A stretch of 64,000 nt of DNA from Gracilimonas sediminicola. Lineage in GTDB: Bacteria; Bacteroidota; Rhodothermia; Balneolales; Balneolaceae. The translations under genes were made by a program, and so were the position numbers. The stretch covers positions 1 to 64,000 of the forward strand of contig NZ_JANDBC010000002.1 of NCBI RefSeq assembly GCF_024320785.1. The letters run 5' to 3'. Positions 1 to 64,000 of this stretch are shown in pieces. The notes under the pieces are model-generated. The model saw only the letters and a program-made list of their open reading frames with translations, searched no databases and was not told the DNA's origin. Each line of letters opens with the position of its first letter. The first letter of the stretch is position 1.

Positions 1-3000
1 ATAGGTTGCCATCACTACACCTCCGTCAGCCGCTATTCCAAATAAGGCGATGAATCCCACCCACACAGCCACACTTAAGTTCACGGTTCCCATTTGAAAC
101 AGATCCCGAAGATTTTGACCAAACAGATCAAAATTCAGAAACCATCCCTGACCGTAGAGCCAGACGAGCAGGAATCCCCCCGCCCAGGCCACAAAAATGC
201 TACTGAAGATCATGGATGTAGTAGCCACAGACCGAAATTGGAAATACATGATCAGGAAGATAATGACCAGCGCAATAGGCAGGATAACGCTTAGCCGTTT
301 CTCAGCTCGTACCTGATTCTCATAGTTACCCGCGAATTCGAAATTGATACCTGCGGGAATCGCTATGATACCGGAGTTCACACTCTCTTCAATAGCACGT
401 CTGGCATTTTCTACCACTTCAATTTCAGCAAAACCATCTAACTTATCGAAGATTACATAACCCACCAGGAACGTATCTTCGCTTTTGATAGCTTGTGGTC
501 CTTGGCGGTATTTAATCTCAGCCAGTTGTGAAAGAGGTACTTGAACACCCGTTTTGGTGGGAACCAAAAGTTCATTTAAAGCCTCAGGGTTATCTCTTAA
601 CTCGCGGGCAAAACGAACACGAATGGGGTATCGCTCTCGCCCTTCAACGGAGGTTGAGACTGCCATCCCACCCACACCCATCGCCATAAATTGCTGCACA
701 TCCTGAACGGATAACCCATAACGAGCCAATTGTTCCCGGTTCCAGTGAACTTCCAGATAGGGTTTACCAACAATACGTTCCGCAAAAACGGATGAAGCTT
801 TTACCCCTTCAGCATTCTTCAGGACATCTTCCAATTGTAAACCAAAATTTTCGATTTCTTGAAGATCACTTCCCTTTACTTTGACACCCATAGGGGCTCT
901 CATGCCAGATTGCAGCATCACCAATCGTGTTTCAATGGGTTGAAGTTTTGGTGCCGAGGTAGTTCCGGGTATGCGTGCGGCGGCTACAATTTCATCCCAG
1001 ATATCATCCGGGGAGTGAATATGATCGCGCCACTGGCGATAATACTCACCGTTTTTATCCGGGATCAGTTCTCCATCTTTATCTCTTACAAACTCCCCTG
1101 AATCATTGACCTCGAATCGCATCCGTCGGCCATTTTCATCCGTTTTGTATTCCGATTTATATTGAATCACATTTTCGAACATGGAGATAGGTGCCGGGTC
1201 TAAGGCTGATTCAGCCCGGCCCATTTTTCCAACAACCATTTCAACTTCTGGTATGGAGTTAACAGACAGGTCAATTTTACGCATCACGTCTTCTGCCTCT
1301 TCTACACCTGCGTGAGGCATCGTAGTAGGCATCAAAAGGAAAGCTCCTTCATCCAGTGCGGGCATAAATTCTTCACCCAGTCCTGGAAAAGCTTCGGACG
1401 CTGAAGTCCAAACGGATGTTTCGCTTATATCAACCCCGACCGTATTAAAGCTTTTGGCTACAAATCCAAAGGTAGTTGCAAAGCCCAGCCAAATTACCAC
1501 CCCAAAAATCACGAAAAAGGATGGGAGGGTTAGAAAAACCTTTTTATGATCCAGACACCAACTAATAATGGGTTGATAATATTTGATGATGAGCCAGAAG
1601 GTGGCAAGAATAAGGGCGATCACTAAAACGATAAAAAACAAATTACCTACAAAAGAGACTGATGGGCCAAAAGGAAGCCAGTATTCTGTCAGTAGCCAGG
1701 TGACTACTACTACAGAAAGGGCGTTGTTGAGAAATGGAATTCGTTTGTGATATTCTTCGCCTAAAAAGAATCCCATACCATTGATGAGTCCGAAGCCCAT
1801 GATCAACAGACCACCCCAACCTGAAACAGTCAACATGGCAATGAATCCTCCGATCGCCAGCAAACCGTTCCAGCTCAGTTTTAATTTCCGATTGTTGATC
1901 TTTAACCCAAAGAACCAATGGGCAAAGGGTGGAATCAGTGTGATTGTAATGATAATGGAAGCAATCAGCGCGAAGGTTTTAGTGTAAGCCAATGGTTTGA
2001 ATAGTTTCCCTTCGGCAGCGATCATCGTAAAGACCGGGAGAAAACTCACAATGGTGGTAGTTATGGCCGTCAATACAGCCCCGACTACTTCTAAAGTAGC
2101 ATTGTATATAACTTCCAGAAGTGATTCATCTTCCTCCATTTCTTCCAAATGCCGGAGCATATTCTCAGAAAGAATGACTCCCATATCCACAATGGTACCA
2201 ATGGCAATAGCGATCCCGGAAAGGGCCACAATGTTAGCATCCACCCCAAAATACTTCATAGCAATGAAGGTCATGAGTACAGCAATGGGGAGCATTGCAG
2301 AAATTAGCACCGAAGTTCGCAGATTCAGTACCATTATAACGATCACGATAATGGTAATCAGTATTTGAAGCGTGAGAGCTTCTTCGAGCGTCCCCAAGGT
2401 TTCAGAGATCAGCGTAGAGCGATCATAAAATGGGACAATAGTGACTTGAGATTCGGTTCCGTCTTCAAGGGTTTTTACAGGCAGGCCGGCAGAAATCTCC
2501 TTGATCTGTGCTTTTATATTATCAATTACCTGCTGGGGATTTGCACCTTGCCGGGCTACGACTACTCCACCAACGGCTTCTGCTCCAGCCTTATCCAGCA
2601 CACCTCTTCGTGGAGCCGGCCCCATACTTACGAAGGCTACGTCCTGAATTCGAATGGGCGTATTATCCACTACTTTAACCACAGCAGATTCCAAATCTTC
2701 CAGGTTTTCTATGTACCCAATTCCCCGAACCAGGTATTCCACGTTATTCATTTCAATAGTTCGGGCACCGGTCTCAGCATTGGTTTTCCGAACCGCATCA
2801 ATTACTTCAGGCAGGGTAACCCCATATGTTTTTAGTTTGTTTGGATCGATGTCGATCTGATACTCTTTTACGTACCCTCCAATGGAGGCGACTTCTGCCA
2901 CACCTTGAGCTCCTGATAGCCCGTATTTCACATAAAAATCTTGTATAGACCGTAACTCCTGGGGGTCCCAGCCACCTGCGGGCTCTCCACTTTGATCCCT

Positions 3001-3474
3001 GCCTTCCAGCGTGTACCAAAATATCTGTCCCAGTCCGGTAGCATCAGGACCAAGGGCGGGCTTTGCAGTTTGAGGAATAGTGCCTGCCGGAAGTGAGTTT
3101 AGTTTTTCAAGGATGCGGGAGCGACTCCAATAATAATCCACATCCTCTTCGAAAATGATATAAATGATGGAAAGACCGGTCATCGAATTACTTCGAACGG
3201 TTTTGATGCCAGGCACAGTCAGTAACTGAGTGGTCAAAGGATAGGTAACCTGGTCTTCTATATCTTGAGGTGATTGTCCTTCCCAATCAGTGTAAACGAT
3301 CTGTTGGTTCTCCCCAAGGTTGGGAATAGCATCCACAGGAACACGATCCCGAGGAAGAAAGTCAAGATTCCAGTTAAAGGGAGCTACTGCAAGTCCCCAG
3401 CCTACTAAGACTAACAAGAATAGTACAGCAACAAGCTTATTTTCCAGGAAAAACCGGATGGTTTTATTTAGCAT
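1..3474 (-). CDS. cusA: CusA/CzcA-type heavy-metal efflux RND pump, 3' end cut by window edge
   Basis: Inner-membrane, proton-driven RND transporter that exports metal ions (Cu/Ag or Zn/Co/Cd class) through a CusB/CusC-like partner and channel. The reading frame starts at ATG 3474 and stays open for 1158 codons to base 1, so the C-terminus is missing. Family features seen in translation are an N-terminal membrane helix, the DAIPNLGENQQI segment near residue 45, and TM4 motif GTIVDMGVILSEN, in which D430 is the expected proton-relay aspartate. The last residues read GFIALFGIAADGGVVMATY, the usual late-helix signature of CusA. The family is normally about 1040-1260 residues, so little is missing. 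Metal specificity cannot be fixed from sequence alone. It is probably co-transcribed with the His/Met-rich protein upstream (159 bp gap). Confidence 0.93.
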   Translation of the reverse strand, partial: MLNKTIRFFLENKLVAVLFLLVLVGWGLAVAPFNWNLDFLPRDRVPVDAIPNLGENQQIVYTDWEGQSPQDIEDQVTYPLTTQLLTVPGIKTVRSNSMTGLSIIYIIFEEDVDYYWSRSRILEKLNSLPAGTIPQTAKPALGPDATGLGQIFWYTLEGRDQSGEPAGGWDPQELRSIQDFYVKYGLSGAQGVAEVASIGGYVKEYQIDIDPNKLKTYGVTLPEVIDAVRKTNAETGARTIEMNNVEYLVRGIGYIENLEDLESAVVKVVDNTPIRIQDVAFVSMGPAPRRGVLDKAGAEAVGGVVVARQGANPQQVIDNIKAQIKEISAGLPVKTLEDGTESQVTIVPFYDRSTLISETLGTLEEALTLQILITIIVIVIMVLNLRTSVLISAMLPIAVLMTFIAMKYFGVDANIVALSGIAIAIGTIVDMGVILSENMLRHLEEMEEDESLLEVIYNATLEVVGAVLTAITTTIVSFLPVFTMIAAEGKLFKPLAYTKTFALIASIIITITLIPPFAHWFFGLKINNRKLKLSWNGLLAIGGFIAMLTVSGWGGLLIMGFGLINGMGFFLGEEYHKRIPFLNNALSVVVVTWLLTEYWLPFGPSVSFVGNLFFIVLVIALILATFWLIIKYYQPIISWCLDHKKVFLTLPSFFVIFGVVIWLGFATTFGFVAKSFNTVGVDISETSVWTSASEAFPGLGEEFMPALDEGAFLLMPTTMPHAGVEEAEDVMRKIDLSVNSIPEVEMVVGKMGRAESALDPAPISMFENVIQYKSEYKTDENGRRMRFEVNDSGEFVRDKDGELIPDKNGEYYRQWRDHIHSPDDIWDEIVAAARIPGTTSAPKLQPIETRLVMLQSGMRAPMGVKVKGSDLQEIENFGLQLEDVLKNAEGVKASSVFAERIVGKPYLEVHWNREQLARYGLSVQDVQQFMAMGVGGMAVSTSVEGRERYPIRVRFARELRDNPEALNELLVPTKTGVQVPLSQLAEIKYRQGPQAIKSEDTFLVGYVIFDKLDGFAEIEVVENARRAIEESVNSGIIAIPAGINFEFAGNYENQVRAEKRLSVILPIALVIIFLIMYFQFRSVATTSMIFSSIFVAWAGGFLLVWLYGQGWFLNFDLFGQNLRDLFQMGTVNLSVAVWVGFIALFGIAADGGVVMATY

Positions 3475-3633
3475 GAGTTTATTATTGATGAATCGGTACA
3501 ATTAAAAAAGCGGTCATCTCTCGATAGATAACTGAGACCTTGAAGCCTATTTTTTACAATAGATAGATAGTACAAGAATCAAGGTTCCTGACGTTACAGG
3601 AATGACTTTAGGGTAGAAAAGATGTACCGATCC

Positions 3634-4089
3634 CTAAATCAAAAAAGTCTCGTTGGCTAAAAAGATGGGTGGTGGTGAATAGGAATCCGAAATTAGAATA
3701 GCGTGGTTGTCGGATTCAGTTTTAGTGGTATGATCTTCCGCAATAACCTGGACAACAGCCAAAACCTTTGCTTTCACTTTTTGGAAAACTGGCGCTTCGG
3801 TTTTAACCGGTGCTTCATCGATACTGCAGGCACAGGCAAAACCGTAATCGTGCATTCCTACCATTGATATGGCAGGATTTGCCTCCTCGTTCTTGTGCTG
3901 ATGCTCCATGGGGCAGTCATCGTGTCCCGCCATCATGGTCATAGGCATTTTATGATCAGCATGCATGGTTTCCATGGCATCACATTCTTCCAAGTCTTTG
4001 GCGTGCAGGCCTGTTGGAAGTGAAACACCAATGAGTATGCTCAGGCTTAGCAAAGATGCAATGAAGCGATATGTTGCAGAAATTTTCAC
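3634..4089 (-). CDS. Secreted His/Met/Cys-rich putative metal-binding protein
   Basis: 151 residues with an N-terminal signal-like helix (about residues 8-28, cut near LHA-KD) and then a segment dense in His, Met and Cys (HADHKMPMTMMAGHDDCP, MEHQH), plus a CAC pair. It ends in a PPPIFLANETFLI tail resembling the small HYC_CC_PP-type proteins often found beside copper pumps in Bacteroidota; that family link is by eye only. It lies immediately upstream of the CusA-type gene on the same strand, so a role as periplasmic metal sponge or chaperone is likely. The 7-bp inverted repeat TTTAGGG/CCCTAAA overlaps its stop codon. Confidence 0.7.
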   Translation of the reverse strand: MKISATYRFIASLLSLSILIGVSLPTGLHAKDLEECDAMETMHADHKMPMTMMAGHDDCPMEHQHKNEEANPAISMVGMHDYGFACACSIDEAPVKTEAPVFQKVKAKVLAVVQVIAEDHTTKTESDNHAILISDSYSPPPIFLANETFLI

Positions 4090-4177
4090 GTGATAATATT
4101 AACGATTCTAACTGAGAGCTAAAAGCGATATCAAAATTATGCACATTTTAGATAGAATTCTGTAAATGTCATTATTA

Positions 4178-4640
4178 AAGGATTACCATGGTTGCTTTTC
4201 AAAACGGGGTAATGAAGAACTACTTACCAAGTATTTCGCGGCAAAGATCCTTCGCGGTTACTATCCCGGCCCTGCTTTAGTATTCTTGTGCTCAGGATGA
4301 CTCAGAATCTATTCTCTTCTCCTAAACCAACCAACATCATTCAGAGCGTAGCGCCTGCCAACTAAAAAAGGATGAACCTTGGCAATGAAATGTTTTACAG
4401 ACAGCTTAAGAAATGATCCCTATCAAAATTTGATGCCTGATCTAATCAAGGCAATCTTTCAATCCCATAAATCAAGGTTCATAAACTAAGGAACCTTGAT
4501 TGGCATGATTGCAGGGTTACCATGATTTTTATTCAAACAGATGTAATGAAGAATTACTTACCAAGTATTTCGCGGCAAAGATCCTTCGCGGTTACTATCC
4601 CGGCCCTATTTCAGCATTCTTGTGCTCAGGAATGACCCGA
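4178..4640. repeat. Two copies of a ~334-bp tandem unit in a gene-free stretch
   Basis: No gene is visible in 4090-4668. Bases 4221-4273 and 4555-4607 are identical over 53 bp, offset by exactly 334 bp, with strong similarity extending on both sides (about 4185-4300 against 4519-4640). Between the two copies lie a second module (about 4313-4440, containing CATTCAGAG and GGATGAACCTTGGCA) and a long palindrome (4444-4527). The same module order recurs at 20213-20748. The stretch sits between the 3' end of the flgF-flgL operon and the 5' side of the metal-efflux genes. Confidence 0.75.
4444..4527. repeat. Imperfect palindrome, 37-10-37, copy 1
   Basis: Arms 4444-4480 and 4491-4527 flank a 10-nt loop. 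By hand alignment 28 of 37 arm positions pair, including a perfect 11-bp inner stem AATCAAGGTTC/GAACCTTGATT. AATC recurs every 8-10 nt inside the arm. It lies downstream of the flagellar operon that ends at 4669, so it may act as a transcript end or processing hairpin; there is no clear U-tract. Confidence 0.75.
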
Positions 4641-4668
4641 TTTATGTAACCGGGTAACAGGCAAGCAA

Positions 4669-5991
4669 TCAGGCTACTTTTGCTACTAACTTCTGGGCTT
4701 GTTCTACTCGGTTGGTCTTAACGGATGCCACAATCAGTCTGCGCCGGTATTCATCAATTTGCGGGTTTGAATTGTAGAGTTCCCAATACAACTCGTACAC
4801 AAACTCGTGCCACTCATTTTGCATAAACATAGTCATGTAATCGTTGAGCTCTTCCCTGATTTCATCGTCCATGGTCCCGGATCCTACCTCATCTTCAAAC
4901 ATTTTATTGAAGAAAAATTCCGACTTTTCGAAGTCCGTAAGTTCAATCGACAGCACTAAAAGCTGACGCAGAAACGTGCGGTCCACCTCTCCGTTTTTAA
5001 CAGCAAACAGTTCGTTCAGAAGTTTGGAGGCTTCTTCCCTTAAACCGGATTTCAATGCAAGATCAGCCAGGTTAATCAAGGTCTCTTCTTCGGAGATTTT
5101 CACATCAAAATTGGCGAGTGAATAAAGCTCAAGTCGTTCGTAATAGCTGTTCAGCGACTGAAAGGCTTGCTTCCATTTCTTTTGCAGCTGAAAGATTTTG
5201 AACTGAATCAGGTAAGGAAGACTTTGCAGAGGCTCTGCATCCAACGATTTCTCCGTCAGTGCCAATGCCTGCGGCCATTTATACTGTTCGGCCAAACAAC
5301 TTGCCAATCCATTCACTGCTCCTAAGCGATCAAAAGGTAACAACCGGCTTTTCTTAAGTAACTGCCGGTATTGTGCAGCGGCATGCACATATTTTCCCTC
5401 TTTGAAATACTGATCTCCCTGAACCAGGTATAACTGTGGAGAGTAGGATTGAAGCGTTAATTCATCCGAAGGGTTTACTTCCTGAACCGGATTTGTTTTC
5501 CTTTCAATCATAATGGGCATGGAAGCCAACCCAATTTCATTCTGGGTGATGAACCGGGTACAATCCGGAAGATTCTTACCATCAAATACCTGGGTTTTTC
5601 CTTTCTGAACCAGGCGAATTTGATAATGCTGATATAGCTTTTCATTCTGGGTATGAACAATCAGCGCCGGAGCCCATTTCTTTTCATGGACCTCCGCCTC
5701 ATTGGGAAAATCATTGAATTGAATGACTTCATCATCTTCCACAAAAAGGGTCCACTCTTTATCAGATTGTGCCAGCATCTCATTCCAGATATCGGATCGC
5801 TGTTCTTCTTTCTCAGAAGTTCGCCACCCGATGTGTTCATCCAAATGATCCGGACGTTCGGCCGGGCTAACAATCCTGATGCTGTTGAAAATAGAATCCC
5901 ATTCAGCAATCTTGGTTGAATTCAGGTATTTGATGTCGGTCAGATAAACGACCAAATCAATCCACTCTTTGTATTTAGTTTCTTCTTTCAT
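4669..5991 (-). CDS. Glycosyltransferase-2-like domain fused to TPR repeats, last gene of flgF-flgL operon
   Basis: About 440 residues. The N-terminal ~175 residues resemble a degenerate GT-A glycosyltransferase of the SunS/GT2 kind: a short beta-strand start (VVYLTD), then EWTLFVEDDEV with E85-D86-D87-E88 where GT2 enzymes carry DADE, then YQIRLVQKG as in the family's RLF...G segment. The usual N-terminal nucleotide-binding stretch with D.gStDgT is not evident. Residues ~190 to the end are helical TPR-like repeats. It follows flgL by 36 bp, so a role in flagellin/hook-protein modification or assembly is a fair inference, not shown. An in-frame TTG at 6018 would add nine residues; ATG 5991 is preferred. 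Confidence 0.75.
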   Translation of the reverse strand: MKEETKYKEWIDLVVYLTDIKYLNSTKIAEWDSIFNSIRIVSPAERPDHLDEHIGWRTSEKEEQRSDIWNEMLAQSDKEWTLFVEDDEVIQFNDFPNEAEVHEKKWAPALIVHTQNEKLYQHYQIRLVQKGKTQVFDGKNLPDCTRFITQNEIGLASMPIMIERKTNPVQEVNPSDELTLQSYSPQLYLVQGDQYFKEGKYVHAAAQYRQLLKKSRLLPFDRLGAVNGLASCLAEQYKWPQALALTEKSLDAEPLQSLPYLIQFKIFQLQKKWKQAFQSLNSYYERLELYSLANFDVKISEEETLINLADLALKSGLREEASKLLNELFAVKNGEVDRTFLRQLLVLSIELTDFEKSEFFFNKMFEDEVGSGTMDDEIREELNDYMTMFMQNEWHEFVYELYWELYNSNPQIDEYRRRLIVASVKTNRVEQAQKLVAKVA

Positions 5992-6027
5992 GACTATTGA
6001 TTCCGATTCTAATTTCAAGGTTCAGGC

Positions 6028-6921
6028 TTAGAGATAATCGAGCAGGGTATTTTTGAACATTGTAGTATGAACCGCCATTGCCGACTCATACGCTACTTCA
6101 ATCCGCTGTAAATCCGAGAATGCTTCTGCATAATCCGTATCTACCAAGCGACTGATATCCGCTTCTTTCGTAATTCGGGTGGCTTCATATTGTTCAAACA
6201 TGAAGTCCATCCGGTTGATATTATTCCCCAATCTTGAGGTCACATCCGTCACATGCTCAATGGACTCATCCACATCAGGCAGCAGGTTATTCAAAGCAGT
6301 TACGTCGTTATCACGCAAAGCCTGTTCAATATTTCCAATCACCTCAAAAAGATCACCCGCCGGTGTATTTCTGATTTCCGAACCGGTTACACTGATGTCG
6401 ATATTGACACCATCTCCGGCCTGTACTTTAGGCGATTTGTTGTTACTTCCGTTTGAAACTCCACCCACGGCCGTACCGTCCAGTTCAAAAGGCTTTTCAC
6501 CGCTGTTGGTGCCGGCAAATAAATAGCGGTCGCCGTAGCTCAGGTTCAGGGTACTGATCAGGCTATCTCTGATGCCTGAAATGGAATCGGCCATACTGGC
6601 CCGGTTGCTTTCTCCCAACGAGCTGGATGCTCCCTGCACAACCTTTTCCTTAATCTCAATCAGCCGGTCGATGGTTTCATCAAGAGCATCCTGGGCCAAC
6701 CGGCTTTGCCGAAGGCCACTTTCGATATTGCTCTGAAATTGCTCTTCCTTGCGGATGTCTTCGGTCAGAATCCGGCTTCGCTGGAAAGAAACAGGGTCTT
6801 GTGATGGCACCCTGACTGTTTTCCCACTGGAAAGGTCAGACTGAATCTTTGCCATTTCACCGCGATTCTTATTGATATCGCGCATGAAGTTTCCAAAAAT
6901 AGTTTTCTGTGTAATTCTCAT
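6028..6921 (-). CDS. flgL: FlgL, hook-filament junction protein (HAP3)
   Basis: 297 residues. It joins the hook-associated ring to the first flagellin subunits outside the cell and is exported through the flagellar secretion apparatus. The N-terminus (MRITQKTIFGNFMRDINKN) and C-terminal coiled helix (RIEVAYESAMAVHTTMFKNTLLDYL) are the conserved D0/D1 flagellin-like ends, and the middle holds the SYGDRYLFAGTNSG motif typical of FlgL. The length is normal. A GAGGT ribosome site lies six bases before ATG 6921, and the gap from flgK is 3 bp, so the two are translationally linked. Confidence 0.97.
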   Translation of the reverse strand: MRITQKTIFGNFMRDINKNRGEMAKIQSDLSSGKTVRVPSQDPVSFQRSRILTEDIRKEEQFQSNIESGLRQSRLAQDALDETIDRLIEIKEKVVQGASSSLGESNRASMADSISGIRDSLISTLNLSYGDRYLFAGTNSGEKPFELDGTAVGGVSNGSNNKSPKVQAGDGVNIDISVTGSEIRNTPAGDLFEVIGNIEQALRDNDVTALNNLLPDVDESIEHVTDVTSRLGNNINRMDFMFEQYEATRITKEADISRLVDTDYAEAFSDLQRIEVAYESAMAVHTTMFKNTLLDYL

Positions 6922-6924
6922 GAT

Positions 6925-8283
6925 TTACCTCAAAATTCCGATGAGTGTGTCGTACATATTCTGTGCGGCCGACATTACTTTGGCCGCTCCCTGATAAGCA
7001 TTTTGATATTGAATCATCAGGCTTAGCTCTTCATCAATATTCACTCCCGCTTCCCTCTCCTGCTGGGTCGTCAGCATCTGAATTTCGGAATCCCGGGCTT
7101 CTATCTGAGAGTTCAGGCTGCTCAGGCTATTCCCGGCCGATGTAATCAAATCCACGGAATAATCAATCAGCTTTCTTCCGCCAATCAGTTGTTGGCTGCG
7201 AAGTTCTGCGATCTGTAGAGCCGTTTCACCATTCCCAGCTTCACCGTCCGTATCTGATGCCGCAATATTTGTCGGATCATCCACCAAAACCTGGTTCAGG
7301 CTGATGGTATCAGCAGTGGTGTTGGTTGGGTTGAAAAAGTTTCGGCTTACGTTATCATTCAATCCATAACCGCCGGAGTGAATGGCATTAAATTCGGTCA
7401 CTATTGTTGATGCGAGTTCATCCAGCCGGTCTTTCAATGCGGGTATTTCGGTTTGATACATCTCAAGCTCAGCACCAAGCTGACCGCCCTGAGGCTCCAC
7501 CGTTTTCCCACTTTCAAGTCGAATCTGATAGGTTTTATCCACATCGTTGATTTCAGCTTTCAGATGATCTGCTTTTTCTGCATCCAGCACCTTCACCCCA
7601 CCAATGCGTAATTCAACGGCATTGGAATCGTTGGCGCTTATTTCGTAGTCGGTAAGCTCAGACAACTCCTCCAGCTTTCGCACCCTCAGATCCAGACTTG
7701 TATTATCGGGAGCTCCTGCAGCATCGGCCTGAGCAATGGTCTGATTCAGAGAATGAATTTCTCCCAGCAAGCCGTTAATTGCATTAATAGTACTGTTTGA
7801 TGACTCCAGAATCAGGTCGCTGGTACGATCTATATTCCGGCTCACATCCTTAAATTTAGTGGTCATTTGCCGGGCATCACTGATCAGGCTGTTGCGAACG
7901 CTGATATCCTGCGGGTCGGTGGACAGCTCAGAAAAAGTATCCAGCAAGTTGCTGATACTCAGGTCCAGATCGCTGCCTGAATCGGAAGCCATACTGGCCT
8001 CAAGCTGTTCAAAAACCCGGGCTTTGCTCTGCATGAACGACATGTTTTGCCGCTTTTCGTTCAGCATCACATCGTTCATCTCGTTTCGGAGACGGGTTAC
8101 ATTCGAGATATTTACCCCAAGCCCGGTGTTATAACCGGTCATCTTCATGCCGTTTGGGGTCTTATCGATCCGCTGTCGGGAATATCCCTTTGTGTCGGCA
8201 TTTACAATATTATTTGAGGTAACCGAAAGCGAACGCTCGGCACTTCGTAATCCACTTTTAGAAATTTCAAATAGAGAGCGCAT
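6925..8283 (-). CDS. flgK: FlgK, hook-associated protein 1
   Basis: 452 residues. It forms the first hook-filament junction zone. The N-terminus carries the axial-protein motif SNNIVNADTKGYSRQRID and the C-terminus the matching SLMIQYQNAYQGAAKVMSAAQNMYDTLIGIL helix. The protein is at the short end for FlgK (often 450-650), implying a small surface-exposed middle domain. It is preceded by its likely chaperone flgN with 2 bp between, and followed by flgL. Confidence 0.97.
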   Translation of the reverse strand: MRSLFEISKSGLRSAERSLSVTSNNIVNADTKGYSRQRIDKTPNGMKMTGYNTGLGVNISNVTRLRNEMNDVMLNEKRQNMSFMQSKARVFEQLEASMASDSGSDLDLSISNLLDTFSELSTDPQDISVRNSLISDARQMTTKFKDVSRNIDRTSDLILESSNSTINAINGLLGEIHSLNQTIAQADAAGAPDNTSLDLRVRKLEELSELTDYEISANDSNAVELRIGGVKVLDAEKADHLKAEINDVDKTYQIRLESGKTVEPQGGQLGAELEMYQTEIPALKDRLDELASTIVTEFNAIHSGGYGLNDNVSRNFFNPTNTTADTISLNQVLVDDPTNIAASDTDGEAGNGETALQIAELRSQQLIGGRKLIDYSVDLITSAGNSLSSLNSQIEARDSEIQMLTTQQEREAGVNIDEELSLMIQYQNAYQGAAKVMSAAQNMYDTLIGILR

Positions 8284-8285
8284 AA

Positions 8286-8795
8286 TCAGATCTCCTGGTT
8301 AAAAGCTACACCTGTTGTAATTCCTGATTGCTCGCCGGTTGGGGCGTAATGGGTGTTTTTGGCATTATGAGCACTGTACATAGACTGCATCATGCGGGCA
8401 TTCTGACTCATTGCAAACTCAAGCAGTTGCAAAATCTGGTTATGCTTACGCTGCAGGTCTTTGGTATCAGCGGTGAGCGTTTTGTGCCAGTTTTCTATAT
8501 CAGTTACAGACTCCGGAAACACCTCTTTAAGGCTCACCAACCGCACCGGTGCTGTACTACCCGAGGTAGCTAAGAGTGTGGATAGTTCGCTGATGAATTC
8601 CTGCTCATGAATTTTAAAGCGTTTAGACAGATTCCCATGCACGTCAGAAAGCTCTTCAATTCTTACCGCATTTGAAGCGATGATAGCATCAATCTGTTCC
8701 TCCATCACCTTAATAATCTGTTTGGAGCAATTATGAAGCAGGTCAACCGATTCTGCTATCTGTTCTAATGAAGTGGTATCGGATATGTTATACAT
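8286..8795 (-). CDS. flgN: FlgN-type chaperone for FlgK/FlgL
   Basis: 169 residues, predominantly helical with heptad-like regions at ~10-80 and 95-135, and a flexible C-terminal tail ending NQEI, as in FlgN/FlgN-like proteins. FlgN binds FlgK and FlgL in the cytoplasm and delivers them to the export ATPase. Sequence conservation in this family is low; the call rests on length, helical pattern and position directly before flgK and flgL. Confidence 0.8.
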   Translation of the reverse strand: MYNISDTTSLEQIAESVDLLHNCSKQIIKVMEEQIDAIIASNAVRIEELSDVHGNLSKRFKIHEQEFISELSTLLATSGSTAPVRLVSLKEVFPESVTDIENWHKTLTADTKDLQRKHNQILQLLEFAMSQNARMMQSMYSAHNAKNTHYAPTGEQSGITTGVAFNQEI

Positions 8796-8818
8796 TGCTT
8801 TGTTTCTTAATTATTGAA

Positions 8819-9127
8819 TTACTTTTTGGTGGATGCGGAAGAATGATCCCAGTACCTGGAAACCAAATCAGCCATTCCTAATTTTCTTTGAGCGGCGAGT
8901 TCACTCGCCAGAGCATCGGTGATAAAGCTTCTGTACATATTATTCGATTGTCCCATCATGCCGCCTTTATCGGACATCTTAAACGAATCTTTAGTGAGCT
9001 CATTCACCAAATGCTTTGCAAAAATCTCTTCGAAATCAGTAGCCGCCTTCTCTTTTTGGAGGTCCTGGCTTCTGTTTTTATCAACCTGATTTCGGGCTAT
9101 GTTTAAAAATGAGTCGTCTACTTTCAT
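8819..9127 (-). CDS. flgJ: Single-domain rod-binding protein (FlgJ N-terminal domain)
   Basis: 102 residues matching only the rod-capping half of FlgJ: FEEIFAKHLVNELTKDS near residue 32, then the GGMMGQSNNMYRSFITDALASELA motif. The muramidase half found in enterobacterial FlgJ is absent, as in several other phyla, so wall opening for the rod must use a separate lytic enzyme not seen here. It follows flgI by 21 bp in the ring/rod operon. Confidence 0.92.
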   Translation of the reverse strand: MKVDDSFLNIARNQVDKNRSQDLQKEKAATDFEEIFAKHLVNELTKDSFKMSDKGGMMGQSNNMYRSFITDALASELAAQRKLGMADLVSRYWDHSSASTKK

Positions 9128-9148
9128 GTCTCTTCCTTTTGCTTTTCT

Positions 9149-10303
9149 CTACATTACAATGAGTTTGCCACGTAATACACCGGCTCTGTCCAGTGCCTGA
9201 AAAATCGAGATGATATCTCTCGGGCTTAGCCCCAGCGCATTCAGGGAACCGGCCAGCTGCTGTACATTTGTCTCCGGTTCCAGCACAATGGTTTGGGCCG
9301 CCTGCTCATTGATGCCCGCTTCCGGCACATCAAACACCTGTGTCTCTCCCCCGCTGAATGCCGGAGGCTGACTTACATACGGTGTTACCTGGGTTCGCAC
9401 CTGAATATTTCCGTGTGAAATCATTACATCGTCAATTACCACTTCACCGCCGGCTACAATGGTTCCGGTTCGCTCATTAATAACTACTTTAGCCGGTGAC
9501 TGAACCTGAATTTCCTGCTCCAGAATGATGCTGGTAAACACGTTCATGGTGCCGCGATCTCTGAAGGCTTCCGGCCAATTCACTTTTACCAAACCCGGAT
9601 GGTGCATGGAAGCCAGCTCTTCATCAAACGTTTCGTTGATGATTTCAACCATATTCCGGGCATTGGCATAGTTTGGTTCTCTCAGGACCAGCCCCAAAGG
9701 TTCTTCCGTACTTAAATTGAATTCTTCGTTTCGCTCTACGGTCCCACCGCTTGGGATGGTTGCTGTCAATGTCTGGTTTTGGCTGAGCCGGGCGCCGGGA
9801 ATTTCAGCCGTTATTCCCCCTACAATCAGTGGACCCTGAGCCTTGGCAAAAACGGCATCGTTATCCGGATCAAAAAGCGGAGTTTGAAGCAATACGCCAC
9901 CCTGCAAACTACTCGCATCTCCCAAAGAGGAAACAGTGATATCAATTTCACTTCCGGGAGCATGGTACGGGGTGATGGTGGCTGTAACCATTACGGCGGC
10001 TACGTTTCGGGTCCGGAGGCGATCTGCGTCGACGGTAATCCCGAAGTTCTCCAGCATGTTGGCAATCGACTGAACGGTAAATACCGATCCCCTGCTGCTG
10101 GATGAACGATCCCCCGTGCGGTCCAGTCCGGTAACCAGTCCATAGCCGATCAGTTCCGTGCGTTCTGCATTTTGGATTTCTACCAGATCAGCCAGCTTAG
10201 ATTGCGCCTGTAATGGAACGGATAAACCGAATACCACAAGAGCTACAATAATTTGGGCGAGTATAGTTTTTTTCATGTTGATTGCTTCTGTAATCTTGTT
10301 CAT
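9149..10303 (-). CDS. flgI: FlgI, flagellar P-ring protein
   Basis: 384 residues. It polymerises into the periplasmic P ring that acts as rod bushing in peptidoglycan. There is a Sec signal (KKTILAQIIVALVVFGLSVPLQA, cut near residue 33), then the family core with LIGYGLVTGLDRTGD, NVAAVMVTA and GTIVAGGEVVIDDV, ending GVLRGKLIVM. ATG 10303 overlaps the flgH stop as ATGA, which supports this start; ATG 10276, at the signal peptide itself, is an alternative. Confidence 0.97.
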   Translation of the reverse strand: MNKITEAINMKKTILAQIIVALVVFGLSVPLQAQSKLADLVEIQNAERTELIGYGLVTGLDRTGDRSSSSRGSVFTVQSIANMLENFGITVDADRLRTRNVAAVMVTATITPYHAPGSEIDITVSSLGDASSLQGGVLLQTPLFDPDNDAVFAKAQGPLIVGGITAEIPGARLSQNQTLTATIPSGGTVERNEEFNLSTEEPLGLVLREPNYANARNMVEIINETFDEELASMHHPGLVKVNWPEAFRDRGTMNVFTSIILEQEIQVQSPAKVVINERTGTIVAGGEVVIDDVMISHGNIQVRTQVTPYVSQPPAFSGGETQVFDVPEAGINEQAAQTIVLEPETNVQQLAGSLNALGLSPRDIISIFQALDRAGVLRGKLIVM

Positions 10304-10929
10304 CGTTGTAGTTCGCGCAGTATCATGGCAGCACCCATCCCAAGTGTGACGCCAGCAAACACCACTTTCTTGAGGAGGCCCTTGTGTTGCTTTTTCTTTT
10401 TGATGCCGCCCATTTTCTGATAGCTGATATTGGCATTGGCAATGCGATACGAAAGCACCTGGTTTCGACTGTCCACATCATTCTGCCGAACGGTTCCGGT
10501 AATCGACATTTTGTGAACCTCACCGTTTACCTCAGTCATCCGGTTACCCTCTACAATCAGGTCTCCCCGGTCGGTCACTTCAACAATCTGAACACTTATA
10601 TAGCCTTCGAGTAACTGGCGCTGACTGGAAAGGTTTTTCTGATCAGAACCGTAGTTCACATTCACGCCGGAGCCAAAAGTTGGCTCAAATGGCAGAAAGT
10701 TACCGCTTATGGCCCCATTGGCTGATCCATCTGAACTGGTGGAAAGTTTGGAATCGGAGGTTGAACTTCCGGAAGTGCTTTCCTTTAGGATCACCGTAAT
10801 AATATCTCCCACCTGATTTGCTTTCACATCCCGGTACAGGGAACTCTGTGCATAGCCCGTTCCTGAGAATAGCAGCGCCAGAAAAAGAACAACAGGTACG
10901 ATTCGATTTACTAATGTGTTTTTTGCCAT
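10300..10929 (-). CDS. flgH: FlgH, flagellar L-ring protein without a lipobox
   Basis: 209 residues. FlgH forms the outer-membrane L ring. The core is recognisable (SLYRDVKANQVGDIITVILKE, RQLLEGYISVQIVEVTDRGDLIVEG, ISITGTVRQNDVDSRN-like segment). Enterobacterial FlgH is a lipoprotein; here the signal peptide ends FSGTGYAQS and the whole translated protein contains no cysteine, so it cannot be lipidated. A basic stretch (KKKKQHKGLLKK) followed by a hydrophobic helix near the C-terminus is an unusual addition and could provide membrane contact. It overlaps flgA by 19 bp and flgI by 4 bp. Confidence 0.93.
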   Translation of the reverse strand: MAKNTLVNRIVPVVLFLALLFSGTGYAQSSLYRDVKANQVGDIITVILKESTSGSSTSDSKLSTSSDGSANGAISGNFLPFEPTFGSGVNVNYGSDQKNLSSQRQLLEGYISVQIVEVTDRGDLIVEGNRMTEVNGEVHKMSITGTVRQNDVDSRNQVLSYRIANANISYQKMGGIKKKKQHKGLLKKVVFAGVTLGMGAAMILRELQR

Positions 10930-11615
10930 AATGCTTCTCCCGGACCTTTAACTGTGCCCAGGTATTTGTTTCGTGTTTCTTTGCAATAAATTTGAATTTC
11001 TTCGTCGATGGCCCCGTTTTGGCGAGCCTCACAAGTCAGGATAATTTGTATTCCAAACTCCGTGAATATCAGGTCAACATCCTCTCCCGCTTCTACCAAA
11101 AAAGGTGTACTTATCTCTGAATGGTGAATCGGCTGTCCCGGATTCACGGTTCTTCTCAATGTCTTTCCTGCCAGCTCTTCCATACTCCGAACCGGTTTAT
11201 CCCGCCCCATCCGTACAGGTACCCAACGCCAGCTTAAATCGCCCGGCTCAATGGTTTGCCCGCTCATCATTCTTTGGTTGGGAACCGGAAGCTTTTGTTC
11301 CGCTTCTACTTTCAGCTGTATCTGAACTTGTTCAATCGAATTCCCGTCCAGGTACAGCACTTCGAAATTGGTGTATTGTTCAACCGTACCTTGCAGCTTA
11401 ACAGAGCGCACATGTTCGGGTTGGGCTTTTAGCAAACTGCCTTGAATCCACCGGGCAGTAAGAGTGAACCGATACTCCTCTGGGTCAAATGTTGACTCTA
11501 TTGATTCCTGAGCTTTCTCTATAATAACCTGCCTGGTTTCATCAGTTGCAGTGGGGTACGCCGGCCCCGCTACCACAGAGATGCTTGAAAAAAATATGAG
11601 GAGTATCGGTATCAC
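10911..11615 (-). CDS. flgA: FlgA, P-ring assembly chaperone
   Basis: 234 residues. A periplasmic chaperone needed for FlgI polymerisation. There is an N-terminal signal (PILLIFFSSISVVAGPA), then a SAF-type C-terminal domain (VPVRMGRDKPVRSMEELAGKTLRRTVNPGQPI, EAGEDVDLIF, residues ~130-225). Translation appears to begin at GTG 11615. It lies between flgG and flgH, and its end overlaps flgH, consistent with joint synthesis of ring components. Confidence 0.9.
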   Translation of the reverse strand: MIPILLIFFSSISVVAGPAYPTATDETRQVIIEKAQESIESTFDPEEYRFTLTARWIQGSLLKAQPEHVRSVKLQGTVEQYTNFEVLYLDGNSIEQVQIQLKVEAEQKLPVPNQRMMSGQTIEPGDLSWRWVPVRMGRDKPVRSMEELAGKTLRRTVNPGQPIHHSEISTPFLVEAGEDVDLIFTEFGIQIILTCEARQNGAIDEEIQIYCKETRNKYLGTVKGPGEALWQKTH

Positions 11616-11639
11616 GATGCTATAGATTGCTTATGGGTC

Positions 11640-12431
11640 TTATCGTTTGATGGAGTTAGTTACCGACATCATGTCTTCAGCGGTTTGAACCATTTTTGAA
11701 TTGGTCTCATACGCCCGCTGCGCTTCAATCAGCCGTACCATTTCGGTTACAATATCTACGTTAGACTGTTCCAGGTATCCCTGGCGAACCACCCCAAATC
11801 CTTCTGATCCCGGCTCACCGAAAAAGGGCATGCCAGAGGATTCTGTTTCTGCAAACAGGTTGTCACCAAGGGCTTCAAGTCCGCCCGGATTGGAAAACTT
11901 GGCCAGTTCAATCTGGCCCAATTCAACCTGGGTATTATCACCGGCCATCAGGGCAGTTACCGTTCCGTTTTGGGAGACTTCAATAGCCACCGCGTCGGTT
12001 GGGATTTCGATTTGGCTGGCCAGTGGCAATCCGGAGTTGTTTACGAGCATCCCGGTGGCATCGCGACTGAAATTCCCGTCGCGGGTATAGCCTATGTTAC
12101 CATCAGGCAGTTCTACTTGGAAGAAACCGGCACCGCTGACGGCCAAATCCAGGGCATTGCCTGTTTCGGCTACCGAGCCCTGCATAAAGTTTCGAATAGT
12201 GGCTACGGCACGGGAACCGTGGCCTATTTGCAGCGAAGGGCCACTTGAGTTTTGATTTCCGGCGTTGCCCAGCTTGGAAGAAGCGATGTTTTCATAAAAT
12301 AGATCCTGAAAAGCAATGGTGCTTCTTTTAAAACCGGTAGTTCCAACGTTAGCCAGGTTGTTGGCTATGTTATCTACCGATCGCTGTTGAGCACTCATTC
12401 CAAGTGCGGCTGTACTTAATGCTCTAAACAT
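11640..12431 (-). CDS. flgG: FlgG, distal rod protein
   Basis: 263 residues, the usual FlgG size. It opens MFRALSTAALGMSAQQRSVDNIANNLANVGTTGFKRS (rod/hook N-terminal motif) and closes with EMVRLIEAQRAYETNSKMVQTAEDMMSVTNSIKR. FlgG forms the distal rod that passes through the P and L rings. It is second in the operon, 30 bp after flgF. Confidence 0.97.
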   Translation of the reverse strand: MFRALSTAALGMSAQQRSVDNIANNLANVGTTGFKRSTIAFQDLFYENIASSKLGNAGNQNSSGPSLQIGHGSRAVATIRNFMQGSVAETGNALDLAVSGAGFFQVELPDGNIGYTRDGNFSRDATGMLVNNSGLPLASQIEIPTDAVAIEVSQNGTVTALMAGDNTQVELGQIELAKFSNPGGLEALGDNLFAETESSGMPFFGEPGSEGFGVVRQGYLEQSNVDIVTEMVRLIEAQRAYETNSKMVQTAEDMMSVTNSIKR

Positions 12432-12461
12432 AATGCTGTTGTTTATTCTGTTGTTTGATAA

Positions 12462-13202
12462 TTAAAATCTGCCCAGTCGGGTGGTTACCTGAGAAAGCAT
12501 TTCGTCTGTTGTTTTCAATGCACGCTGCTGGCTTTCAAAAGCCTGCATGTTTCTCATCATATCCACCATCTCCGTCAGGGGCTGTACATTTCCTTTTTCA
12601 TAATATCCCTGCATCACCATCCCGGTGCTATCTTCTGAAAGCATGTCTTCATCTATCACCGAGAAATAAGCACTCCCTTTTCGGTTAAGCATGGCCGGGT
12701 CTTCCACATTCACAATGCGCAGGCGGTCTTGTGCTTTATTATTCAGCCGGATGGTTCCATCTTTAGATACTTCCAGCATGGCATTCCCACCTGTTTCTCC
12801 GTTCGACTGCATATATTCTGCAAGCTGAACCGGGCCGGAATCTCCCATCACTTTAGCACCGGAACTGTTTACCAGGTATCCGTCGGGATTAAGGTGAAAC
12901 CGGCCGTCGCGGGTTAAAAACTGTTCACCATTTTCTTCCACTACAAAGAATCCATCCCCGTTGATACCCATATCAAATTCATTACCGGTTGGCTCCAGAA
13001 CGCCCTGCTCCAGGTTCACCTGTTGCATGGGTACACTTTTTGAGATGGTTTTCCCATTCACGTTCTCCTGAAACATCCGGTAAAACACTTTGGTACCTTT
13101 AAAGCCCGGCGTATTAATATTCGACAAGTTATCCGCGGTCATTTCCTGAGACCGGTTCAAAACCTGCATCGCCTGCATTTGGGTATATAATCTGTCAATC
13201 AT
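12462..13202 (-). CDS. flgF: FlgF-like proximal/distal rod protein
   Basis: About 246 residues from ATG 13202. It shows the rod-protein N-terminus MIDRLYTQMQAMQVLNRSQEMTADNLSNINTPGFKG and the C-terminal NVQPLTEMVDMMRNMQAFESQQRALKTTDEMLSQVTTRLG. The frame stays open upstream to ATG 13265 and ATG 13256 (the latter with AGGAA nine bases before), which would add 18-21 residues unlike any rod protein; 13202 is chosen because the family starts at this point. First gene of the rod/ring/junction operon. Confidence 0.88.
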   Translation of the reverse strand: MIDRLYTQMQAMQVLNRSQEMTADNLSNINTPGFKGTKVFYRMFQENVNGKTISKSVPMQQVNLEQGVLEPTGNEFDMGINGDGFFVVEENGEQFLTRDGRFHLNPDGYLVNSSGAKVMGDSGPVQLAEYMQSNGETGGNAMLEVSKDGTIRLNNKAQDRLRIVNVEDPAMLNRKGSAYFSVIDEDMLSEDSTGMVMQGYYEKGNVQPLTEMVDMMRNMQAFESQQRALKTTDEMLSQVTTRLGRF

Positions 13203-13265
13203 GGGTAACTGTTTGTGATCATCATTTAAGGATTTGAAAAATCCGCCGAGAACCATGGAGAACAT

Positions 13266-13615
13266 TTCCTGCGATTCTCACGGATTGAATTACAAAATCT
13301 GTGCCAGTCGGTTGAAAAGGTGCTTGATTTCGGCACTGAGCAGGCTTCTTAAACAGTCTTTAGAGATGTTTTAAAAAGGATTAAATCACTTATTAGAGTA
13401 CTGAATCGGCTATTAATGCTGCTTCAGGTGTCAGGCTTATACCACAGAAAGAATTTCCTGAACCGGGAAAAGTTGCACCCTACCCCCGCCTTCCTCTTTT
13501 AGGGAAATGTTTTCCGTTAGCTGGATTTTTTGTCCTGTCTCTTTCCCATCATCCCCCTTAAATCAGCCGAATTTGAAGCCGGCGACCGTGGTACTGTTTT
13601 TGATACCAATGGGAC
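13266..13615. promoter_or_regulatory. Divergent intergenic region between flgF and flhB operons
   Basis: 350 bp separating the minus-strand flgF operon from the plus-strand flhB operon; both must start transcription here. No CCGATAA-type sigma-28 box is visible on either strand, which fits early/middle flagellar genes that use another sigma factor. I see no reliable promoter match and no gene. Confidence 0.4.
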
Positions 13616-14692
13616 ATGGCAGATAATAAATCAGATCAGGAAAAAACGGAGGAACCCTCCCAGAAACGCCTCGATGATGCGAGGAAGGAAGGGAATGTCA
13701 GCATCAGTAAGGAGGTCTCCTCGGTAGCTCTTATGGTTACAGCGATTATATCGTTTGTAGCGATGAGTGGTATAATCGGTGACCGGCTTACCAAGCTGTT
13801 CGAGTCTTTCTTTTCGAATGCGGGCAGAGGATTCGCCGATCAGGAGGAAGCTACGCGCTACCTGCAGGATGCATTATGGGCCGGTATGGAAATGATTACC
13901 CCAACCATGATCGGCTTACTTGTGGTGGCTATTCTTGTAAATGTAGTGCAAACCGGAGGGGTCTTTTCTTTTGATGCTCTGAAATTTAAAGGCAGCAAAA
14001 TGAATCCGCTTAGCGGACTCAAGAATATTTTTTCGACCAAAGGACTGGTAGAGCTGGTAAAGGGAATGCTGAAACTACTGATCATCCTGGTTGTCGCCTA
14101 CTTCACAGTAAATAGTGACATCAACCACTTTGTCTCATTCATCATCTCCCCATTGGAGTATAGCATGAGCCAATCCGGTTCCTTCATTCTATTATTTGTA
14201 ACCCGGATTATGTCGGCCCTGCTGGTTCTTTCCATTGCTGATGCCGTGTACCAACAGTTCCAGCATAAAAAAGACCTGCGTATGACCAAGCAGGAAGTAA
14301 AAGACGAATACAAGCAGATGGAGGGTGATCCGCATGTAAAAGGTCAGCGTAGAAAATTCGGAATGAAACTCCGCCAGCAAAAAAGAATGGATCATGCAGT
14401 TCTTGCTTCCGATGTGGTAGTAACCAACCCGACCCACTACGCCGTTGCCCTGAAATACGATCCCGAAAAAAGTAATGCACCTATAGTAATGGTGAAGGGA
14501 AAACGGCTGCGTGCTTTAAGAATAAAAGAGCTGGCCAAGCAGTATGGCATACCTATTGTAGAGAATGTACCTGTAGCCCGTGCTCTTTACGCGACGGCTG
14601 AGGAAGACGAATTCATTCCTGCAGACCTGTATCGTGCCGTAGCAGAGATCCTGGCGTACGTTTATAAACTGAAAAACAAACACAAAGTATAA
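13616..14692 (+). CDS. flhB: FlhB, export-gate component and substrate-specificity switch
   Basis: 358 residues. An inner-membrane protein of the flagellar type III export gate: four hydrophobic segments in residues ~35-215, then a cytoplasmic C-domain with the self-cleaving NPTH motif at N271-P272-T273-H274. Cleavage after Asn lets export switch from hook to filament substrates together with FliK. The N-terminus (EKTEEPSQKRLDDARKEGNV) is the family signature. It starts the plus-strand operon; flhA follows 5 bp later. Confidence 0.98.
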   Translation: MADNKSDQEKTEEPSQKRLDDARKEGNVSISKEVSSVALMVTAIISFVAMSGIIGDRLTKLFESFFSNAGRGFADQEEATRYLQDALWAGMEMITPTMIGLLVVAILVNVVQTGGVFSFDALKFKGSKMNPLSGLKNIFSTKGLVELVKGMLKLLIILVVAYFTVNSDINHFVSFIISPLEYSMSQSGSFILLFVTRIMSALLVLSIADAVYQQFQHKKDLRMTKQEVKDEYKQMEGDPHVKGQRRKFGMKLRQQKRMDHAVLASDVVVTNPTHYAVALKYDPEKSNAPIVMVKGKRLRALRIKELAKQYGIPIVENVPVARALYATAEEDEFIPADLYRAVAEILAYVYKLKNKHKV

Positions 14693-14697
14693 TTCAC

Positions 14698-16848
14698 ATG
14701 GCCTTTGGCGGAATCACAACCGAAAAGTTAAAAGGAACATTTTTCCAGACGGATGTCTTAATTTCCTCCAGTATCATCATGATCCTGCTGATTATGATTA
14801 TACCGTTCCCCACCCAGTTGATGGATTTCTTCCTGGCGTTGAACATCTCCCTCTCCCTCATCGTGATGCTGGTGGCCTTCTATGCTTTGAAACCTTTACA
14901 GTTTGCCGTTTTCCCCGGTATGCTTTTGATTCTCACCCTCTTCCGGCTTTCGCTGAACGTGGGTACTACCCGCCTCATTTTAAGTGAAGGCTATGCCGGT
15001 TCCATCATTGAATCGTTTGGGGGATTTATTGTACAGGGCAACTTTGTAATCGGGATTATCATTTTCTCGGTTTTGGTGATTATCAACTTTGTGGTAATTA
15101 CCAAAGGTGCTACCCGTATTGCTGAAGTTGCCGCCCGGTTTACCCTGGATGCCATGCCCGGTAAACAGATGTCGATTGATGCTGACCTTGCCGCAGGATT
15201 ACTCACCGACGAAGAAGCCAAAAAGAAAAGAGAGGAAATCTCCCGTGAAGCCGACTTTTACGGTGCCATGGATGGTGCCAGTAAGTTCGTCCGCGGTGAT
15301 GTAATCGCCGGCCTTCTCATTACCTTTATAAATATTATAGGCGGTCTTATTATCGGTACCGTGCAGCTTGGGATGCCAATTGGAGCTGCAGCGACTAAAT
15401 ATACGCTGATGACGATCGGTGACGGTCTGGTTTCTCAAATTCCCGGGCTTTTGATCTCGACGGCTGCAGGTATCATGGTTTCGCGTGCTGCGTCGGAAGG
15501 TAACCTGGGTAACGAACTTAAATTCCAGCTGCTGGGGAATCCTAAAACGGTCATTATCGGTGCAGTGTTTGTCTTTTTTATGGGGATGCTGCCCGGACTT
15601 CCCGTTATCCCCTTCTGGAGTATTGCCGGCTTCTTCCTGTTTATGGGATTGAAAAACTTTCAGCGAGAAGAAGATGAGAGGCTTGAAGAAGAAGCAGCTG
15701 AAACAAAAGAGCTGTCCGGGAAAGCCGAAGATCCGGTTGAGAATTACTTACTGATGGATACCCTGGAGCTCGAAATTGGCTACAGTCTCATTCCCATGGT
15801 AGAAGCCAACCAAGGGGGTGATTTATTGGATCGAATGACTTCCCTCCGAAAACAGCTGGCATCCGAACTGGGTATCATCATCCCTTCTATTCGAATACGG
15901 GATAACGTTCAGCTTGATGCTAACCACTACACCATAAAGATGAGAGGAATTATGCAGGGCGATGGTGAAATCTTACCCGGTTATCACCTTACTTTGCTTC
16001 CGGCCGATTTTAAACCGGACATACAGGGCATAGAAACTAAAGACCCGACCTTCGGAATGGATGCCATTTGGGTGAGCGGAAAGAATAAGTCTCAGGCTGA
16101 GAAGTATGGACTTTCCGTGATTGAATCCGGAGCAGTGATTACCACTCATCTGATGGAAGTGCTCAAGAAAAATGCCCATAAGCTGGTTGACCGTCAAATG
16201 GTGAAGAAGCTTATTGATAACATCAAAGAGCAGCATTCTGCCTTAGTGGAAGAGCTTATTCCCGATGGCATGAAGGTGGGAGAAATTCAGAAAGTATTAA
16301 AACGACTGCTTCGCGAACGGGTTCCGGTAAAAGACCTGGTTACCATTTTGGAGACCCTGGCCGATTACTGCCATCAAACCAACAACACCGATGTACTCAC
16401 CGAGTACTGCCGTGCTGCTTTATCAGAGACCATCACCCGGCAGTATGCTAACAACGAGAACGAAGTAACGGTGGTAATGATGGACTCTAACCTTGAATCG
16501 CACCTGATTGCTCAGGCCCAGCAGGGAACGCTGAACAGCAACACGCTTGGGCTAACCCCTGAAACGGTTGAGAAATTGTATAAGAATTCGTCAGCTACTT
16601 TTGACAGTATGATCCGCCAGGGATTTGAACCGATTTTACTTACCTCGCCGGTCCTTCGCTTTACTCTTTTTGAGTTTTTGGCACCAATTTTGCCAGATAT
16701 AAATGTGCTGTCGTACAACGACATTAGTCAAGACGTACAGTTTAAAACATTCGGCCGACTGAAGATTGAAGACCCTGTAAAGATGAATCAACCGGCGGCT
16801 AACACAGAACAACCAGCGCAACAACCTGAAGAACACGTACTGGCATGA
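14698..16848 (+). CDS. flhA: FlhA, major export-gate protein
   Basis: 716 residues. The N-terminal half (to ~residue 325) holds about eight membrane helices with the FHIPEP signature region (LFRLSLNVGTTRLIL) and the cytoplasmic loop ARFTLDAMPGKQMSIDADLAAGLL. The C-terminal half is the cytoplasmic domain that forms the nonameric ring and docks export chaperones (ALSETITRQYANNENEVTV, SPVLRFTLFEFLAP). It converts proton motive force to protein export. The stop overlaps flhF as ATGA. Confidence 0.98.
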   Translation: MAFGGITTEKLKGTFFQTDVLISSSIIMILLIMIIPFPTQLMDFFLALNISLSLIVMLVAFYALKPLQFAVFPGMLLILTLFRLSLNVGTTRLILSEGYAGSIIESFGGFIVQGNFVIGIIIFSVLVIINFVVITKGATRIAEVAARFTLDAMPGKQMSIDADLAAGLLTDEEAKKKREEISREADFYGAMDGASKFVRGDVIAGLLITFINIIGGLIIGTVQLGMPIGAAATKYTLMTIGDGLVSQIPGLLISTAAGIMVSRAASEGNLGNELKFQLLGNPKTVIIGAVFVFFMGMLPGLPVIPFWSIAGFFLFMGLKNFQREEDERLEEEAAETKELSGKAEDPVENYLLMDTLELEIGYSLIPMVEANQGGDLLDRMTSLRKQLASELGIIIPSIRIRDNVQLDANHYTIKMRGIMQGDGEILPGYHLTLLPADFKPDIQGIETKDPTFGMDAIWVSGKNKSQAEKYGLSVIESGAVITTHLMEVLKKNAHKLVDRQMVKKLIDNIKEQHSALVEELIPDGMKVGEIQKVLKRLLRERVPVKDLVTILETLADYCHQTNNTDVLTEYCRAALSETITRQYANNENEVTVVMMDSNLESHLIAQAQQGTLNSNTLGLTPETVEKLYKNSSATFDSMIRQGFEPILLTSPVLRFTLFEFLAPILPDINVLSYNDISQDVQFKTFGRLKIEDPVKMNQPAANTEQPAQQPEEHVLA

Positions 16849-18368
16849 TATTGAAGAATATATTTGGGAAAACAATAGAGGCGGCTAAGAAAAGTGCCCA
16901 GCAGATGTATGGGGATGATTTCCTGGTTATTGAGTCCTCTGAAGGTGATGGGGCTGATGGTAAAGCCAGCATCACGATCTTTTCTGATGGCAAGAAAGAA
17001 GGCCAAACCAACGGCCGGCAGAATGGGCATACAGCTCCTGCAGCACCTAAACAACCTAAATCTGAGCCTAAGCAAGGTGTTATGTTTGAGCGATCCGGGG
17101 AAGCACCGGTTCCACCTAAAAACGGGCACAGCAATGGCCAATCCCGCAAAGATACATTGGGCTCTCTGCGTAAGTTTGCCGAGCAGCAGATGGGTGCCGA
17201 ACTGAACGGCTATCAAAATGGAACGGCAGCTTTAGAGGAAGCAAATGAGCCGGAGCCGGAAAAAAATTCCGATATGTTGTACAGCCGTTCCTTCATTCGC
17301 CCGGTAAAACCGACGCCAGAAAAGAAAAAAGAAAATAAAGTTGAAGAGCCGGTTTCACCGTCTGGCGACCCAAAAGAAGAACAGAAAGAGACCCCTTCAG
17401 GAAAAGCTAAAAGCAACGGCTTCATCACCCATTTCACACCATCGAAGCCACAGGCCAACAAAGCCCCTGAAGTTCAGGAAGTGGTATCAACGCTGCATAA
17501 TGAGCGCGAGATAAAAGCCCTGCACAAACGATTTGACAAACTGGAAGCTTTGCTCGACTCAGCCCTTATTTCGGCTAACCTCGACTACGCCTCCCACCCT
17601 GCTTTCCAGCAGCTGGTTCACACTGGAATAAACACCAGCGTGATTGCAGGTTGGTTCAGCGATATTATCAAAGAAGGCATCGACCCTTATGATCAGGGCG
17701 AGCTTTTTATGTCGAAACTGGCGGAAATCATCCGTAAAGCATTAGGTAAGCCGTCCGAAGAGGAAGCTCAGAAATTCATGCTCTTTGCCGGACCTTCCGG
17801 AGCAGGAAAAACACAGCTAATTATGAAGCTGACTCAACACCCTGACTTCATGATCGACAAGAAATTAGCTGTAGTATCAGTCTATCCGCAGGCAGAAAAT
17901 GCAGCTCCTTATTATACTATTCTGGAACCATTCTGTGCCCAGCATGAAATTCCTTATTTCGAAGTGCAGAGCGGACTGGATGTCTCAAAGATTGTGGAAG
18001 ACTTAGCTGAATTTGACCATGTATTTATCGACACGCCGTCTTTAAGCATCGAACAGGACAACTCGTTCCGGGAGTTTTGGAAAATCAAACAACTGCTCTC
18101 TCCTCTTGCTCCTTTAGAGGTGCATTATGTGGTGAATGCAGCTTTGAACCGTTTTTACTTCCAGAATTCGTCCGCTACACACCATCCCCTTCAGCCCGAT
18201 TATGTGGCAATCACTCATCTTGATGAAGTGGCCCAGTGGGGACCGGTTATTCCATTCCTTCAAAAAATGGGATGCAGCGCCCGGTACATCAGCACCGGCA
18301 ACAAGTTGAATAACTTGAATGAGTTTAACCCACAATGGTTTGCTCAAAAGGTATTACAGGAAAATTAG
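16845..18368 (+). CDS. flhF: FlhF, SRP-type GTPase that places the flagellum
   Basis: 507 residues. An N-terminal start typical of FlhF (MILKNIFGKTIEAAKKSAQQMYGDDFLVIES) is followed by a long, low-complexity basic/acidic linker (~45-210), a helical N-domain and a G-domain. The P-loop is GPSGAGKT at 316-323, then FIDTPS and THLDE in the G3 and G4 positions. The canonical G4 is TKLDE, so His replaces Lys; GTP preference may be altered. It overlaps flhA by 4 bp and precedes flhG by 4 bp, the usual pairing that sets flagellar number and site. Confidence 0.92.
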   Translation: MILKNIFGKTIEAAKKSAQQMYGDDFLVIESSEGDGADGKASITIFSDGKKEGQTNGRQNGHTAPAAPKQPKSEPKQGVMFERSGEAPVPPKNGHSNGQSRKDTLGSLRKFAEQQMGAELNGYQNGTAALEEANEPEPEKNSDMLYSRSFIRPVKPTPEKKKENKVEEPVSPSGDPKEEQKETPSGKAKSNGFITHFTPSKPQANKAPEVQEVVSTLHNEREIKALHKRFDKLEALLDSALISANLDYASHPAFQQLVHTGINTSVIAGWFSDIIKEGIDPYDQGELFMSKLAEIIRKALGKPSEEEAQKFMLFAGPSGAGKTQLIMKLTQHPDFMIDKKLAVVSVYPQAENAAPYYTILEPFCAQHEIPYFEVQSGLDVSKIVEDLAEFDHVFIDTPSLSIEQDNSFREFWKIKQLLSPLAPLEVHYVVNAALNRFYFQNSSATHHPLQPDYVAITHLDEVAQWGPVIPFLQKMGCSARYISTGNKLNNLNEFNPQWFAQKVLQEN

Positions 18369-18372
18369 AATT

Positions 18373-19170
18373 ATGAAAAAGCCAATTGAATTAGAACAAC
18401 CATTTGTCTTCACTGTGATCAGTGGAAAAGGCGGCGTAGGTAAAAGTATGACCAGCGTTAACACAGCAACTATGCTGAGCAAGCTCGGATACAAAGTTGC
18501 CTTACTGGATGCTGACCTGGGCCTGGCAAATTGCGCCACCCTGTTGAACGAACCCGTGAGTGCAACGGTAAGTAGCTGGATGGAAGGAAAATGCGGAATT
18601 GAAGACTTGCCATACTATACCTCCGGAATCACACTGGTAACCGGAGCAAATGACCCGGGCGAGAACAAGTTTAAACCCGATCTGTTTATGGATGCCCTCG
18701 ATCAGGTGACTGCCTTTCTGAAGCAAAGCCATGATTTTATCATCATTGATACCCCTGCAGGTGCTGGTGAAATGTCACTATGGGCACTGGATATTTCGCA
18801 GGTTGGGGTTTTAGTTCTTGTTGATGAACCCACCGCTATTTCCGATGTGTACCGCTTATGCAAGTACGTATTTAATATCGACCCCGGGTATAAATTCGCA
18901 AGTATCGTGAATTATGCTGAAAGTGAAGACACAGCCCAAAGTACCTATCAGCGGTTCAACACCATCCTCAATTATTTTCTAAACAAGCAGACACAATACT
19001 TCGGGTTTATTCCGGCAAGCAAGCAAATTCGGGAATCGGTTCAAAAACAAGAGCCGCTGCTGAACATGGATGCCGGGACTGATATACTCAGGGAATTCGA
19101 GTTTATTGCAGAAAACGTGCTGGCTTATGCCAAGAATGAAGAAAAAACACTTTTAAAGACTGTACATTAA
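18373..19170 (+). CDS. flhG: FlhG (FleN/YlxH), MinD-like ATPase controlling flagellar number
   Basis: 265 residues from ATG 18373, 4 bp after flhF. A deviant Walker A motif GKGGVGKS lies at 18-25, the switch region DADLGLANCATLL follows, and DTPAGAG serves as Walker B region, all of the MinD/ParA class. FlhG stimulates FlhF GTPase and limits the number of flagella. An in-frame upstream ATG (18319) lies inside flhF and is rejected. Confidence 0.95.
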   Translation: MKKPIELEQPFVFTVISGKGGVGKSMTSVNTATMLSKLGYKVALLDADLGLANCATLLNEPVSATVSSWMEGKCGIEDLPYYTSGITLVTGANDPGENKFKPDLFMDALDQVTAFLKQSHDFIIIDTPAGAGEMSLWALDISQVGVLVLVDEPTAISDVYRLCKYVFNIDPGYKFASIVNYAESEDTAQSTYQRFNTILNYFLNKQTQYFGFIPASKQIRESVQKQEPLLNMDAGTDILREFEFIAENVLAYAKNEEKTLLKTVH

Positions 19171-19185
19171 CGGAAGGAGAAAACC

Positions 19186-19416
19186 ATGCTAATACGATTA
19201 ATTACTGTAATTTCACTGATTCTTTTTATGCTTCTGATGATATCCGGGGTGAACATTGAAGTTGCCCTATACCGCAGCATGCTCACATTCATGATCCTGT
19301 TCGCCGTGGTTTATATCTCTATTTTTCTGCTGAATGTGCTCCGTGAAGACCAAAACTCAGATGGTATGTCTATGCCAAACGGCGGGAGTACTTCTAATGC
19401 TAACGGAGAGGGGTAA
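19186..19416 (+). CDS. Small two-helix membrane protein between flhG and fliA
   Basis: 76 residues, not recognised. Two hydrophobic segments (about 4-24 and 30-52) are followed by a short polar tail rich in Gly/Ser/Asn. It is preceded by GGAGAA before ATG 19186 and separated from fliA by 2 bp, so it is a real, co-translated member of the operon. Position suggests a role connected with FlhF/FlhG or sigma-28 control at the membrane; that is a guess. Confidence 0.75.
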   Translation: MLIRLITVISLILFMLLMISGVNIEVALYRSMLTFMILFAVVYISIFLLNVLREDQNSDGMSMPNGGSTSNANGEG

Positions 19417-19418
19417 TC

Positions 19419-20189
19419 ATGGGAAATAAGTCACTACAAGAACTGGTTGAAATCTATTGCACGAACCCAGCAGATGGGATTCGAAATTCTATCATCAGTA
19501 AATCCACTCCGCTGATTCGCAGCATCATTGGCAAGATCAATCGTCCCGATCAGCCATTGGCACACCGGGAAGATCTGGAGAGTGCCGGCGTCATCGGGCT
19601 GCTCCAGGCTTTGGATTCTTATGATTGCGAACGAAATATTCAGTTTAACACCTTCGCTTATTACCGAATCCGCGGCAGTATTGTTGATTACCTGCGAAGT
19701 ATTGATCAGCTGCCAAGAAAACAGCGCAAAAACTACGGTCAGGTGCAGGAAGTTATACAGAGAATGAGCCAGGTTCTGGGGCGCGAGCCTTCCGATGAGG
19801 AAATCGCCAACGAGCTGGAAATGGATATGGATGATTACTACAAACTCCTTTCCAACGTACAGCAGCGAAATGTGCTCTCTTTAGATACCCCCGCTTACGA
19901 TGAAAACTCCGGTTCATTCTATGAATTCCATGAGGATCCAAATTCTGAGACACCGGATACCAATTTGGAGAAGAAAGAGCGCACCGAAGCTCTGCAGAAG
20001 AAAATCGGACAGCTAAAGGAACGAGACCGGCTGATTCTGATGCTCTATTATTACGAAGATATGACCATGAGTGAAATTGCTCTGCTACTGGAACTTACCG
20101 AAGCCCGTATTTCTCAAATCGTGGGTAAGTTGCTCATTCAACTCAAGGGCGACCTCGGGCAAGAGCAAGTGGTGTACGTTAACAACTGA
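19419..20189 (+). CDS. fliA: FliA, flagellar sigma-28 (FliA/WhiG family)
   Basis: 256 residues. Region 2 (DLESAGVIGLLQALDSYDCERNIQFNTFAYYRIRGSIVDYLRSIDQLPRK) is the hallmark of FliA/WhiG/SigD. Region 3 follows (GREPSDEEIANELEM), and region 4 has the helix-turn-helix MTMSEIALLLELTEARISQIVGKLL. It directs RNA polymerase to late flagellar and chemotaxis promoters; matching sites occur in this window at 27992-28017, 39828-39853, 41023-41049, 47371-47396, 48238-48263 and 54938-54963. It is the last gene of the flhB operon. No obvious FlgM partner is encoded nearby. Confidence 0.96.
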   Translation: MGNKSLQELVEIYCTNPADGIRNSIISKSTPLIRSIIGKINRPDQPLAHREDLESAGVIGLLQALDSYDCERNIQFNTFAYYRIRGSIVDYLRSIDQLPRKQRKNYGQVQEVIQRMSQVLGREPSDEEIANELEMDMDDYYKLLSNVQQRNVLSLDTPAYDENSGSFYEFHEDPNSETPDTNLEKKERTEALQKKIGQLKERDRLILMLYYYEDMTMSEIALLLELTEARISQIVGKLLIQLKGDLGQEQVVYVNN

Positions 20190-20333
20190 TACGCGATTGG
20201 TTTATAATAATTAGCTCCTCACCCACCATTCAGAGCTCTATCACTTGCCTGCCATATAGGTAGGATGAACCTTTGCATTAATATTCCCTAGCACTTCAGA
20301 TACAAGATCTTACCAAAATATTGTGCTTGGCTT

Positions 20334-20416
20334 CATCAAGGAAATCTTTCAATCCCTTAAATCATTATTCATAACTAAGGAACCTTGATTGGCTTGATTT
20401 CAGGATTATTGCGATT
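20334..20416. repeat. Imperfect palindrome, copy 2
   Basis: Arms 20334-20370 and 20380-20416 with a 9-nt loop. The left inner stem has decayed (AATCATTATTC instead of AATCAAGGTTC), while the right arm keeps GAACCTTGATTGGCTTGATTTCAGGATTA. It lies about 145 bp after the fliA stop. Confidence 0.6.
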
Positions 20417-20661
20417 ATTATTCAAATCTGAGCAATAAAGAACTACTTACCAACTATTAACGGGTACAGCTCGCTCGCACTCTCCATCCCTCCTCCGGTT
20501 TTACAACTATTTGCTCAGAAGGACCCGGTTCTGCTTTTCTTACCCTTTCTCTAAACCGACATTCAGAAGAGTCCCGAGTGCAGGGACGGTGAACTTTTGG
20601 CATGGATTGATTGCCAAGCATTTCAAATAATCATCGCTTTTAAAATGTAACTCTTAGATTT

Positions 20662-20748
20662 CATCAAGAGAATCTTTTAATCCTATTAATCAAGGTTCAA
20701 TAATAATTTACGAACCTTAATTGGCTTGATTTCAGGATTACCATGATT
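20662..20748. repeat. Imperfect palindrome, copy 3
   Basis: Arms 20662-20698 and 20712-20748 with a longer 13-nt loop. The inner stem AATCAAGGTTC/GAACCTTAATT has one mismatch. It has the same arm length as copies 1 and 4. Confidence 0.65.
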
Positions 20749-20929
20749 GTTAATCATATTGGTAGTGCCTGTCTGCCTGGAGGATTAACCTTAACCACAG
20801 AATATTTACTAAACAGTACTTACAACCAACTTTTAATGATACCAGGTACGGTTTTCAACAATTCTAATTTAATATCTGGTCATTTCTGTCCGATAAAGAA
20901 TTAACGAACAACCTTTTCGTTACCATAAC

Positions 20930-21187
20930 ATGTCACTCGTACCAAAAATAACACGCTTTACAAAACTGCCGGAGCTCCTGAAACACAAACAGGAAGCCGA
21001 AGAAAAGCAGAAAAAAGGCCGGCAAGACCGAAAAGATAAAGACCGCCCTCCTTTTGTTATAGAAGACGAAGTGGCTTTAAACTCCAAAAGTCTGTCTGAA
21101 TTAAAAGTACGAGCTCACGCAAAAGAGCCCCAAAAACCAAAGACTAAAGATGAAACCATCGGCGGGCACATCGACCTTCAGGCATAA
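20930..21187 (+). CDS. Small, highly charged hypothetical protein
   Basis: 85 residues, not recognised. No signal or membrane segment. It is very rich in Lys/Glu/Asp (KHKQEAEEKQKKGRQDRKDKDR) and probably disordered or helical, ending IGGHIDLQA. It is isolated between repeat loci and convergent to fliR. It does not resemble FlgM, although it lies downstream of fliA where an anti-sigma factor would be convenient. Coding status is likely but not certain. Confidence 0.5.
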   Translation: MSLVPKITRFTKLPELLKHKQEAEEKQKKGRQDRKDKDRPPFVIEDEVALNSKSLSELKVRAHAKEPQKPKTKDETIGGHIDLQA

Positions 21188-21262
21188 TTTTTATCTATAG
21201 AACTCCTCATTACAGAGTCCCCGCAAAAAATTATTACAGCCCACATCTATTCCAGTAAACAA

Positions 21263-21284
21263 GCGAAGCCATTCATGGCTTCGC
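21263..21284. repeat. Perfect 10-bp hairpin related to the 127-bp array
   Basis: GCGAAGCCATTCATGGCTTCGC is a perfect stem with a 2-nt centre, preceded by TTCCAGTAAACAA exactly as in the array at 55380-55890. It lies between the 85-residue ORF and fliR, two convergent genes. Confidence 0.7.
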
Positions 21285-21326
21285 GAGAATGATGAATGGT
21301 GAATGGTGAATATCATGCTTAGATTT

Positions 21327-21410
21327 AATCAAGCTAATCCTACAATCCAATAAATCAAGGTTCAAAAACTAAGGAACCTTGATTGGCTTGATTTCGGGAT
21401 TACCCTGATT
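21327..21410. repeat. Imperfect palindrome, copy 4
   Basis: Arms 21327-21363 and 21374-21410 around a 10-nt loop, with 28 of 37 arm positions paired and the same perfect 11-bp inner stem as copy 1. It sits about 40 bp past the fliR stop, again at the 3' end of a flagellar operon. Confidence 0.75.
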
Positions 21411-21451
21411 TTCATTCAAAGCTCCCGGGATGAGGATGATGTACCTTTACC

Positions 21452-22240
21452 TTAAAATTCCAGCGGAGAAATGACACCCATCACTTCTACCAGGAAGTCG
21501 TACAGATGCTGGAACATCAAATCGAAGGCTGTGGGCAGGTACGGGATGGCGAGCATCAGCAGGGCAATCCCTACACCAAACTTGATGGGAAGAGCGATGA
21601 ACATCATGTTGGCCTGTGGCATGATCCGGGCAAAAATAGCCAGCGATACATCCAACAGAAACAGCACAATGATGAACGGAGAGGCAATCTGAACCCCGAT
21701 CGTAAAAAGGTAAGTGGCAATCTCAAGCATATAAGGCCCGGCCAGATGAATTTGAGCCTCATTCACCGGTATAACCTCAAAGCTTTTTGCCAACGCACTG
21801 ATATAAATTTTATCGCCATCAATCGACAGAAAAACCAACACGGCTATCATGCTGAACAGGTTACTAAGTACAGCGCTTTGCTGTTGGGTTGAACTGTCAA
21901 TCATATTGGCAAAGCTGAGGCCGGTATTTAAACTGATAAGCATCCCCGCCATTTCAAGTCCTGCAAACACAAGCTGGCCCACCAAACCCAAGGCCATTCC
22001 CACTAAAATTTCGAGAATAATGGCCTGGAAAATAAATAGCGTGCCGTCACTTGCTGAGACAAAAGCACCATCGGCCGGGATGGCAAAGAAAAGCAGAATG
22101 GTAGTCGCCATTGCAAAAAACAGCTTAATTTGCTTGGGAAAAGCTGCCGAACTGAAAAAAGGTCCGGTCATGATAAGCGCAGCTACCCGGGTAAAAACAA
22201 GGAACACCGATAAAATCATATCTATCGTAAGTGATTCCAT
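21452..22240 (-). CDS. fliR: FliR, export-gate membrane protein
   Basis: 262 residues with about six hydrophobic helices. Family segments include PKQIKLFFAMATTILLF near residue 35, the EILVGMALGLVGQLVFAGLEMAGMLI stretch (helices ~80-105) and the ARIMPQANMMFIALPIKFGVGIALLML motif near 210. With FliP and FliQ it makes the core export channel. Last gene of the motA-fliR operon. Confidence 0.96.
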   Translation of the reverse strand: MESLTIDMILSVFLVFTRVAALIMTGPFFSSAAFPKQIKLFFAMATTILLFFAIPADGAFVSASDGTLFIFQAIILEILVGMALGLVGQLVFAGLEMAGMLISLNTGLSFANMIDSSTQQQSAVLSNLFSMIAVLVFLSIDGDKIYISALAKSFEVIPVNEAQIHLAGPYMLEIATYLFTIGVQIASPFIIVLFLLDVSLAIFARIMPQANMMFIALPIKFGVGIALLMLAIPYLPTAFDLMFQHLYDFLVEVMGVISPLEF

Positions 22241-22286
22241 TTACTTACCTCCGGGTTGCTGTTTCGGTGAGCACAAAAGCCTGCGG

Positions 22287-22556
22287 TTATTGTGTAATCT
22301 GCGGTATGAAATCGAACACGCGTTGTGTGAAATCGACCGCAAACTGCAACATGAAGCCAAAAGCAAAAAACAGTACCACCACTACCACTACCATCTTCGG
22401 GATATAACTAAGAGTCATTTCCTGAATAGAGGTAGCCGCCTGGAAAATGGCGACAGCTAAACCTACGGCAAGCGCCCCTACCATGGCCGGTGAACATAAA
22501 ACCACAACGGCTGTGAGCATTTCCTGTAACCAATAAAGTGCTGTATCTATATTCAT
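22287..22556 (-). CDS. fliQ: FliQ, export-gate membrane protein
   Basis: 89 residues, the normal size, with two long hydrophobic helices (about 12-40 and 50-75) and the FliQ motif GLAVAIFQAATSIQEMTLSYIPK between them. It is part of the FliP5Q4R1 channel. Six bases separate it from fliP upstream. Confidence 0.97.
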   Translation of the reverse strand: MNIDTALYWLQEMLTAVVVLCSPAMVGALAVGLAVAIFQAATSIQEMTLSYIPKMVVVVVVLFFAFGFMLQFAVDFTQRVFDFIPQITQ

Positions 22557-22562
22557 TCTTCT

Positions 22563-23387
22563 CTAATTAAAACTTTCAACCAGCGACTGTACCAGCAGGT
22601 ACCAGCCATCGGTAAGTACAAAAACAAGGATTTTAAAAGGCAGCGAAACCATCACCGGCGGAAGGAACATAATACCCATCGCCAGCAAGATGGAAGCAAC
22701 CACAAGGTCTATGACCATAAAGGGCAGGTAAATCATAAAGCCAATCTGGAAGGCCACCCTAAGCTCGCTTAACACATAGGCCGGTACGGCTACATAAAGT
22801 GGCAGGGTTTCAATATCATCTACGCTTTGGATTTCCGCCATGTCCATAAAATACAGCAGGTCCTGATCTGATGTCTGCCGAACCATGAACTCCTTGAGCG
22901 GAACCGCAGCTGCCCCCAATGCTTCCATTTGCGTCATTTCTTCGTTGATGTACGGCTGAATGGCTTCCTCGTTCATCCGGTCAAATGTGGGCTTCATGAT
23001 GAAAATTGTGAGGAATAATGCCAGTCCTACCAGCACCTGATTGGGCGGTGACTGCTGTGTACCCAACCCCATCCGTAGAAAGAAAAATACCACGATAATC
23101 CGGGTAAAGCTGGTCATCATGGTGATGAAGGCCGATCCGAATGAAAGTACCGTGATTAAAATCAGAGCCTGAATCGGCAAGGTAAAATCTTCGTCCTGTG
23201 CGGTAGCGCCGGTGTTTCCAATCGATAGATCGATTTGCGGAATAGCTTGAATAAACATCGGGCTTGTTACCGAAGCCAAATTAATCGGTGTAGCCTCAGA
23301 AGACGATGGCAGTGCCACAAACAGCGAGGCCATCACTATAAAAACCTTCGTAAACAACGAACTTTTAAGTTTCAACTTCGACATCAT
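22563..23387 (-). CDS. fliP: FliP, export-gate membrane protein
   Basis: 274 residues. A cleavable-type N-terminal signal (to about residue 32) is followed by the FliP core: LITVLSFGSAFITMMTSFTRIIVVFFFLR, GTQQSPPNQVLVGLALFLT and the C-terminal VASILLAMGIMFLPPVMVSLPFKILVFVLTDGW, all close to family consensus. It forms the pentameric base of the export channel. Confidence 0.98.
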   Translation of the reverse strand: MMSKLKLKSSLFTKVFIVMASLFVALPSSSEATPINLASVTSPMFIQAIPQIDLSIGNTGATAQDEDFTLPIQALILITVLSFGSAFITMMTSFTRIIVVFFFLRMGLGTQQSPPNQVLVGLALFLTIFIMKPTFDRMNEEAIQPYINEEMTQMEALGAAAVPLKEFMVRQTSDQDLLYFMDMAEIQSVDDIETLPLYVAVPAYVLSELRVAFQIGFMIYLPFMVIDLVVASILLAMGIMFLPPVMVSLPFKILVFVLTDGWYLLVQSLVESFN

Positions 23388-23388
23388 C

Positions 23389-23970
23389 TTAGTTCTTGAA
23401 CATTTTATAGAGTGATTTAAAATCAGCGGAACCGTTTTTGACCTCTGCTATTTCTTCCAAACCTTCGTTTTCATTCCACTCTGATTTAGGGATGCGATGC
23501 AGTAAATTCAGCGATCCTGCGGTCATTCCCATCACCCACACCTCGTTATTAATTTCTACAAACTTCAACTGTGCACCTTGCCCCAGAATATGTTCTCCAA
23601 GGTCACGCCCTTCTTGTTTTTGTTGGGTTGAACCGGACTTTTTTCTTGCCCAAAACCAAACCAGTCCCAGCATCCCCATCATTACCAGGAAGGTGGTAAA
23701 TGCATTTTGAAAAACGGTGTCTTCCCCGGCATTTTCCGGCTCTGAAGCTGTTGCTTCAACTTCAGCGGTTTTTTGCCCAAGGCTTGTTTTTAAACCCTGG
23801 GTGCGTTCTATCGCTTCCGGATTGGATGCAGCCTTTTCAGTGGCTGAGAACTCCATTCTTGATACCAGAAACATCCAGATAACCAACAGGGCCACCGCAA
23901 ACGCAAGCACGATTTTGAGCACGTTCTGTGGCTTCTTTTTTGACTGTGAAAGGATTTTGGTGAAGTCCAT
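23389..23970 (-). CDS. fliO: FliO-like export apparatus assembly protein
   Basis: 193 residues. Two hydrophobic helices lie at ~19-40 and ~88-108, the second followed by WFWARKK and then a soluble domain with LGQGAQLKFVEINNEVWVMGMTAGSLNLLHRI, the typical FliO pattern of stabilising FliP during assembly. The extra N-terminal helix makes it longer than most FliO. It lies between fliN and fliP; the gap to fliP is 1 bp. Confidence 0.85.
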   Translation of the reverse strand: MDFTKILSQSKKKPQNVLKIVLAFAVALLVIWMFLVSRMEFSATEKAASNPEAIERTQGLKTSLGQKTAEVEATASEPENAGEDTVFQNAFTTFLVMMGMLGLVWFWARKKSGSTQQKQEGRDLGEHILGQGAQLKFVEINNEVWVMGMTAGSLNLLHRIPKSEWNENEGLEEIAEVKNGSADFKSLYKMFKN

Positions 23971-24908
23971 TACGAGAGCTTGGCTAAACGTTGGCGGGTA
24001 GTAATCAGATTTGAGATCCGAACGCCAAAATGTTCGTCTACAACTACAACTTCGCCGTGAGCAATACGCTGCCCGTTTACGAGGATGTCAACCGGCTCAC
24101 CGGCCAGTTTCTCTAATTCTATTACAGAACCTTTGGAAAGCTGAAGTACTTTACCAAGCGGTAATTCGATGCGTCCAAGTTCTACCGACACATCCATTTC
24201 CACATCTTTAAGCAGATCCATGCTATTGCCATCACCATTTTTGATGGCCGGAGTGGTTTGCTCAAAATCTTCAAACTCAATATAGCGGCCGGATATCACC
24301 TCTTCCTTTGCGCCGGCTTTTTCGAGTTCTTCGGAATCAGATGGAGTGAACTCATCTTTTGCCGGTTCTTCCTCAACTTCCTCTTCAGGTTCTTCCTCAG
24401 CTACAACCTGCGCTTGCGGATTCCCGAACACTGAAGCTGCTTTAATTTTATCGTCAGCCAGGCCTTCCACTTCCATCATACCAAAGAAATATTCGGTATG
24501 GCCTAATTTATCTTCCAGCTGCTTAAGCGTTAATACTTCCAGCTCGCGGAGATCAAATTCCTGCCCGTCTTCTTTCAATTTCTTGGACAGCGTTGTGGAA
24601 AGTTCGGACGAGAACTTCATCAATAAGTCTTTAGTCACCTCGTTGAACGAGCTTTCATCCACACCCAACATGATGCTGGAAAGAATGGCAAACCAGTCTT
24701 TATCCAGAATACAGATAAGGTCGGTCTCGGTATTTTCATCTCTTGTAAGGATGAAAATATCTTCCTTGACCATCTTCTCCAGAAAAGCTTCCGAAGAAAT
24801 AGTCTCAAAAGAGGTGATTTCAATATTCGTTTCTTCCAGCAGAACAGAGGTTAAATACTTCTCTATTTCGGGAAGGTTATTTTGCAGTTGTTCTTGATAG
24901 TAATTCAT
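23970..24908 (-). CDS. fliN: FliN/FliY-like C-ring protein with degenerate CheC-like N-domain
   Basis: 312 residues. The C-terminal ~85 residues are a FliN/SpoA domain (DVSVELGRIELPLGKVLQLSKGSVIELEKLAGEPVDILVNGQRIAHGEVVVVDEHFGVRI), part of the rotor switch complex. The N-terminal ~165 residues resemble the CheC/FliY fold, but the E-x2-N phosphatase motif reads E-V-T-K, so CheY-P hydrolysis is unlikely. An acidic linker joins them. The start codon shares a base with the region just after fliM; the gap is 2 bp. Confidence 0.9.
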   Translation of the reverse strand: MNYYQEQLQNNLPEIEKYLTSVLLEETNIEITSFETISSEAFLEKMVKEDIFILTRDENTETDLICILDKDWFAILSSIMLGVDESSFNEVTKDLLMKFSSELSTTLSKKLKEDGQEFDLRELEVLTLKQLEDKLGHTEYFFGMMEVEGLADDKIKAASVFGNPQAQVVAEEEPEEEVEEEPAKDEFTPSDSEELEKAGAKEEVISGRYIEFEDFEQTTPAIKNGDGNSMDLLKDVEMDVSVELGRIELPLGKVLQLSKGSVIELEKLAGEPVDILVNGQRIAHGEVVVVDEHFGVRISNLITTRQRLAKLS

Positions 24909-24910
24909 AG

Positions 24911-25846
24911 TTATACCAGTTCCTGTTCGTTAATTTCTTCGAGGAGTTCAAATATTTTGACAGCTCTGTATCCCTGAATAACCCCGGGATATGCCGTCAT
25001 TTTCTTTACGCCATTCACGCGTATTTCCAGCGGCTTGTCTGACTTTTGCCGCAGCGGGATGGTATCGCCTTCCTTCAGGTTCATGATTTCATCCAGGGTG
25101 AGCCGAGTGGTGCCCAGCAACGATTGAATGCGGATGTTGGCTTTTTCCAGGGTTCGCTTATACGACTCCATCTCTTCCTCCGAAAGCCGTTCCTTGCGCG
25201 AGTTCATCCCCTTTTTCATGATCGTGTCGTTCATTGCCTTTTTGAGCAGGCTGTAGGAATAGGAAATGCCGATCTCAATTTCTTGACCGCCCAGATCTAC
25301 CGCAAATTTCACTACGATATTGGGGTCAACAGAAGCCAGATGGAGGTTTTCAGGCTTGCTTTCGTACTTTACATCATCCACCTTGAAATCCATGTACGGC
25401 TCCCAGGCCATCACAATTTCATTGCTGATGCTACCCATCACCCGCGACATAATTTTCTCTTCGATGATGGTGAGGATTCGGCGCTCGCTAAGTTTCTTTT
25501 CAGCACCGCCGCTTTGTCTTTCAATAAGGTGAATACAAAATTCGGGAGGAAGGACCACTATCACTTCACCGCCAAGTTCTTTCACTGATAGCAGGTAAAT
25601 GGTGCTCGGGCTTTTTATTTGCCGGGCAAACTCCGTTGACGAAAGTTGGTCTACCTTGTCGAGGTACACATCCACTTTGTAGCGAAGCGAGGAGCTGAAA
25701 ATGCGGCTTAGGTTTCGGGAAAATACTTCATGAATAGCATGCAGCGTCCTCATGATTTCCTTACTAAACAGCTTTGGATGTTTGAAATCGTAGGATTCTA
25801 CATATTTAACATTTCCCAATGTATGCCTGGGCAGCTTCGATTCCAT
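24911..25846 (-). CDS. fliM: FliM, rotor switch protein lacking the CheY-docking peptide
   Basis: 311 residues. The middle CheC-like domain (ESYDFKHPKLFSKEIMRTLHAIHEVFSRNLSRIFSSSLR near residue 17) and the C-terminal SpoA domain (residues ~235-305) are normal. Standard FliM begins with a short L-S-Q-x-E-I-D-A-L-L helix that binds phosphorylated CheY; this protein begins MESKLPRHTLGNVKYVES without it. Only 25 bp separate the fliL stop from this ATG, so a missed upstream start cannot supply it. Confidence 0.95.
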   Translation of the reverse strand: MESKLPRHTLGNVKYVESYDFKHPKLFSKEIMRTLHAIHEVFSRNLSRIFSSSLRYKVDVYLDKVDQLSSTEFARQIKSPSTIYLLSVKELGGEVIVVLPPEFCIHLIERQSGGAEKKLSERRILTIIEEKIMSRVMGSISNEIVMAWEPYMDFKVDDVKYESKPENLHLASVDPNIVVKFAVDLGGQEIEIGISYSYSLLKKAMNDTIMKKGMNSRKERLSEEEMESYKRTLEKANIRIQSLLGTTRLTLDEIMNLKEGDTIPLRQKSDKPLEIRVNGVKKMTAYPGVIQGYRAVKIFELLEEINEQELV

Positions 25847-25871
25847 AAGAGTTTCCGTTCTTGGTTTACGA

Positions 25872-26375
25872 TCATTGCATTACATATTTAGTGAAATACA
25901 AATTGCGTACCGAACGTACTCCGATTGAGGAATTAATTAGTCCTGAAAGTTCTCTCCTTAATTCTTCGCGCCCGGCTACCCGGGTAAGTTGGTCAACATT
26001 ACGTGACGAAAGCGCATCAATAATTTCTTGCTTCAGCTTCATCATATTCTCGTCGAGAAGCGAAACATGGTCTTTATCGTCCAATTCAAGGCTTATTTCC
26101 ACCATCAGGTATCTTTTCCCATAAGTATTAGCGGGATTCACCACCATCTCTTCCATTTGATAAGTGCCGTAATCGGACGGACTTTTCTCACTCATTTTAG
26201 CAAAAACGGTTGGATAATATTTATCCACAATGGCGTACGCCAGAAATCCCTGCCCCACCAGAATAAGCACAAGCAGGAAATATTTTCCGAGCTTAAGAAA
26301 ATTTGGCCCGCCTTTACGCTTCTTGGCTTTTATATCCTTTTTGTCTTTTGGGTCGTTTTTATTCTCTGTAGCCAT
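25872..26375 (-). CDS. fliL: FliL, stator-associated membrane protein
   Basis: 167 residues. A basic N-terminus (KNDPKDKKDIKAKKRKGG), one membrane helix (~30-52) and a periplasmic domain with MVVNPANTYGKRYLMVEISLEL and the C-terminal INSSIGVRSVRNLYFTKYVMQ, as in FliL. It surrounds MotA/B stators and modulates torque. It lies between motB (11 bp) and fliM. Confidence 0.94.
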   Translation of the reverse strand: MATENKNDPKDKKDIKAKKRKGGPNFLKLGKYFLLVLILVGQGFLAYAIVDKYYPTVFAKMSEKSPSDYGTYQMEEMVVNPANTYGKRYLMVEISLELDDKDHVSLLDENMMKLKQEIIDALSSRNVDQLTRVAGREELRRELSGLINSSIGVRSVRNLYFTKYVMQ

Positions 26376-26386
26376 GATGGTAACTG

Positions 26387-27142
26387 TTAATTTGTTGTTG
26401 GATTATAAACCGGAATGGGCTCATCAAATGGCAGTACGGCCTCAAGGGCTCCCCTGGCAATCAGGTCTTTCAGGTAGATCTCAACGCGCCGGTTTCTTCT
26501 TCTTCCATCCGCTGTTTCATTTTCTGATACCGGGCGATATTCCCCAAAACTGCTCGCCTTAAAATGGGAAGGGGCCATATCTGCCTGTGCTTGTAAATAC
26601 TGCACTACCGATACCGAACGCGCCGCCCCCAAATGCCAGTTTGATTGGAACAACATGTTACTAATAGGCACATTATCGGTATGCCCCTGTACCTCAATAT
26701 CAATTTCACGCTCCCCCAGAACTTCGGCAACCTGCTGTAATACGATCTTAGCCTCCGGTAATAATTCAGAAGAACCACTTTCAAATGTAAGCGAATCACT
26801 CAACGTGATTTTAACTCCGTCGCGGAGTAGCTGAATATCCACTTCGGATGCTACATCCTGCTCATGCAAAAAATCGGCAAAGGCTTCCCATCGCTCCATC
26901 TGCTCTTCCATCATTTGCTCGAGCTGCTCGGGTTCTATTTTATTCTCAATACTTTCTACGGCTGCCTGAGATTCCGGCAAAAATCCCGCATTCTTCTGGA
27001 AGTATTGTATAAAGCTGTTAAACGATGTTTTCTCAACACCGGAAGTCATGGTGTATAGCAACACAAAGAACGTGAGAATCAACGTCACAAGGTCACTATA
27101 GGTCACTAACCAGCCTTGAGAATCTCCTTCAGATTTTCCCAT
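26387..27142 (-). CDS. motB: MotB, stator protein with OmpA-like peptidoglycan anchor
   Basis: 251 residues. A single membrane helix near the N-terminus contains the ion-binding aspartate D17 in WLVTYSDLVTLILTFFVLLY. The C-terminal OmpA-like domain has VQGHTDNVPI and RRNRRVEIYL, which anchor the stator to the wall. MotA4-5B2 units drive rotation; proton versus sodium coupling cannot be decided by eye. It overlaps motA by 37 bp. Confidence 0.97.
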   Translation of the reverse strand: MGKSEGDSQGWLVTYSDLVTLILTFFVLLYTMTSGVEKTSFNSFIQYFQKNAGFLPESQAAVESIENKIEPEQLEQMMEEQMERWEAFADFLHEQDVASEVDIQLLRDGVKITLSDSLTFESGSSELLPEAKIVLQQVAEVLGEREIDIEVQGHTDNVPISNMLFQSNWHLGAARSVSVVQYLQAQADMAPSHFKASSFGEYRPVSENETADGRRRNRRVEIYLKDLIARGALEAVLPFDEPIPVYNPTTN

Positions 27143-27984
27143 TCTTTATCCTGTTGTTCGATCCAAAGTTTGTAAAACTTCTCGTCGCGTTGTTTGATAA
27201 TCTTTAGTTCTTCATGGTGTTTGACGTACTCTGCCCGGCTGTGCGGGTCAATATGAATCAGCATTTTCTTTTCCATGATGCGGGGATTTTCACCGGCTAC
27301 AATGGACAAAATACCCACCCTGAACATCCGCTTTCGGTTCAAAGCAATTTCACTCAAATACTCTAATTTTGCCGCCAGCGGTCCCACAATCATATTGGCG
27401 AACATACTTCCGTAAAGTGTTGTCAAAAGGGCCACCGCCATACCGGCCCCAAGCGCCTCCGGATCCGAAATATTCTGAAGCATCAATACCAGCCCCACAA
27501 TAGTCCCGATCATACCGAATGCAGGTCCATAGGTAGCCAGTGAATTCATAACACCGGCAGCGAGTTCTAAATCCCGCTCTGCTCCTTTTATCTCATCTGC
27601 AAGAATACTATCCAGGCTTTCTTCTTTGAAACCGTCAACCGCCAGCTGAAGACCATTCTTCAGATAGTCATCTTTTAGATGTTTGATGTCGTTATCCAGA
27701 ATCAACAATCCACCGGTTCTAACACGCCGGGCAAACATACTGAGCAACTCCATGTCGGTTCGGAGGTCAATAGAGGTCACTTTCATTAATCCCATGAAGG
27801 TTTTAAAACTCGTTTTGATGTCATCAATGCTGAAGCTGATCATGGTTGATGCCATCGCCCCCCCAACCACAATAAAAAGAGAAGACAAACTCAAGAATAT
27901 GAGAATACTTCCTTCCATCATGATGGAACCGACGATCAGGGTGAACCCAATAACTAATCCTATGATTGTTGAACGATCTAACAT
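27106..27984 (-). CDS. motA: MotA, stator channel protein
   Basis: 292 residues. Four membrane helices: two near residues 5-50, and the pair around GPAFGMIGTIVGLVLMLQNI and LLTTLYGSMFANMIVGPLAAKL, which carry the conserved prolines of the ion path. The cytoplasmic loop has ARRVRTGGLLILDNDI, where Asp stands in the place of the usual Glu that contacts FliG. First gene of the motA-fliR operon; a sigma-28-like box lies only 8 bp before the ATG. Confidence 0.97.
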   Translation of the reverse strand: MLDRSTIIGLVIGFTLIVGSIMMEGSILIFLSLSSLFIVVGGAMASTMISFSIDDIKTSFKTFMGLMKVTSIDLRTDMELLSMFARRVRTGGLLILDNDIKHLKDDYLKNGLQLAVDGFKEESLDSILADEIKGAERDLELAAGVMNSLATYGPAFGMIGTIVGLVLMLQNISDPEALGAGMAVALLTTLYGSMFANMIVGPLAAKLEYLSEIALNRKRMFRVGILSIVAGENPRIMEKKMLIHIDPHSRAEYVKHHEELKIIKQRDEKFYKLWIEQQDKEWENLKEILKAG

Positions 27985-27991
27985 ATTTCCT

Positions 27992-28017
27992 TTATCGGTG
28001 TATGGATAAAAATCTTA
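27992..28017 (-). promoter_or_regulatory. Sigma-28-type promoter candidate for motA operon
   Basis: On the minus strand TAAG-N14-ACCGATAA, close to sigma-28 consensus. The -10 box ends 7 bp before the motA ATG, so transcription would begin at or within a few bases of the start codon. Confidence 0.55.
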
Positions 28018-28181
28018 AGAGGATATCCCCCTGTTTTTCTAAAAGCGTATCGGTACTGAATGGTTTAGTGATATAGGATTGGTATCGGCATTTCTGAAAA
28101 ATTCATAAGCATAAAAAAACTCTACCCCCATAATTGATCTGCAGACCAATTTCTGAGAGCAGAGCTTTAACCTTAACTATG

Positions 28182-28213
28182 AAAAATTAGCTACGTTATC
28201 GTTTGGCTAATTA
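28182..28213 (-). terminator. Rho-independent terminator after flgE
   Basis: On the minus strand the stem ATTAGC/GCTAAT is followed by TTTTTC, immediately at the flgE stop codon. It separates the flgB-flgE operon from motA. Confidence 0.6.
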
Positions 28214-29833
28214 CCTTTTCAGATTTACTGCTTCTGTCAACATTTCGTCAGAAGTTGTGATTACCCGAGCGTTTGACTGATAGGCTCGTTGTGAGGTAAT
28301 CATATTTGTAAATTCTTTGGCCAGGTCAACATTTGATCCTTCCAACGAACCGGAGTTAATAGCTGTTCCGGCAAAGCTATCGGCTGTGTTTACAAACATT
28401 TCGCCGGCAGCTGAGGTAGCACGGAACAACCCGCTTCCTACCATTTCAAGTCCATTCTGGTTTTGAACCTGCGCAAGAGCAAGCTGCGCCAGAACGGTGC
28501 TGTTTCCGTTGTCATAAATTCCCTGAACCTGTCCGGCTCCATCAATGGCAACATCAATAAGCTGTCCCTGGGTGTAACCGTCCTGGCTAATCACCTTAGC
28601 AGAATTAGATCCTGCATATTGTGTGAACCGTGTTCCTGTTTGGGAATCACCGAGGTTTACGGCGAAACTTGATGTGCTTGCTCCTCGACCAGGCTCAAAA
28701 GTCATGTTCAGCATATCGCCTGAAGAAAGCTGGCCGAGTTCATCAAACGTAACGGTTCCGGAAGCTCCGCTTGTGATGGTTTCGCCATCAAGGAAACGGG
28801 CGTCGTATTGCCATTCGTTGGTACCAACCTGTGTGAACTCAAGCATCAGTGAGTGAGCCTGACCAAGATCATCATAAACCGTGGTACTCATGGTTTGCGT
28901 GTTGGTTTGGCCTTCCTGAATAGTTTGCAGTCCCGGGAAGTTGATGTCTCCCGCTCCGGTTACTGATACATTTGAAATGTCGAGATCACTGTCGCCCATA
29001 GTTGCCGAGCGCAGGTTCATCATTCCGTCAATCAAAGAAAGCTGGCCTTCAGTTGAGGTTAATCCACTGTTGAAGCTGTTAATCATATCACCAACAGTGT
29101 CACCGGCAGAATAAGTATGTGAGATAGTTGCAGCCGTTCCGTCGTTTAATGTAACATCGAACGAAATTACATCACCCGCAGATAGATCCGTCAGTGTTTG
29201 GCTCAGATCGTTTATAGGAGTTGTAGCCGTTGCATTGTCTCCGGCTGCGGTTGTAAATCCACTTTGAGCTTGCAGTACTTTGCTCACGCTGGTTCCTGCA
29301 TTCAGGTTACCGGCAAGCGTCACGTTATCTGTTTTCTTTGGAGGAAGTACGTTCTCAAAATCGATACGAACGTCTTCAGCCGCACCGCCGCCCAGAATGT
29401 TTCCACTACTGTCAGCGATGTATCCTTGAACTGAACGACCGGCCTGATCTACCAGCATTCCATCTTTGTTAAATACAAAGTTACCGGCTCGGGTCATCAG
29501 GTTTTCACCGCCGTCTGATACCATAAAGTATCCTTCGCCTTCAATGGCTAAATCGGTGGATCGGCCTGTGCTTTGCATCGCACCCTGGCTAAAATCGCGG
29601 CTGATGGAAGATACACGCACTCCCAACCCAACCTGGTTGCTCAGCTGGGGGGAGGAATCTCCGCCACCACCTGCCCGGCCTAAACGCTCACTCATCATCT
29701 CAGCAAAAGTAACCGATGATGATTTGTAGCCCGCCGTTTCTACATTTGCAATGTTATTACCTATAACATCCATTTTGGTTTGAAATGCTCTCAAACCACT
29801 AACACCTGAATTTAAAGATTTGACTAATGACAT
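28211..29833 (-). CDS. flgE: FlgE, flagellar hook protein
   Basis: 540 residues. The N-terminus MSLVKSLNSGVSGLRAFQTKMDVIGNNIANVETAGYKSS and C-terminus GSLEGSNVDLAKEFTNMITSQRAYQSNARVITTSDEMLTEAVNLKR are the conserved axial helices of FlgE; the FlgE D2 motif region (TMSTTVYDDLGQAHSLMLEF) is in the middle. Longer than the enterobacterial hook (~400), so extra surface domains are expected. Last gene of the flgB-flgE operon. Confidence 0.97.
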   Translation of the reverse strand: MSLVKSLNSGVSGLRAFQTKMDVIGNNIANVETAGYKSSSVTFAEMMSERLGRAGGGGDSSPQLSNQVGLGVRVSSISRDFSQGAMQSTGRSTDLAIEGEGYFMVSDGGENLMTRAGNFVFNKDGMLVDQAGRSVQGYIADSSGNILGGGAAEDVRIDFENVLPPKKTDNVTLAGNLNAGTSVSKVLQAQSGFTTAAGDNATATTPINDLSQTLTDLSAGDVISFDVTLNDGTAATISHTYSAGDTVGDMINSFNSGLTSTEGQLSLIDGMMNLRSATMGDSDLDISNVSVTGAGDINFPGLQTIQEGQTNTQTMSTTVYDDLGQAHSLMLEFTQVGTNEWQYDARFLDGETITSGASGTVTFDELGQLSSGDMLNMTFEPGRGASTSSFAVNLGDSQTGTRFTQYAGSNSAKVISQDGYTQGQLIDVAIDGAGQVQGIYDNGNSTVLAQLALAQVQNQNGLEMVGSGLFRATSAAGEMFVNTADSFAGTAINSGSLEGSNVDLAKEFTNMITSQRAYQSNARVITTSDEMLTEAVNLKR

Positions 29834-29924
29834 AAGTTATCTCCTGTCTTTTTGAAAATTGCAGCCTTTAGTACTGCCGGGCGATGCTACTCGATGCCCC
29901 TTTTGTTTTTTTGATTAATTACGT

Positions 29925-30605
29925 TTAGAAAATTCCAGTACCTACTTCTTCAACATCACCAATAGGTATCTCTACATCATTCACCGAGAGGAATACTCCT
30001 TCGGATGTATAACGTACTCTGTCGGCTATACCCTCAATAAATACCAGCGAGCCTACGGGATTATCCCCGTTCGCTGCCTTCACTTCAATGGTATAATCTC
30101 CTTCTCCCATGCGGTCACCGGCATTATTCAGCCCGTCCCATGTCCAGTCGTGGTCGCCGGATGACAACCCATTCATTGTTTCGCGGCGTATTTCTGATCC
30201 ACTCGCATCGCGGATGATAATCTCAACCGAATCGGCTGAGTTATTCAGTTCAAACTGAATATCAGAATTGCCTTCAGCTCCAAGGTGAACCTCATTGCTC
30301 AATGCCTTCACCTGCTTTCCTGTAAGTGATGCTGCCATGGAGTTTGTTAAGCTGGCGCTCATCATATCCTGGCTACCTTGCAGGGTTTTCAGGCCGTTAT
30401 TCACGCTGATCAGCTGCTCCACTGAGTTAAACTGAGCAAGCTGGGAGGCAAATTCGGCTCCATCCATTGGGTTGATAGGATCCTGATTACGCATTTGCGC
30501 CACCAACAGGTGTAAGAATTCCTGTTGCCCGAGCTGACTTTTCTTAGTCTGCCCTTGTTGAGCAAATGCTCCTGAGGCTTGTGAAGTTATACTATTTACA
30601 TCCAT
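29925..30605 (-). CDS. flgD: FlgD, hook-cap scaffold
   Basis: 226 residues. The N-terminal motif QQEFLHLLVAQMRNQDPINPMDGAEFASQLAQFNSVEQL is diagnostic for FlgD; residues ~110-200 hold the FlgD Ig-like domain (ASGSEIRRETMNGLSSGDHDWTWDGLNNAGD). It caps the growing hook and is shed afterwards. It lies between fliK and flgE as in many species. Confidence 0.97.
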   Translation of the reverse strand: MDVNSITSQASGAFAQQGQTKKSQLGQQEFLHLLVAQMRNQDPINPMDGAEFASQLAQFNSVEQLISVNNGLKTLQGSQDMMSASLTNSMAASLTGKQVKALSNEVHLGAEGNSDIQFELNNSADSVEIIIRDASGSEIRRETMNGLSSGDHDWTWDGLNNAGDRMGEGDYTIEVKAANGDNPVGSLVFIEGIADRVRYTSEGVFLSVNDVEIPIGDVEEVGTGIF

Positions 30606-30617
30606 GGTTCGGTTCCT

Positions 30618-32471
30618 TTAAGCGGTCCATTCCATTTGGTTGTAGCCAAATCGACGGACGGTTTGTTGTAAGTTCTGTTCGGTTTTCCGGGCCGTTGCCT
30701 GTTCATTTCCCGCACCCGATTTTATCATCGGCGATTTTTGCCGGGACGAAGACGAGTTCCCAAAGAAGCCCGACATTTCCTGCCCCTGTTCACCGCCATC
30801 AAACTGAAGGTTTACATCCAGTTGACATTCCTGCTCCAGGTGTTGTTTAATTTCCTGTTCGTACTGCTGCATCAGACGACTTAATTCCACACTTGTGGTT
30901 GCCAGCTTCACCTGTAACACGCCATCCACCTGTCGGGTAGAAAGCTGAATGCTGTTTCCATCCTCCAGTTCAAAACTGTGCTTTTGCCAGGTTTCCGGAG
31001 TGGCTTTTCCGGCTGAAATCGTTTTCTGAACAGCCTGGGTAAGCGATGGCATCACGGTTCTGCGAACCAGCATATTTGATACAGGCATTTCTCCCATTCT
31101 GGCAAACAAAGCGTTGGAAGTATCCTTCTGCTCGGTCATCTCAACCGATTCTTTTAAATATTCTTTCAGCATCAACTCTTGCTCGGTTGTCATCGCAGAA
31201 TTTTGGCCGGGACTCATCTGGTTCTGAATGGCTTGAACCGGAACATCCAGTTGCGACAGAAAGGAAACCGGAGCTTTTGTGTCTCTGCCCTGGGTAATAA
31301 CGTCAAGCCGCTCGGAGGTCAGTTCCTGCCGGCCCGAAAAAGCATAGTTTTCACGAAATCTCTTTTCTCTTACTTCTTCAGCCTTTTGGCTTTGTATTCC
31401 CTGGTTTAATTCAGGAGTACCTGTGGTGGTTTGGCCGGTAGCTGCCCGCATAGCCTGTTTTGTGACATCCACCTTTGCTTCAGGCTCGGTTTCATTGGTC
31501 TCAGAGTTTTCCTCAACCTGCTGTTTCTGGATGTTTGCAGATACCTGCTCAGCTACTTTTTGATTCTTTTGCAGAGGAGCTGCTCCTTCATTCACCAAAG
31601 GTGAGGCAGGAGCCTGGTTTTGTACATTGTTTGTTGAAGAAGTTTTCGATGAATCTCCTTCAGCCTCCTGAAGTTCAATTTCTGATTCAGACACCTTTTC
31701 TTTAACCGAAAAAGTGGTTTTCGTTGTATTTCCACCTTCAGATGTTTCCGTGACTTCAGAGCCACTCTTAACCGAAGACTCCATTTTTGGTACTCCCGGT
31801 TCAACAGCCTTAGCTTCCCCTGCCCCGGCTACCTGTTCAGCAGCCGGTTTTACTACCTGGTCGGCATTCTTTGCTTCAGAAACTTCCGTGGTGTTTGTTA
31901 CCTCAGCGTTCCCTTCGGAATTCAATGGTGTACTTATAGCTTTGGCCGGTTTCGAAATGGTTGATGCGTCTGATTTATCTTCGGTTTCAACCGCTGACCC
32001 GGCCGTTTCTATATTCTTTTCAGTTGCCTTATTTGAAGGCTCAACGGCAGTGGGAGATGTCTTTTCGCCGGCATCGGTTAACACAGTATGCTCTTTCTCA
32101 ACTTGAGAATTGCTTTTAGACTCAGCCGGTTTAGACTCAGGAATTTTAACTTCCTTTTCTGCCTCCGTTACTTCCTGATTCTGTTCATTTTCAACTTGCT
32201 CTTGCACCGCTACTTTTTCATCTCCTGTAACTTCGACCTTAGCAGGTGTGGTTTCATGGGCAAGGGGTGCTTCTTCCGACAGACCTTTCTCCTTCTTCGA
32301 AGAAGTGTTATCAGATTCCGCTTGCTGTCCAAAACCTTGTACGGTTTTCAGTATAGAACCAAATAGTCCCGGTGAAGCCTGATCTCCTTCAGCTCCTGGT
32401 GTTTTTGTAATATTTGTTGCAAGCCCGGCTTCTTTACTACTTCCGGCTGATGATAGTAACTGCTTTATCAT
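30618..32471 (-). CDS. fliK: FliK-like hook-length control protein
   Basis: 617 residues. The first ~400 are low-complexity, rich in Glu, Ala, Ser, Thr and Lys, as expected for a molecular ruler. The C-terminal ~150 contain the FliK_C fold (SIQLSTRQVDGVLQVKLATTSVELSRLMQQYEQEIKQHLEQ). FliK is exported and, at full hook length, triggers the FlhB switch. The call rests on the C-terminal domain and the position before flgD/flgE. Confidence 0.88.
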   Translation of the reverse strand: MIKQLLSSAGSSKEAGLATNITKTPGAEGDQASPGLFGSILKTVQGFGQQAESDNTSSKKEKGLSEEAPLAHETTPAKVEVTGDEKVAVQEQVENEQNQEVTEAEKEVKIPESKPAESKSNSQVEKEHTVLTDAGEKTSPTAVEPSNKATEKNIETAGSAVETEDKSDASTISKPAKAISTPLNSEGNAEVTNTTEVSEAKNADQVVKPAAEQVAGAGEAKAVEPGVPKMESSVKSGSEVTETSEGGNTTKTTFSVKEKVSESEIELQEAEGDSSKTSSTNNVQNQAPASPLVNEGAAPLQKNQKVAEQVSANIQKQQVEENSETNETEPEAKVDVTKQAMRAATGQTTTGTPELNQGIQSQKAEEVREKRFRENYAFSGRQELTSERLDVITQGRDTKAPVSFLSQLDVPVQAIQNQMSPGQNSAMTTEQELMLKEYLKESVEMTEQKDTSNALFARMGEMPVSNMLVRRTVMPSLTQAVQKTISAGKATPETWQKHSFELEDGNSIQLSTRQVDGVLQVKLATTSVELSRLMQQYEQEIKQHLEQECQLDVNLQFDGGEQGQEMSGFFGNSSSSRQKSPMIKSGAGNEQATARKTEQNLQQTVRRFGYNQMEWTA

Positions 32472-33046
32472 AGCATAATCTCCGTCATAAGTTTGGCTGC
32501 TTTATCGGAATTCAGTGACCGCAGAATTTTCTCCCGCTGAATGGTGCCCCCTCCATTGTAAAGCCTTACCAACTGCTCGTTGGTCATTTTCTCAAGGATA
32601 GGAGCAAGATCGTCTTCCTCCAGGTTTAATAAACTTTTAATACGCTGCGCGAACTCTTCTTTGCTGAGCTCCTGAATATCCTCAGCATCGGTTTCTTCCG
32701 GCTGATTTGCTTTGAGCACTTCGATCTCAGCAATCAAAGAATCGACTCTTTTATGCAAAAGGGTATTTTCTTCCAGTGCCAGCTGAAGCTCATCGGTAAC
32801 CAAGGTGTCAACGGCTACAGAATCCATTACCATTGTTGTATCAGAGAGAACGGCAACCACCGAATCTTCCTGAGCAGGCAAGCCCAGTGCTTCAAATTCA
32901 GCGTCCAGCTTTTCTTCCTGTGCCTGCACCAATTCATTGTACTCCTCTTTATTGATATAGGGATACAAGAAGTACATGGCGACAATCATCACCAACAATG
33001 GTACAGTTATTAAACCCGCAATTTTAAGTATTACTGCTTTGTTCAT
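32468..33046 (-). CDS. MotE-like protein with MgtE-N-type C-terminal domain
   Basis: 192 residues: an N-terminal membrane helix (~7-27), a coiled-coil region (~85-115) and a C-terminal domain (EEDLAPILEKMTNEQLVRLYNGGGTIQREKILRSLNSDKAAKLMTEI) resembling the MgtE N-domain found in flagellar MotE proteins. MotE homologues act as stator chaperones in some species. It overlaps fliK by 4 bp and follows fliJ by 3 bp. Confidence 0.8.
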   Translation of the reverse strand: MNKAVILKIAGLITVPLLVMIVAMYFLYPYINKEEYNELVQAQEEKLDAEFEALGLPAQEDSVVAVLSDTTMVMDSVAVDTLVTDELQLALEENTLLHKRVDSLIAEIEVLKANQPEETDAEDIQELSKEEFAQRIKSLLNLEEDDLAPILEKMTNEQLVRLYNGGGTIQREKILRSLNSDKAAKLMTEIML

Positions 33047-33049
33047 CGC

Positions 33050-33478
33050 TTAACGGCTAAATGATTGAGTTGCAATTTCATCCATAAATTTCTGTTCATC
33101 TTTGGCCACACGTTCCGAAAAAAGTCCCTTTTCAAATTCTTTCACTTTCTCCAGTATGTGAAGGTTCTTATGCGCCGCGGCCAGTTTCTCTCTCTCTTTG
33201 GAAACCTCAACTTCAGCTTTGTCCAGATCCCTGCTCAGCTTATCCATTTTCTGATGCACCTGTTGCAGATGAGCCGATCGTCTTCGGATCATATGAATAT
33301 TCTCCACTGAGTTATCTTCGGCGTTTTGCAGAAAGGTTTTCAATTTCCCCTGTACATCATCACGCACATCGCTGATCTTCTGCTTTTTGGAAACCTGCTC
33401 AGCCAGCTTTTGCTTCTGAAGCTTTTCCTGGTGTTTCCGAACTTTAAGAACCGGTGCAAGAGAGAATTTGAATTTCAT
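33050..33478 (-). CDS. fliJ: FliJ, export ATPase stalk protein
   Basis: 142 residues, almost entirely coiled coil, with the typical opening KFKFSLAPVLKVRKHQEKLQKQKLAE. FliJ inserts into the FliI hexamer and links it to FlhA. It lies directly after fliI (18 bp). Confidence 0.93.
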   Translation of the reverse strand: MKFKFSLAPVLKVRKHQEKLQKQKLAEQVSKKQKISDVRDDVQGKLKTFLQNAEDNSVENIHMIRRRSAHLQQVHQKMDKLSRDLDKAEVEVSKEREKLAAAHKNLHILEKVKEFEKGLFSERVAKDEQKFMDEIATQSFSR

Positions 33479-33496
33479 GTCTGTTGCTCGTGATTT

Positions 33497-34831
33497 TTAT
33501 TCAATAATTTTCTTTAGCGTATCCCAGAGATCATCGCTGAAATCTGTTTCGTTTAAGTCCTGTATCAAAAATGATTCCAAACCCGGATGTTTTTTTATGG
33601 ATTCGTCAATTTTTGGGTTTGAACCTTTTACATAAGCGCCAATATTGATCAGGTCTTCGGCCTCGCGATAGGTAGCCAGCAGCTCCCGGGCTTTCATCGC
33701 AATTTGCCGTTGCTCGGGTGTTACAATCTTGGTCATAACCCGCGAAATACTTTCGAGGATATCAATCGCCGGATAATGATTTTTATGCGCTAAACGGCGG
33801 GAAAGCACGATATGGCCGTCTAAAATGGAACGTACAGCATCGGCAATGGGTTCGTTCATATCGTCATTATCAACCAAAACGGTGTACAATCCGGTGATGC
33901 TTCCCTTGTGTGTTTTACCCGGTCTTTCAAGCAATTTCGGGAGAATGGTGAACACACTTGGAGTGTATCCTTTGGTGGTTGGAGGTTCCCCGGAAGCCAG
34001 CCCAATTTCTCTTTGCGCCATGGCTACCCGGGTCACAGAATCCATCATCAAGAGGACATTTTTTCCTTGGTCGCGGAAATATTCCGCAATAGCCGTTGCC
34101 GTGAATGCTCCTTTTACCCGACTCATGGCCGCGCTATCTGAGGTTGCCGCTACCACAACCGACCGCGCCAGCCCTTCTTCGCCGAGTGTGTCTTGGATAA
34201 ATTCCTGAACCTCACGGCCACGCTCACCAATCAGGGCAATCACATTGATATCGGCCGAGGAATGCTTGGCTATCATCCCCATTAAAACGGATTTACCCAC
34301 ACCGGAGCCGGCAAAAAGCCCAATTCGCTGTCCGGTTCCCACCGTATTTAATGCATCCAATGCCCGGATGCCGGTAAACATAATGTCGTTAATGGGGGCA
34401 CGGTCAAGCGGAGCGGGTGGGTCGTTATGTACCGGCATTTGCCCGGTTACACGAATTTGTCCTTTCCCATCTATGGGCTCGGCGTTGGTATCCACTACCC
34501 GGCCCAGCATCTCAAAACCGACCGGCACATTCAGCGATTGCCCCATACTCTCCACTTTGCAGCCGGCTTTCATACCCACTACACGGTCGTATGGCATAAG
34601 CAGCGTTTTCCCTTCCTTCAACCCCACTACTTCAGCGGGCACAATGGTATCCATAACAGTATGGATGCCATACACTTCCCCAACCGAAGCCTCCAGTCCG
34701 GTACATTCAATGATAGTACCGATGATGGAAGATACTTTTCCAAACCTCTTCACCTGGCTCAGCTCACCGCTGATTTTTCCACGAATGGTATCGAAGTGCT
34801 TTTGTAAGGAGGGCATTTCAGCTATTTCCAT
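33497..34831 (-). CDS. fliI: FliI, flagellar export ATPase
   Basis: 444 residues. An F1-beta-like ATPase with Walker A AGSGVGKS (K180, S181), LIGERGREV, Walker B LLMMDSVTR, and the GLASGEPPTTKGYTPSVF segment specific to the flagellar/T3SS branch. It hydrolyses ATP to prime export of rod, hook and filament subunits at the inner membrane. It overlaps fliH by 10 bp. Confidence 0.98.
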   Translation of the reverse strand: MEIAEMPSLQKHFDTIRGKISGELSQVKRFGKVSSIIGTIIECTGLEASVGEVYGIHTVMDTIVPAEVVGLKEGKTLLMPYDRVVGMKAGCKVESMGQSLNVPVGFEMLGRVVDTNAEPIDGKGQIRVTGQMPVHNDPPAPLDRAPINDIMFTGIRALDALNTVGTGQRIGLFAGSGVGKSVLMGMIAKHSSADINVIALIGERGREVQEFIQDTLGEEGLARSVVVAATSDSAAMSRVKGAFTATAIAEYFRDQGKNVLLMMDSVTRVAMAQREIGLASGEPPTTKGYTPSVFTILPKLLERPGKTHKGSITGLYTVLVDNDDMNEPIADAVRSILDGHIVLSRRLAHKNHYPAIDILESISRVMTKIVTPEQRQIAMKARELLATYREAEDLINIGAYVKGSNPKIDESIKKHPGLESFLIQDLNETDFSDDLWDTLKKIIE

Positions 34832-35508
34832 GATGGCAGGGCTAATGTCTTTTTAAATTCATCCAGCATTTCCCTGAAGTTGTGAACCACGGTTTCTTCC
34901 TGGGTTTCCAGCCTGAACTCGCCGGGATTGCATTCTTCGGAAATCTGCATGTTCAGTACCATACTTTTGGAAAAATCGTCTTTTAGTGCCTGCACAAATT
35001 CCAGGTCATCTTCGCAAACCCAAAGAATGGGCTTCGACTGCTCATTAATCTTTTGCAGCAGCGGGGCTAATTTTTCCTCAAGGGATTCTCTTATTGCGGG
35101 GTTCTCAACCGGAATACCGAGAATAGATTCACTAATCTCGAAAACCATATCCAATAAGCCCGGCTCCAATATCTGTTGGCGGCTTTTCCACTCTTCATGA
35201 GCTTGCTCCAAAGCCTCCCTGACCACTGAAAGCTTTTCATCGATCTCAGCCCGGGCCGTTTCTATGCCTTCAGCCTGGCCTGCATTAAATCCTTCAGCGT
35301 AAGCTTCATCGCGAACCTGTTCAAGCTTTCTTTTCCAACGGGCATCTCTTTCATCAAGTAGCTCATTAATATCTGTCTTTTCTTCCGTGTATTCATCTTC
35401 TTCGTTTTTAACCTCACTTTCATTAAAAATCATCTGGTAATTCAGGCGCTTGCTGCCCTCATTAAACCAGCTTATTTGATTATTTTGTAAGACCTTCTGA
35501 GTTCTCAT
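34822..35508 (-). CDS. fliH: FliH, regulator of the export ATPase
   Basis: 228 residues. A long helical stretch (~65-110) with the V-type stator-like C-domain (EISESILGIPVENPAIRESLEEKLAPLL). FliH binds FliI and docks it on the C ring. Acidic N-terminus. It is between fliG and fliI and overlaps fliI. Confidence 0.93.
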   Translation of the reverse strand: MRTQKVLQNNQISWFNEGSKRLNYQMIFNESEVKNEEDEYTEEKTDINELLDERDARWKRKLEQVRDEAYAEGFNAGQAEGIETARAEIDEKLSVVREALEQAHEEWKSRQQILEPGLLDMVFEISESILGIPVENPAIRESLEEKLAPLLQKINEQSKPILWVCEDDLEFVQALKDDFSKSMVLNMQISEECNPGEFRLETQEETVVHNFREMLDEFKKTLALPSWK

Positions 35509-35513
35509 TCTGC

Positions 35514-36557
35514 TTACTCAACTATCTCTTCTTCGTCCATCTTACGTGTAGAAATCTGGCCGTCTTCTTCCAGTTCTTTTATTTTCTTGATGATACGCTG
35601 CTGGGCTTCTTTCACATCTTTCAATGCTACCGGACCAAGGGCATCCATATCTTCACGCAGCATATCGGCCGCCCGGTTCGACATGTTTTTGAGGAACTTG
35701 TTTGCCAGTGCTTCTTCCACTCCTTTGAGTCCCATAACCATGTCGGCTTTTTCCATCTCGTTGATGATAAGCTGAACGGTGCGATCGTCGAAGTGCAGAA
35801 TATCTTCGAATAGGAACATTTGCTCTTTGATATCGCTGGCCATTTGTTCATCCCTTTCACCGATGGTATCCAGTACATGGCGCTCAACGGTAATATCAGA
35901 TCCGTTAAGGATTTGGGCCACGATATTGGTTCCGCTTTTCACGCGGTCGCCAAGGGTATCCATGCCACCCATATGTTCTTTGATTACTTCCTCAATTTCC
36001 TCGATTACCTCGCTTGAAATTTTATCCATACTTGCCAGGCGATACACAATATCTGCCTGCAGTTCTTTGTCGAGATATCCAAGTATTTCGGCCGATTTCT
36101 CCACCTGTAGCTGGGAGAAAATAAGTGCGGCAACCTGAGGGTGTTCATTCTGAATGAAGGAGGCAATTTGAGTGATTTTGGTCTGTTGAAATTCATCAAA
36201 TACCGTACTGCCACTTTGTGCCTTAAGCCGCTTCAGCATCTTCTCTGAATTGGCACTGTCTCCCAATTGGGCAAGCAGATCTTCGGCGGCATCCACACCA
36301 CCATTCAGCATGTATTGCTTCACTTCCATCAGGGCGTAATACTCCTTTAAAACACCATCCACGACTTCTGATTTCACATCTTTAATCTTAGCGATCTCAA
36401 GAGTAATTTTTTCGATCTCGCTCTCGCTCAGTGATTTCATCATCGTTGCTGCCGTGCGAGTACCAATACTCATGATAAACACAGCTGCTTTTTGCGGACC
36501 GCTTAAGTCCGAAATATCATTAAATACACCCGGTTTACTTTTTGTAGTAGCTGCCAT
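35514..36557 (-). CDS. fliG: FliG, rotor torque-generating protein
   Basis: 347 residues. It has the three FliG domains: the N-terminal FliF-binding part, the middle domain with EHPQ at 138-141, and the C-terminal torque domain (LHFDDRTVQLIINEMEKADMVMGLKG, then NMSNRAADMLREDMDALGPVALKDVKEAQQRI), with charged residues facing MotA. Five bases separate it from fliH. Confidence 0.98.
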   Translation of the reverse strand: MAATTKSKPGVFNDISDLSGPQKAAVFIMSIGTRTAATMMKSLSESEIEKITLEIAKIKDVKSEVVDGVLKEYYALMEVKQYMLNGGVDAAEDLLAQLGDSANSEKMLKRLKAQSGSTVFDEFQQTKITQIASFIQNEHPQVAALIFSQLQVEKSAEILGYLDKELQADIVYRLASMDKISSEVIEEIEEVIKEHMGGMDTLGDRVKSGTNIVAQILNGSDITVERHVLDTIGERDEQMASDIKEQMFLFEDILHFDDRTVQLIINEMEKADMVMGLKGVEEALANKFLKNMSNRAADMLREDMDALGPVALKDVKEAQQRIIKKIKELEEDGQISTRKMDEEEIVE

Positions 36558-36567
36558 TTTTCCTCTG

Positions 36568-38208
36568 TTAATTATCTTCTGATGCTATCATTGCTCTCAT
36601 TACCTGGGCGGCTTCTGCCGGCTTCAACTCAACGAAATTCACGATTTCGTCTTTGTTGTATTTCTTCTCAGGTAACTTCTTCGTTTGGTTTTCACCTTCT
36701 TCACCTTCGGCTCCCTCTGCTCCTTCAAGCTGGTTAGCAGCCGAGCTTTCTCCCGGTAATGAGTTTTGTTTTTCACCGCCTTCCAGCTGATCGCCCGCTT
36801 CAAATTTGCTTACCATATTGAGTTCATCCACTCCTGATTTTTTCTTGATGCTGTTGATCAGCAGAATTACAACCACAAAGGTGATCCCGATGAGAGACCA
36901 TCGTAAAATGTTGTTGGTGAAGGTAGGCTGGCCTGTAAAAAAGTCGCCGTTGTCGATCGGATGCTTATCAAAGAACTCAACCTGTTTCACCGTCAATTGA
37001 TCTCCGCGATTGTCCTGAATACCCAGGGCTACTTTCACAACTTCCTTAAATTCTTCCACTTCCTGCTCAGAGTATGGCTCACTTACCAGCGTTTGCTCTC
37101 CCTCTTCGCCTTCTTCAAACCGCTGCTTGTAATTCAGCAGCACCGAAGCCGACACCATCTTTAACTCACCCTGAGTTTTCTCAAAAACTTCCCGGGTACG
37201 ATTTACCTCGTAATTTCTGGTTTGAACCGTTGACCCGTTGTTATTACTGGCAACCACCACCGATCCGGTCTGGTTGTTGTTGGTCACATTCCCGGCAACC
37301 GGCTCCATGACCTCATCATTATTGGTTTGTTCTCTTTTTTCTTCTGAAATAACGGTTCGGCTGTCGGGGTCAATTAAATCCGACTCCCGTACAATCCGAT
37401 CAAAATCATGTTCTACTGAAACCCGGAGAATACTGTTACCGGCTCCAAGAACTCTGTCCAGCATCGACTGTCCGCGCTCGGTCAGATAGGCTTCCGTTTT
37501 TTGGCGAAGCTGCATTTGGGATGATCCGAAAGCGAGTTCTGATTCATAATCAATTTCATCAGTCAGCCTGTTTCCGGCCTGATCCAAAACGGTAACATTA
37601 GCCGACTCCAGCCCTTCAACACTACCGGCAATCAGGGATGTTATCCCTTCAATTTGTTCTTTTTTGAGGGCCTGCCCCTTTTTCAGGTTCAGGATTACTG
37701 ATGCCGAGGCCTCTACTGATACTTCTTCAAAAGGAGAACGCTCAGGCAGCACCAAATGGATGCGGGAAAACTCAACCTGCTCCAGGCTGTTGATAGAACG
37801 AGCCAATTCCCCTTCAAGAGCCCGCTTTTTATTTACCTGCTGCATAAAGTCGGTCATACCGAGAGCATTGGTATCAAAAAGCTCGTAGCCTTTTACGTCC
37901 GAGAAGCTTCCACCCATCGGGGCCAGCTCCAGCCGTAGTTCGTGAACCTTATCGCTGGGTACATAAATAGCGCGGCCGCTTTCCTGCAGCTCGTAATTGA
38001 CTCCGCGATTATTCAGTTCGGTTACAATTTCCTGGGCTACCTCAGGCTGAAGTGATCCAAACAGGAGCACATTTTCCTCCTGTTGCGACCAGTAGAACAC
38101 ACCCCCGATAATGGTGAGCACCACCAGCATCAGCACCACAAACATGGCACGCTGGGCATTGCTCAGCGGACCAAAAAACTCCTGAAAACTTTCTACATAC
38201 TTATTCAT
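36568..38208 (-). CDS. fliF: FliF, MS-ring protein
   Basis: 546 residues. Two membrane helices (about 21-42 and 440-460) flank the periplasmic ring-building domains, including SNVTVLDQAGNRLTDE and RQKTEAYLTERGQSMLDRVLGAGNSILRVSVEHDF. The C-terminus NFVELKPAEAAQVMRAMIASEDN is the FliG-binding tail. It is the base on which the basal body assembles. Confidence 0.98.
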   Translation of the reverse strand: MNKYVESFQEFFGPLSNAQRAMFVVLMLVVLTIIGGVFYWSQQEENVLLFGSLQPEVAQEIVTELNNRGVNYELQESGRAIYVPSDKVHELRLELAPMGGSFSDVKGYELFDTNALGMTDFMQQVNKKRALEGELARSINSLEQVEFSRIHLVLPERSPFEEVSVEASASVILNLKKGQALKKEQIEGITSLIAGSVEGLESANVTVLDQAGNRLTDEIDYESELAFGSSQMQLRQKTEAYLTERGQSMLDRVLGAGNSILRVSVEHDFDRIVRESDLIDPDSRTVISEEKREQTNNDEVMEPVAGNVTNNNQTGSVVVASNNNGSTVQTRNYEVNRTREVFEKTQGELKMVSASVLLNYKQRFEEGEEGEQTLVSEPYSEQEVEEFKEVVKVALGIQDNRGDQLTVKQVEFFDKHPIDNGDFFTGQPTFTNNILRWSLIGITFVVVILLINSIKKKSGVDELNMVSKFEAGDQLEGGEKQNSLPGESSAANQLEGAEGAEGEEGENQTKKLPEKKYNKDEIVNFVELKPAEAAQVMRAMIASEDN

Positions 38209-38220
38209 TTAGTGCTGTCC

Positions 38221-38535
38221 TTATATTTGCATTCTGCTTATTTCATTGTAGGTCTCAATGGCTTTGTTGCGCACTTCAACCATCATCTGGAAGCTGAGCT
38301 GAGCACGCTGCATTGAGATCATCACGTCCGCAACGTTGTCGGTTTTACCGGACACGTAATCCTGCATCTTTGATTCAGAAGTTTTCATCGTTGTATCTAC
38401 CCCGTTGATCGCATTAGAAAGCATATCGGCAAAGGAATCTTTTTCAACATCATCTACCGCGATCTCATAATGCTTCGGGGTAATTTCAATATCCTTGGGT
38501 AACTGTAATCCGTTTAATTGTACTGGGCTTTGCAT
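38221..38535 (-). CDS. fliE: FliE, MS-ring/rod junction protein
   Basis: 104 residues with the FliE signature DSFADMLSNAINGVDTTMKTSESKMQDYVSGKTDNVADVMISMQRAQLSFQMMVEVRNKAIETYNEISRMQI. It links the MS ring to FlgB. It lies 12 bp before fliF. Confidence 0.97.
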   Translation of the reverse strand: MQSPVQLNGLQLPKDIEITPKHYEIAVDDVEKDSFADMLSNAINGVDTTMKTSESKMQDYVSGKTDNVADVMISMQRAQLSFQMMVEVRNKAIETYNEISRMQI

Positions 38536-38561
38536 GGCTTTTTCTTACCTGTTTCCTTCTT

Positions 38562-38795
38562 TTAAATTCGGGTGTCTATATTTCTTCCGCGCGACAACTC
38601 ATGCTGATTCACTTTTCCATCCACCGAATAAATATTCATCGCTGCTTTTTTCTCTGCGGTAAATTTCTGGTTGATCAGAGAAGATTCATCCTGGGTTAGC
38701 TTGGGTAAATCTTGAGAGCCGGCTGCACTTCTAAGGGCTGTGTTTCGGCTTACTTGTCCGGCTTGTTGGGTATAGATTGAATTAATACTGTTCAT
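38562..38795 (-). CDS. Small hypothetical protein inside the flgB-fliE block
   Basis: 77 residues, not recognised. The first half is Ser/Gln rich and polar; the C-terminal part (MNIYSVDGKVNQHELSRGRNIDTRI) looks ordered. No signal peptide or membrane segment. It sits between flgC (4 bp) and fliE (26 bp), where standard operons have nothing, so it is probably a small cytoplasmic or exported basal-body factor. Tight spacing supports it being real. Confidence 0.7.
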   Translation of the reverse strand: MNSINSIYTQQAGQVSRNTALRSAAGSQDLPKLTQDESSLINQKFTAEKKAAMNIYSVDGKVNQHELSRGRNIDTRI

Positions 38796-38799
38796 GGTA

Positions 38800-39300
38800 T
38801 CAGATCTCCAGTGATCGTTTAATAATTTCTTTTTCAGCTTCGATGCTGCTCAGATTGGCTTCATACAGACGATTGGCACTCACCATCTCCGTCATTTCGC
38901 GCACCATATCGATGTCCGGATATTTTACCATTCCGTTTTTATCGGCATCTGGGTGGTTGGGATCATACTCGTAGCGGAATTTATTCTGTTCGCTTACATG
39001 AAAGTCAGGCCCCAGCCCGGTTGCTTTCTCACCGTTAGGAGTATTTCCAACACCGGTAGCCATGTGCTTTGGGTTGGTTCTTGTGAGTGAAGAAACACTC
39101 TCGGAAAGGACCTGTAGAAATTTTTGTTGGTCCGGAGCTAAAGATTGTACCCGTTTTGGCCGATAAACATTCTCGGAGCCTGCGGGTGCCGAAGTTTGAG
39201 CATTAGCAATATTTTGCGATGCAACGGAAATCCGCTCGCGTTGTAAGGCCAGGCCCTGAGCGGCAGTTTGAAATGTTGATGATAATCTATCTGGGAGCAT
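38800..39300 (-). CDS. flgC: FlgC, proximal rod protein
   Basis: 166 residues. Rod motif ERISVASQNIANAQTSAPAGSENVYRPKRV at the N-terminus and PDIDMVREMTEMVSANRLYEANLSSIEAEKEIIKRSLEI at the C-terminus, both characteristic of FlgC. 11 bp after flgB. Confidence 0.97.
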   Translation of the reverse strand: MLPDRLSSTFQTAAQGLALQRERISVASQNIANAQTSAPAGSENVYRPKRVQSLAPDQQKFLQVLSESVSSLTRTNPKHMATGVGNTPNGEKATGLGPDFHVSEQNKFRYEYDPNHPDADKNGMVKYPDIDMVREMTEMVSANRLYEANLSSIEAEKEIIKRSLEI

Positions 39301-39311
39301 CTGAATGGGTT

Positions 39312-39656
39312 TTATCGGTTAATGCCTGTAATTCCTGATTTAAGAAGACTGAAGTGATGCCGAAGCGAGCGGGTAACCATTTGCACCCGAATTTGTGTAT
39401 CGGCCATCTCTATCATCTCATCTTCCAGAACCACACTTTCTTCTGTCTGCACAATGGAAGGCGATACCGCTTTCATGCCGCTGATGCCTTCATCCAGCTG
39501 TGCCTGCTGAAGTTCTTCCTCAAAAAGCACTTCATGCCTTTTATAATTAGGCGTATCGGCATTAGCGATGTTTGAAGCCGTCACTTTTTGGCGAAGTGAA
39601 TAGGTATCCATCGCCCTGGCTAACATTTGACTATGATTACTATCGATAAAGTTCAT
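39312..39656 (-). CDS. flgB: FlgB, proximal rod protein
   Basis: 114 residues from ATG 39656, with the rod motif LRQKVTASNIANADTPNYKRHEV and a C-terminal EDEMIEMADTQIRVQMVTRSLRHHFSLLKSGI. The frame stays open to a TTG at 39776, adding 40 residues unlike any FlgB; ATG 39656 gives the family's usual start and length. First gene of the large basal-body operon. Confidence 0.92.
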   Translation of the reverse strand: MNFIDSNHSQMLARAMDTYSLRQKVTASNIANADTPNYKRHEVLFEEELQQAQLDEGISGMKAVSPSIVQTEESVVLEDEMIEMADTQIRVQMVTRSLRHHFSLLKSGITGINR

Positions 39657-39827
39657 TGAAATTTTGCTTTGGTTTTGAGTCACTCGCACGGGTAATTGCA
39701 ATTGCTGTGCCAGCTCACCTAAACCTCTCTCAAATACCTGATATCCATTTTTTTGGGGAACAATCCGAAAAGACAAGAGTAGAATTGACCGCTTCTTGGC
39801 AAATTTTTCCGTCTTTCCGAATTCATT

Positions 39828-39853
39828 TAAGGTGTAAGGGGGATCGCTGATAA
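39828..39853 (+). promoter_or_regulatory. Sigma-28-type promoter candidate for histidine kinase
   Basis: TAAG-N14-GCTGATAA, one base from GCCGATAA, 40 bp before the kinase ATG. Same spacing as the other sites in the window. Confidence 0.5.
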
Positions 39854-39892
39854 CCGGTTAAACAACCCGAACAGAATTAAAGCAGAACAACA

Positions 39893-40933
39893 ATGATGAC
39901 TTTACGGCAAGAAATTTGTACACCAGATTTGGCAGTTAAACCCGTTAATGCATTTAAGCAGATTGATGGTTACCATTACATAACTTCGGAGCATACATTA
40001 ATGCAGATCATAAAAGACCTATTTAACGGGTATCCAGAGCCCCTTTTGGTTTTACATCACAATAACCGGAAAATCTGCTATGCCAGCCATCCTTCTGCTG
40101 CTATTGACGATCTGTTAGGGCAAAATTTTGATGAAGCCGTTACTGTAATTGACGCGAACATATCCGGCGAACCGGTTGCCTGCTTAAAAAATCAATGGCT
40201 GGGCTTTGATGAACGTGCATTTACATGGGAAGACGAAGAATACACCCTCATTGTTTTTAAGCAACGAAATGAAATACCGGATGAGGAAACCTTAGCCTCT
40301 TGGAGAAATATGATTGCTGTCATGCTTCACCGGTTCCGCTCCCCGCTTACCGGTATATCCGGCTATGTTGATATGCTTAGTGAATACAGCGATGACGAAC
40401 AGCAGGAGAAATATTTCGCCCTGATTGACAAGGGTATCAACAACCTGTATGATATGATGGATGAACTGGAAATACTTTATACCATCGACCCTAATGTGAT
40501 TGAAGATGAAGATGAATCCACCTCCCTGAAAGCTGGAAAATTAATTAAAAGCACGCTGCTTGACTACCCGGCAGACGTTCAGCAACGTATCGATATACAA
40601 TCCATTGATTCGGACTTTGAACTCAAAGGAAATCCTTCCAGCCTCAAAAACATTATTGAGCTTTTAGTTCAAAACGGTCTTCAGCATGGAGCGGATCACA
40701 CGGTTACTGTTTCTGTACCCTCCGAAAGGCTGATCCAGATTTCAAATCCCGGTCCTGCTATTCCCAAGGCTATCGCTGATAATATATTCAGCCCTTTTGT
40801 AACTGATAAAGCCAATGGATTGGGTATTGGGTTGACCCTGGCCTTGCTATACGCCCGGCAGCTTGGTGGAACTATTTTCTTGTCCAATAATGATGATGAA
40901 GAGATTACCTTCAGCCTTTGTCTGCCTGAATAG
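39893..40933 (+). CDS. Cytoplasmic sensor histidine kinase next to flgB
   Basis: 346 residues. The N-terminal ~140 residues look PAS-like (PLLVLHHNNRKICYASHPSAAIDDLLGQNF). The H-box is MLHRFRSPLTGISGYVDML near residue 145, the N-box ELLVQNGLQHG, and G-box NGLGIGLTLALLYARQLGG. No membrane segment. It is divergent from flgB and has a sigma-28-like promoter, so it likely signals within the motility regulon; its partner regulator is not adjacent. Confidence 0.85.
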   Translation: MMTLRQEICTPDLAVKPVNAFKQIDGYHYITSEHTLMQIIKDLFNGYPEPLLVLHHNNRKICYASHPSAAIDDLLGQNFDEAVTVIDANISGEPVACLKNQWLGFDERAFTWEDEEYTLIVFKQRNEIPDEETLASWRNMIAVMLHRFRSPLTGISGYVDMLSEYSDDEQQEKYFALIDKGINNLYDMMDELEILYTIDPNVIEDEDESTSLKAGKLIKSTLLDYPADVQQRIDIQSIDSDFELKGNPSSLKNIIELLVQNGLQHGADHTVTVSVPSERLIQISNPGPAIPKAIADNIFSPFVTDKANGLGIGLTLALLYARQLGGTIFLSNNDDEEITFSLCLPE

Positions 40934-41022
40934 CTGAGACAAAGGGGCCGTCATTCAACTACTCAGCTCCGTTCCGGCTAACAGTAATAAGTCACTATTT
41001 ACTTCCTATAGCTTCTAAAAAT

Positions 41023-41049
41023 TAATGTTTTCTCGAATTCAACCGATAA
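41023..41049 (+). promoter_or_regulatory. Sigma-28 promoter, best match in the window
   Basis: TAATGTTT (41023-41030), 11-bp spacer, ACCGATAA (41042-41049): 14 of 16 positions match the TAAAGTTT-N11-GCCGATAA consensus. It lies 61 bp before the ATG of the PAS/MCP-like gene. Confidence 0.75.
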
Positions 41050-41110
41050 AACAAAAGGGAAAGTAGATACCATACTGATCTGAATACATTTAACAAAGGA
41101 AGCTATCCAT

Positions 41111-42505
41111 ATGTTGACTGAAGAATTGACGACTGATAAGATTAAAGACCTCAAAAAACCGGTTCCTGTAAACCAGGAAAGCCCGTTTACTTTTGAGGAG
41201 TTGTTCTTATCCGTCACCGACACTAAATCTCAAATTACTTACGCCAACGAGGTCTTTGTCAATGTAAGTAAATACAGTCAGCAAGAGTTAGTAGGACAGT
41301 TACATAACATTGACCGGCACCCTGATATGCCCCGGGCAGTCTTTCATATTTTCTGGGAGTATCTGAATGCAGGAAAACCCATCGCTGCCTATTTTAAGAA
41401 TTTGGCCGGGGATGGATCTTTCTACTGGGTTTTTGCATTAACTTTCCCATGCAAAGGTGGTTTCTTATCCATCCGTTTAAGACCGGGGAGTGAGCTTTTT
41501 AACACCGTTAAAGACTGCTATGCCAAAACCCTGCAATTCGAAAAGCGAAAAGAGCAGCAGTTAGGTGATAAGCAAAAAGCCATGGAAGAGTCCCGGGCTT
41601 TTCTGTTAAATCTGCTCAAGAAAGAAGGGTTTTCAGATTACCGGGAGTTCATGTGGAATGCCCTTCAAAAAGAAATGAGCTACCGTGAAAGCATCCTTAG
41701 TGAAGGAATGTCGGAGGAGAAGAAAAAGACCGAAAAACACATCGTCCCTCCTGTTCTGGTAAAAGTTGAAACGATACTCAGTGAATTGGTACTGGGCCTG
41801 GAGAACCTGCAAAACATTCATAACGCCCTGATCGGGCACTCCGATTACATCCTGAAACTGGCTCGTTCTATCCTATTGCTTTCCCTGAATGCACAGATCA
41901 GTTCTTCCAAGCTGGATCAGGATGATAGGTCGCTATCGGTAGTAGCCGAAAAAATGGGGGAACAATCGGTGGATGGGGAAAAACGGCTTATCAATATGAA
42001 GGAGAATATCCATCATTTAAGCGACCTGATAGCCGAGCTTAATTTCGAGATCATCTCTTCTAAACTTCAGGTTGAGATGACCATTGATTTCTTCAAAGAG
42101 CTGGAAAAACAAAAATTTGAGAAAGAGATATCCCTGATTCAATCTGATGAAGTTATAAATTTGTTGTATGATGCCTTTATGCCGCGCTTAGATGTTATCA
42201 GTAAAGGAATTGGAAAAGTGCCGGCTTATCTTCGTGACCTAATGAACGGAGTGAAGGACATTGAGCGATTTTTATTGGTACTTCGATTTATACATATTAC
42301 CGGAAAGGTGGAAGTTGCCCGTATGAATGACGATGCCAACTCATTTTCAACTACCTTTCAGGATCTGGTGAATGAAATTGAAACGGCCGATTCCCACCTT
42401 GGCGAACTAAATGAAGTGGTAAGCGATAACAAAGACAGCGGACTGATGTACACCGCTTACCAGGAACGCCTTACAAACCTTATTGCAAATATTGACCGCA
42501 GATAA
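41111..42505 (+). CDS. Aer-like PAS protein with degenerate MCP-type signalling hairpin
   Basis: 464 residues. Residues ~30-130 form a PAS domain of the aerotaxis-receptor kind (ITYANEVFVNVSKYSQQELVGQLHNIDRHPDMPRAVF). The rest is long helix. Around 258-280 it reads SLNAQISSSKLDQDDRSLSVVAEKMGEQS, echoing the receptor tip [22 protein letters not shown] but with key residues changed. No membrane segment is visible. A near-consensus sigma-28 promoter places it in the flagellar regulon. It may be a soluble redox/oxygen sensor that no longer couples to CheA in the usual way. Confidence 0.8.
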   Translation: MLTEELTTDKIKDLKKPVPVNQESPFTFEELFLSVTDTKSQITYANEVFVNVSKYSQQELVGQLHNIDRHPDMPRAVFHIFWEYLNAGKPIAAYFKNLAGDGSFYWVFALTFPCKGGFLSIRLRPGSELFNTVKDCYAKTLQFEKRKEQQLGDKQKAMEESRAFLLNLLKKEGFSDYREFMWNALQKEMSYRESILSEGMSEEKKKTEKHIVPPVLVKVETILSELVLGLENLQNIHNALIGHSDYILKLARSILLLSLNAQISSSKLDQDDRSLSVVAEKMGEQSVDGEKRLINMKENIHHLSDLIAELNFEIISSKLQVEMTIDFFKELEKQKFEKEISLIQSDEVINLLYDAFMPRLDVISKGIGKVPAYLRDLMNGVKDIERFLLVLRFIHITGKVEVARMNDDANSFSTTFQDLVNEIETADSHLGELNEVVSDNKDSGLMYTAYQERLTNLIANIDRR

Positions 42506-42538
42506 GCAGCCTCGGCCAATACTGTTAGGGTAACACCC

Positions 42539-42569
42539 AAAAAAGAGGAGTCAATTGGCTCCTCTTTTA
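42539..42569. terminator. Bidirectional terminator between convergent genes
   Basis: AAAAAAGAGGAG...CTCCTCTTTTATTTT: a 6-bp GC-rich stem extended by A/T pairs and flanked by A and T tracts on both sides. It serves the PAS/MCP-like gene (plus) and the PAS kinase (minus). Confidence 0.85.
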
Positions 42570-42601
42570 TTTTGTCTGTTATATAATGTTTAGTTTCTTT
42601 T

Positions 42602-43939
42602 TTAGCTTAAATGAGCCCCGGCCGAACCCTTTATATTCTCTTTCTGAAAACACAGAGTAAAGGTGGTTCCTCCCTCATCAGAAATGTATTGATAGGTTCC
42701 ATTCAACTGTTTTACCAGGGTTCTAAGTAAGGTATTCCCCAGGGTTTTATCCCGGTCAATGTCAAAGTCTTCCGGCAGGCCCGAACCGTTATCCGCTATA
42801 GAGATATATACTGTTTGTTCCTGGTTATATAGTTGAATGCGAATCTTACCAGACTCCGCTTTAGTAAAGGCATGCTTGTACGCATTGGTAATCACCTCGT
42901 TCATAATTAACGAACAGGGATGTGCCTGATTGATATTCAGCATCACCGATTCCACATCCAGTTTCACATCAATTTTTTGGGTCAGCTCATAGTACATTTT
43001 AGAAATGGAGGTAACTATTTTCTTCAGGTTCTGCCCAAATTCCAGTTGACTAAAGCTCCCCGATTCATACAACAACTCGTGCATGTTTGCCATAGCCTGA
43101 ACACGCCCTACACTGGAGTACAGTTTAGACTGAACGCTCTCGTTGCCTTCGGTAAAGGCTTGTAACTGCATGAGGCCCGAAATAATGGCCAGGTTGTTTT
43201 TAACGCGATGGTGCAGTTCTGACAAGAGAACCGTTTTCTCCTCCACCGCCATCTTCAACTCCTTTTCGGTCTCGCGAAAGGGGGTAATATCCTGCCCAAC
43301 CATAATGAAGCTTGTGATAAAGTCGTACTCATTGCGGACCGGAGTAAGCGTTGCCGAAAACACAAAGGTACCGCATGTCTTCTTATTATTAATCAGCTCC
43401 CCTTTCCATTCTTCACCATTCCCTATTGCCGTTCTTAATTCGGTGTACTGCTGCTGGTAGTCGAGGCTGGATTTGAACATCTCGAGCCCGCAGCCAATTA
43501 CCTCTTCTTCTTTGTACTGTGAGAGTTTTAAAAAACTTGGATTTGCATACTCAATAAACCCCTGCCTGTCGGCAATAAGGATGAGCGCCGGGCTCAATTC
43601 TGCCACTTTACTGAACTTGTAATATGGATTTTTGGCTACGCCCAGCTTTGTAGGGTCACCAAAAGAAGGTTGAAACATATTACTGGAGTGGTTTCTGATC
43701 AGTCGGATTATTTTACTTTGAGAGGGAGCTGAAATTTCTTTTTCGGGTGGCTCCTGTTCATTCTTTTGAATTTTTCGGAGAGGCGTTTTAGCCATATTCT
43801 CCAACTTTGGATCCCCTTCAGCTTTTGGAGAGGAATTTGTTTCCAAATAATTGAGCCGACAACTATTGCCCTCCGGATCAAGCTTCATACCTTTCCGTAA
43901 CTCTTCGGTGAGTTTTTTCTTAGGTGAAGAATTTTTCAT
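42602..43939 (-). CDS. PAS-domain histidine kinase, HisKA_2 type
   Basis: 445 residues. A variable N-terminus is followed by a PAS domain at ~115-235 (LILIADRQGFIEYANPSFLKLSQYKEEEVIG) and the HisKA_2 box LLSELHHRVKNNLAIISGLMQLQAF, then HATPase with NEVITNAYKHAF and IADNGSGLP. Cytoplasmic. GGAG precedes ATG 43939. It is 58 bp after the response regulator gene and probably pairs with it. Confidence 0.92.
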   Translation of the reverse strand: MKNSSPKKKLTEELRKGMKLDPEGNSCRLNYLETNSSPKAEGDPKLENMAKTPLRKIQKNEQEPPEKEISAPSQSKIIRLIRNHSSNMFQPSFGDPTKLGVAKNPYYKFSKVAELSPALILIADRQGFIEYANPSFLKLSQYKEEEVIGCGLEMFKSSLDYQQQYTELRTAIGNGEEWKGELINNKKTCGTFVFSATLTPVRNEYDFITSFIMVGQDITPFRETEKELKMAVEEKTVLLSELHHRVKNNLAIISGLMQLQAFTEGNESVQSKLYSSVGRVQAMANMHELLYESGSFSQLEFGQNLKKIVTSISKMYYELTQKIDVKLDVESVMLNINQAHPCSLIMNEVITNAYKHAFTKAESGKIRIQLYNQEQTVYISIADNGSGLPEDFDIDRDKTLGNTLLRTLVKQLNGTYQYISDEGGTTFTLCFQKENIKGSAGAHLS

Positions 43940-43997
43940 TGTTCATCTCCTCATGGCAGTGTAATTAGTTCTCGGCTTTTTATAAGTGGATGAACCC

Positions 43998-44399
43998 TTA
44001 CCCGGTTTCCCCACTTCTCTTAGTATTAATCATCTCACTGATTTTGTCCTTCAACAGAAGATGGGTCAGTGGCTTATGTACAAAACCCATTCCCTGTCTT
44101 AAAATGGCATCGATTCGGTCTTCGTTATTCTCGGAAGAAACAACGATGGCCGGTATATCTGACATCTCCGGATGATCGCGGGCATAATCCAGCATTTCCA
44201 GTCCGTCCATAATGGGCATGTAGATGTCCACCAACATCATATCTACCTTTTCTTTTTCCAGGATTTCCAGTCCTTCCTTACCATTTTCGGCTTCAAAAAT
44301 TTCGTCTACTTCAACATCCAGATCTGCCGAAAGCACCGTGCTTCTCAGCACCACTCTCATTGCAGCATCATCTTCAACAATCAGTACATTTATCTTCAT
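43998..44399 (-). CDS. CheY-like single-domain response regulator
   Basis: 133 residues of receiver domain only: acidic pocket E9/D10/D11, phospho-acceptor D58 (VDIYMPIMDG), Ser in the switch position (VVSSEN), Lys in VHKP. No output domain. GGAG lies eight bases before ATG. It lies between a tail-anchored hypothetical and the PAS kinase, so it may relay from that kinase or from CheA. Confidence 0.92.
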   Translation of the reverse strand: MKINVLIVEDDAAMRVVLRSTVLSADLDVEVDEIFEAENGKEGLEILEKEKVDMMLVDIYMPIMDGLEMLDYARDHPEMSDIPAIVVSSENNEDRIDAILRQGMGFVHKPLTHLLLKDKISEMINTKRSGETG

Positions 44400-44454
44400 C
44401 CCTACTGCTCCTAATAATTAGATTTGATAAAACCGTCTGTAAATAAATTTCAGC

Positions 44455-44859
44455 TCAAAGAATCAGAGCCAGAATCACTGCAACGACCGACAGCATCACC
44501 GCCACAGCAGATATGGTTATAAATATGGTGGTTCGCTTTTTTTCTGAACTCAGATCGGCCAATACTGCCGACACTAATGGATAGTTCACGCTCAGCCCTT
44601 CAAACTTTTCGGACATAAAGAATGTGGTAATATCTCCATCCTCGTTCTTGTAACTGTACTTTTTGTTGAAGTGGTAGTACAATCGCCCGAAGATCATGTC
44701 TTCATCAACACCACAAGCATCCGCTATTTCCTGGATGTTTACCGGTACGCGGATTCGGGCAATCCGGTCCGGTTCGTCCTTAGCGTACTTCTTGTACTCA
44801 TCATAGTAGCGATAGTAAATATCCTCAATGATCTCTAAGTCTGTTGGTATTTGATCCAT
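44455..44859 (-). CDS. Hypothetical protein with C-terminal membrane anchor
   Basis: 134 residues, not recognised. The soluble N-domain (to ~105) is acidic/aromatic, with VNIQEIADACGVDEDMIFGRLYYHFNKKY resembling a small winged-helix or HTH-like fold by pattern only. Residues ~110-134 form a hydrophobic C-terminal helix, giving a tail-anchored topology. It lies downstream of the MCP in the cheW operon, suggesting a link to receptor arrays. Confidence 0.75.
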   Translation of the reverse strand: MDQIPTDLEIIEDIYYRYYDEYKKYAKDEPDRIARIRVPVNIQEIADACGVDEDMIFGRLYYHFNKKYSYKNEDGDITTFFMSEKFEGLSVNYPLVSAVLADLSSEKKRTTIFITISAVAVMLSVVAVILALIL

Positions 44860-44890
44860 GTTAACCTCTCTGTGTTATTTATACTTGAAT

Positions 44891-44916
44891 AGAGGATCCG
44901 GGAAACCAGATCCTCT
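44891..44916 (-). other. 8-bp inverted repeat between MCP and orf134
   Basis: AGAGGATC...GATCCTCT with a 10-nt loop, directly after the MCP gene. No U-tract follows, so attenuation or RNA processing is more likely than full termination. Confidence 0.5.
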
Positions 44917-44952
44917 GCTACAAGTCATATTCATTTATGTAGTCGCGCCTGG

Positions 44953-46719
44953 TTAGAAATCACTGAAGTCATCATCATCCTCGAAAGGGATTAGTTCGTG
45001 AGCTTCTACTCTCTTGGAAGAACCATTTGAATGGCCGTTTGAGTGCGCTTCATGCTTCGATCCATTTCCGGATCTGCTTTGTTGACCATTGCCTTTACTG
45101 TGCCCATTATGGCCGTTTCCATTTGCAAAGCCATTTCTGATGGCTTTACTACTCGTGGCAGGCTGCTGCTCCGGGTTACGGATAAAAGATCCGTTTCCAA
45201 TACTTGCTGAACTACCTCCCCCAACAAGTCCGACCAGCTCTACAATGATGTTATTCAATTCATTGGCCTGAGAAGTCAACTCCTCAGCGGCACTGGCCGA
45301 TTCTTCGGATGAGGAAGCATTATCCTGAACCACGTTGTCCATTTCGGTCATAACCGAGGTCATTTGCTCAATGCCTACCGCCTGTTCTTTGGAAGCTGCT
45401 GAAATCTCCACTACAAGCGTACTTACACTTGAGATGCTTTGCTCTATTGCTTTCAGGTTTTCAGAAACCTCTTCGGCTACACTTGAACCACGGTCTGAAC
45501 TTGCCTGTGACTTCTGGATCAGTTCTGATGTATTCTGGGCAGCTTCCGCACTTCGCTGTGCCAGGTTACGTACTTCTTCCGCTACCACGGCAAAACCTTT
45601 TCCTGCCTCTCCGGCACGGGCTGCTTCAACAGCGGCATTCAATGCCAGCAGATTGGTCTGGAAGGCAATGTCGTCGATCGTGTTGATGATTTTGGATGTT
45701 TCCTGGGCAGAACTCTTAATCTCATTCATAGCCTGAACCATACGCTGCATGGCCTGAACCCCATTTTCAACCAACGGCTTCGACTCATTCATGGCCAGCT
45801 CGGCCTGACTTGAATTATCATCGGTTTGCTTAATTTGGGCAGCCATTTCTTCCAGAGATGATGTGGTTTCCTGAAGACTTGCAGCCTGTTCGCTGGCACT
45901 TTCAGCCAATTGCTGGCTTGCGCTCGACAGTTGCTCGGAGGACACACTAACCTGGTCGGAACCGGTTCTAAGTCTTTCGATTATGCTCTTAAGCGTACCA
46001 TTAATAGAACGGCCCACAAAGAAGCCAAATGCCATCACACCTAATACTGAGATCAAGGCTACCACGCTAATAATCCAGACATAGTTGTTTACCGTAGCCT
46101 GGGTATTGTCAGCCAGGGCTCTGGCGCCATTTTCAGCCGCCTCGTTTATAGCTACTGAACGATCCAGCAATTCCTGGTACTCAACAGCAGCATTCCTTTC
46201 CGCTTCAAATAAAGCATTACTTACTTTAGTCAGCTCCGATGGATCTGTGTTATTCTCCAGCGCCAGGGTTGCATTAAGATAAGCCTGAAGGTTACTTTCG
46301 TAGCTTTCAATAACTTCTTTAAGCCCCTGCATCTTCTCCTCCAAAACCGGGAGATCGTGGGCTTCTACATAGCTTTCAAATTCTGCATACTCTCCGTAAA
46401 TCTTCTCAAATCTCGAGAGTGCCGATTCCATATAGGAAACGTCGTTTGTGTTTGTAAACTGGAGGTGTTCGTAGCCAGCCTTGCGTACAGCTGTTTCAAA
46501 TGCCGCAGCGGTTCCCCACTCATTAAACGATACCTCAGATAAAGAGGTGGTGTTGTTTTGTATTTTATTGAGTGAGAATAGTGCGATAGCACCAAGAATC
46601 AGTGTTACCACAGTTGCAGATGCTGTAAGGAAAAATATTCTTTTCCCTATGGTCCAGCTACCTTCCGCATCACTTATACCCTGACTTACATTATTCAGAT
46701 AGTTATTAATCGATGACAT
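44953..46719 (-). CDS. Methyl-accepting chemotaxis protein
   Basis: 588 residues. TM1 ~27-50, a helical four-helix-bundle-type sensor, TM2 ~212-235, then the cytoplasmic signalling domain with the conserved tip [38 protein letters not shown]. No clear HAMP. After the coiled coil a Gly/Asn/Ser/His-rich linker leads to a C-terminal tail ending DDDDFSDF. It follows cheW by 33 bp. Confidence 0.96.
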
Positions 46720-46752
46720 TGTTGCCTCATGTTTACGGTTTTAATTTGTTGA

Positions 46753-47265
46753 TTAAGCTGCGGTGTCGTTTGTCTCCAATACCTCTTCGGGCACATCAAA
46801 TAGTACTTTGTGGATATCAACGATCATTTTTACAGACTCCTTAACCTTACCAATACCCGCCAGGTATTCGCTGTTTCCCTTCACTCCAAATGATGGGACT
46901 TCTTCAATTTGATTGTCTTTGATATCAGCTACTTCCGATACCTTATCTACCAGTACGCCCATCAGGTAATCACCTTCCTGAACTACAATCACGCAGGTCT
47001 CGTCGGTGTCTTCAACTGCCGGCAATTCAAAGCGAAGCCGCAGGTTCATTACCGGTACAATTTTACCTCTCAGGTTTAACACCCCGCGAATGTACTTCGG
47101 CATCTTGGGAACGGGGGTAATCGGCATCAGGCCAATGATTTCCTGTACTTTTAATATTTCGATTGCGTACTCCTCTTTACCTAAAAAGAAGCTGAGAAAT
47201 TTTCCGCCAGCTATTATATGGCCGATTTCTTCGGCCTCTTTTTCTTTAACCAGTGTTTCTTCCAT
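46753..47265 (-). CDS. cheW: CheW, receptor-kinase coupling protein
   Basis: 170 residues. CheW fold: FFLGKEEYAIEILKVQEIIGLMPITPVPKMPKYIRGVLNLRGKIVPVMNLRLRF, then CVIVVQEGDYLMGVLVDKVSEVADI. It bridges MCPs and CheA at the array. A sigma-28-type promoter lies ~105 bp upstream. First gene of the cheW-MCP-orf134-RR-HK group. Confidence 0.97.
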   Translation of the reverse strand: MEETLVKEKEAEEIGHIIAGGKFLSFFLGKEEYAIEILKVQEIIGLMPITPVPKMPKYIRGVLNLRGKIVPVMNLRLRFELPAVEDTDETCVIVVQEGDYLMGVLVDKVSEVADIKDNQIEEVPSFGVKGNSEYLAGIGKVKESVKMIVDIHKVLFDVPEEVLETNDTAA

Positions 47266-47370
47266 GTCGATGATAGTTTTGCTTCTTTACAGGCAATGGG
47301 ATCCGGACGTTGAGGGGTCTCATGCCGGTTTCCTTCGCCAAAAAGCATAATTATTGGTTTGATAATTACA

Positions 47371-47396
47371 TTATCGGACATCCACAGATTTTCTTA
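47371..47396 (-). promoter_or_regulatory. Sigma-28-type promoter for cheW operon
   Basis: Minus strand TAAG-N14-TCCGATAA, same architecture as the other candidates. It gives a leader of about 100 nt before cheW. Confidence 0.65.
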
Positions 47397-47416
47397 AATG
47401 ATTTTAATGTGCCGGA

Positions 47417-47549
47417 CTAACTATTTATGAAGGGAGCAACCTTGTAGCGTCCGCAGGTCCTGCAAGCGTTGTAGGGATATCGACCCATATTACCCGGCGA
47501 ATGCTCCAGGGGCTTTTATACACCAGGAGGTTCTTCTCTTTATCCTCCT
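47417..47549. other. GC-rich, inverted-repeat-rich intergenic segment
   Basis: The gap 47266-47746 has no confident gene. Within it GGAGCA (47433-47438) pairs with TGCTCC (47502-47507), enclosing a GCAGG/CCTGC inner repeat, and AGGAGG (47525-47530) pairs with CCTCCT (47544-47549). A 23-codon ORF with a CxxC pair (47488 to 47417, minus) is present but unsupported. It could be a structured RNA or a dispersed repeat. Confidence 0.35.
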
Positions 47550-47675
47550 AATTAACCTATGCGTAAGAATATGGATGTGTAGATCTCTCTTATTATGCAA
47601 CCTTACCTTGCAAAACCTCTCTCTATTTGGGATGAAGGTATTTTGTAATTGGAGGTGAAAAACATGCCCATAAAA

Positions 47676-47711
47676 AAAGCATTACCCTGGTCAGGATAAT
47701 GCTTTTAGCCA
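47676..47711. terminator. Terminator after the TonB-C gene
   Basis: AAAAAAGCATTACCC...GGATAATGCTTTT, a hairpin with A/T tracts on both sides, ~36 bp past the stop at 47747. Confidence 0.75.
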
Positions 47712-47746
47712 ATTATTGGGGATGTTATGTCTTAGTCTAAAGTTCT

Positions 47747-48178
47747 TTAGCTGTTGATCTTGAAGCTTACCGGAAGGGTGTAGTATACCTTAACGGGTTT
47801 TCCTTGTAATTTACCCGGTGTAAACTTCACTTTTTTAATGCCCTCTACTGCAGCTTGCCCACAGCCGGCGCCGATATCTTTAATCACTTCCGGGTTTTTA
47901 ACATCACCGTTTTCATCAACCACAAATTTCACAAAAACCCGGCCTTCTACACGTCCGGCTATGGCAGCCCGGGGATATTCAATATTCTTATATACCTCTT
48001 TGATACCTCCATCAATTTCCGGCATCTGGTCCACTACATCATAAATTGTAACTGAGTCGTCAGCAACAACTTCAAAAGCCGGGTTGTCAACAAAATCTGG
48101 TACTGTTTCAGCGTTTGCACTCGTTACCACCAAAAGGGCAATTACAAAAGAAAAAAGTTGTATTGATTTCTTAAGCAT
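47747..48178 (-). CDS. Secreted protein with TonB C-terminal domain
   Basis: 143 residues. A cleavable signal (SFVIALLVVTSANA-ET) followed by a TonB_C domain (IEYPRAAIAGRVEGRVFVKFVVDENGDVKNPEVIKDIGAGCGQAAVEGIKKVKFTPGKLQGKPVKVYYTLPVSF). It lacks the inner-membrane anchor and Pro-rich spacer of classical TonB, so it is a free periplasmic TonB-C protein of the Bacteroidota kind. A perfect GCCGATAA box lies 60 bp upstream. Confidence 0.88.
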   Translation of the reverse strand: MLKKSIQLFSFVIALLVVTSANAETVPDFVDNPAFEVVADDSVTIYDVVDQMPEIDGGIKEVYKNIEYPRAAIAGRVEGRVFVKFVVDENGDVKNPEVIKDIGAGCGQAAVEGIKKVKFTPGKLQGKPVKVYYTLPVSFKINS

Positions 48179-48237
48179 GGGTTTTCCTCAATTTTAGATG
48201 TAGAAAAAGTTTTCACGTATTAGCATTTCTAAATCAA

Positions 48238-48263
48238 TTATCGGCAGTACTAAAGCTTTCTTA
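48238..48263 (-). promoter_or_regulatory. Sigma-28-type promoter for the TonB-C gene
   Basis: Minus strand TAAG-N14-GCCGATAA, with a perfect consensus -10 box, ~60 bp before ATG 48178. Confidence 0.6.
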
Positions 48264-48336
48264 AGTTTTTTCTTAAAATTTTTTAATAAAACTTTTTTAA
48301 CCCTTCAAGAACACTTATTAGAGCCGATTTACCCAC

Positions 48337-48368
48337 AAAAAAAGCAGTAGAAATTACTTCCTACTGCT
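48337..48368 (-). terminator. Strong rho-independent terminator after REC-kinase gene
   Basis: Minus strand AGCAGTAG...CTACTGCT followed by seven T. Between it and the stop at 48493 a second inverted repeat, TTAGGGA/TCCCTAA, folds the 3' untranslated region. Together with the promoter at 48238 these account for the 314-bp gap 48179-48492. Confidence 0.9.
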
Positions 48369-48492
48369 CACATAAATGTCAAAACTGAGTTTGATTAGGG
48401 AACGAGTCTAACATATCGGATGGATATCCATGTAAATCAATAGCGACTATTCGATTCCCTAACGCACGGGACTCAAGTTCGCCCACGTATTG

Positions 48493-49635
48493 TTAAGCGG
48501 CTATGACCGCTTGCTCCGATTGCGGGATAACCAGGGTGAAGGTAGAACCGGCTCCCTCTTCACTTTCTACCACTATTTTTCCACCATGTAGTTTTGCGAG
48601 TTCGTTACAAAGCAAAAGCCCGAAGCCCGCACCATTTTTGTTCATTGAGGTTTCATTCTTTGGGTGTACCATCTTAAAAAGCCGCCCCTGGATTTCTTCC
48701 GACATCCCAATACCATAATCCTTCACCGTTATCTTGAGGTTTTGTTCAGCCTCAATATTGATTTCGATGCTGCTGCCTTTTTTGTCGCTGAATTTGATGG
48801 CGTTTGTCAAAAAATTTCGGATTATAGTTCGGATGAAAGACTTATCTGCATTTACTTCAAAGTCTTCTTGTGGATGTATATGAATCGTAACTCCTTTTTT
48901 TTCAGCTACAAATTCCATCATTTTTACATCTTCTTGAATGGCCTTGATCAAAGAAAAATCGCTCGGATTTACCTTCATTTCTTTACTCTGTACCCGGGCC
49001 CAGCTCAATAAATCGGTTAGCAGGTTCCATAAGTTCGTGGAGGACTCGTTGATTAATGTGAGTAATTTTCTCAACCTCTCGGGCTCCGTTTCTTCAAGAT
49101 CGGTTAGCAGCATATTTATGACCCCGCTTATGCCGTTTACCGGTCCTCTAAGGTCGTGCCCAATCACTGAATAAATCCGGTCTTTCATAAGGCCTAACTC
49201 ATTCAACTTTTCATTCTGCTCCTTCAGCTTGTCTTTTGAAAGTTTCAGGGAAATATGCGTATCTACCCTTGCCAGTAGTTCCTGGTTGTTGAACGGCTTG
49301 GTCACGTAATCGGCCCCTCCCAGATTTAACCCTTTTACCACACTTTCCTGCTCTACTTTAGCAGTAAGAAAAATAACCGGAATGTGATTTAGCTCAGGAT
49401 CTGCTTTCAATTCTTCACACACCTCAAATCCATTTTTACCGGGCATCATTACATCCAGCAATATTAAGTCGGGCTGATATTTTCGAACACTATTCACCAC
49501 CTGTTCCGGTTTTGAAACGGCCGCGATTTTATAGCCTTCGTCACGCAGGGTGTTACCCAACAGCTGAAGGTTTTTAGGAATATCATCCACAATAAGAATA
49601 AAACCTTTTTCTTTACTACTGCTTTGCTCGTTCAT
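48493..49635 (-). CDS. Receiver-histidine kinase (REC-HisKA-HATPase)
   Basis: 380 residues. A receiver domain (residues ~10-130: FILIVDDIPKNLQLL, LILLDVMMPGKNGFE, FLTAKVEQESVVKG, YVTKPF), then a HisKA box YSVIGHDLRGPVNGISGVINMLL, then HATPase with NFLTNAIKFS and NGAGFGLLLCNELAKLHGG. Cytoplasmic. It overlaps the upstream hybrid kinase by 20 bp, so it probably receives phosphate from it. Confidence 0.93.
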   Translation of the reverse strand: MNEQSSSKEKGFILIVDDIPKNLQLLGNTLRDEGYKIAAVSKPEQVVNSVRKYQPDLILLDVMMPGKNGFEVCEELKADPELNHIPVIFLTAKVEQESVVKGLNLGGADYVTKPFNNQELLARVDTHISLKLSKDKLKEQNEKLNELGLMKDRIYSVIGHDLRGPVNGISGVINMLLTDLEETEPERLRKLLTLINESSTNLWNLLTDLLSWARVQSKEMKVNPSDFSLIKAIQEDVKMMEFVAEKKGVTIHIHPQEDFEVNADKSFIRTIIRNFLTNAIKFSDKKGSSIEINIEAEQNLKITVKDYGIGMSEEIQGRLFKMVHPKNETSMNKNGAGFGLLLCNELAKLHGGKIVVESEEGAGSTFTLVIPQSEQAVIAA

Positions 49636-52600
49636 AGCTTTTTACTGATTCCTTATTGTTTGATGCCACCGGTATATTCATGCTAATCATCCGGTCGTAG
49701 TTCTGAAGTGTTGCCTCAATGCCTTCTATATCAAAACAGGAGGCATATTCCAGAAGGTTATCGGCCAAAACTTCCAGACCTGAAATATTTAATTCCGAGC
49801 CGGCCTTTTTTAGTTCTTCCCCAAAAATTTCGAGCGTATCCATCATCAGTGCCTGGCGGTCAATTTCCTGCATAAGTATATTCAGCCTTGGCTCCCATGT
49901 AACCTTAAATTCTTCCACCTTACTGGCAGGCCACTCTTCTTTTAGTTCTGATAAATCTAAACCTGCCTTAGATTCTGCTATAGTTGCTCCTTCATTTGCA
50001 TTCTTTAACTCTAAGAACTGGCTTAAGCTTCCCACAAGTTTGGCATAACTAATGGGCTTGCGCAGATACCCGTCAAATCCCAATTCTTTTACTTCATCAC
50101 CGTATCCGATAAAGCCGGAGGCCGTTAAGGCAAGAATTTTAATGTCGGGATTATGCTCTTTAATGATTTTCATAGTTTCCACACCATTCAGGCCCGGCAT
50201 TTTAATATCCATCAGGATAAGATCGATAGCGTGCTCTTTGGCTTTTTTAATGGCTTCACTCCCATCACAAGCCTGAAGAATAGTGAGGGGCTGATCTTTC
50301 AGAAATTCCGCAATCAGCTCTCTGTTGGTAAGAATGTCGTCTGTAACCAGAATGGTAGCTTCCTCAAATACCATACTATCGGCAGCCACGTCATCACCTT
50401 TTTGCTCTACAGCTACAGAAGAAGTAACCACCTTTGGAATGGTAACGATAAAGCAGCTTCCCTTACCCACCTCGCTTTCTACAGCAATCGAACCTCCTGC
50501 CATTTCTACGAGCTTTTTGCTGATTGAAAGCCCCAAACCGGTTCCTCCATACTCATCGGTAATCTTTCTTCCCTGCTGCTCAAACGCATTGAAAATTTGA
50601 TCCATTCGATGCTGCGCAATGCCAATACCGGTATCACTTACTTTGATGATCAGGTCCACTTTACTGAGATCCTGTTGTTCAAGGTTAGCCCCCAGCTCTA
50701 TGATTACTTTCCCTTTTTTGGTGAATTTGATGGCATTTCCTACCAGATTAAACAGAACCTGCCGAAGCTGAGCTTCATCGAGCAAAAGAGCATCCGGTAT
50801 TTGATCTTCGATAACTGCGTCCAGTTCTATTCCATTCTGCTCACTTTTCACCGAAAAGATGTCTTTAATCTCCCGAACAAAACTCTTCACATCTACAGGA
50901 CTCAAACTTATTTCCTGCTTACCGGCTTCAATTTTTGAGAGGTCCAGAATATCGTTAATCAGCTGTAAAAGCATCTTGCCGCTGCTGGTAATATTCTGCA
51001 GATATTTTTCACTAACCCCCGTTGTAGCTCTTTTCTGAAGCAATTCGGTAAATCCCAGAATGGAGTTCATCGGGGTTCGGATTTCATGGCTGATATTGGC
51101 AAGAAATTCACTTTTAGCCTTATTGGCTGCCTCGGCTTCTTCTTTTGCCTTCAGCAACTCCAGTTCCATCTTCTTACGATCTGTCAGGTCCTGAAATACC
51201 CCGTACAACTTATATATGGTTCCATCCTCTTTTCTCTCTGCCAACCCCATGGCCCTAACCCACCGCTCATTTCCCTTGGCAGTTATAAATGGCACTTCCA
51301 CATCATAGCCTTCCCCTGTTTCTGCTGTGTGAGTAACCGCCTTTTCAATAATATCACGAGCCTTTCCCGGAAAATAACTCAGACCGTCCTCCAGATTTGT
51401 ATCAATGCCAACAGGAAGTTCATGGATATGATATATTTCTTCGGTCCATAAAGATTTACCCGTATCCAGATACAACTCCCACCCCCCAACAGCTGCCATT
51501 TTATTGGTTTCTTTCAGTAATATCTCAAGTCGTTTTCTCTCTGTAACATCACGGGAACCGGTACGGAGTTTTATAACCTCTCCTGCTTCATTAAGCACGG
51601 GTTCTGTTGTGGTTTCGAACCAGATATATTCACCGGTTTTCTTTCTTATCCGGTAAGTAAAACTCTTAACTTGTTCGCCTCGCTTTGCTTTCTCATGAGA
51701 CTCAGCTTGTATCATTTCCAAATCTTCCGGATGAAAGAGTACATACGGGCTGGTACCAATAAGTTCTTCCGGCTTATAACCTAAGAGTTGTTCTGAAACC
51801 GGGGAAACGTATAGGTAGGTGCCATCGGCCTGATGCAAGCAAACCATATCAGCCGAGTGATTCGCCAATAATTGATACATCTCCCGGCTTTCTTCTAACT
51901 CTTCCTCAATGTGTTTTTTTTCAAGGATAGATCCGATCCACTCGCTTAATAACGTAATGGTATCCTTATCGCCATGGGTAAACTCTGGCCTCTTTTTCTC
52001 ACTGGAAAAATTCAGGGTCCCATACAGTTCACCATCCACATATACCGGTGCGCCAATGTAGCTTTCCAGCTTAAAATGCTCGTAACACACATGGTGGCAA
52101 TAATTCGACTTGCCCATGTGATTGATCGCCAGCACTTCTTTATCCTTCAACATTATGTTGCAGTAGGTATTGGCCAGCTCAAACTCCATTCCCTTTTCCA
52201 GCCCGGAACCGGACGGGTAGAAATAATCTACAAGGTACTTCTGATCCTTTATCGAACTGATGATGCCCAATTCCAATTCAAGCAGTTCGGAGGTAAGCTT
52301 CAGAGACTCGTTAATTTGTTGATCGTAATTATGGGTATCCTGGCTCATTACTTTTACCAGCAAATGAAGCTGGTCGGCAAGCTGCTGCAAGTTTGCTTCT
52401 TTGTTCTTCTGATCCCTCAAATCATGGATTAACCCCAAAAAGCCAATCGTGTCCCCTGCATGATTCTTTACCACGCTTCCTATGGTTTCTGCTATAAACT
52501 CAGTCCCATTTTTAGTTCGATAAGCTAACTCATAGGAAACCTGTTCTATCGTAGATGCTTTATTGTATTTCGTTCTTCCCGTTTCTTTAAAGTCCTCTTT

Positions 52601-52795
52601 TTCAGCATAAAGGATGGCTGTTTTTTTTCCCATCACTTCATTCCGTGAAAACCCGAAGGTATCTTCAAAAGCTTTGTTAACAGCCAAAATTTCCCGATCT
52701 GCATTCGTTATTATAGCCGCATAGGGAAATGACTTGAATGCTGATTTAAGAAAATCAGTATTCACATTAGCTAAAAATTGGTCTTCCGTTTTCAT
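49616..52795 (-). CDS. Multi-PAS/GAF hybrid histidine kinase
   Basis: 1059 residues. Domain order: PAS (~15-130), GAF (~150-300), PAS (~305-420), PAS (~430-550), HisKA (FLANISHEIRTPMNSILGF, ~568), HATPase (LVGNAIKFTKKG, GTGLGLSISKKLVEMAGG), REC (TILVTDDILTNRELI, LILMDIKMPGLNG, ~810-930), and a helical C-terminal ~100 residues shaped like an Hpt module but without an evident histidine. No membrane segment, so it senses internal cues. A GCCGATAA box at 52831-52838 lies upstream, with a poor -35. Confidence 0.93.
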   Translation of the reverse strand: MKTEDQFLANVNTDFLKSAFKSFPYAAIITNADREILAVNKAFEDTFGFSRNEVMGKKTAILYAEKEDFKETGRTKYNKASTIEQVSYELAYRTKNGTEFIAETIGSVVKNHAGDTIGFLGLIHDLRDQKNKEANLQQLADQLHLLVKVMSQDTHNYDQQINESLKLTSELLELELGIISSIKDQKYLVDYFYPSGSGLEKGMEFELANTYCNIMLKDKEVLAINHMGKSNYCHHVCYEHFKLESYIGAPVYVDGELYGTLNFSSEKKRPEFTHGDKDTITLLSEWIGSILEKKHIEEELEESREMYQLLANHSADMVCLHQADGTYLYVSPVSEQLLGYKPEELIGTSPYVLFHPEDLEMIQAESHEKAKRGEQVKSFTYRIRKKTGEYIWFETTTEPVLNEAGEVIKLRTGSRDVTERKRLEILLKETNKMAAVGGWELYLDTGKSLWTEEIYHIHELPVGIDTNLEDGLSYFPGKARDIIEKAVTHTAETGEGYDVEVPFITAKGNERWVRAMGLAERKEDGTIYKLYGVFQDLTDRKKMELELLKAKEEAEAANKAKSEFLANISHEIRTPMNSILGFTELLQKRATTGVSEKYLQNITSSGKMLLQLINDILDLSKIEAGKQEISLSPVDVKSFVREIKDIFSVKSEQNGIELDAVIEDQIPDALLLDEAQLRQVLFNLVGNAIKFTKKGKVIIELGANLEQQDLSKVDLIIKVSDTGIGIAQHRMDQIFNAFEQQGRKITDEYGGTGLGLSISKKLVEMAGGSIAVESEVGKGSCFIVTIPKVVTSSVAVEQKGDDVAADSMVFEEATILVTDDILTNRELIAEFLKDQPLTILQACDGSEAIKKAKEHAIDLILMDIKMPGLNGVETMKIIKEHNPDIKILALTASGFIGYGDEVKELGFDGYLRKPISYAKLVGSLSQFLELKNANEGATIAESKAGLDLSELKEEWPASKVEEFKVTWEPRLNILMQEIDRQALMMDTLEIFGEELKKAGSELNISGLEVLADNLLEYASCFDIEGIEATLQNYDRMISMNIPVASNNKESVKSYERAKQ

Positions 52796-52830
52796 GTTTT
52801 CTTCATAGGTATATGGCGGATTGAAATTGC

Positions 52831-52838
52831 TTATCGGC
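52831..52838 (-). promoter_or_regulatory. GCCGATAA box before hybrid kinase
   Basis: Perfect sigma-28 -10 octamer on the minus strand, 36 bp before ATG 52795, but no TAAG/TAAA at the expected distance. Weak candidate. Confidence 0.35.
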
Positions 52839-52990
52839 TTTTCTCCTTTCTTGTGAAGAAAAAGCCCCCAATCATTTCATTAGAAAATTTTAACAATAAA
52901 AGGTAGATGCTACCCGTGAATAATGAATCAGCTTTTCAACCTAAAATTGAAATGAATGGGATTTAGGTATTTTCACCTAAACACAACTCT

Positions 52991-53022
52991 AAAAAAGGCA
53001 GTGAAGATTTCTCTTCACTGCC
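52991..53022 (-). terminator. Rho-independent terminator after second MCP
   Basis: Minus strand GGCAGTGAAG...CTTCACTGCC (10-bp perfect stem) then TTTTTT. Confidence 0.93.
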
Positions 53023-53051
53023 TGATTGATAAATTAATCGGGGAAATTGAA

Positions 53052-54764
53052 TCAGAAATCACTAAAGTCATCGTGACTGAAACCATTCAGGGCGGGTTCT
53101 CTGTGAAGATTCTGCTTTGCCCTTTCTGATTTTCCATCCCCATTAAAGTGGCGGATACCATTCACTGTATGTCCATTTGAAGATACAGAAGGGGTGACTT
53201 TTTGAGCCAGGGGAATGTGCTTTGCAACTCGTTGAAGTACACCTTCCTGTTTGGGCATATGGTGAGCTCCACTTCCTCCTACCATTTCCATCAGTTCATT
53301 TACAATGTATTGAAGCTCCGCAGCCTGAGAGGAAAGTTCTTCTGCCGCACTGGCCGACTCTTCAGACGATGAGGCATTGGTTTGAACCACATTATCCATT
53401 TCAGACATAACGGAACTCATCTGTTGAATCCCAACAGCCTGTTCTTTGGAAGCAGCGGAAATTTCTACAACCAGAGAACTCACTTCATTAATGCTTTCTT
53501 CAATCTTTTGAAGGTTATCGGAAACCTCTTTCGACACTCCATTGCCCCGGTCAGAACTGGACTGGGATTTTTGTATCAGCTCCGAAGTATTCTTGGCTGC
53601 TTCTGCGCTTCGCTGTGCCAGGTTTCTCACTTCCTCAGCTACAACGGCAAAACCTTTACCGGCTTCTCCGGCACGGGCAGCCTCAACGGCAGCATTCAGC
53701 GCCAGTAAGTTTGTTTGGAAGGCAATGTCATCTATCGTATTGATGATCTTGGATGTTTCTTTTGAAGAATGGCTGATTTCCTTCATGGCCTCAGTCATCC
53801 GTTTCATCGCTTCCACCCCACTTTCAACCAGTGGTTTAGATTCTTTCATAGCCACTTCCACCTCCGCAGAGTTTTCCGCATTCAGTTTTATTTGGCTCGA
53901 CATTTCTTCAAGTGAGGACGTCGTTTCCTGAACACTTGCTGCCTGCTCGCTTGCACTTTCGGCTAAATCCTGGCTGGCTCCTGAAAGCTGAACCGATGAG
54001 GCATTAACTTGCTCGGAACCACTTTTAAGTCGGTCTATAATCGATTTCAAAGTTTTGTTTACCGACCGGGTTATAAAGTATCCCAACAATCCAGCCAGAG
54101 TTACACCGAACACCAACCCGATAATGGCAAAAGTACCTATGATGTTATTCTGTGCAGTGGCACTTTTAACCTCAGAATCTACAATGGCTTTGTTCAGTTC
54201 TACAATCCCTTGTAATCTTTCCTTAGCAATGCGATAAGACTCCATGTTATAATTCATGAACTGATCCCTTAAATTGGAAAGTATCTCGTCAGCACGTTGT
54301 GAGTCTTCCGAAATCAGCAAGTATTCTCTTGATATTTTTCTAAACTCATCCTGATGGTTTTTCCAGGTTTGATAGGATTTTAAGAATGCTTGCCATTCTA
54401 AGGCTTCTTGTTGAGTTTGTGGTAATGGCTCATAGATGGCTTTCGCTTCGGTTAGCTTATCCCAGTAATGATCTACAGTCTCTACGGCTTCTTTACGTTC
54501 CTTATCCGATAAAGCCGGATTCTGCAAGGCCTCTTCTTTACTTCTGATTTCGGCCATAGCCAAATTCATATCTTGTAACGACTGAATACTGGGAAGCCTC
54601 ACTTTCCCGATTTCTTCTACCGTTTTCTTATTACTTGTAGCTGCATACTGCCCTAATGATCCAAGAATCAGTGAAATCAGGGTGATTCCGGTAAAGGCTG
54701 CTGTTAACTTCTTTCCAATTGTCCACTTTTTGTTATTTGCTGAAACGTTAATTGTACTGCTCAT
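53052..54764 (-). CDS. Methyl-accepting chemotaxis protein
   Basis: 570 residues from ATG 54764 (AAAGGT seven bases upstream). TM1 ~20-42, helical periplasmic sensor with [20 protein letters not shown]2 ~200-225, signalling domain with the invariant tip [38 protein letters not shown]. Variable linker, then a C-terminal tail HDDFSDF. Very similar to the MCP at 44953-46719 over the cytoplasmic half, suggesting duplication with a different sensor. The frame extends upstream to 54905 but without family support. Confidence 0.95.
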
Positions 54765-54937
54765 TAGTTTACCTTTTGCAAGGTGGTTTAGTTTGAAATT
54801 GTAAAAGCCGGAAGCCTCAGCTTTTTTTAGCTGGATATAAAAGCACCCCGGCTTTAGATAGTTGAAACCGTTAAAGCCGACATTATTTAACGCAAGCAAT
54901 AACAACCTGCGACATCACCAGCTTTGGTTTTGAAGAG

Positions 54938-54963
54938 TTATCGGATAAAGTGAAAAAACATTA
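54938..54963 (-). promoter_or_regulatory. Sigma-28-type promoter for second MCP
   Basis: Minus strand TAATGTTT-N10-TCCGATAA (TAAT-N14-TCCGATAA), about 175 bp before ATG 54764. Confidence 0.65.
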
Positions 54964-55293
54964 AGTAATTTTAATAATTAAATTAAATAATATTAATTAC
55001 TTATGATTCACATATTCTTCACATTTAAAAATGTGATTTACGGAAAGAGGTTTTAATCAGGAGAGTTAATGTTAATAAGCTGAGCAATCTCGCTCTTCAC
55101 TTTTGATGGCTTTGAAACCGAAGTACCGACCTTTGGGCAGGAATTTTTAATTGGTAATCACTTCGATGCGGGATTCACCGACTTCTTTATAGCCGGCATA
55201 TTATCTCTGTTTTTTTCTCTCAACCGTAATAAATCTTGCTCATTTGTAGGTTCAAAATGAGCCGGGGTGTTTTTTCACTCCCAGGTAACCCCT

Positions 55294-55319
55294 TTATCGG
55301 AAAAAGAAAAGAATAGTTA
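55294..55319 (-). promoter_or_regulatory. Sigma-28-like site with no gene directly downstream
   Basis: Minus strand TAAC-N14-TCCGATAA. The following ~330 nt contain no credible gene but an 8-bp hairpin GCTCATTT/AAATGAGC and coding-like debris with stops. It could drive a small RNA or a longer MCP transcript. Confidence 0.4.
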
Positions 55320-55379
55320 AGCCTTTTTATGGAGAAAATTTTCTGTGTACAAAACATATCATTAATGAATGCTCTACAC

Positions 55380-55890
55380 GATGCCGTGAACGACTCGCTT
55401 GCATACCGGAATACATCTAACCACAACCACCATCTTCCCACCGGTAACCATCGCTTCCAGTAAACAAGCGAAGGGGTTCAGCCCTTCCATACTATAGCAC
55501 CTAACCGCGATGCCGTGAACGACTCGTTTGCATACCGGAATACATCTAACCACAACCACCATCTTCCCACCGGTAACCATCGCTTCCAGTAAACAAGAGA
55601 AGAGGTTTAGCCCTTCAACCTACACCAACATCCGCGATGCCGTGAACGACTCTCTTAAGTACCGGAATCCAAATATCCCCAGCCACCAACTTCCCATCAG
55701 CAACCATCGCTTCCAGTAAACAAGCGAAGGGGTTCAGCCCTTCAACCTACACCAACATCCGCGATGCCGTAAACAACTCGCTTGCATACCTGAATACATC
55801 TAACCACAACCACCAACTTCCCATCAGCAACCATCGCTTCCAGTAAACAAGCGAAGGGATTCATCCCTTCGCTAATAACATAACCAAATA
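55380..55890. repeat. Tandem array of four ~127-bp units
   Basis: Units begin at GATGCCGTGAACGACTC at 55380, 55509 and 55636, and its near-copy at 55763 (steps 129, 127, 127). Each holds ACATCTAACCACAACCACC-like, CCATCGCTTCCAGTAAACAAG and a hairpin-forming GCGAAGGG...CCCTTC end; the last unit ends in a perfect 10-bp hairpin (55851-55872). Steps not divisible by three argue against coding. It lies between the second MCP promoter region and the last cheY. Confidence 0.9.
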
Positions 55891-55920
55891 CCAGGAACCG
55901 GAACCGAAAGCATCAGCCCA

Positions 55921-56301
55921 TTAATGCATCACACCTAATACATCCAGGATTTTTTCTTTCAGTACTTCCGGGGTGAAAGGTTTGTGAACAAAACCTGCAT
56001 ATTGCTCATCTATAATTTTGATCCGGGCATTATTGCTTTCCGTGGAAACGATGAGTACAGGCATATCCATGGTAATTGGATTCTTCCGTACTTTATCCAG
56101 CATCTCCATTCCATCCATAATGGGCATGTTCACATCAATGAAAAGTAGGTCCAGCCAGTTGTTGTCAACCACTTCCAACCCTTCCGCACCGTTGCTTGCC
56201 TGGTGTACTTCGCCTACTTCAATACCGGTGTTCTTAATTGTTTTTATGATCATACTTCGCATTACGGCGCTGTCGTCAACCACAAGTATATTAATTGCCA
56301 T
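55921..56301 (-). CDS. cheY: CheY-like response regulator
   Basis: 126 residues, receiver only: D9/D10, phospho-acceptor D56 (FIDVNMPIMDG), switch Ser/Thr (IVSTES), Lys in VHKPF. The last gene of the large che operon, after the two cheB genes (16 bp). Size and lack of an output domain suit a motor-switch CheY, but three further stand-alone receivers in the window compete for that role. Confidence 0.93.
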   Translation of the reverse strand: MAINILVVDDSAVMRSMIIKTIKNTGIEVGEVHQASNGAEGLEVVDNNWLDLLFIDVNMPIMDGMEMLDKVRKNPITMDMPVLIVSTESNNARIKIIDEQYAGFVHKPFTPEVLKEKILDVLGVMH

Positions 56302-56317
56302 TTTTATCTCCGGTTAG

Positions 56318-57385
56318 TTACGCTATCAGTTCTAATTTCTTTGGTTTTACATGCTTCAGAATTGCACCCGTTATTCTATCAAGCGGAAGGATATCGGTTG
56401 CGGCGCCAATCTTTGCAGCCTCTTTGGGCATACCATACACCACCGAAGTTTTTTCATCCTGCGCTATAGTATAGCACCCTTTTTCTTTCATCCGAAGGAG
56501 TCCGCAGGCACCATCAGCTCCCATACCTGTTAATATTACGCCTGTAGCCTTATTTTCGGCTACATTTGCCACCGAGTCAAACAACACATCCACACTGGGA
56601 CGATGATGATTCACTTTCTCCGTTTCAATAATCTTAATCTCAAAACCTTCCACCGATTGCTCAACAATCATATGCTTGTCGCCCGGTGCAATAAATACTT
56701 TTCCCGACAGCACCATATCTCCGTCTTTAGCCTCAACAACCTCAACTCTGCACAGGTTATTTAAACGGGATGCAAATTGACCGGTAAAAACCGGGGGCAT
56801 GTGTTGGACCACAACCACACCGGGAATATCCTCCGGCAACTGGGGCAGCAGAAATTCAAGAGCACGGGTCCCCCCCGTCGATGATCCGATGGCAATCAGT
56901 TCGCATTTGGAGCGCCTGAATATTTCACTTTTGTCCAGTCCATAACGGGAGGATTGCTCCCCTGCCTTATGAATATCTCCAGTGTGTGAAAGTACATTTG
57001 CCACCGATGCCGTCCGCACCGCGGTTACTAAATCGTGCTCCATTTCTTTGGCGTCATAATCCGCTTTCGGCTTTGAAATCACTTCGATGGCTCCGGCTGC
57101 TAAGGCGCGCAAGGCTCTTTTGCTATTTGCCGGGGTAACGGAACTGACTACCACCACGGGTAAAGGAAGGTGCTTCATCAGTTTCTTAAGGAAAGTCAGC
57201 CCATCCATCCGGGGCATCAGCATGTCTAAAGTTATAACGTCCGGTTTAAGCTCTGCCAATTGCTGGCGGGCTTCATAAGGATCTTCAGCCATGCCAACCA
57301 CTTCAATATCTTCGTGCTTATTCAACAAGAACGAAATAAGTTTTCTATCAAATAAAGAATCGTCAACAACCAAAACTTTTATCAT
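56318..57385 (-). CDS. cheB: CheB methylesterase, copy 2
   Basis: 355 residues. REC domain (D8/D9, D54 in LDMLMPRMDG) and C-terminal methylesterase with GSSTGGT (catalytic S169), VQHMPP (His) and GMGADG (Asp), the full triad. It removes methyl groups from, and deamidates, MCPs when phosphorylated by CheA. It lies directly after a second, similar cheB. Confidence 0.97.
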   Translation of the reverse strand: MIKVLVVDDSLFDRKLISFLLNKHEDIEVVGMAEDPYEARQQLAELKPDVITLDMLMPRMDGLTFLKKLMKHLPLPVVVVSSVTPANSKRALRALAAGAIEVISKPKADYDAKEMEHDLVTAVRTASVANVLSHTGDIHKAGEQSSRYGLDKSEIFRRSKCELIAIGSSTGGTRALEFLLPQLPEDIPGVVVVQHMPPVFTGQFASRLNNLCRVEVVEAKDGDMVLSGKVFIAPGDKHMIVEQSVEGFEIKIIETEKVNHHRPSVDVLFDSVANVAENKATGVILTGMGADGACGLLRMKEKGCYTIAQDEKTSVVYGMPKEAAKIGAATDILPLDRITGAILKHVKPKKLELIA

Positions 57386-57404
57386 GCCAGCCCTCCATTC
57401 TTTA

Positions 57405-58472
57405 TTATGAAACCGGTTCAGCCATTTTACGGGCCATTTGTTTAATGATAGCTTCCGGGATTACCTGCAAAGGCAGAATCTCTTCAGCGGCGCCAAGCTT
57501 TGCGGCTTCTTTCGGCATTCCATATACCACCGAGGTGGCTTCATCCTGAGCGATGGTATGAGCACCGGCTTCCTTCATATGTAAAAGCCCTTGAGCTCCA
57601 TCGGCTCCCATTCCCGTCAAAATCACGCCCATGGCATTCACTCCGGCCGATTTAGCTACCGAATTGAACATCACATCCACGCTTGGGCGCTGATGATGCA
57701 CCGGTGGTCCAGATTTAATGCGGGTATAGTATTTGGCACCGCTTTTCTCAACAAGCATATGGAAATTACCGGGGGCAATTAAAGCCTGACCCGTTTTAAT
57801 CAAATCGCCGTCTTCAGCTTCTTTTACTTTAAGCCGGCAGATGGTATTCAAACGCTCAGCAAAACTTTTGGTGAATACAGGTGGCATATGCTGCGTAATC
57901 ACGATACCGGGCATATTTTCAGGAAGTTCGGTAAGTACCGCTTCCAGGGCTCGGGTTCCACCGGTAGAAGCCCCGATGGCAATCAATTTGTTGGTGGTAT
58001 GTCGAAGTCCGGTGAATTCTACCCTTTCGGTCGCCTTCTGTTTGGTCCGTGCAGATTTAACGGCCTCCAAATGCTGATCGAAACGAGCGATTGAAGCTGT
58101 CCGAATAGCTTTCACGATGTCCTGGGAAATATTCTGGGTTGAATAGGCTGACCCGGGTTTACAAATCACATCTACTGCCCCAAGGCGCAGGGCATTTAAT
58201 GCATTAGCGCTGTTTTTTGGAGTCAAAGAACTTACTACGACCACCGGCATGGGGAAATGCTTCATCAGTTTTCCCAAAAAAGAAAGACCGTCCATACGGG
58301 GCATTTCCAAATCGAGAGTCAGCACATCCGGCTTCAACTGTATAATTTTTTCCCGTGCTATGTATGGATCGATGGCCGTTCCCACAACTTCAATATCCTT
58401 TTGCTTGTTCAGCTCTTCGGTTAGCAGTTTTCTGACTACGGCCGAATCATCTATAATCAATACTTTGATCAT
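57405..58472 (-). CDS. cheB: CheB methylesterase, copy 1
   Basis: 355 residues, same length and layout as its neighbour: D54 in LDLEMPRMDG, GASTGGT (S169), TQHMPP, GMGADG. All catalytic residues are kept. The overlap with the cheX stop (4 bp, ATGA) ties it to the operon. The two copies have diverged clearly in the inter-domain linker, so each may target different receptors. Confidence 0.97.
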   Translation of the reverse strand: MIKVLIIDDSAVVRKLLTEELNKQKDIEVVGTAIDPYIAREKIIQLKPDVLTLDLEMPRMDGLSFLGKLMKHFPMPVVVVSSLTPKNSANALNALRLGAVDVICKPGSAYSTQNISQDIVKAIRTASIARFDQHLEAVKSARTKQKATERVEFTGLRHTTNKLIAIGASTGGTRALEAVLTELPENMPGIVITQHMPPVFTKSFAERLNTICRLKVKEAEDGDLIKTGQALIAPGNFHMLVEKSGAKYYTRIKSGPPVHHQRPSVDVMFNSVAKSAGVNAMGVILTGMGADGAQGLLHMKEAGAHTIAQDEATSVVYGMPKEAAKLGAAEEILPLQVIPEAIIKQMARKMAEPVS

Positions 58473-58957
58473 CCCGGCTCCTCTGAGTTATAATAGATGG
58501 AGATATCAGCGATGCCTTCGTCCAACAGCACCTGCAGTTTCTCGTGGTGCATATTTTTGAAAATAGCTTCTACATTTTCACTCGGTTCTGCAATGCGGGG
58601 CGGCCGGATGTAGCAAATGTTTTCATCCCGGGCAAAAAGGGGAACGGTATTTCCACAAATGATATTCGCGATTTCACAAAGTGCGCCTTCCTTTTCTTCC
58701 TGTGTTGCAGCTTCCACACCCAACATATTGGCTGCGATGGCATCCAGCAGATGGTCGGAGGCATCAATAACCATTCCACCCTCTGCGGCTCCATCAAACT
58801 GAACAATAGAGCGGGCTGTACCATCCGGCTTTTGCATGTCTTCTGCATCTTCGAGCTCCCATTCTTCCAGCGGAAACATGTAGCAGGTTATCTCAAAGGT
58901 GTTAACCGCGATGTTGTGAATTTTATCCGTGTAAGTGATACTCATTGTTGATCCCAT
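58469..58957 (-). CDS. CheX/CheC-like phosphatase-fold protein
   Basis: 162 residues. It contains EGALCEIANIICGNTVPLF with the E-x2-N motif that CheX/CheC use to dephosphorylate CheY-P, and a second beta-rich half. An internal ATG at 58945 (GGGAT upstream) may be the real start. It overlaps the upstream cheY, a natural partner. Confidence 0.82.
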   Translation of the reverse strand: MGSTMSITYTDKIHNIAVNTFEITCYMFPLEEWELEDAEDMQKPDGTARSIVQFDGAAEGGMVIDASDHLLDAIAANMLGVEAATQEEKEGALCEIANIICGNTVPLFARDENICYIRPPRIAEPSENVEAIFKNMHHEKLQVLLDEGIADISIYYNSEEPG

Positions 58958-59333
58958 AAAATTTTGATATTTGTTGTTCTAACACACCAAGTCGTAGTGG
59001 CTTGTTAACGTATCCATGCCCCCAGAAAGCCAACATGTTTAATAACTGCTCTCCTCGTTCGGTAGTAACGGCAACTGTAGGCACATCCCTGAACTGTTGA
59101 TGATTATGTATGATGTTGAGGAACTCAATTCCATTCATCACCGGCATATTGATGTCGGTTAAAATCAGGTCTATTCTGTTTCGGCTCATAATGTCGATGG
59201 CATCGATGCCATTTCCTGCCTCATAAATATGGCCTATATCAAATTTGCTTCTTCTGAGCAGTACTTTTTGAAATACCCGAATGGCCGGTTCATCATCAAC
59301 AATGAGTACGTTTTTTATCGATTCTGTTTTCAT
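58923..59333 (-). CDS. CheY-like response regulator
   Basis: 136 residues: D13/D14, D60 (LTDINMPVMNG), Thr in VTTER, Lys in VNKPL. Receiver only, with a short C-terminal extension (KFYGINNEYHLHG). In place of the usual MDG after the acceptor it has MNG. It overlaps the following cheX-like gene by 35 bp. Confidence 0.92.
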   Translation of the reverse strand: MKTESIKNVLIVDDEPAIRVFQKVLLRRSKFDIGHIYEAGNGIDAIDIMSRNRIDLILTDINMPVMNGIEFLNIIHNHQQFRDVPTVAVTTERGEQLLNMLAFWGHGYVNKPLRLGVLEQQISKFYGINNEYHLHG

Positions 59334-59359
59334 CTCTGTGCTCCCATAACAGTTGCAGT

Positions 59360-59782
59360 TTATATTTCACCATTAACCATAAAGCCGGATTCCTTGTTAG
59401 TTATCGAATCTTTATTCAACAACTTTAGCATTTTATTCCGGAGTGCTTCCGGGGCAAATGGCTTGTGAAGAAATTCCGTACCAAGCTCCCGTACTATTTC
59501 TACTTTAATATCATTGCTTTCGGCCGAAACGGTGAGTATCGGGATTCGGCAAGTTGCCGCATCCAGCTTAATATGGGCCAGCATTTCAGCTCCGCTCATT
59601 ACCGGCATATTCAAATCAGCCACAATAAGATCAAATTCATTTTCCCGAATTAAATCCAGGGCTTCTTTCCCATTTTCAGCTTCCATAATTTCATTAATCT
59701 CAAATCCGCACAGTTCAACTGTACGCCGAATCACCATCCGCATCACCTGGCAATCATCTACTATTAATACGTTAAGTCCCAT
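59360..59782 (-). CDS. CheY-like response regulator
   Basis: 140 residues: D9/D10, D56 (VADLNMPVMSG), Ser in TVSAES, Lys in LHKPF. Receiver only, with a 15-residue C-terminal tail. It follows cheD by 15 bp. Confidence 0.92.
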   Translation of the reverse strand: MGLNVLIVDDCQVMRMVIRRTVELCGFEINEIMEAENGKEALDLIRENEFDLIVADLNMPVMSGAEMLAHIKLDAATCRIPILTVSAESNDIKVEIVRELGTEFLHKPFAPEALRNKMLKLLNKDSITNKESGFMVNGEI

Positions 59783-59797
59783 TATGCCCTCTCTTAC

Positions 59798-60331
59798 TTA
59801 TATTGCTACTTGATGGTTAAATGCCGCACCAACCGAAATCCCGGTTGACCGGTTTACCTTATTGATCGGTTGTTTATTGATCGTTACCAGTCCATCGGCA
59901 ATCGACAACACCATAGTGCGGGAAGTACTGCCGCCTACATCCTGCGAAGTAATCATAAACCCGTTTTTCCATAGTAGTTTCCGAAGTACCGTGAAATTCC
60001 GCTTACCAATTTTGAAGTAATCATCATCCTGATTCTTTTTCATACTGGCACCGCCGGCAACAATAATCTCAAGGTTCTTTTTTTGCGCTCCCAGTTCATA
60101 CACTTCATTCAGCAGCTTTCCGAAGCCGGTATCCACGTACATCGCAGGACGGGTTTTGGCTTTTTCAGGGTCTGACTTTGCCAGTGGAAGCATCACGTGC
60201 ACCATGCCGCCCACTTTTACGACAGGATCATAAACTGTGATACCGAGGCAGCTTCCTAACGCGTGAGTAATAATATCCTCACGTGGGTTCGCTGATACTT
60301 TTAAATCGCTAACACCTACTACTTTTCTCAT
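59798..60331 (-). CDS. cheD: CheD, receptor glutamine deamidase
   Basis: 177 residues. The catalytic residues T22, C28 and H45 lie in THALGSCLGITVYDP and GGMVHVMLP. It converts Gln to Glu in MCPs and, in CheC systems, is itself regulated by CheC/CheX partners. It follows cheR by 11 bp. Confidence 0.96.
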   Translation of the reverse strand: MRKVVGVSDLKVSANPREDIITHALGSCLGITVYDPVVKVGGMVHVMLPLAKSDPEKAKTRPAMYVDTGFGKLLNEVYELGAQKKNLEIIVAGGASMKKNQDDDYFKIGKRNFTVLRKLLWKNGFMITSQDVGGSTSRTMVLSIADGLVTINKQPINKVNRSTGISVGAAFNHQVAI

Positions 60332-60342
60332 TTAACACTCTG

Positions 60343-61182
60343 TTATATTTTCTGGTACACAGCAGGAGCCAAGTTTTTGAATCCTTTATTATTTGATGAA
60401 ACACTTTCGGAATGCCCTAAAAAAAGAAACCCACCCGGCTGAAGCTGATCATAAAACTTTTGCACAACTTGCTGCTGGGTTTGCCTGTTGAAATAGATCA
60501 TCACATTCCGGCACATTATCACCTGAAAATTACCTTTCAGCGGCCAGTCCTCGGTCAGGTTTAACCGGCCGTACGTAATCATTTCTTCAACCTGTTCTTT
60601 CACTTTAAATTCATCATTGCCAATACTCTCGAAGTATTTACGGCGGATGGAATCCGGAACATCCATCATTCTTGATGAGGGATAAACTCCATTTTTTGCC
60701 ACTTTCAACACCTCTCTCGATATATCAGTAGCCAATATTTTTACCGACGACCACGGCGTTGTTCTCCGTGCTTCATGCAGTGTTATGGCTGTAGTTACAG
60801 GTTCTTCACCGGTAGAGCATCCGGCCGACCACCACTTGGCATTTCGGCCACCCATGGTTGGGATAATATGCTTCCTGATGAACTCAAAGTGTTGGGCCTC
60901 CCGGAAAAAATGGGTTTTATTGGTAGTCAGCACATCCACGAAAGCCAGAAACTCTCCTCCCGATTCCGGCCGTTCGATGAAATCCAGGTACTCGGAGAAA
61001 CTTCCGATCCCCAGCTTTCGCATCCGTTTCATCAGCCGGCTTTGTACGAGCGCCTCTTTGCCTTCCTGTAAAAATATTCCGCAGTATTCATACAGCAAGT
61101 CTTTGACCCGTTTAAAATCTCCTGCCTTTAGTTTGACGGATGAAACCGGGGAAGAAAGTGCACTCTGTGTGAATGTGTTCAT
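60343..61182 (-). CDS. cheR: CheR, MCP methyltransferase
   Basis: 279 residues. N-terminal all-helical domain, then the SAM-binding fold with KWWSAGCSTGEEPVTTAITLHE and NFQVIMCRNVMIYFNRQTQQQVVQKFYDQLQPGGFLFLGHSES. It methylates MCP glutamates for adaptation. 13 bp after cheA. Confidence 0.97.
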   Translation of the reverse strand: MNTFTQSALSSPVSSVKLKAGDFKRVKDLLYEYCGIFLQEGKEALVQSRLMKRMRKLGIGSFSEYLDFIERPESGGEFLAFVDVLTTNKTHFFREAQHFEFIRKHIIPTMGGRNAKWWSAGCSTGEEPVTTAITLHEARRTTPWSSVKILATDISREVLKVAKNGVYPSSRMMDVPDSIRRKYFESIGNDEFKVKEQVEEMITYGRLNLTEDWPLKGNFQVIMCRNVMIYFNRQTQQQVVQKFYDQLQPGGFLFLGHSESVSSNNKGFKNLAPAVYQKI

Positions 61183-61195
61183 AGTTTCATCCCCC

Positions 61196-63721
61196 TCAGG
61201 CTGCAGATTCCATCAGTGCGGCCGTATCCAGGATCAGACCAACACGTCCGTCCCCAAGAATGGCTCCCCCCGATATATGCGACATTTTTGTGAGCATATG
61301 TATCGATTTGCCCACCAGTTGCTGTTGCCCGATCACCTCATCTACCAGTAGGGCATACCGGCGATTGTTATTCTTGATGATCAACAGGGTGCCTTCCAGT
61401 AAACTTTCTTTGGCTCCGTTAATCTCAAACTGCTCATGCAGCCTTATCACAGGAACCGATTGCCCTCTGAAATTCACCTGCTCCGAGTTGCCCATCATGG
61501 TAAACATATCCGATTCTTTGGCGCGGAAGGTCATGTCTATGTTTATAGTCGGAACGATAAATCGCTGCGTACCTACCCGAACCAGCATCCCATCAGTAAT
61601 AGCCAGTGTGAAAGGCAGTTCAATGGTGATGGTTGTTCCCTTACCTAATTCTGAACTCACATCTACCTTGCCTTGCAGCTGCTCGATAGAACGGCGGACT
61701 ACATCCATCCCCACACCTCGGCCCGATAAATCGGTAACTTTCTCAGCCGATGAAAAACCGGGCAGGAATATGAGATTGTATATTTCTTTCTCGGTGAGTT
61801 TTTTCTCCGGGTCAACCAAGCCTTTTTCTATGGCTTTGTTAAGAATCACATCTTTGTTGATGCCACGGCCATCATCCTTAATTTCGATAACTACTTTACC
61901 ACCCTCCTGCGATGCAGAAAGTGAAAGTTCGGCGTTGGCCCCTTTTCCGCTTTTAAGTCGCTCTTCCGGCTCTTCAATTCCATGGTCCAAAGAGTTTCGC
62001 AGCATGTGGATCAGCGGCTCATTGATTACATCCACCATATTACGATCAATCTCGGTGTCTTCCCCAAAGGTTGAGAACTTCACCTGCTTACCGGCTTTTC
62101 TGGATAGATCCCGAACCAGGCGGTTCATTTTGTGGAATGTCGCTTTAAGCGGTACCATACGCAGGGTTAAACTGGTATCCTGTAGCTCCCGAAGTATTTT
62201 GGTAGCGTGATTTACTTTTTTCTGAAGTTCTGAATCTTTGGGGATAGCTTTATCCTGGGCTACTACAGAATGTGCAATAACCAGCTCTCCAACCATATCG
62301 ATAAGGCGATCGAGACGACTTACACTTACCCGTACCGATGATTCTGATTCAGATTTTGAATTGATCTTATCTGTAGCATCGGAATCACCTGAATCGGTTA
62401 CAGCCTCTACAACCGGGTTAGCTACCGGAGCAGCTGCCTGCTTTCCCCTAATTTCTTCGAGGGCTTGGGCCGGCTCTTTTCCTTCTTCTGAAATAGAATG
62501 CAGAACAGAAATCATGTTGTCGTACTGCCCCGGTTTATGAAGCGGATCGCCCCCTTCAGCAACCTCTACTACTTTCAGCATTTTATTCAGAATATCGATC
62601 GACTCAAAGTTGATATCGGCGCATGCCCGGTCGAAGGGTAAATCACCTTCCCGCACCATACTTAGCAAGGTTTCTACAAAGTGGGTGAACTCCGAAATCG
62701 GGTCGAGCCCCATAAAAGCGGAAGTCCCTTTGATGGTATGGAAAGCCCGGAATACGGTATTGATCAACTCTTCATCATCCGGAGATTCCTCCAGCTCCAG
62801 CAGTGCACTTTCGGCCATTTCAATCAGTTCGGAGCACTCAGTAATGAACTCTCCAACCAGTGCCATTTCTATATCTTCGGGGATATGAAATACTTCTGAG
62901 GAAACAGACTCTTTCTTCTCTGATTCTTCTTGAATTACTGCTTCATCAGCAGGCTCCTCCGCTGTAGTTTGCTCTTCTTCCTCCGGGCTCTCAGTATCGA
63001 CAAGCTCATCAGTATTTTCGGGATTATCCCATTCCCTCTGAGCCTCAATTTCAATCGCTTGCTCCGTTTTATCCGAAACAATACCCAGCCATCCTTTTGC
63101 TCCACCGCTGGCTTCCACTTCGGCCATCGCCTCCTTAAGCGGAGAAGCAATAGCTTCTTCCTCATGCTTAACGATGTAGGAAACCAACTCATCCAGTTTC
63201 TGAAGGTCTTCGCCGGTAACCGATTCCTCTTCGAGAGTGATCAGGAAGCCGGCCAGGTCATTCAGCGTATATTCTTTTACCGATTTTTCCTCTTCTGTAC
63301 TTTGCTTCGACTCCCCGTTCTTTTTGATTTCCTCGACTTTTTCTTCATCCAGATCAATTACGGTGTCGGCCGATTCTGAGCCTCCCTTCAATGCTTTCTC
63401 CAATTCGTCATAGGCCTTTTCAAAGTCTTCTACTTTGATATCACCTTCCTCAATCACATACTCCCTGATAGTATTAATAGCTTGCATCGTGGCTGTTTTA
63501 ACCATGATGAAGTAGTCATCTTTTTCGTAGAGATGTTTGATTCCCTTCCACGATAAATCAATCAGTTTCTGAAATTGCCCAAAATTGTTTTCAACGTTAT
63601 TGGTAACCTCCTCAAATTTGGCACCGGCTACGGCTACATTTTCCCGGTCGGTTGGCCACACATCTGCCAGCAAACGGATAATGGATTCGAGGTCTTTGAT
63701 AAGTTGGTCTTTATTGCTCAT
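61196..63721 (-). CDS. cheA: CheA histidine kinase with long N-terminal extension
   Basis: 841 residues. The phospho-accepting P1 domain starts only near residue 285, with H328 in AFHTIKGTSAFMG. Dimerisation P3 (IDMVGELVIAHSVV), kinase P4 (HMLRNSLDHGIE, DDGRGIN, GRGVGMDVVR) and CheW-like P5 follow. The first ~280 residues are not P1: a helical part (1-110), acidic linkers, and a second helical block (~150-205). It phosphorylates the CheY and CheB proteins of this operon. Confidence 0.96.
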   Translation of the reverse strand: MSNKDQLIKDLESIIRLLADVWPTDRENVAVAGAKFEEVTNNVENNFGQFQKLIDLSWKGIKHLYEKDDYFIMVKTATMQAINTIREYVIEEGDIKVEDFEKAYDELEKALKGGSESADTVIDLDEEKVEEIKKNGESKQSTEEEKSVKEYTLNDLAGFLITLEEESVTGEDLQKLDELVSYIVKHEEEAIASPLKEAMAEVEASGGAKGWLGIVSDKTEQAIEIEAQREWDNPENTDELVDTESPEEEEQTTAEEPADEAVIQEESEKKESVSSEVFHIPEDIEMALVGEFITECSELIEMAESALLELEESPDDEELINTVFRAFHTIKGTSAFMGLDPISEFTHFVETLLSMVREGDLPFDRACADINFESIDILNKMLKVVEVAEGGDPLHKPGQYDNMISVLHSISEEGKEPAQALEEIRGKQAAAPVANPVVEAVTDSGDSDATDKINSKSESESSVRVSVSRLDRLIDMVGELVIAHSVVAQDKAIPKDSELQKKVNHATKILRELQDTSLTLRMVPLKATFHKMNRLVRDLSRKAGKQVKFSTFGEDTEIDRNMVDVINEPLIHMLRNSLDHGIEEPEERLKSGKGANAELSLSASQEGGKVVIEIKDDGRGINKDVILNKAIEKGLVDPEKKLTEKEIYNLIFLPGFSSAEKVTDLSGRGVGMDVVRRSIEQLQGKVDVSSELGKGTTITIELPFTLAITDGMLVRVGTQRFIVPTINIDMTFRAKESDMFTMMGNSEQVNFRGQSVPVIRLHEQFEINGAKESLLEGTLLIIKNNNRRYALLVDEVIGQQQLVGKSIHMLTKMSHISGGAILGDGRVGLILDTAALMESAA

Positions 63722-63736
63722 TGGATTATTACCGTT

Positions 63737-64000
63737 TTATCTGGATTCACTCAGCGCCATGTTCAGCATAAATTCGCCACAGTCGCTGGAAAATTTCATT
63801 TTAGCTGATGGGGGTTTATTTGGCATAAATAAAGTTAAGTCACTTCCCCGGGTTGCCGTTGGCAGCGAAGACTGTCCGCGAAATCCCACCCGCTCGATAT
63901 TAGCCGCTACTTCTCCGGCCAGAATATTTGCGATTTCGGCGATCAAGTCGCCCATGTCGTGGCTTTCAAAGGGCAGTTCCATTCCCAGAAAAGAATTCGA
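63737..64000 (-). CDS. CheX-like protein, 5' end beyond window
   Basis: Frame open to the right edge; the visible C-terminal ~87 residues read FLGMELPFESHDMGDLIAEIANILAGEVAANI, with the E-x2-N phosphatase motif, and end NMALSESR. Similar in type to the cheX-like gene at 58469. It lies 15 bp before cheA. Confidence 0.78.
   Translation of the reverse strand, partial: SNSFLGMELPFESHDMGDLIAEIANILAGEVAANIERVGFRGQSSLPTATRGSDLTLFMPNKPPSAKMKFSSDCGEFMLNMALSESR

What the first reader, a model, noticed from the sequence alone, without database searches (positions are those of the whole stretch)
41111..42505. Aer-like PAS protein with a broken chemoreceptor tip
The PAS domain is Aer-like and the promoter is sigma-28, but the receptor hairpin reads SLNAQISSSKLDQDDRSLSVVAEKMGEQ, with most CheA/CheW-contact residues changed. 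Helices continue for ~170 residues beyond. This may be a decoupled or new-partner signalling protein.
Basis: partly seen in the sequence, partly recalled or inferred. Interest (0 to 1): 0.6.

Follow-up and report, generated by a model that had tools for sequence, protein, structure and literature searches.

The report
Single-chain aerotaxis receptor with two tips
This gene encodes a soluble, redox-sensor-like protein whose tail is not one broken chemoreceptor tip but two diverged tips fused in one chain, apparently a natural one-piece version of the two-subunit bundle that receptors normally use to control swimming; the same design occurs in at least seven bacterial phyla.

Summary
The gene at 41111-42505 (464 aa) is real, intact and conserved, with an Aer-type PAS domain and a sigma-28-like promoter. 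An ungapped scan with an MCP-tip profile picks out exactly two windows, centred on N260 and T397; family profiles match MCPs, and genome searches with the tail alone reach MCPs after the family itself. AlphaFold models of two distant members show a single-chain up-down-up-down four-helix bundle with both U-turns at one end: the shape of an MCP dimer tip made from one chain. Conserved tip residues are split: hairpin 1 keeps Tsr N381, hairpin 2 keeps E385 and R388 (and mostly F396). Carriers have chemotaxis genes (14 of 15 in the order, 37 of 37 tip-bearing genomes elsewhere) and some copies lie in che operons, so 'decoupled' is not supported. Best reading: a soluble, probably FAD-binding redox receptor that joins CheA/CheW arrays as an asymmetric pseudo-dimer. 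Engineered single-chain Tsr works and natural single-chain MCP domains were noted before, so this is a new variant of a known kind. Binding and function are inferred.

The parts
41111..42505 (+). gene: 464-aa soluble PAS plus single-chain double-hairpin receptor
41023..41049 (+). sigma-28-like promoter TAATGTTT-N11-ACCGATAA
   Evidence: similar sites in relatives
41174..41488 (+). Aer-type PAS domain (residues 22-126), RHPDMP motif and W106 kept
41492..41707 (+). linker helices (residues 128-199) with conserved GFxxYxxFMxxALxxEMxxRE motif, no Pfam family
41750..42115 (+). hairpin 1 (helices 214-266 and 270-335)
41846..41980 (+). tip 1 (residues 246-290): N260 aligns with Tsr N381; E385 equivalent is S264
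42134..42499 (+). hairpin 2 (helices 342-403 and 410-463)
42260..42394 (+). tip 2 (residues 384-428): E401, R404, F412 align with Tsr E385, R388, F396; N381 equivalent is T397
39893..40933 (+). HisKA-HATPase kinase gene directly upstream, kept beside this gene in 7 other Balneolota genomes (context)
44953..46719 (-). canonical MCP (context; one of only two in the genome)
46753..47265 (-). CheW (context)
53052..54905 (-). second canonical MCP (context)
61196..63721 (-). CheA (context)

Best explanation
A soluble Aer-type energy-taxis receptor whose signalling part is a single-chain pseudo-dimer. SHOWN by sequence and models: an Aer-like PAS, a short helical linker, then two tandem hairpins each related to the MCP tip, predicted to pack into one up-down-up-down four-helix bundle with both U-turns at the same end, as in an MCP dimer tip but in one polypeptide and without room for methylation helices. 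SHOWN: the conserved tip residues are split between the hairpins, and the gene goes with chemotaxis machinery. INFERRED: the PAS binds FAD and reads redox state; the linker passes this to the bundle; the bundle enters mixed trimers with ordinary MCPs, hairpin 2 (E/R/F, the ionic-lock and stacking residues) facing the trimer axis and hairpin 1 (N) facing CheW/CheA, and so modulates CheA. Adaptation would come from neighbouring MCPs.
For: Two tips: an MCP-tip matrix scanned over residues 154-438 of the family ranks N260 first (z 6.5) and T397 second (z 4.9), third z 2.5; in the window protein alone these are also the top two, the second-best score being reached in 0.05% of shuffles. hhalign in ten members from other phyla: hairpin 1 vs MCP 80 (reversed control 17), hairpin 2 vs MCP 42 (24); hairpin 1 vs hairpin 2 39.6 in the whole family against 27.1 for the best of 40 block shuffles. 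Campylobacterales member L032 passes the MCPsignal cut-off (42.1 vs 34.6 bits); 7 of 41 members hit MCPsignal at E <= 1. A tail-only profile searched through 97 + 14 genomes finds the family, then a lower tier which in G000 is its MCP at 53 kb. AlphaFold: pLDDT 91.5, pTM 0.88 for the window protein; pLDDT 90, pTM 0.87 for L031 with no Balneolota sequence in the alignment; both bundles superpose on single-chain four-helix maquettes over about 194 residues at 3.0-3.9 A. Split residues. Linkage: carriers with CheW 14/15 against 24/82 non-carriers, Fisher p 4e-6, not corrected for descent; 37/37 tip-bearing carriers elsewhere; operon response regulator-FAMILY-CheA-CheW-MCP in L054 and CheV-response regulator-MCP-FAMILY in L030, same gene order in L032; flagellar/che synteny in 7 other Balneolota genomes. 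Engineered single-chain Tsr signals (PMC4692393); E385-R388' lock and F396 stacking at the trimer axis (PMC8144572); inner and outer subunits have different surroundings (PMC4692393).
Against: No binding or behavioural data. Hairpin 2 is only weakly seen by single-sequence HMMs (14 bits in L031, none in the window). Balneolota-only and alphaproteobacteria-only profiles are not significant alone against MCPs. Contact residues are partly lost in each hairpin, so array entry may be weak or absent. Oligomeric state was not predicted. Matches to four-helix bundles are partly generic, and no MCP chain appeared among the listed structural rows.
Confidence: 0.66

Rival explanations
1. Array cap or antagonist: the double-hairpin bundle still binds CheW, CheA or MCP tips but, lacking a full set of contact residues, it blocks trimer or array growth or holds CheA inactive, under redox control by the PAS domain.
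For: Same homology, co-occurrence and operon evidence; neither hairpin has the complete N/E/R/F set; bundle too short for adaptation helices.
Against: Conservation of E401/R404/F412 in hairpin 2 fits productive trimer contacts; sigma-28-type control fits a routine receptor.
Confidence: 0.17
2. One reading: a receptor-derived protein decoupled from CheA/CheW that talks to another partner, for example the histidine kinase encoded just upstream.
For: Kinase gene 39893-40933 stays adjacent in 7 other Balneolota genomes; tip residues changed; three actinobacterial PAS-helical relatives live in genomes without CheW.
Against: Tip-bearing carriers have CheW almost without exception; one che-operon copy overlaps cheA itself (that locus also has a HisKA kinase three genes upstream); the actinobacterial forms have lost the tip motif.
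Confidence: 0.1
3. A decaying receptor remnant, or chance resemblance of two coiled-coil hairpins to the MCP tip.
For: The window protein gives no MCPsignal hit.
Against: Purifying selection (bundle dN 0.012, dS 0.305), conservation across phyla, exact ungapped register of both tips with controls, tail-only genome search reaching MCPs.
Confidence: 0.04

Closest known systems
E. coli Aer (FAD-PAS aerotaxis receptor; PDB 8dik)
   Same: PAS domain by sequence and fold; redox input likely the same
   Different: Aer has a HAMP domain, a membrane anchor and one canonical hairpin per chain that dimerises; here no HAMP hit and two diverged hairpins in one chain
Engineered single-chain Tsr~Tsr (PMC4692393) and soluble single-chain Tar constructs cited there
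   Same: Two signalling hairpins joined in one chain to make a covalent dimer equivalent
   Different: Man-made, canonical halves; here natural, short, asymmetric, with an Aer-type PAS
[quoted passage not shown]
   Same: Soluble protein with two MCP signalling units in one chain
DosM (double signalling domain receptor of F9 arrays; PMC9321776)
   Same: Two signalling domains in tandem in one protein
   Different: 98% of DosM lack a sensory domain and DosM stabilises two-layered arrays; here a PAS is present and the model puts both tips at the same end of one short bundle
CetA/CetB bipartite energy-taxis receptor (PMC13401364)
   Same: Soluble Aer-like PAS protein tied to chemotaxis
   Different: CetB is PAS only and works through the hairpin of CetA; here the hairpins are in the same chain

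Membership tests
MCP signalling domain (PF00015) | Match above the curated MCPsignal cut-off | tested here: not met
   Window protein: no hit at E <= 10; relative L032 does pass, 42.1 vs 34.6 bits
MCP signalling domain (PF00015) | Homology to the MCP tip hairpin at profile level | tested here: met
MCP signalling domain (PF00015) | N381, E385, R388 and F396 (Tsr numbers) together in one hairpin | tested here: not met
   Split: N in hairpin 1; E, R and F in hairpin 2
MCP signalling domain (PF00015) | Methylation (adaptation) helices flanking the tip | tested here: not met
   Bundle arms are only 53-66 residues and the chain ends there
MCP signalling domain (PF00015) | Binds CheA/CheW and forms trimers of dimers | not testable with these tools
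   no binding data
Aer-type aerotaxis receptor | Aer-like PAS domain | tested here: met
Aer-type aerotaxis receptor | FAD bound to the PAS | not testable with these tools
   Fold and sequence kept; binding not shown
Aer-type aerotaxis receptor | HAMP domain after the PAS | tested here: not met
   No HAMP hit; helices 128-199 of another kind
Single-chain chemoreceptor (two hairpins, one chain, dimer-like bundle) | Two tip hairpins in one chain packing as one bundle with both turns at one end | tested here: met
   Sequence; models of two distant members: (predicted, not solved)
DosM | Two signalling domains, no sensory domain, spanning two array layers | tested here: not met
   PAS present; compact bundle with a loop at 336-341 between the hairpins
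CetB | PAS-only protein | tested here: not met
   464 aa with a double hairpin

The most novel reading that the evidence does not exclude
A widespread natural family of asymmetric single-chain chemoreceptors in which fusion let the two halves of the dimer specialise: hairpin 2 as the trimer-axis subunit (E385/R388/F396 kept) and hairpin 1 as the outer, CheA/CheW-facing subunit (N381 kept), separating two roles that every ordinary receptor must carry in one sequence.
Probability: 0.42. Interest if true: 0.78.

Novelty: new variant of a known kind. Interest (0 to 1): 0.64.

Why it matters
In MCP trimers of dimers the two identical subunits sit in different places, and ordinary mutants cannot tell the two roles apart; single-chain Tsr was built for that purpose (PMC4692393). 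This family appears to be evolution's own version, already divided at key residues, in at least seven phyla, short, soluble and linked to a known redox sensor. It would make the inner/outer question testable by comparing natural sequences, it would add a hidden class of likely aerotaxis receptor that the MCPsignal model mostly misses, and receptor counts for these bacteria would need revising (this Gracilimonas-like genome has two canonical MCPs plus this one).

Tried and rejected
Single broken tip with unrelated helices beyond: rejected by the second tip. Decaying gene: rejected by selection and conservation. Ordinary Aer: no MCPsignal or HAMP hit. DosM-like extended rod: the models break at 336-341 and fold back, and superpose on single-chain up-down-up-down bundles. 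Foldseek and VIA against the PDB did not list an MCP chain for the bundle; MCP chains hold one hairpin each and the lists are dominated by PAS domains and generic bundles, so this says nothing either way. MCPsignal on hairpin 2 alone: only L031 gave a weak hit, so hairpin 2 rests on profile comparison, register and structure. Balneolota-only and alphaproteobacteria-only profiles were too shallow to match MCPs. A first extraction script misread minus-strand loci and was replaced. Literature searches for a natural pseudo-dimeric receptor with an Aer PAS found none; the library holds only open-licence papers. Two cited papers, on natural single-chain MCPs and on DosM, were not held.

Full report
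OBSERVATION. The ORF at 41111-42505 is present as described, 464 aa, intact. Pfam sees only PAS in the window protein (PAS_3 1.5e-8); MCPsignal is not reported even at E 10, while the canonical MCP next door scores 1e-42. The PAS is closest to E. coli Aer (8dik, E 1e-21; 1.3 A over 122 residues in the model). A sigma-28-like promoter with exact N11 spacing and 14 of 16 consensus bases ends about 60 bases upstream of the start codon; comparable sites lie upstream of several relatives, most of them 60-95 bases from the start codon.

FAMILY. Full-length relatives (43-92% identity) occur in the genus, family and order, and a first comparison with plasmids gave the same architecture in Rhizobiales and Rhodobacterales at 25-31%. 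One scan of 84,980 species genomes returned full-length members in Planctomycetota, Latescibacterota, Campylobacterota, Verrucomicrobiota, Thermoleophilia and Alphaproteobacteria, so with the window's own phylum at least seven phyla (read from the record titles). Gracilimonas mengyeensis (L027) is the same genome as G002, which is of the window's genus.

TWO TIPS, NOT ONE. Profile comparison of the C-terminal region with MCP signalling domains gave two alternative alignments, one placing the reported hairpin and one placing a second stretch, around RFIHITGKVEVARMNDDANSF, on the MCP tip. For ten members from other phyla the best alignment scores 83.7, against 49.3 for the best of 20 heptad-block shuffles and 23.7 for the reversed MCP profile; the second alignment scores 52.3. 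Split into two, hairpin 1 matches MCPs with score 80 (reversed 17), hairpin 2 with 42 (reversed 24), and in the whole family the hairpins match each other (39.6 against at most 27.1 in 40 shuffles) in the same register, N260 against T397. The simplest test is an ungapped scan of an MCP-tip scoring matrix along the family: the best two of all positions are N260 (z 6.5) and T397 (z 4.9), the next is 2.5. The same two lead in the window protein alone, and a second window this good arises in 0.05% of shuffles; per sequence the two tips are the best two windows in 14 of 16 Balneolota, 6 of 10 other and 15 of 31 alphaproteobacterial members, so the signal is weaker in the last group. Independent of my profiles, Pfam's MCPsignal hits 7 of 41 members, L032 above the curated cut-off over hairpin 1, and L031 weakly over hairpin 2. 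A search of 97 related genomes with the tail alone (no PAS) finds the family first and then a lower tier of open frames; in the window's own genome this is the MCP at 53 kb, and in the L054 genome one is the MCP of its che operon. I did not annotate every lower-tier hit.

STRUCTURE. AlphaFold gives pLDDT 91.5 and pTM 0.88: helices 214-266, 270-335, 342-403 and 410-463, with turns at 267-269 and 404-409 and a loop at 336-341. A second model, for the Thermoleophilia member with no Balneolota sequence in the alignment, has the same plan. Both superpose over about 194 residues on single-chain four-helix maquettes (Z 15-17, rmsd 3.0-3.9 A or slightly more). Such Z values are partly generic for bundles, but they show the topology: up-down-up-down, both turns at the same end. 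An MCP tip is a four-helix bundle made of two chains; this looks like the same bundle made of one. The arms are 53-66 residues, which leaves no room for methylation helices.

ASYMMETRY. With Tsr numbering by ungapped alignment, N381 is kept in hairpin 1 in 100/90/100% of Balneolota/other/alphaproteobacterial members, while E385 is replaced in most (kept in 30% of 'other'). Hairpin 2 keeps E385 in 100/80/100%, R388 in 100/50/81%, and F396 in 94/80/0% (alphaproteobacteria have L), and mostly lacks N381 (N in 40% of 'other'). E385-R388' and F396 stacking are contacts between dimers at the trimer axis (homologous residues, PMC8144572), N381 is also called a trimer-contact residue (PMC8466855), and the outer subunit faces CheA and CheW (PMC4692393). 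The inner/outer assignment of the hairpins is my inference.

CONTEXT. In the window the gene lies between the flagellar basal-body operon and the che cluster (MCP, CheW, MCP, CheA). In seven other Balneolota genomes it keeps its place beside the upstream kinase and the flagellar operon; other copies stand alone. Of 97 relatives, 14 of 15 full-length carriers have CheW, against 24 of 82 others (p 4e-6, not corrected for descent); the exception, G042, is an 82% complete assembly with seven tail-profile matches. Elsewhere 37 of 40 carriers have CheW, and the three without it are actinobacterial proteins without the tip motif. In L054 the gene sits in an operon response regulator - family - CheA - CheW - MCP, overlapping cheA by 4 bases; in L030 it follows CheV - response regulator - MCP, and L032 has the same gene order.

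MECHANISM. Most likely a soluble redox receptor whose single-chain pseudo-dimeric bundle joins chemoreceptor arrays; shown and inferred steps are marked in the best explanation. The main rival is a cap or antagonist of arrays. The decoupled/new-partner reading is not supported.

NOVELTY. Single-chain receptors have been engineered and work (PMC4692393), and that paper says soluble natural single-chain MCP domains exist in R. [quoted passage not shown] DosM has two signalling domains but no sensor in 98% of cases (PMC9321776). A 2026 review of aerotaxis receptors does not list this architecture among its section headings (I did not read it in full). I therefore call it a new variant of a known kind: Aer-type PAS, short asymmetric double hairpin, wide distribution, mostly invisible to MCPsignal.

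Noticed in passing
41190-41475: The PAS core of the window gene is far more diverged from its nearest congener (L002) than the rest of the gene, also at silent sites (dS 1.66 in PAS against 0.31 in the bundle), while L002 and L003 agree with each other there; this looks like replacement of the PAS segment by recombination.
   Followed up: partly
L057, L065, L070: Actinobacterial proteins (Nocardia, Actinomyces, Propionibacteriaceae) keep the Aer-like PAS and the linker helix but have no tip motif, and their genomes have no CheW: a possible non-chemotactic offshoot.
   Followed up: partly
39893-40933: A HisKA-type kinase of unknown role stays beside the receptor gene in seven other Balneolota genomes although it diverges much faster (33-85% identity).
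   Followed up: partly
47747-48178: A TonB C-terminal-domain protein lies inside the che gene cluster, and relatives of it lie in the che clusters of other Balneolota.
   Followed up: no
61196-63721: CheA has about 285 residues before its first Hpt hit with no Pfam family.
   Followed up: no
L119 (G010 contig 40), and G103 contig 27 (L033): Two copies of the receptor gene in tandem; the G010 copies have long N-terminal extensions.
   Followed up: no
41492-41707: The linker helix motif GFxxYxxFMxxALxxEMxxRE is conserved across the phyla of the family and has no Pfam name; it may be the PAS-to-bundle relay.
   Followed up: no
L064, L068, L071, L075 and similar loci: Many PAS-only (about 170 aa) Aer-like genes with a canonical MCP nearby, as in CetB/CetA pairs.
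   Followed up: no
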